47,832 bases of DNA from Oscillospiraceae bacterium (lineage in GTDB: Bacteria; Bacillota; Clostridia; Oscillospirales; Ruminococcaceae). Of this stretch, positions 1-47,832 are shown piece after piece. Every line of letters begins with the position of its first letter. Position 1 is the first letter of the stretch. The stretch covers positions 1 to 47,832 of the forward strand of contig JAFLUD010000003.1 in assembly GCA_022508965.1 (NCBI GenBank), given 5' to 3'. Under the pieces are notes generated by a model. That model made no database searches, was not told the origin of the DNA, and saw nothing but the letters and a program-made list of their open reading frames with translations. A program made the position numbers and the translations under genes.

Positions 1-721
1 GGTGCAGTCCGTCGGGATCGACCTTGTGCCAGTGCTTGGCGGTCTGGATATGCGCAAGCGCTATGGAGTGGTCGTGGACTGCCATCTTCGGATAACCGGT
101 GGTTCCCGAAGTAAAGTACATCAAAAACAGGTCTCTTGCCTTGGTGGGAATACGCCCCATCGTATCGGGGTACTTTTCGATCTCATTATCAAAATCCACC
201 CAGCCCTCGCGCGAGCCGTTTACGATGAAGTTCTTGATCTCGTTTTCATAGTGGCGCTCCGCCTGCTCTATAAACTTGGGAACGTCGCCCGACGAGGTGG
301 TTACCACCGCTTTGACGTCCGCGGCGGTGAAACGGTATACAAAGTCCTTGGGAGTAAGCAGGTGCGTCGCGGGAATAGCGATAGCGCCGATCTTCATAAG
401 CGCTATCAGCACGTACCAGAACTGATAGTGGCGCTTGAGCGTCAACAATACGCAGTCGCCCTTTTTGATCCCCGCGTCTAAGAACATATTCGCCGCCTTG
501 TTTGACAGGCGCGAAAGGTCTCCGTAGGTAAGCTGCTTTTCGTTTCCCTCGAGATCCACCCACAGCAGCGCGCGGCGGTTGGGTTCAAGCTCCGCGTATT
601 TGTCGATAATATCGTAGCCGTAGTTGAAGTTCTCGGGGTATTTTATCCCGAATTTTTTGAGGATCCCGTCCTCGCCGTATTCTTCGGTAACGAAATTCAG
701 ATGATAGCTCTCTACGTCCAT
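1..721 (-). CDS. AMP-forming acyl-CoA synthetase, N-terminal part (runs off left edge)
   Basis: The minus strand is open from an ATG at 721 to the window edge: 240 codons and no stop, so only the N-terminal part is present. The enzyme class activates a carboxylic acid with ATP to an acyl-adenylate and then a CoA thioester. The P-loop-like A3 motif, YFTSGTTGYPKMAVHD, is visible near residues 209-224, and the N-terminal part (NFNYGYDIIDKYAE, then LTYGDLSRLSNKAANMF) resembles medium-chain acyl-CoA synthetases of the ACSM type more than acetyl-CoA synthetase. The start is fixed by AGGAGAT about 7 bases upstream and by the promoter at 767-795. Substrate cannot be told from this part. Confidence 0.9.
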   Translation of the reverse strand, partial: MDVESYHLNFVTEEYGEDGILKKFGIKYPENFNYGYDIIDKYAELEPNRRALLWVDLEGNEKQLTYGDLSRLSNKAANMFLDAGIKKGDCVLLTLKRHYQFWYVLIALMKIGAIAIPATHLLTPKDFVYRFTAADVKAVVTTSSGDVPKFIEQAERHYENEIKNFIVNGSREGWVDFDNEIEKYPDTMGRIPTKARDLFLMYFTSGTTGYPKMAVHDHSIALAHIQTAKHWHKVDPDGLH

Positions 722-766
722 TTTCCCATCTCCTATTGATCTTATATATATTGAATATACAATATA

Positions 767-795
767 ATTATATATCAACCCCCAACTTTTGTCAA
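767..795 (-). promoter_or_regulatory. Sigma-A promoter of the acyl-CoA synthetase gene
   Basis: On the minus strand TTGACA (795-790) and TATAAT (772-767) are both perfect consensus hexamers separated by 17 bp. The gene start lies about 45 bp downstream. Confidence 0.85.
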
Positions 796-848
796 GCAAA
801 TTTTGGAGAATTTATGTGAGATTTTTGTGAAATAACCCCGAAAAACAC

Positions 849-877
849 TTGCAATTCTTCAAAAAAAATGCTATACT
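849..877 (+). promoter_or_regulatory. Promoter of rnpB
   Basis: TTGCAA (849-854) and TATACT (872-877) with a 17 bp spacer. Transcription would begin near 884, about 50 bases before the inferred 5' end of mature RNase P RNA, implying a short leader that is processed away. Confidence 0.75.
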
Positions 878-933
878 GTTTTTGGAGAGAGTGCGGATAT
901 CGGAGAACTGATCTCTAATCTCTAATCTTTAAA

Positions 934-1276
934 GTGACTTCATTATATGATCGCGGTGCGCGAGAGCGCAATGAGGAAAGTCCGAGCATCACAGAGCGGG
1001 ATAGCAGATAACGTCTGCCGAGGGCGACCTTAGGGCAAGTGCAACAGAGATATACCGCGGTATTTTACCGTAAGGGTGGAAAGGCGAGGTAAGAGCTCAC
1101 CGGAGTGTACGAGAGTACACTGCCATGTAAACCCTATCCGATGCAACACCGATTGGTGCGGGGAGAAACACGTCTGCTCGGCGCGCCCCGTTGAAAGGTG
1201 GCTTGACCCCTTCGGCGACGAAGGGGCTAGATAGATGATCATACACGACAGAACTCGGCTTATCGATGGAGTCACT
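934..1276 (+). ncRNA. rnpB: RNase P RNA (class A)
   Basis: This is the catalytic RNA that matures tRNA 5' ends. Conserved blocks are present in order: GAGGAAAGTCCGAGC near 972, CACAGAGCGGGATAGCAG near 990, AGGGCAAGTGCAACAGAGA near 1032, a GTAAGGGTGGAAAGGCGAGG block near 1070, and the 3' ACAGAACTCGGCTTAT near 1248. Helix P1 sets the ends: GTGACTTCAT (934-943) pairs with ATGGAGTCAC (1266-1275) with one G-U. The length of about 340 nt fits type A RNAs. The exact 5' and 3' ends are uncertain by a few bases. Confidence 0.95.
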
Positions 1277-1289
1277 GCTTTTAAAAACA

Positions 1290-1468
1290 CAAACCCCCGT
1301 GCCTTTGCACGGGGGTTCAGACTGTCGATAAAGCTCCATCTGCGTCGTCAGCGGCTTTTCAGCAGCCAAAAGGCTAGCTGATAAGCCGCTTCCTAGCATC
1401 CGGGGCTTTCTCAACAGTCTGAAGTTCAGTCTGAAATTGTGTAACCCCCCATGCACTTGCATGGGGGT
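1290..1468. repeat. Palindromic intergenic element between rnpB and a convergent gene
   Basis: Both ends carry near-identical hairpins: ACCCCCGTGC/GCACGGGGGT (about 1292-1315) and ACCCCCATGC/GCATGGGGGT (about 1444-1467). Between them TTCAGACTGT and its inverse (ACAGTCTGAA, ending 1425) enclose AAAGCTCC/GGGGCTTT and an inner stem AGCGGCTT/AAGCCGCT with a four-A loop. A further palindrome TTCAGTCTGAA follows. The whole piece can fold as a long rod. It has no coding signature and looks like a REP/MITE-type repeat that may also end transcription from both flanking genes, although neither hairpin has a good T-run. Confidence 0.65.
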
Positions 1469-1479
1469 GGAAATATTGT

Positions 1480-3399
1480 TTATACCTTGAATCTGTCGAT
1501 CTGGTGTTCGAGGATAGCGGACTGGCTGCTGAGCTCTTCGCAGGAAGCTGCGGTCTCTTCTGCCGTCGCGGAGTTCTGCTGAACTACCTGAGAGATACGC
1601 TCGATACCGATCTTTACCTGAGTAATGGACTCTGCCTGATCCTCTGCCGCGGTGGAGATATCCGTGATATAGCGGTTGGTGCGGTCGGACAGCTCGGTAA
1701 CTGCCTTCATGGTCTCGGCAGTGCTCTGAGCGATCACGGTGCCCTTGTCTACTGCCTGAATGGTCGCGTTGATGAGGTCGCCGGTCTGCTGAGCGGATTC
1801 TGCACTCTTCGCGGCAAGGTTTCTTACCTCGTCCGCAACTACCGCGAAGCCCTTGCCCGCAGCTCCCGCACGCGCAGCCTCAATAGCAGCGTTCAATGCG
1901 AGAATGTTGGTCTGGAACGCGATATCGTCGATAGCCTTGATGATGTTCTGGATCTGGTCGGATTTTTCCTTGATCTCGTCCATTGCGCCGAGCATATTCT
2001 GGATCTCGTTGTTCTGGTAGGTGATCTTGTCGGAAGTCTCGGTGGAGATCCTGCTTGCCTCGTTTGCGTTCTGGGCGCTCTTCTGAACCTGATCCGCGAT
2101 GTCGTTGATGGACGCGGAAAGCTCTTGGATAGCCGCAGCCTGCTGAGTGGTACCCTCCGCGAGCATCTGAGAACCTTCGGCGATCTGCTCGGAGCCGTTC
2201 TTAACGTCACGCGAGGAGTTACCGATGTTTCTGATCATCTCACGCAGGGATTCCTCGATCTTTCCGAAGGAGGACTGGATCTCCAGGAAGTCGCCGTGAT
2301 AAGCGACCTTAGGCTGAGCGGTGAAGTCGCCCATTGCCATATCGGACAGAACGGAGTTGATATCGCCGATGTAGCTGTTAAGATTGCTCTTGGTATGCTC
2401 GAGCTTTCTTACGAAATCGCCCAGCTCGTCGTTGCCGAACTTAAAGTCGGTGTGCGGCTTGTGGAACGCACCGTCGCTCATATCGTCCGCAACAGCGTTT
2501 GCCTCCAGGATGGGGGTAATAATGAGCTTCTTGTTTACAATTATAAGAATTACGATCGCAACAGCGGTGATTCCTATTGCAGTTACAATAATAATTATAA
2601 CAAGCTTTGCCTTCATAGCGTCGGTTTCCGTTCCGTCGGTTCCCGCGCAGTATGCGCCGATTATCTTGCCGTTTATGTCGGGCATCGGCTCGTAAGCTAT
2701 GTAGTAGTGCGCGCCGGAGATCGGAGCCTCGGCGTGAGTGCCCTCGCCGTTTACAAGTACGGTCTGAGCGGTTGCCGCGCTCATTTTCGTACCGGTCAGG
2801 CGCTTGCCTGTCTCGTCCATAAGCGTCGTGTTAACACGAAGATCGCCGCTGAACAGCGCCAGATCGCAGCCCATTGCGTCCTTGATATTGTCGAGCCATG
2901 CTTCGTCGGTCATCGGCTGACCTACAACTATCGAGCCTACGACAACGCCGTCAATGTCCAACGGCATAGCTACCTGAATGGTAACGTCCGCCTTAGAATC
3001 CAGCACAAAGCCCATCCAGCCGCCTTTCTGCGCGGCTACATAATCGAAATCCGCGAGATTATAGCTGGGGGTCTTCCAGAAGATCTGTCCGGAGGTGTTA
3101 TAAACCGCGAGGAACTCGGTCTCGCTTTCCTGCTCGGCATCCCAGAATGCCTGAAGATCTTCCTCGGTGCCTGGAACTCCCATATCCAGAGCGTTCATGG
3201 TTTCCAGGAAGCTCTGAAAATCAATTATCTTGTCCGCGATCTGAATCTCGAGCAGCTTAACGCTCGCTACGTTCTGGTCGCTGACGATCTCTTTGATGAT
3301 CTCAGAAGCCATAGACACCGATATGATACTCAATGTCGCAATGGCAACGACCATACCTGCCACAAATACCGCAATAAGTTTTAAACCTATTCTTGACAT
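1480..3399 (-). CDS. Methyl-accepting chemotaxis protein with Cache sensor
   Basis: A 639-residue transmembrane chemoreceptor that senses a ligand outside and controls a CheA kinase inside. Visible in order: TM1 at about 7-30; an extracellular Cache-type sensor (about 40-255); TM2 at about 263-287, very rich in Ile and Val; a HAMP linker; and a long coiled-coil signalling domain with the conserved hairpin tip [20 protein letters not shown] near residue 500. There is no C-terminal CheR pentapeptide. The start at 3399 (MSRIGLK) is preferred over an in-frame ATG 25 codons upstream because GGAAGGA lies about 10 bases before it. No che genes are in the window, so this is an orphan receptor; ligand unknown. 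Confidence 0.95.
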
Positions 3400-3476
3400 A
3401 AAAAAGCCATCCTTCCCTGTTTTTGGGCTGCGTAACAGAAACGCGCTCAGAAGCAGAAATAAATTTACACACATAT

Positions 3477-3505
3477 ATTATACATAAAATTCGACAGTTT
3501 GTCAA
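3477..3505 (-). promoter_or_regulatory. Sigma-A promoter of the chemoreceptor gene
   Basis: On the minus strand TTGACA (3505-3500) and TATAAT (3482-3477), both perfect, with a 17 bp spacer. The untranslated leader would be about 70 nt. Confidence 0.85.
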
Positions 3506-3510
3506 TAATA

Positions 3511-3561
3511 ATTTAAAAAAAAATTAAAAAAATCCCTGTGCACCGTTAATGCACAGGGATT
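3511..3561 (-). terminator. Intrinsic terminator of the ABC exporter operon
   Basis: A perfect 12 bp stem (AATCCCTGTGCA 3531-3542 with TGCACAGGGATT 3550-3561) with a 7 nt loop is followed on the minus strand by a long T-rich tract (3530 down to about 3511). It lies 14 bp past the stop codon of the ABC gene. Confidence 0.9.
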
Positions 3562-3575
3562 TAGGTTTTTGCGAA

Positions 3576-6362
3576 TTATTCCGTGCGAAGAGCCTCTACG
3601 GGATCCTTCTTCGCGGCTACCGACGCGGGGAACAGTCCCGCTATCAGCGTAAGCACCATGCTGATTATGATGAGAATTACTCCGCCCTGCCACGGCAGCT
3701 GCGACATATTCTCAATATCGGTGAGGTGTTCTATAATGATATTTATGGGAATATTCAGCAGCAGCGTAGTTATAATTCCTATAGCTCCCGCAACAAAGCC
3801 GACAATGAGCGTTTCGGCGTTGAATACGTTGGAAACGTCGAGCTTGGAAGCGCCCATCGCGCGCAGGATACCGATCTCCTTGGTTCTCTCGAGAACGGAG
3901 ATGTAGGTGATGATTCCAATCATTATGGAAGAAACTACCAGCGAGATCGCCACAAACGCGATGAGAATATACGAAATGGAGTCGATGATCTTGCTTACCG
4001 AGGAGATCATAAGACCAATATAGTCGGTGTACTGGATAGCGTCTTCTTTCTTGTCGGCGTCGGTCATCGCCTGATTGTAGTCTTTGATGAAATCCGTCAG
4101 CCTTTCCTTGCTGTCAAAATCGTTGGCGTAGATGAATATGGAGCTTGGCTTTGCAAGATCCGCCACGCCAAGAATCTCAAGGTTGCCGTCGTAGGTGGCT
4201 TCGGTGGTCTCGGGTTCTCTGGTGAGCGCCATCAGCTGCTGGAGCTGATCTGCAGTGAGCACCTGCATAAACGCCTGAGTAAGCGTCGAGGGGGAAGCCA
4301 TTCCGAAGATAGCGGACTGCTGCTGCTCGGGCGGCAGCGTCATAAGCTGTCCCTGCTGTTCGGGAGTGAGGGAGGCTATGATCGCCTGAGAAAGCGAGGC
4401 TATCTGCTCGGGAGTCATCATGCCCATAATAAGCTGCATAGCCTCTTCCTGAGACATCGGCTCTTTTGGAGTCTCGTCCTTTTCGGGGAACTCTATTCCC
4501 GTAAACACGTCTGTATCGGGATTTGCGCGCTGTTCTTTAACGAGAGCGCTGTCGTCCACACGCTGTATCATATACTCGGTGAGCGCGTGAGTGTAGCCTA
4601 TGCCGCCGCTGTTTGCGGTAGCGAGGATGCTGTCGTCGTCGGGGCGGATTATGCCGACTACCTTGATCTCGGGCGCGGCGTCCATAGCCTTTGTCATGAA
4701 CTCCTCGTCCTTACGCATATCCTTATATCCGCCCTCGGGATCCTTTTCGTAGAAATCCGACGGAACCAGCAGTCTGAACCGCAGCGCCAGCATTTCGTCA
4801 TAGCTGAAGGAAAGGTCGCCCGTGTCGATGTCGAAGCTCTCTCCGACCATGATCGAGGACATCATATCGGTGAGCTCCTGCTGGTCGCGCAGACCGAGCG
4901 AGTAGAGCGTAACATCGGAAACCTCGTTATTCTCATTTACGATGAGAACGACCTCGTCCCAGCTGTCGGGAAGCCGTCCCGCAAGCACTTTATACTGTTC
5001 CTTGATCGTATCGGTGCTGAGCAGCTCGCTCCACACGTCATAGCCGGAAGCGGCACCGCCGCCCATAAACGAGGAATATGTGCTGCCCATCTGCGCTATA
5101 TTCTCCGCCATACTCTCGCCCATCATTGCTGTCATGACCGTCGAGGGGTTTACGCGGAGAACATTGCCGTTGAGATCCTTGCGGTAGATGTAAAGGTTTG
5201 AGGAATAGCTGTATTGTATCTCCCGAACGCTGTCGAGAATGTTGTCGGGGTTGCTTTCAATATATTCTTTGAACGCCTTGAGATTGTTGGTCTGCATTTC
5301 CGAAAGCATGAGCTTTACCATTTCGGTGGAAATGTTGTTGGTATAGATCCTGTCCTCCTCGCGTTCTTCCGACATGGCAATGTCCACTTCCGTCATCATA
5401 GAGGACATTATTCCCGAATAATCTATCGTCTCCTGCTGAATGTTTATCGGATAGGAGGAGAGCGTAGAACGTTCGACGCTGTCTATATACAGCTTTACGC
5501 CGTTTGAGAGCGACAGGATGAGCGCGATGCCGATGATGCCTATGCTTCCCGCGAACGCCGTAAGGAAGGTCCTTCCCTTTTTGGTAAGCAGGTTGTTTCT
5601 GGAAAGCGCGAGAGCCGTTCCGAAGCTCATCGAGGTCTTCTTTCCGGACTTTTTCGTTTCCGCTTTGGTTTCCTTTTCGGGAGTGAACGGGTCGGTGTCA
5701 CTGGTGATCTTTCCGTCAACCAGGCGAACTATACGGGTGGCGTAGTCGTTTGCGAGATCGGGGTTGTGGGTAACCATGATTACCAGGCGGTCTTTCGCGA
5801 TCTCCTTTATAAGCTCCATGATCTGCACGGAGGTCTCGCTGTCGAGAGCGCCCGTAGGCTCGTCGGCAAGGAGTATATCGGGATCGTTTACCAGCGCTCT
5901 TGCAATAGCGACGCGCTGCATCTGACCGCCCGACATCTGATTGGGGCGCTTGTGGAGCTGATCGGAAAGTCCCACCTTTGCGAGAGCCTCGGCAGCGCGT
6001 TTTCTGCGTTCCTGCTTGGAAACGCCCGAAAGCGTAAGAGCAAGCTCTACATTCGCCAAAACCGACTGATGGGGAATGAGGTTGTAGCTCTGGAAAATAA
6101 AGCCTACCGAGTGGTTGCGGTAGGTATCCCAATCGCGGTCCTTATACTGCTTGGTGGAGCGCCCGTTGATGATGAGGTCGCCCGTGGTATATTGATCGAG
6201 ACCGCCGATGATGTTCAGCAGCGTTGTTTTTCCGCAGCCCGAGTGACCCAGAATCGCCACCAGCTCGCAGTCGCGGAAGCTGATGGACACGTCCCTCAGC
6301 GCGTGGACCTTATCTCCTCCGCCGGTGTCGTAGTCCTTTGTGATGTTTTTTATCTCCAGCAT
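3576..6362 (-). CDS. MacB-type ABC transporter, ATPase fused to FtsX-like permease
   Basis: A 928-residue protein carrying both halves of an exporter. The N-terminal ATPase shows Walker A GHSGCGKT (39-46), signature MSGGQMQRV (143-151), Walker B ILLADE (163-168), D-loop GALD and switch His199. One TM helix follows (about 264-290), then an extracellular domain of some 480 residues, then three TM helices (about 785-920) with the FtsX-family segment ERTKEIGILRAMGAS. This is the topology of MacB/LolE-like mechanotransmission transporters that export peptides, antibiotics or lipoproteins. The extracellular part has an odd Gln/Met-rich segment (about 634-710) with repeated TPEQ. It is 12 bp downstream of a MarR-like regulator gene and surely co-transcribed. 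Start: ATG with AAAGGAGAAC upstream. Substrate unknown. Confidence 0.95.
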   Translation of the reverse strand: MLEIKNITKDYDTGGGDKVHALRDVSISFRDCELVAILGHSGCGKTTLLNIIGGLDQYTTGDLIINGRSTKQYKDRDWDTYRNHSVGFIFQSYNLIPHQSVLANVELALTLSGVSKQERRKRAAEALAKVGLSDQLHKRPNQMSGGQMQRVAIARALVNDPDILLADEPTGALDSETSVQIMELIKEIAKDRLVIMVTHNPDLANDYATRIVRLVDGKITSDTDPFTPEKETKAETKKSGKKTSMSFGTALALSRNNLLTKKGRTFLTAFAGSIGIIGIALILSLSNGVKLYIDSVERSTLSSYPINIQQETIDYSGIMSSMMTEVDIAMSEEREEDRIYTNNISTEMVKLMLSEMQTNNLKAFKEYIESNPDNILDSVREIQYSYSSNLYIYRKDLNGNVLRVNPSTVMTAMMGESMAENIAQMGSTYSSFMGGGAASGYDVWSELLSTDTIKEQYKVLAGRLPDSWDEVVLIVNENNEVSDVTLYSLGLRDQQELTDMMSSIMVGESFDIDTGDLSFSYDEMLALRFRLLVPSDFYEKDPEGGYKDMRKDEEFMTKAMDAAPEIKVVGIIRPDDDSILATANSGGIGYTHALTEYMIQRVDDSALVKEQRANPDTDVFTGIEFPEKDETPKEPMSQEEAMQLIMGMMTPEQIASLSQAIIASLTPEQQGQLMTLPPEQQQSAIFGMASPSTLTQAFMQVLTADQLQQLMALTREPETTEATYDGNLEILGVADLAKPSSIFIYANDFDSKERLTDFIKDYNQAMTDADKKEDAIQYTDYIGLMISSVSKIIDSISYILIAFVAISLVVSSIMIGIITYISVLERTKEIGILRAMGASKLDVSNVFNAETLIVGFVAGAIGIITTLLLNIPINIIIEHLTDIENMSQLPWQGGVILIIISMVLTLIAGLFPASVAAKKDPVEALRTE

Positions 6363-6374
6363 GATGTTCTCCTT

Positions 6375-6947
6375 TCAGAGTGCACGGTTTACTATAAGAA
6401 ATATTTCCTCATCGGAAAACCCTTTTAAAAATTTATTCTGAAGCCGTATGTATTCGGCAAGCTCCTCGTCGGTAAAATCCTTTACCGCCGAATTCATTAT
6501 ATTGAAGACTAAGCCGACAACGTCTTCGACGGTCTTTCGCGTGTATGGGGCGATTTTTATTTCCGCTTTTTTGGGATCGTCCCCGCGCTTTAGCTTTATC
6601 TTCTCGACCATTCTTTTTTGGCTTAGCTCCTGTGCCGTTTCAAGCACCTTTTGGATGTCTGTACTTAGCAGATACGCTGCCGACTCCGCCGTAATGGATT
6701 CTTTGTCATAATTTGCGGCGCAATACAGAAGATTGAACTGCGCTCGTGAAAGCGGATTACCGTAACACGGGAAAAAGCGCAGCGGATAAAGCAGCGTCAT
6801 TGTCCTCTCTATACCGAAGAGAAACAGCCCGAGCTGCTCTTCATCGAGCTTGTCAAGTTTGCCAAGAGCGCCGGGCAGGTTCATGCCGCGCGTTTTTTCT
6901 ATGCATTTTTTCACCAGCGAAAAATTGTTCATATAGTTATATGCCAT
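6375..6947 (-). CDS. MarR-like winged-helix transcriptional regulator
   Basis: A 190-residue soluble protein predicted to be mostly helical. The segment LSRAQFNLLYCAANYDKESITAE and the following helices resemble the winged-helix core of MarR-family repressors, but similarity is weak, so the family call is tentative. The start is the ATG at 6947: AAGGAG sits 7 bases upstream, whereas a GTG three codons earlier would overlap that site. It precedes the ABC exporter by 12 bp, the usual arrangement for a local repressor of an efflux operon. A dyad overlapping its own promoter suggests autoregulation. Confidence 0.75.
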   Translation of the reverse strand: MAYNYMNNFSLVKKCIEKTRGMNLPGALGKLDKLDEEQLGLFLFGIERTMTLLYPLRFFPCYGNPLSRAQFNLLYCAANYDKESITAESAAYLLSTDIQKVLETAQELSQKRMVEKIKLKRGDDPKKAEIKIAPYTRKTVEDVVGLVFNIMNSAVKDFTDEELAEYIRLQNKFLKGFSDEEIFLIVNRAL

Positions 6948-6966
6948 GACAAACACTCCTTATATA

Positions 6967-7009
6967 CTAACGCACTTTATATTTTAACGCTGTTAGGTAA
7001 TTTTGTCAA
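6967..7009 (-). promoter_or_regulatory. Promoter of the regulator/ABC operon with overlapping operator-like dyad
   Basis: On the minus strand TTGACA (7009-7004) and TAAAAT (6986-6981) have a 17 bp spacer. Overlapping the edge of the -10 is the dyad TAACGCTGTTA (6985-6995, arms TAAC/GTTA). A further half site CTAACGC lies at 6967-6973, inverted relative to the GTTAG of the first (6992-6996). Binding here would block RNA polymerase, as expected for an autorepressor. Confidence 0.7.
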
Positions 7010-7106
7010 GACACTTGTTATTTTTTCGTCAAATTACATAAAAAGAGTAAACTTTGTAAATCTTATTTTAAGGCGCGTTATAACGGGGATCGGGGGCAAA
7101 TTCGGA

Positions 7107-7469
7107 ATGATAAAGAAAAACTGGAGCTTTTTTTGGACGGCGACGGCGGTTTTCTGGGCGGCTGTATGCGCGGGCTGCCTGTTTTTTTGGGAACTCTCCG
7201 CGCCCGTGACCGCATGGCTCGCTGCGGCAGCGGCGGGTTTGTGGGGAATTTCTCTGGCGCATTTTTATTCGATACGCTATGAGTTCAAAAACAGTGAAAT
7301 TACAATAAAAAGCGGAATTTGTATAAAATCCACAAAAACGGTGAGAACAGAGAGCATTCTGTACGAAAGCAGGCTGAAAATATGCGGTATCTTCGTCTGT
7401 CTGAGGCTGGCGACCGCCGGCGGAGGGGCGCTGCTTTTCTGTGATATCCGGCAGAACATTTCAAAATAA
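7107..7469 (+). CDS. Small membrane protein with bacterial PH-like (bPH_2) domain
   Basis: 120 residues. Two TM helices (about 8-28 and 32-52) are followed by a cytoplasmic segment YEFKNSEITIKSGICIKSTK and VRTESILYESRL, which matches the bPH_2 (PF03703; YdbS/YdbT) pattern: a Tyr-x-aromatic strand, a first-strand sequence ending in SG, then a helix-turn. Family members usually have one to three of these units after a TM pair, so this is a minimal single-unit version. The ribosome binding site is weak (GGGGGC about 10 bases upstream), and only a poor promoter (TTGTAA 7054, TTATAA 7078, 18 bp) is seen. Function unknown. Confidence 0.65.
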   Translation: MIKKNWSFFWTATAVFWAAVCAGCLFFWELSAPVTAWLAAAAAGLWGISLAHFYSIRYEFKNSEITIKSGICIKSTKTVRTESILYESRLKICGIFVCLRLATAGGGALLFCDIRQNISK

Positions 7470-7553
7470 AGCAACATTTTTAACTCTTTCAACAGGGTTT
7501 TCAACAAAATGTAAAGATTTTTGAGTTGAAAAATGCGTTAAATCCGTAATTTT

Positions 7554-7594
7554 TTAAAAAAATTAACCCCCGAAATTAATTTCGGAGGTTAATT
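7554..7594 (-). terminator. Terminator of the small acidic protein gene
   Basis: A 16 bp stem with one C-A mismatch (7561-7576 with 7579-7594, AATTAACC outer, CCGAAAT inner) is followed on the minus strand by seven T (7562-7556). It could also stop the converging gene ending at 7469. Confidence 0.8.
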
Positions 7595-7615
7595 TCGTAA
7601 AACGTTTACGTTGGC

Positions 7616-7813
7616 TTAACAGCCGTCGTTTTTGCCGTCGGAAACCGCTGTCGGAAGAAAATCGTATAACTCGTTGTAATTTTCCAGCTCCTCATCGGTC
7701 TTGGCGGCGGCGGGAATAAGCCCCGTGCAGTCGGTGCCGCTGGAGGAGCGCATATATTCCTCGGAAATATCCTCCCAAAGCTCCTTGTCGTCGGAAGAGG
7801 GAAACGGATACAT
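7616..7813 (-). CDS. Small acidic protein of unknown function
   Basis: 65 residues, rich in Asp and Glu, with no membrane segment. A central DCTGLIPA motif and a later YNELYDFLP segment are the only recognisable features; I do not know the family. It is judged real because AAAGGAG lies 8 bases before the ATG and a strong terminator follows the stop. Two cysteines (in DCTG and at the C-terminus) might bind a metal or form a bond; this is only a guess. It is transcribed divergently from secA. Confidence 0.7.
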   Translation of the reverse strand: MYPFPSSDDKELWEDISEEYMRSSSGTDCTGLIPAAAKTDEELENYNELYDFLPTAVSDGKNDGC

Positions 7814-7880
7814 AGTAATCAGCTCCTTTCAACGCTATTATTTGAATTTCCGGCGCTAATATTCGACGGTTAAAAAACGG

Positions 7881-7909
7881 TTGACAAAACAGAGAATAAG
7901 GTGTATAAT
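7881..7909 (+). promoter_or_regulatory. Sigma-A promoter of secA
   Basis: TTGACA (7881-7886) and TATAAT (7904-7909), both perfect, 17 bp spacer. The leader to the secA start is about 45 nt. Confidence 0.9.
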
Positions 7910-7960
7910 ATATCTTGTGTATTTATATTTGCATTTAGTAGAAACTGGAAAGGAAACACA

Positions 7961-10648
7961 ATGGGAATTATCAAATCTATCTTCGGAACCTACTCTCAAA
8001 GAGAACTCAAGCGCATCGAGCCTATCAAGCAGGCTGTGCTCGATCTCGATCCTAAATATCAGGCTATGTCCGACAAGGAGCTTAAAGAACAGACGGGAAT
8101 CCTCAAGGAAAGGCTCGCGAACGGCGAGACTCTCGACGATATACTTCCCGACGCGTTTGCGGTCTGCCGCGAGGCTTCCTGGCGCGTTATCGGAATAAAG
8201 CACTATCCCGTGCAGATAATCGGCGGCATCGTTCTCCATCAGGGAAGAATCGCCGAAATGAGAACAGGCGAGGGCAAGACCTTCGTGGCGTCGCTTCCCT
8301 CTTATCTGAACGCGCTTACCGGCAAGGGCGTTCATATCGTAACCGTAAACGACTACCTCGCAAAGCGCGACAGCGAGCTTATGGCGAAGGTGCACCGTTT
8401 TCTGGGACTTACGGTGGGACTTATCACTCACGAGCTTGACAACAATCAGCGCCGCGAGGCGTATGCGTGCGATATCACCTACGCTACCAACAACGAGCTG
8501 GGATTTGACTATCTGCGCGACAATATGTGCATTTACAAAAAAGACCTCGTTCAGCGCGAACCCAACTTCGCCGTTGTCGACGAGGTGGACAGTATTCTCA
8601 TAGACGAGGCGAGAACTCCGCTTATCATCTCGGGTCAGGGCGACAAGTCCACCGATCTTTACGAAAAGGCGGACAAGTTCGCAAAAACGCTGAAAATGGA
8701 CAAGGTAGTCGAGATAGACACCAAAGAGGAATACGAAAGCGCTTTTGACGGGGATTATCTCGTAGACGAAAAGGAAAAGACCTGCAACCTGCTTCCCAAC
8801 GGCGTTGCAAAGGCGGAAAAATACTTTAACGTCGAGAATCTTATGGATCCCGAGAATATGACGCTGCTGCACCATATCAATCAGGCGATCCGCGCGAACG
8901 GCATTATGAAGCTGGACGTGGATTACGTTATCAAGGACGGCGAGATCGTCATCGTCGACGAGTTTACCGGACGTCTTATGTTCGGACGCCGCTATAACCA
9001 GGGACTTCACCAGGCTATCGAGGCGAAGGAGGGCGTTAAGGTAAATCACGAGAGCAAGACTCTTGCTACCATCACGTTCCAGAATTTCTTCAGACTGTAT
9101 AAAAAGCTCTCGGGAATGACCGGTACGGCGATGACCGAGGAAAGCGAGTTCAGACAGATCTATTCGCTTGACGTTATCGAGATCCCCACCAACAAGCCGG
9201 TTATCCGAATCGACAACCACGACAGGATCTACAAGAACGAGGCAGGCAAGCTCAGAGCGGTCTGCGACCGTGTTGAGGAATGCCATAAAAAGGGTCAGCC
9301 GGTGCTGGTAGGTACGGTAACTATCGAGAAATCCGAGCAGCTTTCCAAGCTGCTTAAGGCGCGCGGCATCAAGCACGAGGTGTTGAACGCCAAGAACCAC
9401 GAGCGCGAGGCGGAGATAGTAGCCCAGGCGGGCAAGAAAAACGCGGTCACTATCGCCACCAACATGGCGGGTAGAGGTACGGATATCAAGCTCGGAGGAA
9501 ACGCGGAGTATCTGGCGCTTGCGGAAATGCGAAAGCTCGGTTATTCCGAGGAAATGATAAGAGAAGCCACGGGCTTTGCGGATACCGACGACGAGAATAT
9601 CATCGCGGCGCGCAACAAGTTCCAGGAGCTTAATCATAAGTTTGAGGAACAGATCGCTCCCGAGGCGAAGGCGGTGCGCGAGGTCGGCGGCTTGTATATC
9701 ATCGGCACCGAGCGCCACGAATCACGCCGTATCGACAACCAGCTCCGCGGACGTGCGGGACGTCAGGGCGATCCGGGCGAGAGCTGCTTTTATATCTCGC
9801 TTGAGGACGATCTGATGAGACTGTTCGGCGGCGAGAGAGTTCAGAGGATCATGGAGACGATGAACTTCGACGAGGATATCCCGCTGGAGGTCGGCTTCTT
9901 GAGCAAGGCGATAGAATCCGCTCAGATGAAGATCGAGGGCAACAACTTCTCAATAAGAAAGCACGTTCTGGACTTCGACGACGTTATGTCCCAGATGCGC
10001 CACACTATCTATTCTCAGAGAAGAAAGGTTCTCGACGGCGAGGATATTCACGACAATATAATGCAGATGATGAACCAGGATATCGAGGAAACGGTCAAGA
10101 CCTACTGTTCGGATTCCGTCGCCGACAACTGGAATCTCGACGGACTGCGTTCTCATTATATGAACCTGTTCCTTATGGACACCGATCTGCGCTATACCAC
10201 CGATGACTTGAACGAGCTTACCTCGGAGGACATCGTGAAGTTCATCAAAAAGCGCGGCGATCTTATCTATAATCTCCGCGAAAAGGAGACGGGCACGGAG
10301 AATATGCGCGAGGTAGAGCGCGTTTGCCTGCTTAAGACCGTCGACAAGAACTGGATGGATCACATCGACGCTATGGACGAGCTGAAAAACGGCATCGGAC
10401 TGCGCGGCTATGCTCAGAGAAATCCCGTTGAGGAATACCGTTTCGAGGGCTTTAATATGTTCGACGAGATGATCGCCGCGATTCGCGAGCAGACCGTCAG
10501 ACTGGTGCTCACCATTCCGCTGAGGACCCAGACGATCCAGCGCGAGCAGGTGATGCGTCCCGACGCTCCCAACGCGGGCGGACCCCGCACTCCATACAGA
10601 AGCGAGAGACGCGCCGAAAAACGCGCCCGCCGAGCGAACAAAAAATAA
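7961..10648 (+). CDS. secA: Protein translocase ATPase SecA
   Basis: An 895-residue motor that pushes unfolded preproteins through SecYEG using ATP. Visible: Walker A MRTGEGKT near residue 100, the preprotein cross-linking region, the DEAD-box part [15 protein letters not shown] near 205, the second motor domain with [15 protein letters not shown] near 505, and the helical scaffold/wing regions ending near 850. The tail is Arg/Lys-rich ([16 protein letters not shown]) and lacks the CxC...CH zinc motif found in many SecAs. The start is the ATG at 7961, preceded by GGAAAGG; an in-frame upstream ATG at 7901 overlaps the promoter. It forms a single-gene unit closed by the hairpin at 10661. Confidence 0.99.
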
Positions 10649-10660
10649 TTTCAAAATTTT

Positions 10661-10690
10661 ATAAATCCCCCTTGACAAAGGGGGATTTAT
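10661..10690 (+). terminator. Hairpin after secA, overlapping the next promoter
   Basis: A perfect 13 bp stem, ATAAATCCCCCTT (10661-10673) with AAGGGGGATTTAT (10678-10690), has a 4 nt loop GACA. The tract after it is only moderately T-rich. It starts 12 bp after the secA stop, so a terminator role is likely. The loop holds most of the -35 of the following promoter. Confidence 0.7.
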
Positions 10691-10700
10691 GTGTTATAAT
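10672..10700 (+). promoter_or_regulatory. Sigma-A promoter of ylxM-ffh
   Basis: TTGACA (10672-10677) and TATAAT (10695-10700), both perfect, 17 bp spacer. The -35 spans the loop of the secA hairpin and the spacer is its descending arm. Confidence 0.85.
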
Positions 10701-10710
10701 GTGTTTTGCG

Positions 10711-10734
10711 GTGTAATGGAATTTTACATTACAC
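10711..10734 (+). other. Hairpin in the ylxM 5' leader
   Basis: GTGTAATG (10711-10718) pairs perfectly with CATTACAC (10727-10734) around an 8 nt loop, right at the expected transcript start. The rest of the leader up to 10816 is GC-rich and shows no riboswitch or SRP-RNA motif that I recognise. Confidence 0.5.
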
Positions 10735-10816
10735 ACAGAAAGGCAGCGGCGTGTGTTTCAGGGCGGTCGCATAATTCGGGCGAACGCTTTGGCGCGGCTC
10801 TGTATAGGCGGATAAT

Positions 10817-11164
10817 ATGGAAGAGAATATAGTTGTTTTGCTGGATATTTACGGCGGACTTTTGGCAAAGAGCCAGCGCGAGGCGTTGGATCTGAGGTAT
10901 AATTCCGATCTTTCGCTCGCGGAGATAGCCGAGGAAATGGGCGGTATCTCGCGCCAGTCGGTCAACGATTTCCTGAAAAAAGGCAGGGCGCGGCTGTTGG
11001 AGATAGAGCAGCTTCTCGGAAACGCTTCCGCTTACCGCGCGATATTGAGCGCCGTCGATGAGGCGCAGGGTGTTCTTAAAGAGCTTCAAAGCGATTATAA
11101 GGACGAGCGGCTGGATATTCTGGAAAACACGCTGACGAAGATAAAAAAAGAGATCAACAATTGA
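10817..11164 (+). CDS. ylxM: YlxM/UPF0122 family helix-turn-helix protein
   Basis: 115 residues. The N-terminal half is a sigma-region-4-like helix-turn-helix: KSQREALDLRYNSDLSLAEI then a second helix GGISRQSVNDFLKKGRARL; the rest is a charged helix. The YlxM/p13 family is encoded beside ffh in most Firmicutes and mycoplasmas and has been linked to SRP function. Here it precedes ffh by 12 bp, in the same transcript. Start supported by AGGCGG five bases upstream, a modest site. Confidence 0.92.
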   Translation: MEENIVVLLDIYGGLLAKSQREALDLRYNSDLSLAEIAEEMGGISRQSVNDFLKKGRARLLEIEQLLGNASAYRAILSAVDEAQGVLKELQSDYKDERLDILENTLTKIKKEINN

Positions 11165-11176
11165 TGAGGTGAGAAT

Positions 11177-12520
11177 ATGGCTTTCGAGGGGCTTTCGCAG
11201 AAACTGAATAACGTTTTCGGGAAGCTCAAGGGTCACGGAAAGCTCACCGAAAAGGATATCAAGGACGCGATGCGCGAGGTTCGCATGGCGCTGCTTGACG
11301 CGGACGTAAACTTCAAGGTCGCGAAGGACTTTGTAAATAAGGTAAGCGAGAAGGCTCTCGGCGCGCAGGTCATGGAGAGCCTCACCCCCGCGCAGCAGGT
11401 AATAGACATAGTTCACGGGGAACTCATCGAGCTTATGGGTAACACCACCGCAAAGCTCAATTTCCCGAGCAAGCCGCCGTGCGTTATCATGATGTGCGGA
11501 CTTCAGGGCGCGGGTAAGACCACTCATTGCGCGAAGCTCGCGAAGTGGCTGGAGGGTCAGAACCGCAGACCGCTTCTGGTGGCGTGCGACGTTTACAGAC
11601 CCGCCGCTATCGACCAGCTGAAGATCGTCGGAGAAAAGGTCGGCGCTCACGTTTATGAGGAGGGGCTGGGAAACCCCGTTGAAATAGCGAAAAACGGCAT
11701 TAAATACGCGAAGGATCAGGGCTTTGACACGGTGCTTCTGGATACCGCGGGACGTCTGCATATCGACGAAACGCTTATGCAGGAGCTGCGCGATATCAAG
11801 GAATCCGTTTCTCCGAACGAGATACTGCTGGTTGTGGATTCCATGACCGGTCAGGACGCTGTAAACGTTGCGGAGAGCTTTAACGGCGCTCTGGACATTA
11901 CGGGCGTAATTCTCACAAAGCTAGACGGCGACACGCGCGGCGGCGCGGCGCTTACTGTTCTCGCAATTACCGGAAAGCCGATAAAATTCGCGGGTATCGG
12001 CGAGAAGCCCGAAGACCTCGAGCCGTTTTATCCCGACAGAATGGCAAGCAGGATCCTCGGAATGGGCGACGTGCTGACCCTCATCGACAAGGCGAAAGCC
12101 GCAATCGACGAAAAGGCTGCCGAAAAAGCCGTTCAGAAATTACAGGAAAACAAGTTTGATCTGAACGATCTGTATTCTCAGTTCGAGCAGATCGAGAAAA
12201 TGGGCAATATACGCTCTATTCTCAATATGATACCCGGTTTTGCGGGAAAGATCAAGGACGAGGATATCGACGAAAAGAAAATGCCCCACACCAAGGCTAT
12301 CATTTCCTCTATGACCAAAAGGGAGCGCGAAAAGCCCTCCATCATCGACGCGAAGCGCAAGCGCAGGATCGCCGCGGGCTCCGGGACCTCCGTCGAGGAG
12401 GTAAATCAGCTTCTGCGGCAGTTTGAGCAGATGCAGAAGATGATGAAGCAGATGGGTTTTACGGGCGGCAAAAAGCGCAGACTGCCCAGATTCCCCGGAA
12501 TGGGCGGTATGGGCTTCTAG
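11177..12520 (+). CDS. ffh: Signal recognition particle GTPase Ffh
   Basis: 447 residues. Ffh binds signal sequences on ribosomes and, with SRP RNA and FtsY, delivers them to the Sec translocon. Visible: N domain helices; G1 GLQGAGKTT near residue 108; ACDVYRPAAIDQLK; G3 DTAGRLH; G4 TKLDGDTRGG; then the Met-rich M domain with the RNA-binding stretch IDAKRKRRIAAGSGTSVEEV and a C-terminal Met/Gly tail (QMQKMMKQMGF, GMGGMGF). Length and order are normal for the family. GAGGTGAG precedes the ATG. No SRP RNA gene is visible next to it. Confidence 0.99.
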   Translation: MAFEGLSQKLNNVFGKLKGHGKLTEKDIKDAMREVRMALLDADVNFKVAKDFVNKVSEKALGAQVMESLTPAQQVIDIVHGELIELMGNTTAKLNFPSKPPCVIMMCGLQGAGKTTHCAKLAKWLEGQNRRPLLVACDVYRPAAIDQLKIVGEKVGAHVYEEGLGNPVEIAKNGIKYAKDQGFDTVLLDTAGRLHIDETLMQELRDIKESVSPNEILLVVDSMTGQDAVNVAESFNGALDITGVILTKLDGDTRGGAALTVLAITGKPIKFAGIGEKPEDLEPFYPDRMASRILGMGDVLTLIDKAKAAIDEKAAEKAVQKLQENKFDLNDLYSQFEQIEKMGNIRSILNMIPGFAGKIKDEDIDEKKMPHTKAIISSMTKREREKPSIIDAKRKRRIAAGSGTSVEEVNQLLRQFEQMQKMMKQMGFTGGKKRRLPRFPGMGGMGF

Positions 12521-12553
12521 AGGCAAGAAATCGGAAGCAAGAGGCAAGATGGG

Positions 12554-12582
12554 TTGACAAAAATTAAAAGGCAGCCTATCAA
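12554..12582 (+). promoter_or_regulatory. Probable promoter of rpsP
   Basis: TTGACA (12554-12559) is perfect; 17 bp on, TATCAA (12577-12582) is a weak -10. It lies in the 130 bp gap between ffh and rpsP. A small hairpin (CAAGC/GCTTG near 12603-12615) follows in the leader. Confidence 0.5.
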
Positions 12583-12650
12583 ATTAGGGTGGCGGAATAA
12601 AACAAGCATGGCTTGATTTTATAAAATAAAATTGAAAGGAGATAATTCCA

Positions 12651-12878
12651 ATGGCAGTTAAAATCAGACTGAGAAGAATGGGCGCAAAGAAAGCACCGTT
12701 CTACCGTGTTGTTGTTGCAGACTCGCGTTATCCCCGCGACGGTCGTTTTATTGAGGAAATCGGATACTACGACCCCACCAAGGAGCCCGCGGTAGTCAAC
12801 ATCAACAAGGAAAAGGCCGAAGAGTGGATCAAAAAAGGCGCACAGCCTACCGATACGGTAAAAAGACTTTTAAAGTAA
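12651..12878 (+). CDS. rpsP: 30S ribosomal protein S16
   Basis: 75 residues. The protein binds 16S rRNA early in 30S assembly. The sequence opens with the family-typical [20 protein letters not shown], then [20 protein letters not shown]; the end VKRLLK is where short Gram-positive S16 proteins stop. A strong AAAGGAGAT lies about 8 bases before the ATG. It is followed after 100 bp by khpA, as in other Firmicutes. Confidence 0.99.
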
Positions 12879-12978
12879 AAGGTTTCAGCAAAAGGTTATT
12901 TGGCAAAGGTATTTTAGATTTCATCGCAACCCCATGCATAATTTACCACGGCAATTAACCGCTATGGAGGGAAAACTT

Positions 12979-13215
12979 ATGATGAAGGAACTTCTTATCA
13001 CCATCGCTTCTGCGTTGGTTGAGGACAAAACAGCGGTTGAGGTAACAGCGGACGAGCCCAACGAGGAGGGCGTTGTCGTATATCACCTGCACGTCGGACC
13101 CGACGATATGGGCAGAGTTATTGGCAAGCAGGGCAGAATCGCCAAGGCAATCCGCACTGTTATGCGCGCGGGCGCGGTTCGCGCCAACGAGAAGATCTCG
13201 GTTGAGATTGACTGA
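12979..13215 (+). CDS. khpA: KH-domain RNA-binding protein KhpA
   Basis: 78 residues comprising a single KH domain with the GxxG loop IGKQGRIAKAIR. KhpA pairs with KhpB (Jag/EloR) in Firmicutes, binds RNA and affects cell division and elongation. The start is the first of two adjacent ATGs (12979), chosen because GGAGGG lies 7 bases upstream; an earlier in-frame ATG at 12964 overlaps that site. Position after rpsP is typical, but rimM, trmD and rplS, which usually follow, are absent and a terminator comes instead. Confidence 0.95.
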   Translation: MMKELLITIASALVEDKTAVEVTADEPNEEGVVVYHLHVGPDDMGRVIGKQGRIAKAIRTVMRAGAVRANEKISVEID

Positions 13216-13260
13216 TCTATCGACTGATTTTGAGATTGAGGATCGGATTTTCGATCTGTC

Positions 13261-13288
13261 GGCGGTGCAGCTTATGCGCCGCCTTTTT
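13261..13288 (+). terminator. Terminator of the rpsP-khpA unit
   Basis: GGCGGTGC (13261-13268) pairs with GCGCCGCC (13276-13283) with one G-U pair and a 7 nt loop, followed by TTTTT. Confidence 0.85.
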
Positions 13289-13300
13289 CGTTGAGAAAAC

Positions 13301-13336
13301 AAAAAGTCCGCAAGACATATTACCTGCGGACTTTTT
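13301..13336 (-). terminator. Terminator of the tautomerase gene, usable in both directions
   Basis: AAAAAGTCCGCA (13301-13312) and TGCGGACTTTTT (13325-13336) form a perfect 12 bp stem with T-runs on both strands. It lies 16 bp past the stop of the minus-strand gene and backs up the khpA terminator. Confidence 0.9.
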
Positions 13337-13352
13337 GCTTTTTGGAATTTTG

Positions 13353-13697
13353 TCAGAGATTGCCGCCGTTCCAGCCCCAGTGTTCGGTCGTGGAATACTT
13401 GACGTACACATGGTCGAACGGAACTCCGAGCACGAAGTTCAGGGTGTTGCAGATATCCTCGGTGAGCTTGTTGTAGGCGGAAGAGGTCTTTGCTGTGCCG
13501 AAGCTGCTCACCTCGACGAACGCGATCTTCTCGAACTTTTCGCCCTTAAAGTACATAGAGCAGTTCGGCTCAAAGCCCAGCATCAGCCAGGATTCGGTCT
13601 TGCCGATCGCCTGAACGGCTGTTCCGAGGGCGGTTTTGATCTGGTTTTCCTGCTCGGGCGTGATGTCCGAGGAGTATTTTGTGTTTATAAACGGCAT
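13353..13697 (-). CDS. MIF/phenylpyruvate tautomerase-like protein
   Basis: 114 residues, the length of eukaryotic macrophage migration inhibitory factor. The start is the ATG at 13697, with GGGAGG upstream, which places the catalytic proline directly after Met (MPFINTKYS). Lys33 (Lys32 counting from Pro) matches the second MIF active-site residue. The C-terminal VYVKYSTTEHWGWNGG parallels the MIF ending VYINYYDMNAANVGWN. The family forms trimers and keto-enol tautomerises phenylpyruvate-like substrates; the natural substrate in bacteria is unclear. It has its own promoter and faces away from the flavoredoxin gene. Confidence 0.92.
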   Translation of the reverse strand: MPFINTKYSSDITPEQENQIKTALGTAVQAIGKTESWLMLGFEPNCSMYFKGEKFEKIAFVEVSSFGTAKTSSAYNKLTEDICNTLNFVLGVPFDHVYVKYSTTEHWGWNGGNL

Positions 13698-13730
13698 ATT
13701 AGTACCTCCCAAAATTATATTTACAATAAT

Positions 13731-13759
13731 ATATTATCACATTTTTTTTGAAATTTCAA
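13731..13759 (-). promoter_or_regulatory. Promoter of the tautomerase gene
   Basis: On the minus strand TTGAAA (13759-13754) and TAATAT (13736-13731), 17 bp spacer. The -35 forms half of a perfect 12 bp palindrome TTGAAATTTCAA (13748-13759). Confidence 0.7.
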
Positions 13760-13768
13760 TAATTCTTC

Positions 13769-13797
13769 TTGAAAAAATTGTATAAATATGATAGAAT
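13769..13797 (+). promoter_or_regulatory. Promoter of the flavoredoxin-ung operon
   Basis: TTGAAA (13769-13774) and TAGAAT (13792-13797), 17 bp spacer. It is back to back with the tautomerase promoter, the two -35 boxes being 9 bp apart. Confidence 0.75.
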
Positions 13798-13813
13798 ATT
13801 CTTATTAAGAATA
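13797..13813. promoter_or_regulatory. 17 bp operator-like dyad at the flavoredoxin transcription start
   Basis: TATTCTTA-T-TAAGAATA is a perfect inverted repeat with a one-base centre. It begins at the last base of the -10 and covers the expected transcription start near 13804, a classic repressor position. Confidence 0.65.
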
Positions 13814-13833
13814 CATAAAAAGGGATGTTTGTT

Positions 13834-14454
13834 ATGGAAAAAATAACCTGGAAAGGCGGGACGCTGCTGGCGCCTGTGCCTGCGGTGCTGGTTTCCTGCG
13901 GAACGGTGGAAAAGCCGACCGCCCTCACCATTGCGTGGACGGGAATAATAAGCTCCGATCCGCCGAGGCTGTACATCTCGGTTCGCCCCGAAAGGAATTC
14001 ATACGAGATTATCAAAAATTCGGGGGAATTCGCGGTGAATATGCTCCCGTCGAGCCTTGTGAAATCGCTCGACTACTGCGGGATCAAATCGGGAAAAACC
14101 GAGGATAAGCTCGCGAAAAGAAAGCTCACGGCGATTCCCTGCGAAAAGATATCCGCGCCACAGATCGCTCAGAGCAGGATCACACTCGAGTGCAAGGTGT
14201 TCGATGTGCTGCCGCAAGGCTCGCACGATATGTTCTTGGCGGATATCCTCGCCGTAAACATTGACGGGGAGCTGCTCGACGAGCGCGGCAGGCTCAAGAT
14301 CGAGCAGGCGGGGCTGCTGACCTACGCGCACGGAGCGTATTTCGCGCTGGGAAAGAAGATAGGGAGCTTCGGATTCTCCTGCAAAGCGAAGAGGACTAAG
14401 GACGTTCACCGCAAGAATCCCCCCAAAAAGTCCAAAAAATCAAACAAAAAGTGA
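13834..14454 (+). CDS. Flavin reductase-like FMN-binding protein (flavoredoxin family)
   Basis: 206 residues. The split-barrel flavin-binding fold is suggested by the N-terminal GGTLLAPVPAVLVSCG, the LTIAWTGIISSDPPRLYISV strand-turn and FAVNMLPSSLVKSLDYCGIKSG, as in flavoredoxin and related FMN proteins that pass electrons or reduce flavin. The C-terminus is very lysine-rich (HRKNPPKKSKKSNKK). The start at 13834 is preferred to an ATG 9 bp earlier because AAAAGGG would be too close to that one. It shares a transcript with ung, 9 bp downstream. Confidence 0.9.
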   Translation: MEKITWKGGTLLAPVPAVLVSCGTVEKPTALTIAWTGIISSDPPRLYISVRPERNSYEIIKNSGEFAVNMLPSSLVKSLDYCGIKSGKTEDKLAKRKLTAIPCEKISAPQIAQSRITLECKVFDVLPQGSHDMFLADILAVNIDGELLDERGRLKIEQAGLLTYAHGAYFALGKKIGSFGFSCKAKRTKDVHRKNPPKKSKKSNKK

Positions 14455-14463
14455 GAAGCAAAA

Positions 14464-15135
14464 ATGGTCAACATAGGCAACGAATGGGACGCGCTTTTGG
14501 CGGACGAATTCCAAAAGGATTATTATAAAGAGCTGCGGAAATTCCTCATCTCGGAGTACAAAACGCGGAATATCTTCCCGCCGATGAACGACATCTTCAA
14601 CGCGCTGAAATACACCTCGTACAGCGACGTCAAGGCAGTCATTCTCGGGCAGGATCCGTATCACGGGGCAGGGCAGGCGCACGGGCTGTGCTTTTCGGTG
14701 AAAAGGGGAGTTATGCCGCCGCCGTCGCTGCAGAATATTTTCAAGGAAATAGAGGGCGAGCTGGGTATTCCCGTGCCGTCTCACGGTGAGCTTACCGATT
14801 GGGCGAAGAACGGCGTGCTGCTGATGAACACCGCGCTTACCGTGCGCGAGGGTCTGGCGAATTCCCACCGCGCAAAGGGCTGGGAGATATTCACCGACCG
14901 TGTGATAGAGCTGCTCAACGAGCGCGAACAGCCGATAGTTTTCCTGCTCTGGGGAGGGAACGCCCGCGCGAAAGCGAAGCTCATCACCAATCCCAAGCAC
15001 CTGATATTGCAGTGTGCGCACCCGAGTCCGCTGTCAGCCTACAACGGATTTTTCGGCTGCGGACATTTCATAAAGGCCAACGAATTCCTCAAAAAAAATA
15101 ACATCGAGCCTATCGACTGGCGGATAAAGGATTAG
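14464..15135 (+). CDS. ung: Uracil-DNA glycosylase, family 1
   Basis: 223 residues. The enzyme removes uracil from DNA to start base-excision repair. The water-activating motif GQDPYHGAGQAHGLCFS is near residue 63 and the DNA-intercalating loop HPSPLSAYNGFFGCGHF near 186; both are intact. Length is normal for family 1 UDG. It sits 9 bp after the flavoredoxin gene, with GAGAAG before the ATG, and 27 bp before a zinc-ribbon protein gene on the same strand. Confidence 0.98.
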   Translation: MVNIGNEWDALLADEFQKDYYKELRKFLISEYKTRNIFPPMNDIFNALKYTSYSDVKAVILGQDPYHGAGQAHGLCFSVKRGVMPPPSLQNIFKEIEGELGIPVPSHGELTDWAKNGVLLMNTALTVREGLANSHRAKGWEIFTDRVIELLNEREQPIVFLLWGGNARAKAKLITNPKHLILQCAHPSPLSAYNGFFGCGHFIKANEFLKKNNIEPIDWRIKD

Positions 15136-15162
15136 CCGATAGTTTGAGAGCGTGGTGAGAAT

Positions 15163-16374
15163 ATGCTTGAATACTGCGTTTGCCCGAAATGCGAGCGAAT
15201 GATCATGCTGGACAGCGATTTTGACAGCGGATTTTGCTGCGTTTGCGGAACACATATTTCCTATGACGAGGCGCGCGAGGAGCTGCTTTCGGGGCTTCGC
15301 GCGTCGATCCCCGATGAGCTTACGATAGCGCCCGGGCTGTCCGGGCTTATAGAATACAGCGGCGACGGCGAGTATATGACCGAGTATTCGGAGGGTGAGG
15401 ATTATTACGCCGCCGCGGACTATTCGGAGCCTCAGATCTACGGGCTTTCGGAGTGCCGCGAGGAATGCGCTAAAGGCTCGGAGTTTTTGGGAAAATGGGA
15501 TTTTTCGAGCGCGTTCAAGGCGTTCTCAAAGGCGCTGGACTGGTATCCCGCGGACTTTGAGAGCCGCTGCGGACTTATGGTCTCGGGAATCCTTCGGCTT
15601 AAGGACACCGAAAACTGGGAGCGCTATCTTTCGGAATGTATCGAGCAGATACGCTCGCAGAGCGACTGGAATATGGCGGGCGCGGCGCTTGAATACACGC
15701 TGGATATTCTCAAAAAATTCCTCTCAAAGGGCGGACGGTACGTCTCTCCGAGTTATACGATCGGATTTTTTGAGAGACTTGTGAGGAGCTTTCCTGCGCA
15801 AAAGCAGACAGCCGCGGAGATCCTCGCGCATTGCCTGAACATAGAAAACGCGCCGCTTACCGACGCGGCGCGGCTGGATCACGAGACTACGCGGTTCGCC
15901 GTGGGAAGCTGCCCAAACGAGCCGGACAAGAATCTCCGCCGCGGAATGCTTCTGATCATGCGCTGTCACTGCGACGCGCGCGTCAAAGAATCGCTTTGCA
16001 GAGCGCTTTATGTCTATGACAGGGTGGTCTGGCTGCGCGCCAAGGACGCCGTCAGGATTAACGACGCGGTTGATCTGTGCGAGGAGATCACAAACGGCGA
16101 GTTTCCGCCCGCCGACGTGAAGATCGTTATCAATACGATCTACGATTTTCTGATGATGGGAGCGCTCGAGCAAAACTCCACCGAGCGCGAGAAGCTGCTG
16201 TTTTTGTCGAACGTATATTCTTTCGAGCAAATTCGCAGGATGGAGCGGTTTTTCGGCGGGAAAATATTCTTCAACAAGCTGTACGCCGAGATTTATCTCA
16301 AGCAAAAGGGCGCGTCGCTCATCTCCCCCGAATACAAGAGAATTCAGGCAAAGATAATTCAGCTGTCCGAATGA
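15163..16374 (+). CDS. Zinc-ribbon protein with TPR-like helical body, unknown function
   Basis: 403 residues, no recognised family. The N-terminus has four cysteines in a zinc-ribbon pattern (CPKC near residue 8 and CCVCG near 26). An acidic, tyrosine-rich stretch (about 63-92) follows, then a TPR-like unit (AKGSEFLGKWDFSSAFKAFS, continuing KALDWYPADFESRCG) and a long helical C-terminal part. No signal peptide or TM segment, so probably cytosolic. GGTGAG precedes the ATG. Its last 16 bp overlap the 3' end of yqfD on the other strand. It could be a small-genus scaffold protein; function is not inferable. Confidence 0.85.
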   Translation: MLEYCVCPKCERMIMLDSDFDSGFCCVCGTHISYDEAREELLSGLRASIPDELTIAPGLSGLIEYSGDGEYMTEYSEGEDYYAAADYSEPQIYGLSECREECAKGSEFLGKWDFSSAFKAFSKALDWYPADFESRCGLMVSGILRLKDTENWERYLSECIEQIRSQSDWNMAGAALEYTLDILKKFLSKGGRYVSPSYTIGFFERLVRSFPAQKQTAAEILAHCLNIENAPLTDAARLDHETTRFAVGSCPNEPDKNLRRGMLLIMRCHCDARVKESLCRALYVYDRVVWLRAKDAVRINDAVDLCEEITNGEFPPADVKIVINTIYDFLMMGALEQNSTEREKLLFLSNVYSFEQIRRMERFFGGKIFFNKLYAEIYLKQKGASLISPEYKRIQAKIIQLSE

Positions 16375-17564
16375 TCATTCGCGCTTCCGAATTCGATCGC
16401 GACGGGCTTTGCGATGTTACCGCGCAGGGTGTATTCCAGCTCCAGACGGATGCCCTCCTCCTCGGGGAAGAACTTTTCCTCGCAATCAACTATTTCCAGC
16501 TCGGAATAGAAATTGTGCTCGTAATTTTCTTTTTGTTTCTGAAGCTCCGCGGCAGTCGCCTCGGGGCTTCTTGTTACGGTTTTTTGGGAATAGGCGGTGT
16601 AGATCCCCGTTTTTATTTTAAGGGGAGTATCCTCGCCGAACAGCCGAACTTTGCGGGTCTCCTCTGAATAGACCGAGTTTTCGGCGGACGCCTTTCCCCA
16701 GAAAAGCGGATAAACGTCGTCGCCGAGAATGAGGTATTTAAAGGTTTTTTTCGCGCCGTCGGCAATGCTTACCGTCTCGCGGTACGGAACGAAGAACTCT
16801 GTCGTTTCGCTCCATTCTCCGATAATTTCGGCGTCCGCGTGGACTGTAAGAAAATGCTCGCCGCCGTCGGGAACGATCCCCGAAACCAGCATATCGCCCG
16901 TGTTCACACCGCTTCCGTTCTGAACCGTGGAAGCCCCTTTGCGGACTATCTGGCTTATGATCATCGCAGGGCGCGCGGCTACGATATTCCGCGGCTCGTC
17001 GGTCTCCATTTCGGGGATATCGGTTCCCTTTTCGACGTGAACGTTTACGCGAAAGCCCTCGCAGGAAACGTCCGCCCACGCGCAGTCCGCGATCTCCAGC
17101 ATCAGCCTGTGCTCCGCCTTGGACATTTGCAGGCTCTGCGTGGGAGCGCCGCGGCGGATCCCGCATTCCTCTAGGATCCGGACGATCTGCGCCTGCGGAA
17201 CGTCCCCCGTGATCGTGATCGCCTGAACGCGCGTCTGCCACAGCGAAAGCGTCAGCGTGAATATCAGAAGCCCGACGTAAAGCCCTATTCTGTGGCGGTA
17301 TCTGGCTAGTGTGAAATACAATCCGCGGCGTTTTCCCGAGCGTATTTTTACGCCGTTTTTCCGCGCAATCTCGGCGGTCTGCAGATAGTCCAGCGGCGAT
17401 ACTTCGCCCGATATTCCCACATCGGAAAACTTGATCTTCCGAACATAGATGCCCTTATCCAACAGCTCCGAGAGCATTTTCTCGCGGTATCCTCCCAAGC
17501 CCTCAAACGCCACGCTTCCGAAATAGAAGCTCTTATTTTCGGGAATATTTTTTTCACTGTTCAT
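16359..17564 (-). CDS. yqfD: Sporulation protein YqfD
   Basis: 401 residues. YqfD is a sigma-E-controlled membrane protein needed for efficient sporulation in Bacillus and conserved in spore-formers; its exact job is unclear. Visible: a cytosolic N-terminus (KIKFSDVGISGEVSPLDYLQ), one TM helix (about 95-115), then an external part starting QAITITGDVPQAQIVRILEECGIRRG that resembles POTRA-like folds, and the family motif EIADCAWADVSCEGFRVNVHV. It lies 11 bp downstream of yqfC, and AAAGGAG before its ATG overlaps the yqfC stop. The gene that usually follows (phoH-like) is absent; a convergent gene overlaps its end. Confidence 0.93.
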   Translation of the reverse strand: MNSEKNIPENKSFYFGSVAFEGLGGYREKMLSELLDKGIYVRKIKFSDVGISGEVSPLDYLQTAEIARKNGVKIRSGKRRGLYFTLARYRHRIGLYVGLLIFTLTLSLWQTRVQAITITGDVPQAQIVRILEECGIRRGAPTQSLQMSKAEHRLMLEIADCAWADVSCEGFRVNVHVEKGTDIPEMETDEPRNIVAARPAMIISQIVRKGASTVQNGSGVNTGDMLVSGIVPDGGEHFLTVHADAEIIGEWSETTEFFVPYRETVSIADGAKKTFKYLILGDDVYPLFWGKASAENSVYSEETRKVRLFGEDTPLKIKTGIYTAYSQKTVTRSPEATAAELQKQKENYEHNFYSELEIVDCEEKFFPEEEGIRLELEYTLRGNIAKPVAIEFGSANDHSDS

Positions 17565-17575
17565 TGCGTTCTCCT

Positions 17576-17848
17576 TTAGTTTTCCTCGAAGGTAAGGGAA
17601 TGTATCTTCCCCGTGATCTTCACGCCGCCGATACCGAAATTCTCGAACACCAGCGGCGCTCCCGAGACGTGTATGTCCATTCCGAAAACCGATAATACTA
17701 TGAAATTGTCGTCGCAGTTTTTAACGCAGCGGCAGTTTTCGACGCACAGCTCCGCGCCGTTTCTCAAGCCGCCGTCCGTGACAAGCGTGACGGTGCATTT
17801 TTTTTGAGACAGCTCCTCAAATTCGATCAATTTCTCGCGGATCCCCAT
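17576..17848 (-). CDS. yqfC: Sporulation protein YqfC (YabP family)
   Basis: 90 residues. YabP/YqfC family proteins are small all-beta proteins made in the mother cell during sporulation. The family pattern is visible: VTLVTDGGLRNGAELCVENCRCVKNCDDN then the VSGAPLVFENFGIGGVKITGKI repeat ending in the motif for a final strand. The start at 17848 is set by CGGAGGAAG about 5 bases upstream; the reading frame is open further upstream but without another ribosome binding site. It is cotranscribed with yqfD. Confidence 0.93.
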   Translation of the reverse strand: MGIREKLIEFEELSQKKCTVTLVTDGGLRNGAELCVENCRCVKNCDDNFIVLSVFGMDIHVSGAPLVFENFGIGGVKITGKIHSLTFEEN

Positions 17849-17882
17849 AATTCTTCCTCCGAAAACTTTAAATACTTGTCTA

Positions 17883-17890
17883 ATTGTATG
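17883..17890 (-). promoter_or_regulatory. Candidate sigma-E -10 element of yqfC-yqfD
   Basis: CATACAAT on the minus strand matches the sigma-E -10 consensus exactly and lies 35 bp before the yqfC start, at a good distance. The region where a -35 is expected is only A/T-rich and has no clear match, so this rests on one element plus the known regulon. Confidence 0.45.
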
Positions 17891-17981
17891 ACGGATTTTT
17901 TTTAAAAAGAACAGCCGGCGCTGATGTAAAGCGGATTCTATGCGAATTAATAAAAAAATATTGCTTTTCGATAAAAAACTA

Positions 17982-18010
17982 TTGACAAATGGAAAACGCT
18001 GTGCTATAAT
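17982..18010 (+). promoter_or_regulatory. Sigma-A promoter of the DUF2975/YozG/DUF4173 operon
   Basis: TTGACA (17982-17987) and TATAAT (18005-18010), both perfect, 17 bp spacer, 28 bp before the first gene. Confidence 0.9.
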
Positions 18011-18038
18011 GAATTCAGAAATCACAAGGAGGCTTCTT

Positions 18039-18482
18039 ATGTGGAATAAAGATAGATCAATAATTTTATCGCAGATAATCATTAAGATCTGCTATGTCGG
18101 AGTTGCGGTATGCTGCTTTATCGCGCCGAGGCTCGTAAGCATTTACAGTGAAAACATCGCCGAACCGAACATCGTAGTTCCGCTTCTGATAACGCTTTAC
18201 GCGTGCGTTCCGGCGGCGCTGCTCGCGCTGTTCTGCCTCGACAGATTGCTAAAAAATATCAAGAAAAATCAGCCGTTTATCATGAAGAACGTCTCGCTGC
18301 TGAGGATAATTTCCTATTGTTGTTTTTGGGTGGCGGCGGTGTTTATTTATTTTTCGATACTGCGTCCGTTTGCGTTTACGATCGTTTTCGCGGCGGCGTT
18401 TTTCGGCGTGATTCTGCGTGTCGTGAAGAACTGCTTCAGGCAGGCGATAGCAATTCGCGAAGAGAACGACTATACGATTTGA
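18039..18482 (+). CDS. DUF2975 membrane protein
   Basis: 147 residues with four predicted TM helices (about 12-32, 50-70, 90-112, 115-135). DUF2975 proteins are typically encoded next to a small YozG-type HTH regulator, as here. The motif LKNIKKNQPFIMKNVSLLRIISYC between TM2 and TM3 is typical of the family. The start at 18039 has AAGGAGG 7 bases upstream, and the earlier in-frame ATGs overlap the promoter. Function unknown; the regulator pairing suggests a membrane input to gene control. Confidence 0.88.
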   Translation: MWNKDRSIILSQIIIKICYVGVAVCCFIAPRLVSIYSENIAEPNIVVPLLITLYACVPAALLALFCLDRLLKNIKKNQPFIMKNVSLLRIISYCCFWVAAVFIYFSILRPFAFTIVFAAAFFGVILRVVKNCFRQAIAIREENDYTI

Positions 18483-18492
18483 GGTGGAGGAT

Positions 18493-18705
18493 ATGATAAT
18501 TGTGAACCTTGATGTTATGATGGCAAAGCGGAAGATCTCCTCTAACGAGCTTGCCGAAATTATTGAGATCACGCCCGCTAATTTGTCGATACTCAAAACG
18601 GGAAAGGCAAAGGCGATCAGATTCTCCACGCTGGATAAGCTGTGCAGGGCGTTGAATTGCCAGCCAGGCGATATTCTGGAATTCACCGACGACGAGGAGG
18701 AATGA
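18493..18705 (+). CDS. YozG-type Xre/Cro helix-turn-helix regulator
   Basis: 70 residues made up of one HTH domain: NLDVMMAKRKISSNELAEII, then ITPANLSILKTGKAKAIRFS and TLDKLCRALNCQPGDILEF, ending in an acidic tail. It is the usual partner of DUF2975 proteins. The start at 18493 is preferred to a GTG nine bases earlier because GAGGTGG is better spaced for it. It follows the DUF2975 gene by about 10 bp and precedes the DUF4173 gene by 4 bp, so the three are one operon. It may autoregulate; no clear operator is visible. Confidence 0.92.
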   Translation: MIIVNLDVMMAKRKISSNELAEIIEITPANLSILKTGKAKAIRFSTLDKLCRALNCQPGDILEFTDDEEE

Positions 18706-18709
18706 GCTT

Positions 18710-20599
18710 ATGGAAAACGAACAAGTTTTATCGGCGGGGCAGGTGCCCGAGCCGATGAAGGAAAAAGCGAAGATCCCGCTTTACGAAGCGGTTTTCGCTT
18801 GGTGCTTCTTTGGGATCTCTTTCATATTCACACATTTTTGCGTGAGATATTTCGGAGGTATCTGGGGAGGAATTTTCTGGTCGGTTTTCGGAATTCTTGG
18901 CGCGGTCTACGCGAAGATCAAATCGGTCAAATTCTCGAGATTTCAGACGGTGATGTTCATTGCGGCGGAGCTTTTCTGCCTTGCGCCGCTGTTCTCCGCA
19001 AACGTTTTTATAAACTTTCTCGCGGCGATGTTTTCGTTTGCACTGTACCTTTATCTGATGACCGTGCTGTCGGGCGCGGAGCCGTTCGGAAGACATTTCG
19101 TGCTGGATATGGTGCTGTCGGTTCTGGTGCGTCCGTTTGAGAACTTTACGCGCCAGCCGCGGTACGCGTTCGGGATATTCAAAGGAAAAACACGCAAGGG
19201 AGAGCTGCGGATCAAAAACGCGCTGTACGCGCTTATCGGGCTTGTTCTCGCGGTCCCGTTGACGATAGTTGTAGTCGCGCTTCTGATGCACTCCGACGAG
19301 CTTTTCTCAAATTCAATGGAGGGGTTTTTCAAAAGCCTGCCAAGGCTCTCTTTTTCGTATTTCTGGGAACTGCTGTTTGCGGTTCCGATAGCGATGTACC
19401 TGTTCGGAGCGGTCTGCGGAATGAAATCCCCCGCGCCGTCGCACTCGTACAGCGAGCCGCAGTACCGCTTTATTCCGCCGATCATTTCCTACTTTGCGGT
19501 AACTCCGATCTGCGTTTTCTACCTGATCTACATTGTAACACAGTTCCAAAATATCGCGAGCTTCGCGAACAACACGCTCAATCACTCGGAATTCGCGCGG
19601 CGCGGATTCTTCGAGCTGTGCGCCATCGCGGTGATAAATCTGTTTGTGATCGTGCTGATACAGACGTTTTCAAAGCGCAAGGAAAACGACGTGAGACCTG
19701 CCGCGCTGCGGGTCTACACGATCCTGATCTCGGTGTTTACGCTGCTGATAATCGCGACCGCCATGACTAAAATGCTGATGTACGTCGGCGAATACGGCAT
19801 GACGCTGCTGCGCGTTTACACCTCGTGGTTTATGATCTTGCTGGGCGTGATTTTCGTTCCTATAATCATTTTGCAGCTGCGCGAGATCCCCGTTTGGAAG
19901 GTATTTTTCTGGGAATTTGTGTTGATGTTCGGGCTGCTGTGCTTTGGCGATTTTGAGGGGCAGATCGCGCGTTACAACATTCGCGCGTATCAGTCGGGAG
20001 CTATCGAAAAGCTTGATGTAAGCGAATTTTCGGAGCTTGGATTCTCGGCGGTAAAGCCCGCTGCCGAGCTGCTTAAAGAATGCGACGATGCAGCGCTCGC
20101 ATACGAGCTTCGGCGTTTTCTTTCATCGCAGGAATACAGCGACACAGAGCGCGGAAAAATCGCGTATTTCAGCATTCCGAGAGCGCTTGCCCAAAAGGAA
20201 TTCGCCGCGGCGCAGTACGCTTCCGGCGAGATCGCTCTTCGCGTTGACGTAAACACCGAGGACGACGTTTACGGCGTTTCCGTGAAGTATTACATCGACC
20301 GCGATCCGGTGGAAAGCCAGACGTCAACTTTGGCTAACGGAAAGGCTGTTAAAAAGGGCGAGAGTCTCGAGTTTTCTCTGCGGCGCGCGGATCTTGAAGA
20401 TCCCGCGAGGCTGGGCAACAAAAGGCTCGGCGTAGGTGTTTCGGTTATCGGGAAGAACGGCGAGGAGATTCCCGTTGAGGGGATTTGCGAATGGTACGCC
20501 GCCTGGGACGGCGAGTATGTTTTCACTCTCAAGGGCGACAGCCGCGAATACACGCTGAGCCCCGATTTTAACGGATATTCGTTTGAAAAAATTGTTTGA
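18710..20599 (+). CDS. DUF4173/DUF4153 multi-pass membrane protein
   Basis: 629 residues. About ten to twelve TM helices span residues 25-430, followed by a soluble C-terminal domain of some 190 residues. The central part, with FSKRKENDVRPAALRVYTIL and WFMILLGVIFVPIIILQL, fits the DUF4173 family, often found beside HTH regulators in Firmicutes. GGAGGAATG lies about 8 bases before the ATG. Biochemical function unknown. The stop codon overlaps the -35 of the radA promoter, and no terminator is seen. Confidence 0.88.
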   Translation: MENEQVLSAGQVPEPMKEKAKIPLYEAVFAWCFFGISFIFTHFCVRYFGGIWGGIFWSVFGILGAVYAKIKSVKFSRFQTVMFIAAELFCLAPLFSANVFINFLAAMFSFALYLYLMTVLSGAEPFGRHFVLDMVLSVLVRPFENFTRQPRYAFGIFKGKTRKGELRIKNALYALIGLVLAVPLTIVVVALLMHSDELFSNSMEGFFKSLPRLSFSYFWELLFAVPIAMYLFGAVCGMKSPAPSHSYSEPQYRFIPPIISYFAVTPICVFYLIYIVTQFQNIASFANNTLNHSEFARRGFFELCAIAVINLFVIVLIQTFSKRKENDVRPAALRVYTILISVFTLLIIATAMTKMLMYVGEYGMTLLRVYTSWFMILLGVIFVPIIILQLREIPVWKVFFWEFVLMFGLLCFGDFEGQIARYNIRAYQSGAIEKLDVSEFSELGFSAVKPAAELLKECDDAALAYELRRFLSSQEYSDTERGKIAYFSIPRALAQKEFAAAQYASGEIALRVDVNTEDDVYGVSVKYYIDRDPVESQTSTLANGKAVKKGESLEFSLRRADLEDPARLGNKRLGVGVSVIGKNGEEIPVEGICEWYAAWDGEYVFTLKGDSREYTLSPDFNGYSFEKIV

Positions 20600-20624
20600 C
20601 TTTTTTCGCGGATTATGGTAAAAT
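20596..20624 (+). promoter_or_regulatory. Promoter of radA, overlapping the preceding stop codon
   Basis: TTGACT (20596-20601) and TAAAAT (20619-20624), 17 bp spacer. The TGA inside the -35 is the stop codon of the DUF4173 gene. Confidence 0.75.
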
Positions 20625-20660
20625 AAAATCAATAAATTAATTGAGAGCGAGTGAATTATC

Positions 20661-22028
20661 GTGGCGAAAAACAAGACGGTTTTTGTGTGCAGCGAATGCG
20701 GCGGCGAATCCTCGAAATGGAACGGAAAATGTCCGTTCTGCGGCGCGTGGAACACGCTGGAGGAGACGGTTCCCGTGGCGGTGGTAAGCGGTAAAGCGGC
20801 TGCCGCGGCTCCGTTCAATTACAGCAGGATCTCGGAGATCAATTACGAGGATGAAACGCGCTACGGCACGGGTATCTCCGAGCTTGACAGAGTGCTCGGA
20901 GGCGGCTTGGTAAAAGGCTCGCTGGTTCTCATAGGCGGCGACCCGGGCATCGGAAAATCCACGCTTTTGCTGCAGATCTGCGGTTTTATGGGGAACGACC
21001 ACACCATCCTTTACGTCTCGGGCGAGGAAAGCGAACGGCAGATAAAGCTCCGTGCCGAACGCCTGGGAGTTTCGTGCGACAACCTGTTCCTCGCGTCCAA
21101 CAACAACTGCGAAAGCATCATAAAAGCCGTCTGCGAAAACAAACCCGAGATAGTCATCATAGATTCCATACAAACCATAACCTCAAGCGCGATAAGCTCC
21201 GCGGCGGGCAGCATAGTGCAGGTCCGCGAGTGTACGGGCGCGTTTATGAGAATGGCGAAATCCGAGGAGATCCCCGTGTTTATCGTAAGCCACGTCAACA
21301 AGGACGGCGGCATCGCGGGTCCCAAGATCATGGAACACATCGTGGACACGGTGCTGTATTTCGAGGGCGAAAAACAGATGTCCTACCGAATTTTAAGGGC
21401 GATAAAAAACCGCTTCGGCTCGACCAATGAGATCGGCGTATTCAGCATGGACGACGACGGGCTTAAAGAGGTGGAAAACCCCTCGGAAATGATGCTGTCG
21501 GGACGCCCGTTAAACGTCTCGGGAAGCGCGGTAATATGCGCTGTTGAGGGAACCCGCCCGATACTTGCCGAGGTTCAGGCGCTGGTGACAAAATCAACGC
21601 TCTCGTCGCCGCGCAGAGTGGCTACGGGCTTTGATTACAACAGGCTGTGTATGATTCTCGCGGTGTTGGAAAAGCGTATGGGATTCGCGTTTGGCGGGCT
21701 TGACGTTTATGTGAACATAGTCGGCGGCTTGAAGATCGACGAGCCTGCGGCGGATCTGGCTGTGGCAATGGCGCTGTATTCGGGGCTTTGCGACAAGGTG
21801 ATCCCGCACGATCTTATGGTGTTCGGCGAGGTGGGTCTGGGCGGCGAGCTTCGCGCGGTGTCGCGCGTTGCGGAACGCGTTAAAGAGGGCGCGCGGCTGG
21901 GGTTCACAAAGTGCGTTATTCCCAAAAATTCGTTTAAGGCGCTCTCGAAAAATTCCGATTACGGAATCAAAATAATCGGCGCGGACACGCTTTCTGGCGC
22001 GTTTAAAGCGCTTGAAAAGAAGGACTGA
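20661..22028 (+). CDS. radA: DNA repair protein RadA
   Basis: 455 residues. RadA is a RecA-like helicase that drives branch migration in recombinational repair. Visible: N-terminal zinc finger (CSECGG...CPFCG, residues 10-27), Walker A GGDPGIGKST near 93, Walker B IVIIDSIQT, the family-specific KNRFGSTNEIGVF near 251, and a C-terminal Lon-protease-like domain (GGLDVYVNIVGGLKIDEPAADLA). The start codon is GTG (MAKNK), with a GAGAGCGAG site upstream. A DUF2809 gene follows after 1 bp. Confidence 0.98.
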   Translation: MAKNKTVFVCSECGGESSKWNGKCPFCGAWNTLEETVPVAVVSGKAAAAAPFNYSRISEINYEDETRYGTGISELDRVLGGGLVKGSLVLIGGDPGIGKSTLLLQICGFMGNDHTILYVSGEESERQIKLRAERLGVSCDNLFLASNNNCESIIKAVCENKPEIVIIDSIQTITSSAISSAAGSIVQVRECTGAFMRMAKSEEIPVFIVSHVNKDGGIAGPKIMEHIVDTVLYFEGEKQMSYRILRAIKNRFGSTNEIGVFSMDDDGLKEVENPSEMMLSGRPLNVSGSAVICAVEGTRPILAEVQALVTKSTLSSPRRVATGFDYNRLCMILAVLEKRMGFAFGGLDVYVNIVGGLKIDEPAADLAVAMALYSGLCDKVIPHDLMVFGEVGLGGELRAVSRVAERVKEGARLGFTKCVIPKNSFKALSKNSDYGIKIIGADTLSGAFKALEKKD

Positions 22029-22029
22029 T

Positions 22030-22386
22030 ATGAAAAAAAGACTGATTTGCGGCGGAATTTTCGCGGCAGTTCTGGGTATTGAAATTATTATCGCGCTGTT
22101 TGTTCACGACCGCTTTGTGCGTCCCTATCTGGGGGACGTGCTGGCGGTCGTTTGCGTGTATTTTTTCGCGAGAATATTCCTCCCGAAAAAGCCGAAAATC
22201 CTCTCCCCGTTCGTCACGGGCTTTGCGTTTTTGGTGGAGCTCGTTCAGCTGACAAACCTCTCCGAAAAAGTCCCCGCCGTTCTCTCAATAATTATAGGCG
22301 GGACCTTCGATCTTAAAGACCTGCTGTGCTATCTCGCGGGCGGCGTTATCTGCTTTTTTATTGACTTGAAATTTTTCGGGAAATAA
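22030..22386 (+). CDS. DUF2809 membrane protein
   Basis: 118 residues with four short TM helices. The segments FVHDRFVRPYLGDVLAVVCVYF, FLVELVQL and GGTFDLKDLLCYLAGG are the family hallmarks (VanZ-like). Function unknown. It starts 1 bp after the radA stop with GAAGGACTGAT before the ATG, so it is translated from the radA transcript. Confidence 0.88.
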   Translation: MKKRLICGGIFAAVLGIEIIIALFVHDRFVRPYLGDVLAVVCVYFFARIFLPKKPKILSPFVTGFAFLVELVQLTNLSEKVPAVLSIIIGGTFDLKDLLCYLAGGVICFFIDLKFFGK

Positions 22387-22458
22387 TTGCAGCGTTTTCG
22401 AGAATTCCGTGTATATAGGGGTGAGAGGCAAAAGCTCTTATATTGCGCAATATCTTTT

Positions 22459-22501
22459 AGAGCCTGCCCGCACCGTCCGAAAGGAACGGAAGGCAGGCTC
22501 T
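22459..22501 (+). other. Stable hairpin in the sigma-factor gene leader
   Basis: AGAGCCTGCC (22459-22468) pairs perfectly with GGCAGGCTCT (22492-22501), capped by CCGTCC-GAAA-GG(A)ACGG. Its foot touches the GGGAGG ribosome binding site of the sigma-factor gene. There is no T-run, so it is not a standard terminator; it could be a termination remnant, a stability element or a translation control element. Confidence 0.6.
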
Positions 22502-22513
22502 CGGGAGGACGAA

Positions 22514-23065
22514 ATGTTGGACGAAAAGCGGCTTGCCGAACGGCTGAAAAACGGCGACACGGCGGCTTTGGAGAAGATCATAAACGGGCTTTCGGGATAT
22601 GTATGCACGGTTATACGCAACTTCTCGCGGGGAATGCTTTCCGAAGACGACATCGACGAGCTGTGCGCGGACGTGTTCTTCAGGCTGTGGCAGCGCCGCG
22701 AGTCTCTGAACAGCGAGGCGGGACTGCGCGCGTATCTCTCGGCTATTGCCAGAAACGCCGTTAAGAACCGTTTCCGCGACGCTCCGCCGACGTTTGAGGA
22801 TATCTCGGAGCAACAGATCGCGGGAGAATTCTCGGTCGAAAAAGAGGCGGAGCTGTCCGAAATGCTCGGCGCCTTGAGCGACGCGATGGAAACGCTGCCC
22901 GATGAGGAACGCAAGATCTTTTTGCGCTTTTATTTTTACGGAGAAACGTCCTCCGAGATCGCCCTGAAAACGGGGCTTACGGAAAGCTCGGTGCGCTCGA
23001 AGCTCTCGCGGACGCGCGCAAAGCTCAGAAATTACCTGATAAAAAGGGGGTTCGATTATGTTTGA
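22514..23065 (+). CDS. ECF-type RNA polymerase sigma factor
   Basis: 183 residues. Region 2 includes LSGYVCTVIRNFSRG, then DIDELCADVFFRLWQRR; region 4 has LPDEERKIFLRFYFYGETSS then the HTH EIALKTGLTESSVRSKLSRT. These are the two domains of group IV sigma factors. The start at 22514 has GGGAGGAC 5 bases upstream. Its last 8 bp overlap the start of a membrane protein gene that is probably its controller. No group-specific promoter motif pair is evident near it. Confidence 0.93.
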   Translation: MLDEKRLAERLKNGDTAALEKIINGLSGYVCTVIRNFSRGMLSEDDIDELCADVFFRLWQRRESLNSEAGLRAYLSAIARNAVKNRFRDAPPTFEDISEQQIAGEFSVEKEAELSEMLGALSDAMETLPDEERKIFLRFYFYGETSSEIALKTGLTESSVRSKLSRTRAKLRNYLIKRGFDYV

Positions 23066-23711
23066 ATATTTTGACGAGTGCGAATTCGAGTGCGAACAGC
23101 TGCCCGATTCGCGCAAAAGCAAGATCACTGCCTCCGTTTTATCGCGGATAAAGGAGGAACGACCCATGAAAAAGCATATCAAAATAAAGCCGTTGATCAT
23201 CGCGGCGGCGGTTGCTGTGCTGGCTGCGGCAACGGCTATCACGGCGGGCGCGCTTATGCGTGCTCCCATGGAAATTGAGATGAACGGCGAGCTATACGAT
23301 CCGGAGTATGATGTTTACACCGACGAATACGGTCACAAAATCGAGACGCTTGTTTACGATGTTCCCGAATACGCGCTGGCGGAAGAGCGTGAGGGTTACA
23401 CTGCCGTCGGTAAAGTAAGAGCCGTATACGATCCGGATTCAATAAGAACCATGAAATACAAACTGGTAGACGAGGCAGGAAACGAATTTGTTGCCGGCAT
23501 TAACAACAAAATAGTTACCGTGCTCATCAATAACGATAAAGGCTCAGGAATCACATATTGCTGCACGAATATGGCAGACGGCTACACGTATATGGAGTTT
23601 GCCGATAATCATTCTCATGGCGAATATGATCTCGATAAATGCATTCATATTGTCAAAGAGGAGGAAGCAGACGAAATCAACATCGCACACGGTTTACCGC
23701 CTCACAAATAA
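23058..23711 (+). CDS. Probable anti-sigma-like membrane protein
   Basis: 217 residues: a short acidic cytosolic N-terminus (about 1-42), one TM helix (about 45-67), and an external domain of about 150 residues with no recognised family. Overlap by 8 bp with the ECF sigma gene implies translational coupling and a functional pair, as for sigma/anti-sigma genes. No zinc anti-sigma motif (HxxxCxxC) is seen, so the role is inferred from position and topology only. The N-terminus carries FDECEFECEQL. Confidence 0.8.
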   Translation: MFEYFDECEFECEQLPDSRKSKITASVLSRIKEERPMKKHIKIKPLIIAAAVAVLAAATAITAGALMRAPMEIEMNGELYDPEYDVYTDEYGHKIETLVYDVPEYALAEEREGYTAVGKVRAVYDPDSIRTMKYKLVDEAGNEFVAGINNKIVTVLINNDKGSGITYCCTNMADGYTYMEFADNHSHGEYDLDKCIHIVKEEEADEINIAHGLPPHK

Positions 23712-23751
23712 AATCACAATATCGAAGAATGACCTACTCACCATAAACTTA

Positions 23752-23779
23752 CCCCCGAAGCAATTCGGGGGCATTTTTT
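23752..23779 (+). terminator. Terminator of the sigma/anti-sigma operon
   Basis: CCCCCGAA (23752-23759) and TTCGGGGG (23764-23771) with loop GCAA, followed by CATTTTTTATT. It abuts the 3' end of the converging cwlD gene. Confidence 0.9.
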
Positions 23780-24524
23780 ATTCTCTTGTCATTTCGCCGA
23801 ATTCCGAGGGCTTTTCGGTCGTCGCGTCGAGGAACTCCATAAGTCCTCCGTAGATCGTAAACGCGACCTTCTGCTGATACTCATAAGTAGAGAGCTTCGC
23901 CTCCTCGTCGGGGTTGGAAAGGAATCCGCACTCGATCATCAGCGAGGGATTGGGGTTGGATTTGAGGAGAAACAGCTCGTTTCCCGAGAGCTTTATCTCG
24001 CGGTCGTTTCCCGGCTGAAGCTCGGCGAATTTGTTCTGCATAATTCTCGCGAGCGTGAGGTTGTTTGGATTGTTGTTGTTATAGAACATCTGCCCGCCGA
24101 AATACCGCGGGTCGGTGAAATTATTCTGGTGGATACAAAGGAAAATGCTGTCGGGGTAGCTCTGGATTATTTTCAGGCGGTTATCCATGTCGTTGAGCTT
24201 CTGGTTGCGGATCCCCTCGATTCCGGGGTCGTATATCGAGATATCCGTGTCGCGCGTCAATACCACCTCAAATCCCGACATTTCCAGCATATCCCTGAGC
24301 GTTAGAACTATCGAGAGATTCACGTTTTTCTCCAACGTACCCGACGCTCCCACAGCGCCCGAATCAAGCCCCCCGTGACCCGCGTCCAGCACTACCACGG
24401 GCTTATCCGAGGGGGTTGACGACACGGGAAGAGCGCGCTCGGTTATACGCGCGCAGATCGCCAAAAGCACAAAGCAGCCGATCATCGACAGCGTTAGTTT
24501 TACGGATTTCTTGTTGACTTTCAT
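23778..24524 (-). CDS. cwlD: N-acetylmuramoyl-L-alanine amidase, CwlD-like
   Basis: 248 residues. A zinc amidase cleaving the stem peptide from muramic acid; CwlD does this when muramic-delta-lactam is made in the spore cortex. N-terminal signal anchor (about 8-28), then the Amidase_3 domain with zinc ligands His50 (DAGHGG), Glu65 (GTLEKNVNL) and His132 (IHQNNF) and catalytic Glu198 (MIECGFLSN), all intact. Length and anchor fit CwlD, but other Amidase_3 paralogues are similar, so the symbol is likely, not certain. CGGAGG precedes the ATG. Confidence 0.88.
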   Translation of the reverse strand: MKVNKKSVKLTLSMIGCFVLLAICARITERALPVSSTPSDKPVVVLDAGHGGLDSGAVGASGTLEKNVNLSIVLTLRDMLEMSGFEVVLTRDTDISIYDPGIEGIRNQKLNDMDNRLKIIQSYPDSIFLCIHQNNFTDPRYFGGQMFYNNNNPNNLTLARIMQNKFAELQPGNDREIKLSGNELFLLKSNPNPSLMIECGFLSNPDEEAKLSTYEYQQKVAFTIYGGLMEFLDATTEKPSEFGEMTRE

Positions 24525-24614
24525 AAATTATACCTCCGAAAATGTTGTTTTGTCCATAATTTATGAACTTGTACGGTTGAATAGAACTGTTTTCGGACGC
24601 AATTTTTGGTTATA

Positions 24615-24685
24615 ATAGTCAATATACGGGGAAAATATTTGTCGAATATGCCGAATTATAAAAAGTTATCGGTTATATTGACAAT
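24615..24685. promoter_or_regulatory. Cluster of TGTC(G)AATAT motifs with an exact Spo0A-box match
   Basis: TTTGTCGAA (24638-24646) equals the Spo0A box core. It is flanked by an imperfect inverted repeat: ATAGTCAATATA (24615-24626) and TATATTGACAAT (24674-24685), matching at 11 of 12 positions. The cluster lies in the divergent gap between cwlD and purB. Confidence 0.4.
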
Positions 24686-24703
24686 CTTTGTTGATCGAGG
24701 CAC

Positions 24704-24732
24704 TTGTATATTCTTGAAAATTGTGATACAAT
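24704..24732 (+). promoter_or_regulatory. Promoter of purB
   Basis: TTGTAT (24704-24709) and TACAAT (24727-24732), 17 bp spacer, 34 bp before the purB start. Confidence 0.65.
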
Positions 24733-24766
24733 GTAAAGTGTATTATTATATTTAAGGAGAATTAAG

Positions 24767-26203
24767 ATGTCAAAAAATTACAACTCATACGAAAGCCCCT
24801 TTTGCACACGCTACGCAAGCCCCGAGATGCAGTACATTTTTTCCGCGGAAAAGAAATTCACCACCTGGAGAAAGCTGTGGGTGGCTCTGGCGCGCGGCGA
24901 AATGAAGCTGGGACTTCCCGTGACGCAGGAGCAGGTAGACGAGCTGGAGGCGAACGTCAACAACATCAATTACGAGGACGCCGAGGCGCGCGAAAAGCAG
25001 GTTCGCCACGACGTAATGAGCCACGTTTACGCGTATGGGCTGCAGTGCCCCAAGGCTGCGGGAATTATCCATTTAGGCGCGACCTCCTGCTACGTCGGCG
25101 ACAATACGGATATCATAGTAATGCGCGACGCATTGGAGCTTGTTAGAAAAAAGCTGTTGAACGTCATGTCCAATCTCGCGGATTTTGCCGAGAAATACAA
25201 GGCTATGCCGTGTCTTGCGTACACGCACCTCCAGCCCGCGCAGCCCACGACCGTAGGCAAGCGCGCGACGCTGTGGCTGAACGAATTGCTGATGGATTAT
25301 GAGGAGATCGTCTACCGTATCTCCAACCTGAAGCTGCTCGGACAAAAGGGCACGACGGGAACCCAAGCGTCGTTTGCTGAGCTGTTCAACGGGGATTCCC
25401 AAAAAATAAAGGCTCTCGAACGCTCCATCGCCGAAGAAATGGGATTTTCGGCGTGCGTTCCCGTAAGCGGTCAGACCTACTCGCGAAAGGTAGATTCTCA
25501 GGTGCTGTCGGCGCTCTCGGGAATAGCGCAGACCTGCTCCAAATTCAGCAACGATTTAAGACTGCTCCAGAATTTTGAGGAACTCGAAGAGCCGTTTGAA
25601 AAGAACCAGATAGGCTCGTCGGCGATGCCGTACAAGCGCAATCCCATGCGCTCCGAGCGTATCACTGCGCTTGCGCGCTATGTGATGATAGATTCGCTGA
25701 ACCCCGCGTTTACGGCGGGAACGCAGTGGTTTGAGAGAACGCTGGACGACAGCGCGAACAAGCGTATCTCCGTCGCGGAGGGCTTCCTTGCGGTGGACGC
25801 TATTCTCAACATCATGATGAACATAACCGACGGTATCCAGGTATACCCCGAGATGATAAAGCGCCGCCTTATGACGAAGCTGCCGTTTATGGCTACGGAG
25901 AATATCATGATGCGCGCGGTGGAGAACGGCGGCAACCGTCAGGAGCTTCACGAGCTTCTGAGAACGCATTCCCACGCCGCAGCGAAGCAGGTAAAAGAGG
26001 GCGGCGAGAACGACTTGGCGGCGCGAATTGCCGGCGACCCAGCGTTCAACATCACAAAGGAAGAGATCGAGGCGCTGCTGATCCCCGAAAACTATGTCGG
26101 ACGCGCTCCCGAGCAGACCGAGGAGTTCCTTAACGAATGTATAAAGCCCATTCTCGAGGAGAATAAAAACCTGCTCGGCGAAAAAGCGGAGCTTTCGGTT
26201 TGA
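24767..26203 (+). CDS. purB: Adenylosuccinate lyase
   Basis: 478 residues. It acts twice in purine synthesis, releasing fumarate from SAICAR and from adenylosuccinate. The fumarase/aspartase superfamily signature SSAMPYKRNP is near residue 285, with other conserved patches HLGATSCYVGDNTD (about 102) and THLQPAQPTTVGKRA (about 157). Strong AAGGAG before the ATG. It begins a long co-directional run: recJ starts 1 bp after its stop. Confidence 0.98.
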   Translation: MSKNYNSYESPFCTRYASPEMQYIFSAEKKFTTWRKLWVALARGEMKLGLPVTQEQVDELEANVNNINYEDAEAREKQVRHDVMSHVYAYGLQCPKAAGIIHLGATSCYVGDNTDIIVMRDALELVRKKLLNVMSNLADFAEKYKAMPCLAYTHLQPAQPTTVGKRATLWLNELLMDYEEIVYRISNLKLLGQKGTTGTQASFAELFNGDSQKIKALERSIAEEMGFSACVPVSGQTYSRKVDSQVLSALSGIAQTCSKFSNDLRLLQNFEELEEPFEKNQIGSSAMPYKRNPMRSERITALARYVMIDSLNPAFTAGTQWFERTLDDSANKRISVAEGFLAVDAILNIMMNITDGIQVYPEMIKRRLMTKLPFMATENIMMRAVENGGNRQELHELLRTHSHAAAKQVKEGGENDLAARIAGDPAFNITKEEIEALLIPENYVGRAPEQTEEFLNECIKPILEENKNLLGEKAELSV

Positions 26204-26204
26204 T

Positions 26205-28220
26205 ATGAAAAAGTGGATCATTTCAAGCTCTCCGATAAATCCCGACAATGAGATAGTCGGCGAGTTCGGCGGCTTTTTGGGAGGAATACTGCTGCGGCGC
26301 GGGATAACAACGATTGACAGCGCGCGGAGCTTTTTCTCCTGCGACGCTCTTTCCGACCCATTTTTGATGAGCGACATGAAAAAGGCGGCGGAGACTATCC
26401 AATGCGCCCTTGACGAGGATCTTAAGATCACCGTTTTCGGGGACTACGACTGCGACGGCACCGCGGCTTGCGCTATGCTGTACAGCTATCTTGAGGCGCA
26501 GGGCGCGGACGTGGATTTTTACATTCCCGACCGCAGCGAGGGCTTCGGCATGAACATCGAGGCGCTCAAAAAGCTCGTAAACCGCGGCACCGAGCTTATT
26601 ATTACCGTTGACAACGGGATAAGCGCGGTAGAAGAAGCGCAGTTCCTCAAAAAAAACGGCGTGGAGCTTATAATAACCGATCATCATCAGCCGGGCGCGC
26701 GGCTTCCCGAGTGCGCGGCGTGCGTCGATCCCAACCGCGCAGACGATATCTCGCCATTTAAAGACCTGTGCGGAGCGGGCGTGGTATTGAAGCTGCTTAT
26801 CGCGCTTGAGGGCGACGAGGAATTCATTCTCGACAGCTACGCGGCTTTGGCGGCGGTGGCGGCTGTCGGCGACGTGGTCCCGCTTAAAGGAGAAAACCGT
26901 TACATAGTCCAAAGAGGACTTGAAAATATCAGGCGCGAACAGCACGCGGGACTTACTCAGCTGATAAATTCCGCGGGACGTTCCTGCGCCAAAATAACCT
27001 CGAACGATCTGGCGTTTGCGGTGTGTCCGAGAATAAACGCCGCGGGCAGAGTTTCGACCGCGGATAAGGCGGTTCGGCTGATGCTCTGCGAGGACGACGC
27101 CGAGACCGCACACAGGCTCGCCGAGGAGCTTTCGGAGCTTAACGCCTCGAGGCGCGAGCTGGAAAGCGCGATCATCGCGGACGTGAAAAAGCAGATCGCC
27201 GAAAACCCGCTTATTCTCAAGCAGCGCGTTATCGTGTTGTCAGGAGAGGGCTGGCATCACGGCGTTGTCGGGATCGTCTGCGCGAAAATTCTCGAAAAAT
27301 ACGGAAAGCCGGTCGTGATGATCTCGGTCGAAAAGGGCGAGGCGCGCGGCTCGGTTCGCAGTATAGAGGGATTCTCCGTGCATAAAATGCTTACGGAATG
27401 CAGCGGCACGCTTACGAAATACGGCGGACACCCCGGCGCGGGCGGCTTTTCGCTTCCCCCCGATAAGGTCGGGGAATTCACCGAGCAAATTTACGCATAC
27501 GCCGCGAATTTCTATCCGAAAATGCCGGTGTTGGAATTCCCCATAGACAAGGAGGTCTCCGCGCGCGAGCTTACCGCCGAGAACGTCGGCAGGCTGGGCT
27601 TGCTCGAGCCGTTCGGAGAGGGCAACCGAACTCCGCTGTTTCTGTTGAGAAACTGCACGGTGAAGTCCAAGCGCGCGATGAAGGACGGGAAATTCACCTC
27701 GTTCGAGATCGAAAACGACGGCGTGGTTTTGAGGGTGATCAGCTTCAGAATGCCGTTCGCGAAGTTTTTTCCCATGCCCGGCGACAGGATAGACGTTGCC
27801 GCGACCGCTGTGATAAACGAATACAACGGCAGGGAAAGCGTCGAGCTTATGCTTGAGGATCACCGCCCCGCGGGCTTTTCCGAGGACAGATTCTTTGCGG
27901 CAAGCAGAGTATACGAGGAGATATGCCGCGGCGAGGGCTGCGACAAGCGGCTGGCTCCGAGGGTGATCCCGCAGTCGCGCGAGGAGCTTAAAAAAATCTA
28001 CGATCTGATAAAGAACAACGTTTCCAAGACCGCCGAGGAGCTTGCGGTGTTTGACGGCACGGTCAATTACTGTATGCTGAGAATAACGCTCGACGCTTTC
28101 GAGCAGGCGGGCATGATAGAGCTTTCGGAGGACGGAGTTCCAAAATTGATCCCCCAAAAGGAAAAGCGGGACTTGTTCGCGAGCGGACTTCTGGCGGAGC
28201 TTAAAAAGCAGTTGTCTTAA
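26205..28220 (+). CDS. recJ: Single-stranded-DNA exonuclease RecJ
   Basis: 671 residues. RecJ degrades ssDNA 5' to 3' in recombination and repair. The DHH phosphoesterase motifs DYDCDGT (about 81-87) and DHHQPG (about 160) and the DHHA1 part with KYGGHPGAGGFSL (about 405) are all present, then an OB-like domain and an extra C-terminal helical region (about 560-671). Translation is probably coupled to purB (1 bp gap; only a distant GGAG). Confidence 0.97.
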   Translation: MKKWIISSSPINPDNEIVGEFGGFLGGILLRRGITTIDSARSFFSCDALSDPFLMSDMKKAAETIQCALDEDLKITVFGDYDCDGTAACAMLYSYLEAQGADVDFYIPDRSEGFGMNIEALKKLVNRGTELIITVDNGISAVEEAQFLKKNGVELIITDHHQPGARLPECAACVDPNRADDISPFKDLCGAGVVLKLLIALEGDEEFILDSYAALAAVAAVGDVVPLKGENRYIVQRGLENIRREQHAGLTQLINSAGRSCAKITSNDLAFAVCPRINAAGRVSTADKAVRLMLCEDDAETAHRLAEELSELNASRRELESAIIADVKKQIAENPLILKQRVIVLSGEGWHHGVVGIVCAKILEKYGKPVVMISVEKGEARGSVRSIEGFSVHKMLTECSGTLTKYGGHPGAGGFSLPPDKVGEFTEQIYAYAANFYPKMPVLEFPIDKEVSARELTAENVGRLGLLEPFGEGNRTPLFLLRNCTVKSKRAMKDGKFTSFEIENDGVVLRVISFRMPFAKFFPMPGDRIDVAATAVINEYNGRESVELMLEDHRPAGFSEDRFFAASRVYEEICRGEGCDKRLAPRVIPQSREELKKIYDLIKNNVSKTAEELAVFDGTVNYCMLRITLDAFEQAGMIELSEDGVPKLIPQKEKRDLFASGLLAELKKQLS

Positions 28221-28274
28221 ATACTGTTTACTTTTTACTGTCAACTGTACACTGATAAGGACGGAGTGTTGCAT

Positions 28275-30449
28275 ATGGATACTATTACAATAGAATCCCT
28301 TATGGAAAAGATCGTTGCGAGCGACAAGCCGTACGATACCGAAAAAATAATGCGCGCGTATACTCTGGCGGACGAGGCGCACGAGGGACAAATGCGCTCC
28401 TCGGGCGAAAAATACATCACCCACCCGCTGTCCGTAGCGTCCATTCTGCTGGACTTCTGCATGGATACCGACACGCTCTGCGCGGCACTGATGCACGACG
28501 TTGTGGAGGACACCGAGATCTCCCTTGATGAGATACGCAAAAAGTTCGGCGCAGACGTCGCGCTTATGGTGGACGGCGTTACCAAGATCGGTCAGGTTCC
28601 CCTTAATACCAAAGAAGAACAGCAGGCGGAGAATATCCGGAAGATCCTCATGGCAATGAGCAAGGATATCCGCGTTATCATTATAAAGCTGGCGGACAGA
28701 CTTCACAATATGAGGACCCTTTACGCGCGTCCGCCCGAGAAGCAGCGCAAGACCTCGCTTGAAACCATGAATTTCTACGCTCCGATAGCGCACCGCCTCG
28801 GTATGAGCGACGTTAAGGAGGAAATGGAATCCATCGCGATAAAGTATCTCGACCCCTACGGCTGCCGCGAGATCGAGCGTTTGCTTGACCTTCACAAGGG
28901 CGAGCGCGACAGCTTTATCGACACGATAATCGCACGGATCCGCACGAGGACTGCCGACATTCACCCGGAGCCTATTATAAGCGGCCGCGTGAAGTCCATC
29001 TATTCGATCTACAAAAAAATGTATCTCAAAAACAAGCCGTTCGACGAGATATATGACGTTTACGCCGTGAGAATAATCGTGCAGTCGGTCATCGAGTGCT
29101 ATAATGTTCTGGGAGTTATCCACGATCTTTTCAGTCCGATACCTTATCGCTTCAAGGACTATATCGCGACCCCGAAGCCCAACCGCTATCAGTCGCTTCA
29201 CACGACGGTAATCGGAAAAGAGGGAACTCCGTTCGAGGTGCAGATACGCACCGTGGAAATGCACAACACCGCTCAATACGGAATCGCCGCGCACTGGAAG
29301 TACAAGGCGGGGCTTAAGGGAAGCGTCGCGGGAGAAAAGCGCTTCGATTGGATAAGAGAGCTGCTTGAGCGCCAGCAGGAGGCGGACGACGTCGAGCAGA
29401 TAACCGATGCTATCAAGAACGATCTGGCGCAGGACGAGGTGTTCGTGTTCTCGCCGAAGGGCGACGTGTTTACGCTGCCGCTCGGAGCGAACGTCATCGA
29501 CTTCGCCTACGCTATTCACACGGAAGTCGGAAACAAGATGACCGGCGCAAAGGTCGGCGGACGAATGGTGCCGTTCGATTATCAGGTGAAAACGGGCGAT
29601 ATCGTTGAGATATTCACCAGCGGCTCGCCGAATTACGGTCCCAACCGAAACTGGCTGGAGATAGCGAAAACCACCGAGGCTAAGGGAAAGATACGCTCGT
29701 GGTTCAAGAAAGAACGCCGCGAGGAGAACATCGCCTGCGGAAAGGAGGAGCTGGAGCGCGAATTCAGGCGCAACGGCATTCCCCTTGAAGATGAAATACT
29801 GAAGGGTGCGGCAATGCGCGCGCGAGTGAACTCCGTGGACGACCTGTACGCGGCGATAGGCTACGGCGGAGTCATGATGTCGAAGGTCATTCAGCGCATT
29901 AAGGAGGAGCAGCTCCGCAATCAGCGGGAGCAGGCTGCCGTGCTTCCGACCTCGGAGGAAAATATCGAGGAATCCCACCGCCGTTCCCGCCAAAAGGGCA
30001 TCATAATCGAGGGCGTGGACAACTGCGCGGTGAAATTCGCCCAGTGCTGCAATCCGCTGCCAGGAGACCCGATAATCGGCTTTGTAACGCGCGGTTTCGG
30101 CGTTTCCATTCACAAGCAGGACTGCATTAACGTAATCAACAACATGGACAGCGAGGAAAACCGCGAACGCTGGATAAAGGCGAGCTGGGCGGGCGTTGAC
30201 GACACGACCTACCGCGCCACCATCGACATTGTCGCCGAGCAGAAGTCCTCGGTAATCGCGGATATCACGGCGGTGATCGCGGCAAACCATATCCCGATGC
30301 ACGAGATGAATATGCACCGCCTGAAAAACGGCAACACCAATCTTCTCATAACCATAGAGATAGCCGGAGTGGAACAGCTAGCGAACGTTATGCTGAGGAT
30401 AAAGAAGATCCCCGGCGTTGTGTCCGCCGACAGAACAGGAAAGGCTTAA
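28275..30449 (+). CDS. rel: Bifunctional (p)ppGpp synthetase/hydrolase Rel
   Basis: 724 residues. Makes and breaks the alarmone (p)ppGpp in the stringent response. In order: HD hydrolase with the intact pair in LMHDVVEDT (about 72-80), RelA_SpoT synthetase (about 235-350, RVKSIYSIYKKM, YDVYAVRI), TGS (about 385-445, VFVFSPKGDVFTLPLGA), and a C-terminal ACT domain (about 648-720). Both activities look intact, as usual for the single Rel of Gram-positives. The start at 28275 has AAGGACGGAG upstream; a GTG nine bases earlier overlaps that site. The MBL hydrolase gene follows after 12 bp. Confidence 0.97.
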   Translation: MDTITIESLMEKIVASDKPYDTEKIMRAYTLADEAHEGQMRSSGEKYITHPLSVASILLDFCMDTDTLCAALMHDVVEDTEISLDEIRKKFGADVALMVDGVTKIGQVPLNTKEEQQAENIRKILMAMSKDIRVIIIKLADRLHNMRTLYARPPEKQRKTSLETMNFYAPIAHRLGMSDVKEEMESIAIKYLDPYGCREIERLLDLHKGERDSFIDTIIARIRTRTADIHPEPIISGRVKSIYSIYKKMYLKNKPFDEIYDVYAVRIIVQSVIECYNVLGVIHDLFSPIPYRFKDYIATPKPNRYQSLHTTVIGKEGTPFEVQIRTVEMHNTAQYGIAAHWKYKAGLKGSVAGEKRFDWIRELLERQQEADDVEQITDAIKNDLAQDEVFVFSPKGDVFTLPLGANVIDFAYAIHTEVGNKMTGAKVGGRMVPFDYQVKTGDIVEIFTSGSPNYGPNRNWLEIAKTTEAKGKIRSWFKKERREENIACGKEELEREFRRNGIPLEDEILKGAAMRARVNSVDDLYAAIGYGGVMMSKVIQRIKEEQLRNQREQAAVLPTSEENIEESHRRSRQKGIIIEGVDNCAVKFAQCCNPLPGDPIIGFVTRGFGVSIHKQDCINVINNMDSEENRERWIKASWAGVDDTTYRATIDIVAEQKSSVIADITAVIAANHIPMHEMNMHRLKNGNTNLLITIEIAGVEQLANVMLRIKKIPGVVSADRTGKA

Positions 30450-30461
30450 GGGAGGCGTTTT

Positions 30462-31085
30462 ATGGACAACATCATGCGGCTGCCTCTTGGAGCGCTGGCT
30501 TCAAACTGCTATATAATTCCCGCGGAAAATAACCAAGCGGTGGTGATAGACCCCGCGTCCTCGGCGGAGGTGACGGCGGCGCTGGATACGGAGGATATGA
30601 CGCTCGGGGGAATAATAATCACCCACGGGCATTTCGACCACTTTGCGGGAGCGGCGGCGCTTAAGGCTCTGACGAACGCGCCCATCTACGCGCCCGATTT
30701 AGACGCGGAGATGCTTCAAAGCGCCGAGAAAAGCTGGGCGTGGTTTATGCGGGGAACCGAGTTCGCGCCCGTTTATCCCGATCATCTGTTCTCGGACGGC
30801 GAGGAGTTTTCCGTCTGCGGAGTGGATTTTCGCGTAATGGGAGCGCCCGGTCACACCGCCGGGAGCTGTCTGCTGTTCTGCGAGCGTTTAAATGTTATTT
30901 TCACGGGGGACGTTTTGTTCCAAAACAGCATAGGCAGGACGGACGGATTTTCCGGCAGCGACCGAATGATGGCGCAGTCTCTGCGAAAGATCGCGGAAAT
31001 AGACGGAAATTATCAGATCCTCTGCGGGCACGGCGACACCTCAACTCTCGATTATGAGAAAAAATACAACCCCTATCTCGGATGA
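30462..31085 (+). CDS. Metallo-beta-lactamase-fold hydrolase (glyoxalase II-like)
   Basis: 207 residues. The metal motif THGHFDH (about 54-60), PGHTAGS (about 130-136), the bridging Asp in FTGDVLF and the late CGHGD histidine define a binuclear zinc MBL hydrolase. The size matches the short YqgX-type group often annotated as hydroxyacylglutathione hydrolase; in organisms without glutathione the thiol ester substrate is uncertain. GGGAGG precedes the ATG. Same transcript as rel is likely. No clear terminator follows. Confidence 0.93.
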   Translation: MDNIMRLPLGALASNCYIIPAENNQAVVIDPASSAEVTAALDTEDMTLGGIIITHGHFDHFAGAAALKALTNAPIYAPDLDAEMLQSAEKSWAWFMRGTEFAPVYPDHLFSDGEEFSVCGVDFRVMGAPGHTAGSCLLFCERLNVIFTGDVLFQNSIGRTDGFSGSDRMMAQSLRKIAEIDGNYQILCGHGDTSTLDYEKKYNPYLG

Positions 31086-31190
31086 TGGAATAAGCATTGC
31101 TATAATTTACTATTGTTTTAAGTTTTATAGGTGAAATTTGTACAAAATAACAAAAAATCGCGATTAATTTTGTAAAAATGGTTTTAAACC

Positions 31191-31219
31191 TTGACAAAAC
31201 GCATATTTTTTGATATATT
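31191..31219 (+). promoter_or_regulatory. Promoter of the small membrane protein gene
   Basis: TTGACA (31191-31196) and TATATT (31214-31219), 17 bp spacer, leader about 48 nt. Confidence 0.85.
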
Positions 31220-31273
31220 AAAAGTCAAGCGGGGTGTGGCGCCGCAAGTAATAATATTTCATGGAGGGCTATT

Positions 31274-31540
31274 ATGGACGCAAAAACTACCGGTATCGTT
31301 GCATACCTTACTTGGATCGGACTTCTTATCGCTTTTCTGGCAGGAGACAAGGAGGGCGCTAAGTTCCACATTAACCAGGCGCTGGTTCTTCTCCTTTTCG
31401 GATTGCTCGGTGCTATTCCTTTTATAGGCTGGATTTGGGACGTTTTCGTTTTCGTTTGCTGGATAATCGGATTTGTAGGTGCTTTGCAGGGACAGGAAAA
31501 GGAAGTTCCGCTTCTCGGCAAGATCAAGATCATAAAGTAA
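31274..31540 (+). CDS. Small DUF4870/Tic20-like membrane protein
   Basis: 88 residues with three hydrophobic helices. The pattern AYLTWIGLLIAFLAGDKEGAKFHINQAL, where a charged turn is followed by FHxNQAL, is typical of DUF4870/Tic20-like small membrane proteins; IPFIGWIWDVF forms the second part. Function unknown. It is a monocistronic unit: own promoter, GGAGGGC before the ATG and a strong terminator right after. Confidence 0.9.
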   Translation: MDAKTTGIVAYLTWIGLLIAFLAGDKEGAKFHINQALVLLLFGLLGAIPFIGWIWDVFVFVCWIIGFVGALQGQEKEVPLLGKIKIIK

Positions 31541-31560
31541 TCGGATATTTAAAAAAACAA

Positions 31561-31594
31561 AAAGCTGTCGTTTTTCGACGGCTTTTTTCTTTTT
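31561..31594 (+). terminator. Terminator of the small membrane protein gene
   Basis: AAAGCTGTCG (31561-31570) pairs with CGACGGCTTT (31576-31585) with one G-U, loop TTTTT, then TTT-C-TTTTT. Confidence 0.9.
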
Positions 31595-31612
31595 GGGAAC
31601 AGCTTTAACTAG

Positions 31613-31641
31613 TTGACAGAAATGTGTTCTTGTGTTATAAT
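31613..31641 (+). promoter_or_regulatory. Sigma-A promoter of the alaS operon
   Basis: TTGACA (31613-31618) and TATAAT (31636-31641), both perfect, 17 bp spacer. The leader of about 68 nt is too short for a T-box riboswitch. Confidence 0.9.
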
Positions 31642-31715
31642 AACAATGTATGTGTTATTTCAAGAAAATGGTTGGAAATAACTGTAAAATCTCAATGGAT
31701 AAGGACGGAAAAAAC

Positions 31716-34361
<2,646 letters not shown>

Positions 34362-34362
34362 T

Positions 34363-34692
34363 ATGAAAAAAACTCGTTTTCAAATAATCGCCGCGGTTTA
34401 TCTTGCGGTGAATGCGGCGTTTATTCTGCCGGCAATATGTATGTCTTTTTGGAATACGATTATTTTTAATTTTCCGATAAATTATTACTTTATCTCTGTG
34501 ATTTTCTACTATTTATTCGGATTAACTGTTTTGCATATTGTTCTTGATGCGGGTTATCTGGCATATTCTATTCGACAGTTTGCTAAGGAACGAAAGGGAC
34601 TTGTGTTCGCTTTATCCTTAGCAGTTGTCGTGATCAACGCGGTGGCGAATGTTTTGTGGTTACTGCGCGGACGACCATTTACTGTTCAGTGA
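34363..34692 (+). CDS. Small hydrophobic membrane protein of unknown function
   Basis: 109 residues with three TM helices (about 8-28, 40-63, 82-102) and no recognised family. It starts 1 bp after the alaS stop and has no good ribosome binding site, so translation would depend on coupling. Its sequence is clearly richer in A and T than alaS and hinT on either side, which may mark a late insertion or simply its hydrophobic codons. Confidence is moderate. Confidence 0.65.
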   Translation: MKKTRFQIIAAVYLAVNAAFILPAICMSFWNTIIFNFPINYYFISVIFYYLFGLTVLHIVLDAGYLAYSIRQFAKERKGLVFALSLAVVVINAVANVLWLLRGRPFTVQ

Positions 34693-34698
34693 TTTTAG

Positions 34699-35046
<348 letters not shown>

Positions 35047-35049
35047 TTT

Positions 35050-36093
35050 ATGGGAAAAATAACAGAAGCGCAGCTCAAAACCGAGCTTAAATCGGGGCGG
35101 CTCTCGCGGGTGTATTTTCTTTACGGCGAGGAGGAATTCCTCACAAAAACCTACGTCGAAAAGATCATCGGCGCGGCGGTGCCCGATGACGCGCGGGACA
35201 TGAATTTCGTGAAGTATTCGAAGGCTCCCAAATCGGACGAGCTTTCGGATCAGCTTGAGAATATGCCGTTTTTTTCGGAGTATAAGTGCGTTCTTATCGA
35301 AGACCTTGACGCCGACGGAATGGACAACGCCGAGCACAAGGCGTACCTTTCGATCATCGAAAATCTCCCCGAAACAAGCGTCCTGATAATCGCGCAGGAA
35401 CACATCGAGCTTGAGCAGAAAAAGCTCAAGGCTAAGATGAAAAAGCTGCTCGCCGCGTGTGAAAGCGCGGGGGTCTCCTGTGAGTTCAAGCCGCTTACGA
35501 ATTACAAGCTCAGCGAAATGGCGTCGAAGAAATTTGCGAGATCGGGGCTTTCGATATCGAAGGAGAACGCGGCGTTTTTGGCGGAGGAATGCAGCGGAAG
35601 CCTCTCTCTTCTCCAGACGGAGATAGAGAAGCTGTGCGCGTATAAAACAAGCGGAGAGATCACTCGCGAGGACATCGAAAAGCTGGTTCCGAGGCAGATA
35701 AACTCAAACATCTACAATCTCGCAAAGGAGCTTTTCGCGGGGAGAACCGGAAGCGCGCTGCATATTCTCGACGACCTGTTCTCTCAGAAGACCGAGCCGT
35801 TTATGATATTCGCGGCGCTGTCGGGGCATTTCACCGACCTCTACCGCGCGAAGCTGGGAGTTTCCGCAAAAAAGAATCCCCACGACGCGGCAAAGGAGTT
35901 CGGTTATCCGCCGAACAGAGCGTTCTTGATGGAGGGCGCTTACCGCAGCGCGAACAATCTCTCAAAGCGGTATCTGGGCGATTGCATGGAGATATTGTAC
36001 AGAACCAACAAGCTGCTCAATTCCTCAAAGGCGGACAAGAGAATCCTTCTGGAACGCGCGATCACCAAGATCGCGGCGCTCCCCAAAAAATAA
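35050..36093 (+). CDS. holA: DNA polymerase III subunit delta
   Basis: 347 residues. Delta opens the beta clamp in the clamp loader. The family N-terminus VYFLYGEEEFLTKTYVEKI is followed by AAA+-like domain I, then LSLLQTEIEKLCAY, and a C-terminal collar domain. It is 3 bp after hinT and 4 bp before rnmV, so all are translated from one transcript. Confidence 0.95.
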   Translation: MGKITEAQLKTELKSGRLSRVYFLYGEEEFLTKTYVEKIIGAAVPDDARDMNFVKYSKAPKSDELSDQLENMPFFSEYKCVLIEDLDADGMDNAEHKAYLSIIENLPETSVLIIAQEHIELEQKKLKAKMKKLLAACESAGVSCEFKPLTNYKLSEMASKKFARSGLSISKENAAFLAEECSGSLSLLQTEIEKLCAYKTSGEITREDIEKLVPRQINSNIYNLAKELFAGRTGSALHILDDLFSQKTEPFMIFAALSGHFTDLYRAKLGVSAKKNPHDAAKEFGYPPNRAFLMEGAYRSANNLSKRYLGDCMEILYRTNKLLNSSKADKRILLERAITKIAALPKK

Positions 36094-36097
36094 ACAT

Positions 36098-36691
36098 ATG
36101 ATAAAGATAAAGCAAGCGATAATCGTCGAGGGAAGATACGATAAAATAAAGCTTTCAAACCTCGTCGACGCGGTGATAATCCCGACCGACGGGTTTGCGG
36201 TCTTTAAGGACAGAGAGACCGCGGAGCTTATAAAAATGCTCGCTAAAAAAACGGGGATAATAATTCTCACAGACAGCGACAGCGCGGGCTTTCAGATACG
36301 CGCACGAGTGCGGGAGATAGCGCGCGAGGGCGAGGTCATAAACGTGTATATTCCCGACGTCGAGGGCAAGGAAAAGCGCAAGCGCAAGCCCTCCAAGCAG
36401 GGACTTCTCGGCGTTGAGGGAATCGACGACAAAACGCTTCTCGAGGCGTTCGAGCGCGCGGGAGTATTCGCCGAAAAGGTATCCGCTCCGAGCGACCCGA
36501 TAACCAAAGCCGACCTTATGGAGCTGGGACTTGTCGGCGGCAATAATTCCGCGTCGCTGCGGGAAAAATTGCAGCGCAGGCTGGGGCTTCCCGCACGGCT
36601 TTCGGCGAATATGCTTTTGGAGATATTGAACGTCATGTATTCGCGCGAGGAATTTGTAACTTTTTGTAACCAAACTGTAACCGATTTGTAA
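36098..36691 (+). CDS. rnmV: Ribonuclease M5
   Basis: 197 residues. RNase M5 matures 5S rRNA in low-GC Gram-positives. The Toprim domain shows IVEGRYDKIKL (about 9-19), ILTDSDSAGFQIR (about 53-65) and the family-specific RKRKPSKQGLLGVEGID. The C-terminal residues VTFCNQTVTDL are encoded by the first TGTAACC repeats of a regulatory array, so the gene's end doubles as control DNA for the next gene. Confidence 0.95.
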   Translation: MIKIKQAIIVEGRYDKIKLSNLVDAVIIPTDGFAVFKDRETAELIKMLAKKTGIIILTDSDSAGFQIRARVREIAREGEVINVYIPDVEGKEKRKRKPSKQGLLGVEGIDDKTLLEAFERAGVFAEKVSAPSDPITKADLMELGLVGGNNSASLREKLQRRLGLPARLSANMLLEILNVMYSREEFVTFCNQTVTDL

Positions 36692-36715
36692 CCAAACTGT
36701 AACCGGATTGTAACC
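36665..36715 (+). promoter_or_regulatory. Five TGTAACC direct repeats at 11 bp spacing
   Basis: TGTAAC occurs at 36665, 36676, 36687, 36698 and 36709, each exactly 11 bp after the last, each followed by C. Two larger 21-22 bp units alternate (CAAAC and CGATT spacers). The array ends 9 bp before a -35 box. One-turn direct repeats are the usual target of OmpR/PhoB-family response regulators. Repeats 1-3 overlap the end of rnmV. Confidence 0.75.
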
Positions 36716-36723
36716 CTTTTCTA

Positions 36724-36752
36724 TTGAATAAAACGTCCTCTTGTGGTATAAT
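36724..36752 (+). promoter_or_regulatory. Promoter of the lipoprotein/O-acyltransferase operon
   Basis: TTGAAT (36724-36729) and TATAAT (36747-36752), 17 bp spacer, just downstream of the 11 bp repeat array. Confidence 0.85.
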
Positions 36753-36756
36753 TTTC

Positions 36757-36776
36757 TTGTGAGTAAAGCTTCACAA
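36757..36776 (+). promoter_or_regulatory. Dyad at the transcription start of the lipoprotein operon
   Basis: TTGTGA and TCACAA are perfect inverted arms around an 8 nt centre. The dyad spans the expected start (near 36759). It could be an operator or a weak 5' hairpin in the transcript. Confidence 0.45.
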
Positions 36777-36805
36777 AAATTTCACTAGAAAAGAGGAACT
36801 TCACT

Positions 36806-37723
36806 ATGAAAAAAATCATTGCAATCCTGGCCTTTTTACTTACGATCATGCCCCTCGCTCTGCTGCTTACCGGATGCGATACGGCAAAGAACCCGTCCGA
36901 TCTCAGCAATCCCGCTAACAATTCCGAGAATTCGGAAATCGTTCCCGAAAACAAGGCGGACGAGCCGACTTCGATAATCGGTCTTGACGGAAAGCCCGTT
37001 TACAGATCGGAGATCACGAGGATCTATGTGTACAACGACGAATTTGAAGAGGTGGTCGTTGACACGCTCGATTCCGAAGAGCATCTGTTTGTGGAATGTG
37101 ACGGGCTGTGCTACCTTTCCGAGCCGTGGGGAAAATCCCACACCAGCATCGACAATCCCGAGCTTTACGACGGAGAGATGAGCTTCACGGATATGGACGG
37201 CGAATTCTTCACTACCGAATACAAGAAGCTCAAAGTCGGCGACGAGATATGCGGACTCACCGTAAAGGACGCTCATACAACGCTTACCGACGACAGCTGC
37301 AACATCACCGCAAAGCTCGGCGGAGAGATCACTCTCACGGGCTACATAAACATTAACCCCGAAAACGACTATATGGTAAACGTCGGAATGATCTATTTTA
37401 TCATCGACGATAAAAGCGCGGTACTGCCGGGCATATTCAGCATGACTTATTCTCAGGTGCCGGAATACGTCAATGAGATCTCAAGAAACGGCTTTTTCCT
37501 TGCCGGCGGCGATGAGCCGGAATTTGTCTGGGCGCGCAACGAGTATGGCATTATCAGCCTCGGAAACGAGGAGGACACCACCGTCGACCTCACCGGAATA
37601 GACAGAGAACACGGCTATTATTCCAAGGCGAAGATCACCGTGGATGATATAGAACTGACCAGCTCGGGCGGCGATATGTACCGCTATTCCGCGCGCCTTG
37701 TTGATCTGGAGATAATCGGTTAA
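36806..37723 (+). CDS. Lipoprotein of unknown function, first of a tandem pair
   Basis: 305 residues with an SPII signal (MKKIIAILAFLL... lipobox LLTGC, Cys at about 24), so anchored in the outer leaflet of the membrane. A Ser/Asn/Glu-rich linker (about 28-52) is followed by a mainly beta domain beginning GLDGKPVYRSEITRIYVY. It shares DGxPVYxSEI, an ECDGxxY segment, NPELxD and GEIxLTGY with the next gene, so the two are paralogues. AAGAGGAAC precedes the ATG. It heads the apparent operon reaching the RluA gene. Confidence 0.9.
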   Translation: MKKIIAILAFLLTIMPLALLLTGCDTAKNPSDLSNPANNSENSEIVPENKADEPTSIIGLDGKPVYRSEITRIYVYNDEFEEVVVDTLDSEEHLFVECDGLCYLSEPWGKSHTSIDNPELYDGEMSFTDMDGEFFTTEYKKLKVGDEICGLTVKDAHTTLTDDSCNITAKLGGEITLTGYININPENDYMVNVGMIYFIIDDKSAVLPGIFSMTYSQVPEYVNEISRNGFFLAGGDEPEFVWARNEYGIISLGNEEDTTVDLTGIDREHGYYSKAKITVDDIELTSSGGDMYRYSARLVDLEIIG

Positions 37724-37734
37724 GGGGGCGTACT

Positions 37735-38724
37735 ATGAAGAAATTCACGGCGATCGCCTTGACCCTTGCAATGCTTTCCTGCCTTACCGCCTGCGACAAT
37801 TCCGAGAATTTATCCGATTCGGGCGGCTCTTCCGAGGTGGATTCTCAGGATATGGGAAATTCGGGTAATTCGGACAGCTCGTATAATTCCGATGATATCT
37901 CCGACAGCGAGCCTGTTCGTCCCAAGCCCGACGGCGAGCCGACGTTTCTGATATGCCCCGACGGGGAGCCTGTATACACCTCGGAGATTTCGGGATTTTA
38001 TAAGTACGGCGAGCGTGTGCTTTCCGACCTCGTCCCCGACGGTGAGGGAAGCCTTGAGAATTTCGAGGCGATAGAATGTGACGGGTTTGTTTACGGGTAT
38101 ATCCCCAAAACGGCGTTTAATTTCGTGGAAAATCCCGAGCTTTTTGATTTTCAAACCTATGACAGTGACGACAGGAAATACCACTACTATAACGGCGAGG
38201 AGTACCCTAAAAGCTCGGAGTATATTAGAATCTGCGAGGGCGATAAATTCGGCACGCTCACCGTCAGCCGCGCTTACTCGATTTTCAGCGGGGAATACCG
38301 CTACCTTTCCGATGAGGAAAAGGCTCTGCCGGGGGCGTATCTGATGGGCGGCTGTCTGGAATTCGAGGGTGAGATAGAGCTTACGGGATATATGCTTGTT
38401 GAAGTGGACACGCTTTACAACTCCGCCGGCGATCTGTACTTTTTCCCCGACAGCAAAAGCAGCACAGCTATCCCGGATATTTCCTATCATTGGGACAGCG
38501 ATGAGGGAGAGCTGTATTACGAATACTTCATCTCTTACGCCGGCTTTTACGGAATATGCTACGGGCTCGGCAACATGAACGACTATGACATCGACCTTGA
38601 CGGCTTAAAGCCCGGGGACGATTTTGTAAAAGTAAAGGTAACGCTCGGCGACATCAGCGTCTTTACTCACGATATGCTGCTTAACCGCAGTAACTTCACG
38701 CTGAAAAGCGTTGAGAAAATATAG
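37735..38724 (+). CDS. Lipoprotein of unknown function, second of a tandem pair
   Basis: 329 residues. SPII signal with lipobox CLTAC (Cys at about 20), then a long Ser/Asp/Asn linker (about 21-62) typical of surface-exposed lipoproteins, then the domain CPDGEPVYTSEISGFYKYGE shared with the preceding gene. Acidic overall. It follows after 11 bp with AAGGGGGCG before the ATG. Probably a tandem duplicate that diverged; no enzymatic motif is seen. Confidence 0.9.
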   Translation: MKKFTAIALTLAMLSCLTACDNSENLSDSGGSSEVDSQDMGNSGNSDSSYNSDDISDSEPVRPKPDGEPTFLICPDGEPVYTSEISGFYKYGERVLSDLVPDGEGSLENFEAIECDGFVYGYIPKTAFNFVENPELFDFQTYDSDDRKYHYYNGEEYPKSSEYIRICEGDKFGTLTVSRAYSIFSGEYRYLSDEEKALPGAYLMGGCLEFEGEIELTGYMLVEVDTLYNSAGDLYFFPDSKSSTAIPDISYHWDSDEGELYYEYFISYAGFYGICYGLGNMNDYDIDLDGLKPGDDFVKVKVTLGDISVFTHDMLLNRSNFTLKSVEKI

Positions 38725-38751
38725 GTAATTATAAGAAATCGGGAGAGGGTT

Positions 38752-40245
38752 ATGGTTTTTTCAAGTCTGACATTTTTGCTTGCGTTTTTGACTGTAACGC
38801 TGGTGCTTTATTACATTTCGCCGAAAAAGCTCAAAAACGTTATAATTCTGATCAGCGGATTGCTGTTTTACGCGTGGGGCGAGCCGATCTACGTTCTCGC
38901 GATGATTCTAAGCACGTTCATCGACTACACCGCAGGACGCATCATGCACAGGTTTGACGACAAGCCTGCGGTAAGGCGCGTGTGCCTGATAGTGTCTATT
39001 GTGATGAATTTAGGACTGCTGGGGATCTTCAAGTATTCAAACTTCCTTATCGGCTCGTTCAACGACTGGTTCGGACTTGAGGTCACAAACCCGTTTGTAA
39101 CGGCGTACAACGCGCTGTTTGGCAAACTTACGGGGAATATAGAAAGCCTGCCGCTTCCTATCGGCATCAGCTTCTTTACGTTCCAGTCGATGTCCTACAC
39201 GATAGACCTCTACCGCCGCAAGATCAAGGTGCAGAAGAACGCCGCGAGCTTTATGGCGTTTGTAACGCTGTTCCCTCAGATAGTCGCGGGGCCTATCGTC
39301 CGCTATGAGGACGTTCAGAACGAGATAGACGATCGCGTCATCACCGAAAGCATGATCGCCGGCGGAATTTCGCGTTTTATAACGGGTCTTGGCAAAAAGG
39401 TTCTCATCGCCGACAATATAGGAATGCTGTGGACGGAAGTCAAGGCTATGGAATACACGCAGCTCTCGGCGGCAACGGCGTGGCTGGGAATACTGGCGTT
39501 TACGTTCCAGATATACTTTGATTTCTCGGGCTATTCGGATATGGCGATAGGGCTTGGCAAGATGATGGGCTTCAATTTCCCCGAGAACTTCAACTATCCG
39601 TATATGTCAAAAAGCATCTCGGAATTCTGGCGGCGCTGGCACATGACCTTGGGCGAATGGTTCAAGAGCTATGTGTATTTCCCGCTCGGCGGAAGCAAAA
39701 AGGGAAAGGCGCGCACCATTATCAATCTGCTCATCGTATGGACGATAACGGGCATCTGGCACGGCGCGGCATGGAACTTTATGTTCTGGGGCGCGTATTT
39801 CGGAATTCTCATTGTTCTGGAAAAGCTGTTTTTGGGAAAATGGCTCGAAAAGATCCCGAAGTTTTTCAGCTGGCTATATACGTTTGTTTTGGTGGTGATC
39901 GGCTGGGTGCTGTTCGACGCTGTGGCAGCGGGAACTCTGCGCTTTGGCGAGGTTTTCACGCAGACGGGTACCTACATCGCCGCTATGTTTGGCGCGAACG
40001 GAGCGTTTGCAGACAAATTCGCGATAAACGCGTTTGTAAACTACGGAATAATCTTCGCTGTGGCAATCTTCGGCTGCACGGATTCTCTGAAAATAATCAT
40101 CGAAAAGATCAAGGCAAAGACTTCCCAAATGCCTTGGAGCCTTATCCAATACGGCTATCCGATAGCTCAAGGGGCTGTGATGCTGGCGAGCATCGCGTTT
40201 ATCACGACATCCAGCTATCATCCGTTCTTGTACTTTAACTTTTAA
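38752..40245 (+). CDS. MBOAT-family O-acyltransferase (AlgI/DltB-like)
   Basis: 497 residues with about ten or more TM helices. MBOAT proteins move acyl groups across the membrane onto sugars or wall polymers. The family core is intact: PQIVAGPIVRYEDV (about 175), SISEFWRRWHMTLGEW (His near 297) and GIWHGAAWNF (catalytic His near 337). GGAGAGG precedes the ATG. The partner DHHW protein follows after 12 bp, as in alginate and other polysaccharide O-acetylation systems. Neither dltA nor dltC is near, so D-alanylation is unlikely. Confidence 0.95.
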   Translation: MVFSSLTFLLAFLTVTLVLYYISPKKLKNVIILISGLLFYAWGEPIYVLAMILSTFIDYTAGRIMHRFDDKPAVRRVCLIVSIVMNLGLLGIFKYSNFLIGSFNDWFGLEVTNPFVTAYNALFGKLTGNIESLPLPIGISFFTFQSMSYTIDLYRRKIKVQKNAASFMAFVTLFPQIVAGPIVRYEDVQNEIDDRVITESMIAGGISRFITGLGKKVLIADNIGMLWTEVKAMEYTQLSAATAWLGILAFTFQIYFDFSGYSDMAIGLGKMMGFNFPENFNYPYMSKSISEFWRRWHMTLGEWFKSYVYFPLGGSKKGKARTIINLLIVWTITGIWHGAAWNFMFWGAYFGILIVLEKLFLGKWLEKIPKFFSWLYTFVLVVIGWVLFDAVAAGTLRFGEVFTQTGTYIAAMFGANGAFADKFAINAFVNYGIIFAVAIFGCTDSLKIIIEKIKAKTSQMPWSLIQYGYPIAQGAVMLASIAFITTSSYHPFLYFNF

Positions 40246-40257
40246 GGAGGGATCATC

Positions 40258-41472
40258 GTGAAATTCAAAATGACGCCAAACAAGCTGATGATAGCGATCT
40301 TCGCGGTTATTCTGCTGGTTCTGCCGATAACCACGATAATTCTTCCTAAAGCCGATAAAAGCGAGAACGAAAACCGCACGCTCGCGAAAATGCCCACTCT
40401 CATCGACAAGAATAAATGGGAAAAAGCGGAAGCTCCCAAGGATTATATCGACGCCGTCAAATGGAGATACCTCACCAACCGCGAGGGCAACGCGTATAAG
40501 GACGATTTCGAGAACTATCTGTGCGACCATCTTGCCGGACGCGAGACCTGGGTAAAGGCTTGCAACAGGCTTCAGACGCTCTCGGGAAAGCGCGAGATAA
40601 ACGGGGTTTATACGCTGAAAAATCAGTTGATCCAGAGCTTCAAGAGCTACGATCCCGAGGACGTGGATAAATCAATTAATATTATAAACCAGTTCGCGGA
40701 GCGCCACCCCGATATGCAGACGTATATCATGATAGCGCCCACCGCTCAGGAGTTTTTCGGGAATCAGATCCCCAATTACACGGGACTTGCGAGTGAAAAG
40801 GCGTTTATCGACGACGTTTACAAGAAAATGGAAAATGTCGGGACTATCGACTGCCTGAGCTATCTGTCCGGTCACGCGGACGAGTATATCTACTACCGCA
40901 CCGACCACCACTGGACCAGTCTCGGAGCGTTCTACGCGTACAACGCGGCGGCGAAGTCGATGGGATACAGCGCCTACGGGCTTGGCTCGTTCAATATCGA
41001 GACCGCCAGCAACTCGTTCTACGGAACGCTTTACTCAAAAACTCTCGACGACAGGATAACCGCCGATGTTATGGAGTATTATCACCTGGTTGGCGGCGAC
41101 CCCAAGGTCAGGATGACCGTCCTCAACGGCGCCGAGGTGCTGGAGTATGATTCACTTTATGTAAGGGAATTCCTCGAGGAAAAGGATAAATACTCGTCGT
41201 TTACGGGAAGCAACGCTCCGATCGTCGAGATCGAGACCGACGTCGACAACGGAAAGTCGCTGCTGGTGATAAAGGACAGCTACGCGCACTCGCTCGTGCC
41301 GTTCCTGTCCAAGCATTACAGCAAGATAACTATGGTGGATATGCGCTATATCAACACCGATATCGGCAGATTTGTAGATCTCGACGAATACTCGCAGGTA
41401 TTGTTCATGTACAACGCTATCTCGTTCGCAGAGGAATACCCGAACACCGCTAAGCTCGCGCTGACAAAATGA
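40258..41472 (+). CDS. DHHW-motif protein, partner of the MBOAT acyltransferase
   Basis: 404 residues: one N-terminal TM anchor (about 10-30), then an external domain with the SGNH-like motif TDHHWTSLGAFYAY near residue 216 and a late KDSYAHSLVPFLSKHY, the Asp/Ser features of AlgX/AlgJ-like and DHHW families that transfer the acyl group to the polymer. Start codon GTG with AAGGAGGG upstream. It follows the MBOAT gene by 12 bp and overlaps the next gene by 4 bp (ATGA). Confidence 0.93.
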   Translation: MKFKMTPNKLMIAIFAVILLVLPITTIILPKADKSENENRTLAKMPTLIDKNKWEKAEAPKDYIDAVKWRYLTNREGNAYKDDFENYLCDHLAGRETWVKACNRLQTLSGKREINGVYTLKNQLIQSFKSYDPEDVDKSINIINQFAERHPDMQTYIMIAPTAQEFFGNQIPNYTGLASEKAFIDDVYKKMENVGTIDCLSYLSGHADEYIYYRTDHHWTSLGAFYAYNAAAKSMGYSAYGLGSFNIETASNSFYGTLYSKTLDDRITADVMEYYHLVGGDPKVRMTVLNGAEVLEYDSLYVREFLEEKDKYSSFTGSNAPIVEIETDVDNGKSLLVIKDSYAHSLVPFLSKHYSKITMVDMRYINTDIGRFVDLDEYSQVLFMYNAISFAEEYPNTAKLALTK

Positions 41473-42320
41473 GAGAGCTGACGTTTGAGGTAACACAGTC
41501 GGAAAACGGCTTGACCGCGCTTGACTTGTTGAAGGGAAGGGGCTTTTCTCGGAGAATCGTCACCAAGCTCAAGCAAAGCGGCGGGCTGACGCGCGGCGGA
41601 GCCGTTTTGAGAAGCGTCGACCGCGTGTTTTTCGGAGAAACCGTGCGCGTAAGGCTGCCGGAGGACGCTGCCGCTGTGGAGCCGAACCCCGATGTTAAGG
41701 CGGCGGCAGTCTACGAGGACGAGGACGTCGTCGTGTTCGACAAGCCGCCCTATCTGCCCACCCACCCGTCCATAGGGCATTACACCGATACCCTCGCGAA
41801 TCTTTTCGCGGCAATGTACCCGGGCATCGCCTTCAGACCGCTCAACCGCCTCGACAGAAACACGTCGGGGCTTTGCGTCTGTGCGAAAAACCGCCTTGCC
41901 GCTTCGGCGCTGCGCGGTAAGGTATCCAAAGTGTACTATGCCGCCGTTGACGGGAGAATTTCCGAGGCGGGCAGCGTCAGCGCTCCTATCGGGAGGGTCT
42001 CCGACAGCATTATAAAACGCGCGGTGCGTTCGGACGGACAGCCCGCAAAAACGCTTTACAAGCCCGTTCTTTGGGAAAACGGGCGGACTCTGCTTGCGGT
42101 GACGCTTCTCACGGGAAGAACGCACCAGATCCGCGTACATATGGCACATATCGGCTTTCCGCTGTGCGGCGACGAGATGTACGGCGGCAGCTGCTCGGAC
42201 ATCGCGCGTCAAGCGCTTCACTGTGGTGAAGCGGAGTTCATAAGCCCAATTTCGGGTGAATTGATTTCCCTCAAAAGCGAAATTCCCGAAGATATCTCCC
42301 GCCTTTTTGAAAAAATGTGA
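41469..42320 (+). CDS. RluA-family pseudouridine synthase
   Basis: 283 residues. An S4-like N-terminus (GFSRRIVTKLKQSGGLTRGG) precedes the catalytic domain with VVVFDKPPYLPTHPS, then RLDRNTSGL (catalytic Asp near 129) and a late TGRTHQIRVHMAHIGFPLCGD. The motif reads NRLD where HRLD is more common. It modifies rRNA or tRNA uridines; which one is not clear. Start overlaps the stop of the DHHW gene by 4 bp, so it is translationally coupled although functionally unrelated. Confidence 0.93.
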   Translation: MRELTFEVTQSENGLTALDLLKGRGFSRRIVTKLKQSGGLTRGGAVLRSVDRVFFGETVRVRLPEDAAAVEPNPDVKAAAVYEDEDVVVFDKPPYLPTHPSIGHYTDTLANLFAAMYPGIAFRPLNRLDRNTSGLCVCAKNRLAASALRGKVSKVYYAAVDGRISEAGSVSAPIGRVSDSIIKRAVRSDGQPAKTLYKPVLWENGRTLLAVTLLTGRTHQIRVHMAHIGFPLCGDEMYGGSCSDIARQALHCGEAEFISPISGELISLKSEIPEDISRLFEKM

Positions 42321-42402
42321 GAGAAATTGACCGATAGCTTGTAATGTTAATACAAAAAATAATAAAAAATCTGTAATTTTTTTAGAATTTTTATAAAAAT
42401 AC

Positions 42403-42431
42403 TTGATTTATTAAGAATAATATTGTATAAT
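42403..42431 (+). promoter_or_regulatory. Promoter of the PilZ/GGDEF genes
   Basis: TTGATT (42403-42408) and TATAAT (42426-42431), 17 bp spacer, inside a very A/T-rich 150 bp gap. Confidence 0.8.
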
Positions 42432-42477
42432 AGTTAAAGGAGTATTCTGCAATAAATTCAGGTAAAGGTTGATGTCA

Positions 42478-43155
42478 ATGATTTTCGGCGGTAAAATCAT
42501 AAAGGTTGACGTCTTGGACGAAAAGGGCGTTCCGATAATATCTGCGGAAAAGAACTTTGTTGTTCCCACAAACATCGCCGCCGGCGAGGACAGCATAGTG
42601 ATGATAAAGGGCAGGAACCTGCCCGAGTTCGACCGCAACACCTTCGTTCTGGTAGTCACCACCACAAAAAGCGGCGACAGGATCCAATACAACGGCGCCG
42701 TTTCCGTGTCGATGGACACTCAATTGAATATAAAGCTCCTGCTTTCAAACGATAATCAGGTTCTGGAAGAACGCCGGAGATACTTTAAGCTAAAGGTCAA
42801 CGAAAAAGGCAGGCTGCTTTTCTATGTGCGCGATGAGCAAACCGTCCGATATGACGATCCGCTTCCGATAACGGTCCTGGATATCAACGTCGGCGGCGTA
42901 TTTTTGGTAATTGAAGACGAGCTGATGCCGGACGATCTGGTTTGTGTAGAGCTTGATCTGGTGGAGAATCTTCCGCTGAACACGGTGGCAAAGGTGCTGA
43001 GAGTACAGCGCGCTCCCGACGGAAGCGTCAGGGGCTACGGCTGCGAGTTCCAGGGGCTTACGGGCGCCCAGGAGGATTACATAGGAAAATTCATTCACAG
43101 GGTACAGTCTGAACAGCGGCAGAAACAGGTCGCCGAGGAAGAAGGAAATTTTTGA
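42478..43155 (+). CDS. PilZ-domain protein with a YcgR-like N-terminal domain
   Basis: 225 residues. Residues 1-90 form a beta-rich domain like the YcgR-N/flagellar brake type. A PilZ domain follows: LEERRRYFKLKVN (about 95) and DINVGGVFL (about 135). In c-di-GMP-binding PilZ these read RxxxR and D/NxSxxG; here the second Arg is Lys and the Ser is Asn, so binding may be altered. The start at 42478 is chosen for spacing to AAAGG; an ATG at 42472 is possible. It precedes a diguanylate cyclase gene by 54 bp. Confidence 0.85.
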   Translation: MIFGGKIIKVDVLDEKGVPIISAEKNFVVPTNIAAGEDSIVMIKGRNLPEFDRNTFVLVVTTTKSGDRIQYNGAVSVSMDTQLNIKLLLSNDNQVLEERRRYFKLKVNEKGRLLFYVRDEQTVRYDDPLPITVLDINVGGVFLVIEDELMPDDLVCVELDLVENLPLNTVAKVLRVQRAPDGSVRGYGCEFQGLTGAQEDYIGKFIHRVQSEQRQKQVAEEEGNF

Positions 43156-43209
43156 CGCAGGGCAATTCCGCGCCAGTAAAATATATTTATCTGCTTAGGG
43201 GGAAAAACG

Positions 43210-45225
43210 ATGAGAAAATCGACTCTGAAATTTGGTCTGATAGGCGTTCTGCTTATCTTTGCGATCGTGCCGTCCATAATTCTGGGTTTGGTGGGCACGT
43301 TTGCGACCATCAATTACAGCAAGGACGTCCGCGAAAACGAGCTTGCGGCTGTTTCGCTGTCCAAATCCGGTGCGATTGACGCGCTGTTTTCCGGGTATAC
43401 CGAGGGAGCGGCGTCTTTGGCGAAGATGGGGGCGGTCATTGAGAACGCCGAGAAGAACAACAACGCGGCTGAAAACGAGTTAAAAGCGTTCATAAGCGAA
43501 AGCGGCGACATCATTGACGCGCTGATCGTTGATAAGAACGGCGTTGTGCTGGTTTCTGCCAAGAGATCTCAGACAGGAAACTTCGAGCATTACGACGAGG
43601 GCGGACTGCTTTCCGTATCCGGGCTGCTCACCTGGGAGAGCTATCAGACCGACGCGTTTTACGTTTCGCACGCGATAAAGGGCGCAAGCGGCAATGAAGC
43701 GGGATATGTGGTTTTCATAGTTTCCGTAAACGCTAACAGCGGCATAGGCAGAGCACTTAACGGTACTTATCTCGACGGAAGAGCTTATTTGGCGCTGGTC
43801 GATTCCGACGGCAATACCGTGAATTTCGGCGCAAGCGGCTCCCCTATGAACAGCGGTCAGCTTGACGGCGCTTTTAAAGGCGAGGTTCGCCATATCTTCG
43901 ATAGCACCAATGTTACCGATAAAAATAGCGCCGAAAACATGAAAACCGGAAAAACCGGAAAATTATCCTTTGTATACGGTATTATCCCCGATGTAAACAC
44001 CTGGCGCTGGGTAGGTATCGCGGATTCCACCGCGCTTACCGATTTCGCTTCGCAGAGAAATATCATCATCTGGGCTGCGGTTGCGGTAGTTTGCGTACTC
44101 GCGCTGCTGCTGGCGTTCGTGATCATCGGAAAGTTTGTCAACAATATGCAGCAGATGCTCAGAGAGATGAGCAATATCAACACCGACGAGGGCATTTCCT
44201 CCTCCATGCGCTTTGACACCAAGCACGACAAGAGCGAGCTTGGCGCGATCAAGAACTCCTTCAACGAATTCCTCGACGAGGTAGTTCTGAACAGTGAACG
44301 TTACCGCACGATAGCTTCGCTGTCCGATAATATGCTTTTCGAGTGGGATTTCCATAAAGAAAGAATGTACGTTTCCGACAATCTGCTCGCGAAGTTCGAT
44401 CTCAACATCTCCAACGCGACCCTCTCCAACGGACGCTTCCTTGATTCTCTGATGGAACAGGAATTCGCGGATAAATATAAGCGCGATATCAATACTCTTT
44501 TGAAGAACCTGACCAACTACACCGGAGAGTATCAGGTAAAGACCAGGAGCGGCGCTGTCGTTTGGATCTCCTGCAAGGCTACCTGCATCACCAACCGTCT
44601 GGGCGAGGCGCTTCGTGTAATCGGCGTATTGACCGATATCGACAACGAGAAGAAGCTTGAGGTTCAGCTCTCAGAGCGTGCAAGCTACGACTTCCTCTCG
44701 CAGCTCTATAACAGAAGCACGTTTATCAAGAAGCTCACCACTCAGCTTGACCGCAGAGGTCCCAATAAGGTCGGCTTGATGTTCATAGATGTCGACGACT
44801 TCAAGTTTATCAACGACCGCTACGGACACGCGGTCGGCGACGAAGTAATCCGCTTTGTGGCTGACACTATCCGTAAAAAGGTTGACGACCGCGGCGGCTT
44901 CGCTGGACGCTTCGGCGGCGACGAATTCGTTCTGTGCTATACCAACCAGGACGACGTGGCAAATCTCGAGCAGATCGCAATGGACATCATCGACGAGCTG
45001 TATGTCGGCTATACCACGGCGGACGATATGCTCATCAACGTTCGCGCGTCGATAGGTATATCCTACTGCCCGCAGCACACAGAGGACTGCAACGAGCTTA
45101 TTGCTTATGCCGATACCGCTATGTACTTCGTAAAGAAGAACGGTAAGACCAACTACCATGTATACGTTCCGGAGGACAGTGCATCCGGCGAGTATGAAGA
45201 CCCCGAGTTTGAAGTGGGTAAATAA
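43210..45225 (+). CDS. Diguanylate cyclase with Cache and PAS sensors
   Basis: 671 residues. TM1 (about 8-32), an external Cache-type sensor (about 40-280), TM2 (about 287-310), a HAMP-like linker, a PAS domain (about 368-485, DNMLFEWDFHKERMYVSDN) and a GGDEF domain with GRFGGDEFVL near 568 intact, plus FIDVDDFKFINDRYGHAVGD. The catalytic set for c-di-GMP synthesis is complete. No RxxD inhibitory site precedes GGDEF, so product feedback may be lacking. GGGGG precedes the ATG. No EAL or HD-GYP partner is in the window. Confidence 0.96.
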   Translation: MRKSTLKFGLIGVLLIFAIVPSIILGLVGTFATINYSKDVRENELAAVSLSKSGAIDALFSGYTEGAASLAKMGAVIENAEKNNNAAENELKAFISESGDIIDALIVDKNGVVLVSAKRSQTGNFEHYDEGGLLSVSGLLTWESYQTDAFYVSHAIKGASGNEAGYVVFIVSVNANSGIGRALNGTYLDGRAYLALVDSDGNTVNFGASGSPMNSGQLDGAFKGEVRHIFDSTNVTDKNSAENMKTGKTGKLSFVYGIIPDVNTWRWVGIADSTALTDFASQRNIIIWAAVAVVCVLALLLAFVIIGKFVNNMQQMLREMSNINTDEGISSSMRFDTKHDKSELGAIKNSFNEFLDEVVLNSERYRTIASLSDNMLFEWDFHKERMYVSDNLLAKFDLNISNATLSNGRFLDSLMEQEFADKYKRDINTLLKNLTNYTGEYQVKTRSGAVVWISCKATCITNRLGEALRVIGVLTDIDNEKKLEVQLSERASYDFLSQLYNRSTFIKKLTTQLDRRGPNKVGLMFIDVDDFKFINDRYGHAVGDEVIRFVADTIRKKVDDRGGFAGRFGGDEFVLCYTNQDDVANLEQIAMDIIDELYVGYTTADDMLINVRASIGISYCPQHTEDCNELIAYADTAMYFVKKNGKTNYHVYVPEDSASGEYEDPEFEVGK

Positions 45226-45228
45226 ATA

Positions 45229-45300
45229 GTTTAGACAACAGGGACGTGCAGGGGCGTACAGGGAAGGTACATCTTTGTGCGCCCCCTGTGTTGTTTAAAC
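45229..45300. repeat. Long imperfect palindrome between the cyclase and parA (REP-like)
   Basis: The outer arms GTTTAgACAACA(GGG) and (CCC)TGTGTTGTTTAAAC and the inner arms GGGGCGTACA and TGTGCGCCCC (one G-U) can pair as a rod of over 20 bp with a bulge. It begins 4 bp after the cyclase stop. No T-run follows; it resembles the GGGGCG...CGCCCC intergenic repeats common in clostridial genomes and may also stop transcription. Confidence 0.6.
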
Positions 45301-45321
45301 GGCTAAATTGGAGGAATTGCA

Positions 45322-46119
45322 TTGACAAAGGTAATTGCGGTGACAAATCAAAAGGGCGGCGTGGGAAAGACAACCACCTGCGCGGGTCTTTGCGGGGGAC
45401 TTTCCCAGATGGGAAAAAAAGTCCTTGCGGTTGACCTCGACCCTCAGGGAAACCTGAGCTTCAGCCTCGGAATAGAGGTGGAGGACAACTTCACGATTTA
45501 TGACGTTATGAAAGGAAACTGCGATATCGGCGACGCCGTTATTCACGGGGATATCTGCGACGTTGTTCCGTCTAATATACTGCTGTCGGGCTTGGAGCTT
45601 GAAATGACGGGCGTAGGGCGCGAGTATGTTCTGCGCGAACAGCTCGGATACATCAAAAAGGATTACGACTATATCATTCTGGATACGCCGCCGGCGCTTT
45701 CGGTGCTGACGATAAACGCCTACACCGCCTCGGACGAGCTTATTATCCCGATGCTGTGCGAGGTGCTTTCTCTTCAGGGAATCGCTCAGCTCAGACAGAC
45801 GATATTTGCTGTCAAGAGATATTACAACAAGTCTCTTGCGGTGCGCGGGATCCTATTAAATAAGTACAATCCGCGCTTTACTCTCACAAAGGAAGTCGAA
45901 GAGCTGGCGCAGATGATAGCCGATCAGCTCGGGACCACAATATTCGACACGAAAATAAGCGCGTCGGTGTCCATTGCCGAAGCGCCCGCACACGGAGAAT
46001 CGATCATCACCTACTCCCCGAACAGCCGCGCTGCAAAGGAATACAAGGCGTTTATCAAGGAGCTTATTTCTCCTGCCGTTAAAAAAACTTCCTCTAAGAA
46101 AAGCGGAGATAAAAAATGA
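45322..46119 (+). CDS. ParA/Soj-family ATPase
   Basis: 265 residues. Deviant Walker A KGGVGKTTT (about 11-19), LAVDLDPQGNLS (about 37), Walker B DYIILDTPPALS and the C-terminal Soj-like part. Start codon TTG with GGAGG 7 bases upstream. Members move cargo such as chromosomes, plasmids or protein clusters using ATP-dependent dimerisation. No parB or parS site is near, and the downstream partner is a ComFB-type gene that overlaps it by 4 bp, so it is probably an orphan ParA for a non-chromosomal cargo. The C-terminus is Lys/Ser-rich. Confidence 0.95.
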   Translation: MTKVIAVTNQKGGVGKTTTCAGLCGGLSQMGKKVLAVDLDPQGNLSFSLGIEVEDNFTIYDVMKGNCDIGDAVIHGDICDVVPSNILLSGLELEMTGVGREYVLREQLGYIKKDYDYIILDTPPALSVLTINAYTASDELIIPMLCEVLSLQGIAQLRQTIFAVKRYYNKSLAVRGILLNKYNPRFTLTKEVEELAQMIADQLGTTIFDTKISASVSIAEAPAHGESIITYSPNSRAAKEYKAFIKELISPAVKKTSSKKSGDKK

Positions 46120-46631
46120 GTAAAAAATCTCGCGGAAAAATAAAACCGCAAAAGCCCGCGGCAAAGCAATCCTCGGGCTGCAAAACTCCGCAGGTAATGA
46201 AGCTGGTGGAGGACAATAAGAGCAAGGCAAATCAAGTGATAATGGCGGGAAAAAGCCAGATCCCCGAGCAGCTTCGCAAGAGAGAGCCATTGTCGCGGAT
46301 AATGAAGCGTGACGTAAGCAGCGATCTCAACGAGGCGTTCTCCGACGCTCAGGACACCGTGGTGGTGAACATCACCGAGCTTGCCATCGAATACGAGGCG
46401 CCCGAGATCCTCGACCGATTCAACGCCTGCAGCTGCGACAAGTGCGTTGAGGTGTTCTGCCGCATGATGTCCGAGAAGGTGCCCGCGCGTTTTGCGAGGG
46501 TGAATAAATTCACACGCAGAACCCCCACGCGCGAGCTTAAAGACCGCGTCGAACCGATGCGCAGGATAGTTCTGACCGCGATGATAAGGGAGCTTATCTG
46601 CAACAAAAAACGCTGTTTCCACGATGAGTAA
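46116..46631 (+). CDS. ComFB-family protein
   Basis: 171 residues. A basic, disordered N-terminus (about 1-35) precedes the ComFB domain: VVVNITELAIEYEAPEILDRF, then the cysteine cluster ACSCDKC (about 105-110), with FARVNKFTRRTPTR further on. Bacillus ComFB belongs to the competence locus and binds zinc with such cysteines; ComFB-type proteins have recently been reported to bind cyclic dinucleotides (from memory). Its start overlaps the ParA stop (ATGA), so the two are coupled in translation. The C-terminal third is variable. Confidence 0.85.
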   Translation: MSKKSRGKIKPQKPAAKQSSGCKTPQVMKLVEDNKSKANQVIMAGKSQIPEQLRKREPLSRIMKRDVSSDLNEAFSDAQDTVVVNITELAIEYEAPEILDRFNACSCDKCVEVFCRMMSEKVPARFARVNKFTRRTPTRELKDRVEPMRRIVLTAMIRELICNKKRCFHDE

Positions 46632-46689
46632 TCGGCTGCGATTTCAGCAATAATAACCATAACAAATAACAACAATAAGGAGCAAAAAT

Positions 46690-47706
46690 ATGTCTCTGGA
46701 TATCGGAATAGACCTGGGAACGGCGAATATTATCATAACCGTCTCGGGCAAGGGAATAGTTCTCAACGAGCCGTCGGTCGTTGCATACGACAAGAAGAAA
46801 AAGGCGGTCGTAGCCGTTGGCAGCGAAGCGTATAAAATGCTTGGAAGAACGCCCGAGTACATCGTTGCGGTGCGTCCGCTAAAGGACGGCGTGATCTCGG
46901 ACAACGACATGACCCAGGCGATGATCAAAGAATTCATTAATATAGTAAACGGCGGATTTATGGTAAAGCCGCGCGTGGTGCTTTGCGTGCCAAGCTCAGT
47001 CACCGATGTTGAACGCAGAGCCGTTGTTGAGGCGGCGCTTTCCGCGGGCGCGCGCAAGGTGTTCCTTATAGAGGAACCGATCGCTGCTCTTATCGGCGCG
47101 GGAATAGATATTTCAAAGCCCAACGGCACGATGGTCGTTGATATCGGCGGAGGGACCTCCGACGTCGCGATTGCGTCGTTTAACGGAATAGTACAGTCGC
47201 GTTCCGTTAAAATGGCGGGAAACAAGTTTGACGCCGCGGTAATTCGTCACCTTACCCAGAAGTATAAAATTCTCATCGGAGAAAAAACCGCTGAAAAGGC
47301 GAAAATGGAGATCACCAACGTGTTCAATCCCACGGGCGAGAAGAAGATGGTGGTTCGCGGAAGACACCTGCTAAAAGGACTTCCCGAGAGTTTGGAGATC
47401 ACAGATATTGATATGTACGAGGCGCTGCACGACAACGCCATGGAGATAGTCGAGCAGATAAAGCTGGTGTTGGAATCCACGCCGCCGGAGCTTGTCGGCG
47501 ACATTCTCAGCAACGGTATCCTGCTTACGGGCGGCGGCGCAATGCTCGGCGGACTTGCGGAGCTTATAACCGACCGCGTTGGCGCGCCCTGCTTTATCGC
47601 GGACAAGCCTATCGAGTGCGTAGCGCGGGGCGTAGAAATGGCGTTCTCTATGTCCGAGTCGCTGCTGGACGGCTTCGAGCAGGTGCAGCTGTACGGTTTC
47701 CGCTGA
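46690..47706 (+). CDS. mreB: MreB-family actin homologue
   Basis: 338 residues. Phosphate-1 loop DLGTAN (8-13), phosphate-2 VDIGGGTSDVAI (about 149) and adenosine-binding LLTGGGAMLGGL (about 277) are intact, so it is an ATP-binding filament protein of the MreB/Mbl type that guides cell wall elongation. AAGGAG precedes the ATG by 7 bases. It is followed by a terminator, not by mreC/mreD, so it is an isolated copy and may be Mbl- or specialised MreB-like. It closes the PilZ-GGDEF-ParA-ComFB run. Confidence 0.93.
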   Translation: MSLDIGIDLGTANIIITVSGKGIVLNEPSVVAYDKKKKAVVAVGSEAYKMLGRTPEYIVAVRPLKDGVISDNDMTQAMIKEFINIVNGGFMVKPRVVLCVPSSVTDVERRAVVEAALSAGARKVFLIEEPIAALIGAGIDISKPNGTMVVDIGGGTSDVAIASFNGIVQSRSVKMAGNKFDAAVIRHLTQKYKILIGEKTAEKAKMEITNVFNPTGEKKMVVRGRHLLKGLPESLEITDIDMYEALHDNAMEIVEQIKLVLESTPPELVGDILSNGILLTGGGAMLGGLAELITDRVGAPCFIADKPIECVARGVEMAFSMSESLLDGFEQVQLYGFR

Positions 47707-47734
47707 TAGTTTTTGAGAATAAAGGGAATAGTTA

Positions 47735-47778
47735 AAGCCCCGAATCAGTTTGATCCGACTGCTTCGGGGCTTGTTTTA
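47735..47778 (+). terminator. Terminator after mreB
   Basis: AAGCCCCGAA (47735-47744) and TTCGGGGCTT (47763-47772) form a 10 bp stem around an 18 nt loop, followed by GTTTTAT. It starts 28 bp after the mreB stop. The remaining 54 bases show nothing I can name. Confidence 0.8.
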
Positions 47779-47832
47779 TACTAATTCTCGATAAAAAGCA
47801 GACAAGATTTGTGGAGAGACCGTGCCTAGCGC

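Follow-up and report, generated by a model that had tools for sequence, protein, structure and literature searches.

Genes and features of the locus

The window, i.e. the whole analysed stretch of 47,832 nucleotides, carries a run of five genes coding for a PilZ-domain protein (42469..43155, PF07238), a membrane GGDEF protein (43210..45225, with weak dCache and PAS matches and an intact GGDEF motif), a ParA-type ATPase (45322..46119), a ComFB-domain protein (46116..46631) and an MreB/Mbl paralogue (46690..47706); these genes and all features given below are located on the plus strand. The run and its positions were confirmed as reported in a preliminary description of this DNA, as was the statement that no parB lies next to the ParA gene. 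The sigma-70-like promoter match found 5′ of the PilZ gene (TTGATT-17-TATAAT, 42403..42431, 10 of 12 matches) is regarded as weak because the region has 6 sites of this kind, no excess over shuffles (mean 5.2). The gap between the GGDEF and ParA genes (45226-45321) has a folding energy of −39.9 kcal/mol (z −4.5) and holds a strong RNA hairpin (45229..45300), which is possibly a terminator or an attenuator, and a terminator-like hairpin is located 3′ of mreB (47735..47772; stretch 47707-47790, z −5.2). A search of positions 38000-47832 against Rfam returned nothing at gathering score. Flagellar genes were not recognised in the 48 kb of the window, only an MCP gene, which is located at 1483-3474.

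The ParA-type ATPase and its ComFB-domain partner

The deviant Walker A motif KGGxxK[ST] was found in the window ParA, and its form KGGVGKT is shared by 54 of the 57 ParAs of ParA-ComFB pairs that were compared; the form KGG[VA][GS]K[ST] was present in all 57, in a set from which rows without it had already been left out. The ParA tree comprised 57 pair ParAs (out of 62) and 21 Soj proteins (out of 24), short or unparsed rows being omitted, and the two groups were split by a 100/100 branch. Two basic positions occurred in all 21 Soj proteins compared and were absent from nearly all pair ParAs, and nucleoid binding by the latter is therefore uncertain. The identity of the window ParA as a chromosomal Soj was rejected on the basis of this split and the lack of an adjoining parB; the tree and the residue comparison assign it to a flagellar ParA group. 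A separate Soj-ParB locus is present in the genome.

The ComFB protein is a divergent member of its family, assigned by synteny, profile match and fold. It did not match Pfam PF10719 at cut-off, which 4 of 8 syntenic relatives passed, and it departs from conserved domain residues. The structure 4wai was nevertheless retrieved both by profile and by fold, aligned over residues 82-171. The domain (46359..46628) includes a CxCxxC motif at residues 105-110, and the block means of pLDDT in its model were 86-96 over residues 81-170, except for 74 at residues 131-140. Near the N-terminus, residues 23-31 (46182..46208) form the conserved motif KTPQVMKLV, a candidate ParA-activating peptide. Using a loose pattern that was written after the sequences had been seen, this motif was detected in 60 of 61 ParA-linked ComFB proteins versus none of 29 unlinked ones (30 ORFs, one of them unparsed). 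The net charge of the motif region had a median of +3 and a range from 0 to +6 (43 parsed of 45), and the motif resembles the N-terminal segments with which ParB, MinE and PomX activate their own ATPases. Pfam scans of the window partner and of 8 other ComFB partners revealed neither a CheW-like domain, as present in the array partner ParP, nor a receptor domain.

Linkage of the ParA-ComFB pair to flagellar genes

In a sample of 148 genomes of the window's family, the pair was present in 45 genomes, 44 of which possess flhA, and was missing from 97 of the 98 flhA-less genomes. The sole exception is 73% complete, and flgN and cheV adjoin its pair. ParA adjoins its ComFB partner in all 45 family loci, and flagellar or chemotaxis genes lie within the fetched stretch in 28 of them; the remaining 17, the window included, have none there. 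Three layouts were distinguished: the pair, in some cases with PilZ, ahead of flgB-flgC-fliE-fliF (FlgB type, 9/45); the pair divergent from flgM-flgN-flgK-flgL-fliW (FlgM/K type, 16/45); and the pair beside cheC-cheD, flgG-flgF, fliA and flhA (the CheC/CheD/CheV/FlgG type accounting for 3/45). Among the best 80 ParA matches in named genomes, all 14 ParA-ComFB loci adjoin flagellar genes (13 with at least three flagellar labels, the other with fliD and fliS), and none of the 66 other ParA loci has at least three such labels.

In a sister genome of the same genus (G094), which has no flhA/FlhA, the order RluD-GGDEF-MreB is kept and exactly PilZ, ParA and ComFB are missing; module and flhA are both absent there. 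Besides the window's family, pair-bearing motile Clostridia include Lachnospiraceae, Hungatella, Oscillospiraceae, Oscillibacter, Intestinimonas and Erysipelotrichaceae. The genomes counted are related and therefore do not represent independent observations. The earlier proposal that ParA and ComFB serve a surface machine was borne out insofar as the pairs recur as a unit tied to the flagellum, and the ParA-ComFB pair is a flagellar module.

FlhF and FlhG in pair-bearing genomes

In the textbook view, the number and placement of flagella are set by FlhF-FlhG. With FlhF called by the curated cut-off (174 bits), by which 4 of 4 positive controls were detected, FlhF was found in none of the pair-bearing genomes (0/48 and 0/14). 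Outside the family, 99 of 106 flagellates lacking the pair possess it, and 7 do not. The pair and FlhF were mutually exclusive in the tested genomes, also within family f31, where all 12 tested pair-less genomes possess FlhF and the one pair-bearing genome does not. In the window's own genome, a bin of 90% completeness, no FlhF GTPase was found, the best match reaching only 77 bits. Both the pair and FlhF are missing from six flagellates within the window's family. Loss of FlhF does not need the pair, because some pair-less flagellates are without FlhF as well.

In 16 loci of pair-bearing genomes the flhA-fliA gap measures 19-263 nt; in genome G173 the two genes lie 8355 nt apart, and flhF and an FlhG-like gene occupy the space between them. 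The narrow flhA-fliA interval suggests that FlhG may be absent genome-wide from pair-bearing genomes. FlhG-type proteins carry the N-terminal motif DQAxxLR before the P-loop. This motif is lacking in the window ParA, which has 10 residues ahead of KGG, and appears as DQAQQLR in the FlhG-like protein of G173.

PilZ, GGDEF and MreB proteins

The usual PilZ signature for c-di-GMP consists of RxxxR and [DN]xSxxG. Instead of this form, the window protein has RxxxK and DxNxGG, and RxxxK and [DN]xNxGG were present in all 13 parsed upstream PilZ proteins (14 in all, the signature of one not being printed); the PilZ domain itself was found in all 11 scanned. A check for a YcgR-type flagellar brake gave no consistent Pfam family for the N-terminal half, and no solved structure was found by profile. 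A PilZ gene directly precedes ParA in 14 of the 45 loci of the family, and the PilZ protein is counted as a module member.

The GGDEF protein has RFGGDEF at the core of its domain and, by inspection, no RxxD inhibitory site. The proposed part for this cyclase is weakly supported: GGDEF adjoins the pair in 4 of 45 loci and is retained in G094 without PilZ, ParA and ComFB; it is best seen as an optional neighbour. The suggestion of MreB tracks was not supported: a distance of at most 10 kb between mreB and the pair was seen in only 2 of the 45 genomes (many contigs being short), the second case being G016 with MreB within 5 kb, and the pairs occur mostly without cyclase or mreB nearby, an outcome that the preliminary description had named as refuting its model. 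MreB was rejected as part of the system on account of this rarity, its retention in G094 (87% identical) after loss of the module, and its neighbours elsewhere, since five of the 7 further mreB loci have it beside recD2-comFC. A link of mreB to flgF/flgG across the contig end was rejected as well, there being no overlap of at least 15 bases between the right end of the window and either end of contig C100, and no flgF/flgG label in the 7 further loci. MreB is a bystander. Taken together, PilZ, ParA and ComFB look like a flagellum-linked module in gut Clostridia without FlhF; mreB and the cyclase gene are apparently not essential to it.

Proposed function and alternative explanations

We consider it probable that ParA-ComFB, within the PilZ-ParA-ComFB module, controls the siting or number of flagella or chemosensory arrays, replacing FlhF-FlhG, with a possible cyclic-dinucleotide input. 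For ParA-ComFB we infer ATPase activation, ligand binding, a cargo and a positioning function, which might be combined as follows. ParA would act as an ATP-driven positioning ATPase, on which the short basic N-terminal peptide of its ComFB partner would dock and stimulate ATPase activity; after a presumably disordered linker, the C-terminal ComFB domain would connect ParA with a component of the flagellar basal body or of the chemotaxis apparatus. In this manner the pair might set the place or number of flagella (or arrays) in place of FlhF-FlhG. Cyclic dinucleotides would probably enter at both the PilZ protein and the ComFB domain; an adjoining GGDEF enzyme might be a further route in some lineages. 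Binding of c-di-AMP and c-di-GMP by Synechocystis ComFB is reported in a passage of PMC12313861. Against this model count the 17 family loci, the window's among them, with no flagellar gene in the fetched stretch, the flagellates that have neither the pair nor FlhF, the relatedness of the genomes, the looseness of the motif pattern, the two missing Soj-type basic positions and the non-standard PilZ signature.

A bolder version, namely that the pair is a self-contained flagellar patterning system which displaced FlhF-FlhG in several lineages of Clostridia and whose activator is a cyclic-dinucleotide receptor, is put forward tentatively. With such an activator, the decision on flagellar place or number would be read directly from c-di-GMP or c-di-AMP. 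Displacement of FlhF-FlhG would then have happened repeatedly, family f31 providing one example.

Positioning of chemoreceptor arrays instead of flagella, with ComFB as array adaptor, is rated as less likely. ParC of Vibrio (with ParP) and PpfA of Rhodobacter (with TlpT) are known ParA-type array positioners according to a section of PMC9178275, and cheC-cheD-cheV or cheW were found near the pair in nine loci (L039, L041-L043, L045, L046, L048, L049 and L051). However, the family loci adjoin basal-body or hook-filament genes more often than che genes (9 + 16 versus 3 of 45), and the exclusivity with FlhF points to flagella. A FleN-like, non-spatial role, in which the pair regulates flagellar gene expression or the order of assembly, with ComFB as sensor of a cyclic dinucleotide and ParA gating a flagellar regulator, would fit the frequent location of the pair in front of flgB or in divergent orientation to flgM, and FleN controls flagellar genes through FleQ, as a section of PMC9178275 relates. 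We nevertheless rate this role as improbable: an unsystematic look at the pair loci revealed no recurring transcription-regulator gene, and a basic N-terminal peptide followed by a linker is how spatial ParA partners are organised, as described in part of PMC7993993. A function in type IV pili or competence is very unlikely, as the ParA-linked ComFB proteins sit in flagellar loci, even though Synechocystis pili are under ComFB control (a passage of PMC12313861) and some unlinked ComFB proteins of other families adjoin, by eye, prepilin-like or pilus-type genes. The model of the preliminary description, with a membrane cyclase setting c-di-GMP and ComFB/ParA reading it to position a machine along tracks of MreB, can draw on the adjacency of the five genes in the window and on the G016 locus but is hardly credible and for MreB largely refuted, as mreB and GGDEF are both rare near the pair and kept without it, and the hairpin separates GGDEF from ParA.

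In searches of open-licence literature, no title or abstract opening among the papers returned described the ParA-ComFB pair. In pair-bearing motile Clostridia, every tested genome has the pair instead of FlhF. If the favoured positioning role is true, the 'late competence' protein ComFB would gain a role beyond competence, a second-messenger receptor family would be joined to a ParA motor, and flagellar placement in these bacteria would become directly testable with two genes.

Comparison with known systems

With Soj-ParB the pair shares the ParA family and the deviant Walker A motif; it differs in having no ParB at the window locus and in the 100/100 branch that sets Soj apart. Like FlhF-FlhG, it includes a ParA/MinD-family ATPase encoded in flagellar loci and tied to flagella, and the two systems meet in that the pair occurs where FlhF is absent. 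The differences are the lack of FlhF over cut-off in pair genomes, ComFB as the partner, the window ParA without the DQAxxLR N-terminus, and the G173 FlhG, which forms a separate long branch in the tree. An orphan ParA with a non-ParB partner in motility loci is shared with ParC-ParP and PpfA-TlpT (a section of PMC9178275), from which the pair differs by a ComFB partner without CheW or receptor domain by Pfam and by the location of the family pairs mostly in flagellar, not che, loci.

The ComFB/CdgR receptors (4wai, 8hja) have the same fold, and 4wai in addition shares CxCxxC and the profile match; the window type differs in its N-terminal ParA-linked tail, its ParA partner and its flagellar instead of pilus loci, and the window ComFB is a candidate binder of cyclic dinucleotides. 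The order of a basic N-terminal peptide, a disordered linker and a C-terminal domain is shared with PomX-PomZ and McdB-McdA, as described in part of PMC7993993; in the ParA-ComFB pair, the C-terminal domain of the partner belongs to ComFB, a family that includes receptors for cyclic dinucleotides.

Distribution and gene neighbourhood of the ParA-ComFB pair

Five genes on the forward strand of the window were confirmed as noted in the preliminary description: PilZ (42469-43155), GGDEF (43210-45225), ParA (45322-46119), ComFB (46116-46631) and MreB (46690-47706). The pair formed by ParA and the adjoining downstream ComFB is conserved and flagellar, which supports the earlier proposal that it places a surface machine and names that machine as the flagellum; a literature search of open-licence papers returned no description of such a pair. 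By profile search, ComFB matches were found in 49 of the 148 genomes of the window's family, and in 45 of these ParA is followed by ComFB on one strand (counting L024, whose ParA is truncated at a contig end). FlhA scored above the cut-off in 50 family genomes, of which 44 hold the pair as well. The sole pair genome without FlhA (G047) is 73% complete, and flgN and cheV adjoin its pair. The pair is absent from 97 of the 98 FlhA-less genomes (Fisher p 7e-30 for the association, relatedness being ignored) and from six FlhA-positive ones (G015, G023, G053, G064, G068 and G087). The window's own genome carries flhB-flhA-fliA together with cheC-cheD on contig C100.

Flagellar or chemotaxis genes were located in the fetched stretch of 28 of the 45 family loci, several of which lie on short contigs; these labels derive from reference proteins named by eye from sequence and gene order. 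Three layouts were observed: (PilZ)-ParA-ComFB followed by flgB-flgC-fliE-fliF-fliG-fliH-fliI-fliJ; flgM-flgN-flgK-flgL-fliW divergent from ParA-ComFB; and the pair next to cheC-cheD, flgG-flgF, fliA, flhA or fliD-fliS. The best 80 matches to the window ParA were also examined in a separate collection of named genomes, as a sample and not a census. ComFB adjoins ParA in 14 of them and flagellar genes lie near all 14, with at least three flagellar labels at 13 loci and fliD and fliS at the other (L044). The remaining 66 have no adjoining ComFB, ParB is present in 62, and none shows at least three flagellar labels. The 14 genomes are titled Lachnospiraceae, Hungatella, Oscillospiraceae, Oscillibacter, Intestinimonas, Erysipelotrichaceae, or plainly Clostridia, Firmicutes, Bacillota or bacterium.

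Several further features were recorded. A methyl-accepting chemotaxis protein with a Cache domain (1483-3474, reverse strand) fits a motile host. Among 391 genomes of the class, FlhA was found in 109 of the 112 with any ComFB (exceptions G220, G386 and G490), and 241 of the 244 without FlhA had no ComFB match, so that ComFB, whatever its type, occurs almost exclusively in flagellates. A membrane protein of about 240 residues, encoded on the opposite strand, borders the PilZ-ParA-ComFB cluster in 12 of 45 loci by tblastn (for example L021 10892-11617, L025 9493-10278 and L029 7867-8547), and some lineages repeatedly encode, downstream of ComFB, a protein of about 213 residues (L028 7537-8178 and L030 6210-6878; also L137, L139 and L143).

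A probable natural deletion and the status of GGDEF and MreB

G094, which belongs to the same genus as the window and is its neighbour among the genomes compared, is 99% complete and has neither FlhA nor a ComFB match. Its contig C17 keeps, in the order of the window, MBOAT (75%), DHHW (65%), RluD (56%), GGDEF (55%) and MreB (87%), and between these kept genes PilZ, ParA and ComFB are missing (tblastn best E 0.62 for ParA and 6.5 for ComFB, no match for PilZ). A gain in the window is less likely than a loss in G094, because the order PilZ-GGDEF-ParA-ComFB is shared by two other family loci (L021 and L023) and GGDEF-ParA-ComFB by a third on a short contig (L022). This one genome splits the five genes: PilZ, ParA and ComFB follow flagella; GGDEF and MreB do not.

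Placement along MreB tracks, as previously suggested, is unsupported: only the window's genome and G016, of the 45, showed MreB at a distance of 10 kb or less from the pair (in most others it lies on a separate contig), and at 5 of 7 further loci mreB is preceded by recD2-comFC. The cyclase, which had been proposed to set c-di-GMP for the system, is optional, being beside the pair in 4 of 45 family loci. A highly stable hairpin between GGDEF and ParA (45229-45300, z -4.5) suggests that cyclase and pair may have separate transcripts, with the pair insulated from that of the cyclase.

A cyclic-dinucleotide input through two proteins, ComFB and PilZ, is plausible. The Synechocystis ComFB is a pilus regulator that binds both c-di-AMP and c-di-GMP (PMC12313861); the window ComFB is a divergent member. 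PilZ lies upstream of ParA in 14 of 45 family loci, and all 13 of these proteins that were parsed carry the signature RxxxK / [DN]xNxGG.

The N-terminus of ParA-linked ComFB proteins

ComFBs adjacent to ParA share a motif near the N-terminus, approximately K[TED]xx[VM][ML]x[LK][LI], usually following a basic stretch and preceding a variable linker of 27-503 residues (median 50; 43 of 45 family proteins parsed). In a looser form, written post hoc with the sequences already seen, it matched 44 of 45 ComFBs of the family, all 14 linked ones from named genomes and both of the remaining linked ones, and none of the 29 parsed unlinked ones, which are nearly tail-less (L175 was unparsed). The single linked exception, L144, has a similar stretch with the lysine missing. 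A structure model predicts, at low confidence, a helix at residues 28-38 of ComFB, overlapping the motif. ComFB is best read as the partner of ParA, tying it to the machine.

A second ComFB of the window's genome (L037, contig C157, 1442-1699) is canonical, short, tail-less and above the Pfam cut-off. By eye, some unlinked short ComFBs of other families have prepilin-like or pilus-type neighbours and others aroK/aroE-like or rpsB-tsf-like ones (loci L168, L169, L172 and L176).

Comparison with Soj and FlhF

The window ParA has a deviant Walker A motif. In a tree retaining 57 of 62 pair ParAs and 21 of 24 Soj proteins, the chromosome-segregation ParAs, the two groups were split by a 100/100 branch. 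Two basic positions kept in 21 of 21 Soj proteins, within the region that binds DNA in Soj, are lost at A214 and S217 of the window ParA (5% and 2% of pair ParAs have a basic residue there), and K181 was gained in 96% of pair ParAs and none of the 21 Soj.

FlhF, of the usual flagellar placement and number system FlhF-FlhG, was searched with model TIGR03499 at its curated cut-off. It was found in none of 48 pair genomes (45 of the family and three elsewhere in the class, whose pairs were checked), none of the six pair-less flagellates within the family, and, in other families, 23 of 26 flagellates counted as pair-less plus 76 of 80 in a further set, "pair-less" there denoting a short ComFB match or none. 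Outside the family, the check for an adjoining ParA covered 29 loci of the class (L152-L180), two of which are linked (G306 and G389); G228 and G326, in which longer reading frames lie under the ComFB match, were classed by that match. FlhF was likewise absent from all 14 named pair genomes, with four of four flagellate controls positive; some genomes may belong to both the named and the unnamed set, the ParA of G389 being nearly a copy of a Hungatella ParA. Within family f31, FlhF occurs in 12 of 12 pair-less flagellates tested and is absent from G389, its one pair genome. The flhA-fliA gap measures 19-263 nt at the 16 loci of pair genomes holding both genes; that of genome G173 spans 8355 nt and contains flhF and an FlhG-like gene. 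Strict replacement of FlhF by the pair is argued against by the six pair-less family flagellates and by 7 of 106 elsewhere (G158, G196, G237, G302, G330, G334 and G517), all of which lack FlhF. In genus g16, two flagellates without FlhF differ in that G132 has the pair and G015 a short ComFB alone, which makes them a natural comparison for the role of the ParA-ComFB module.
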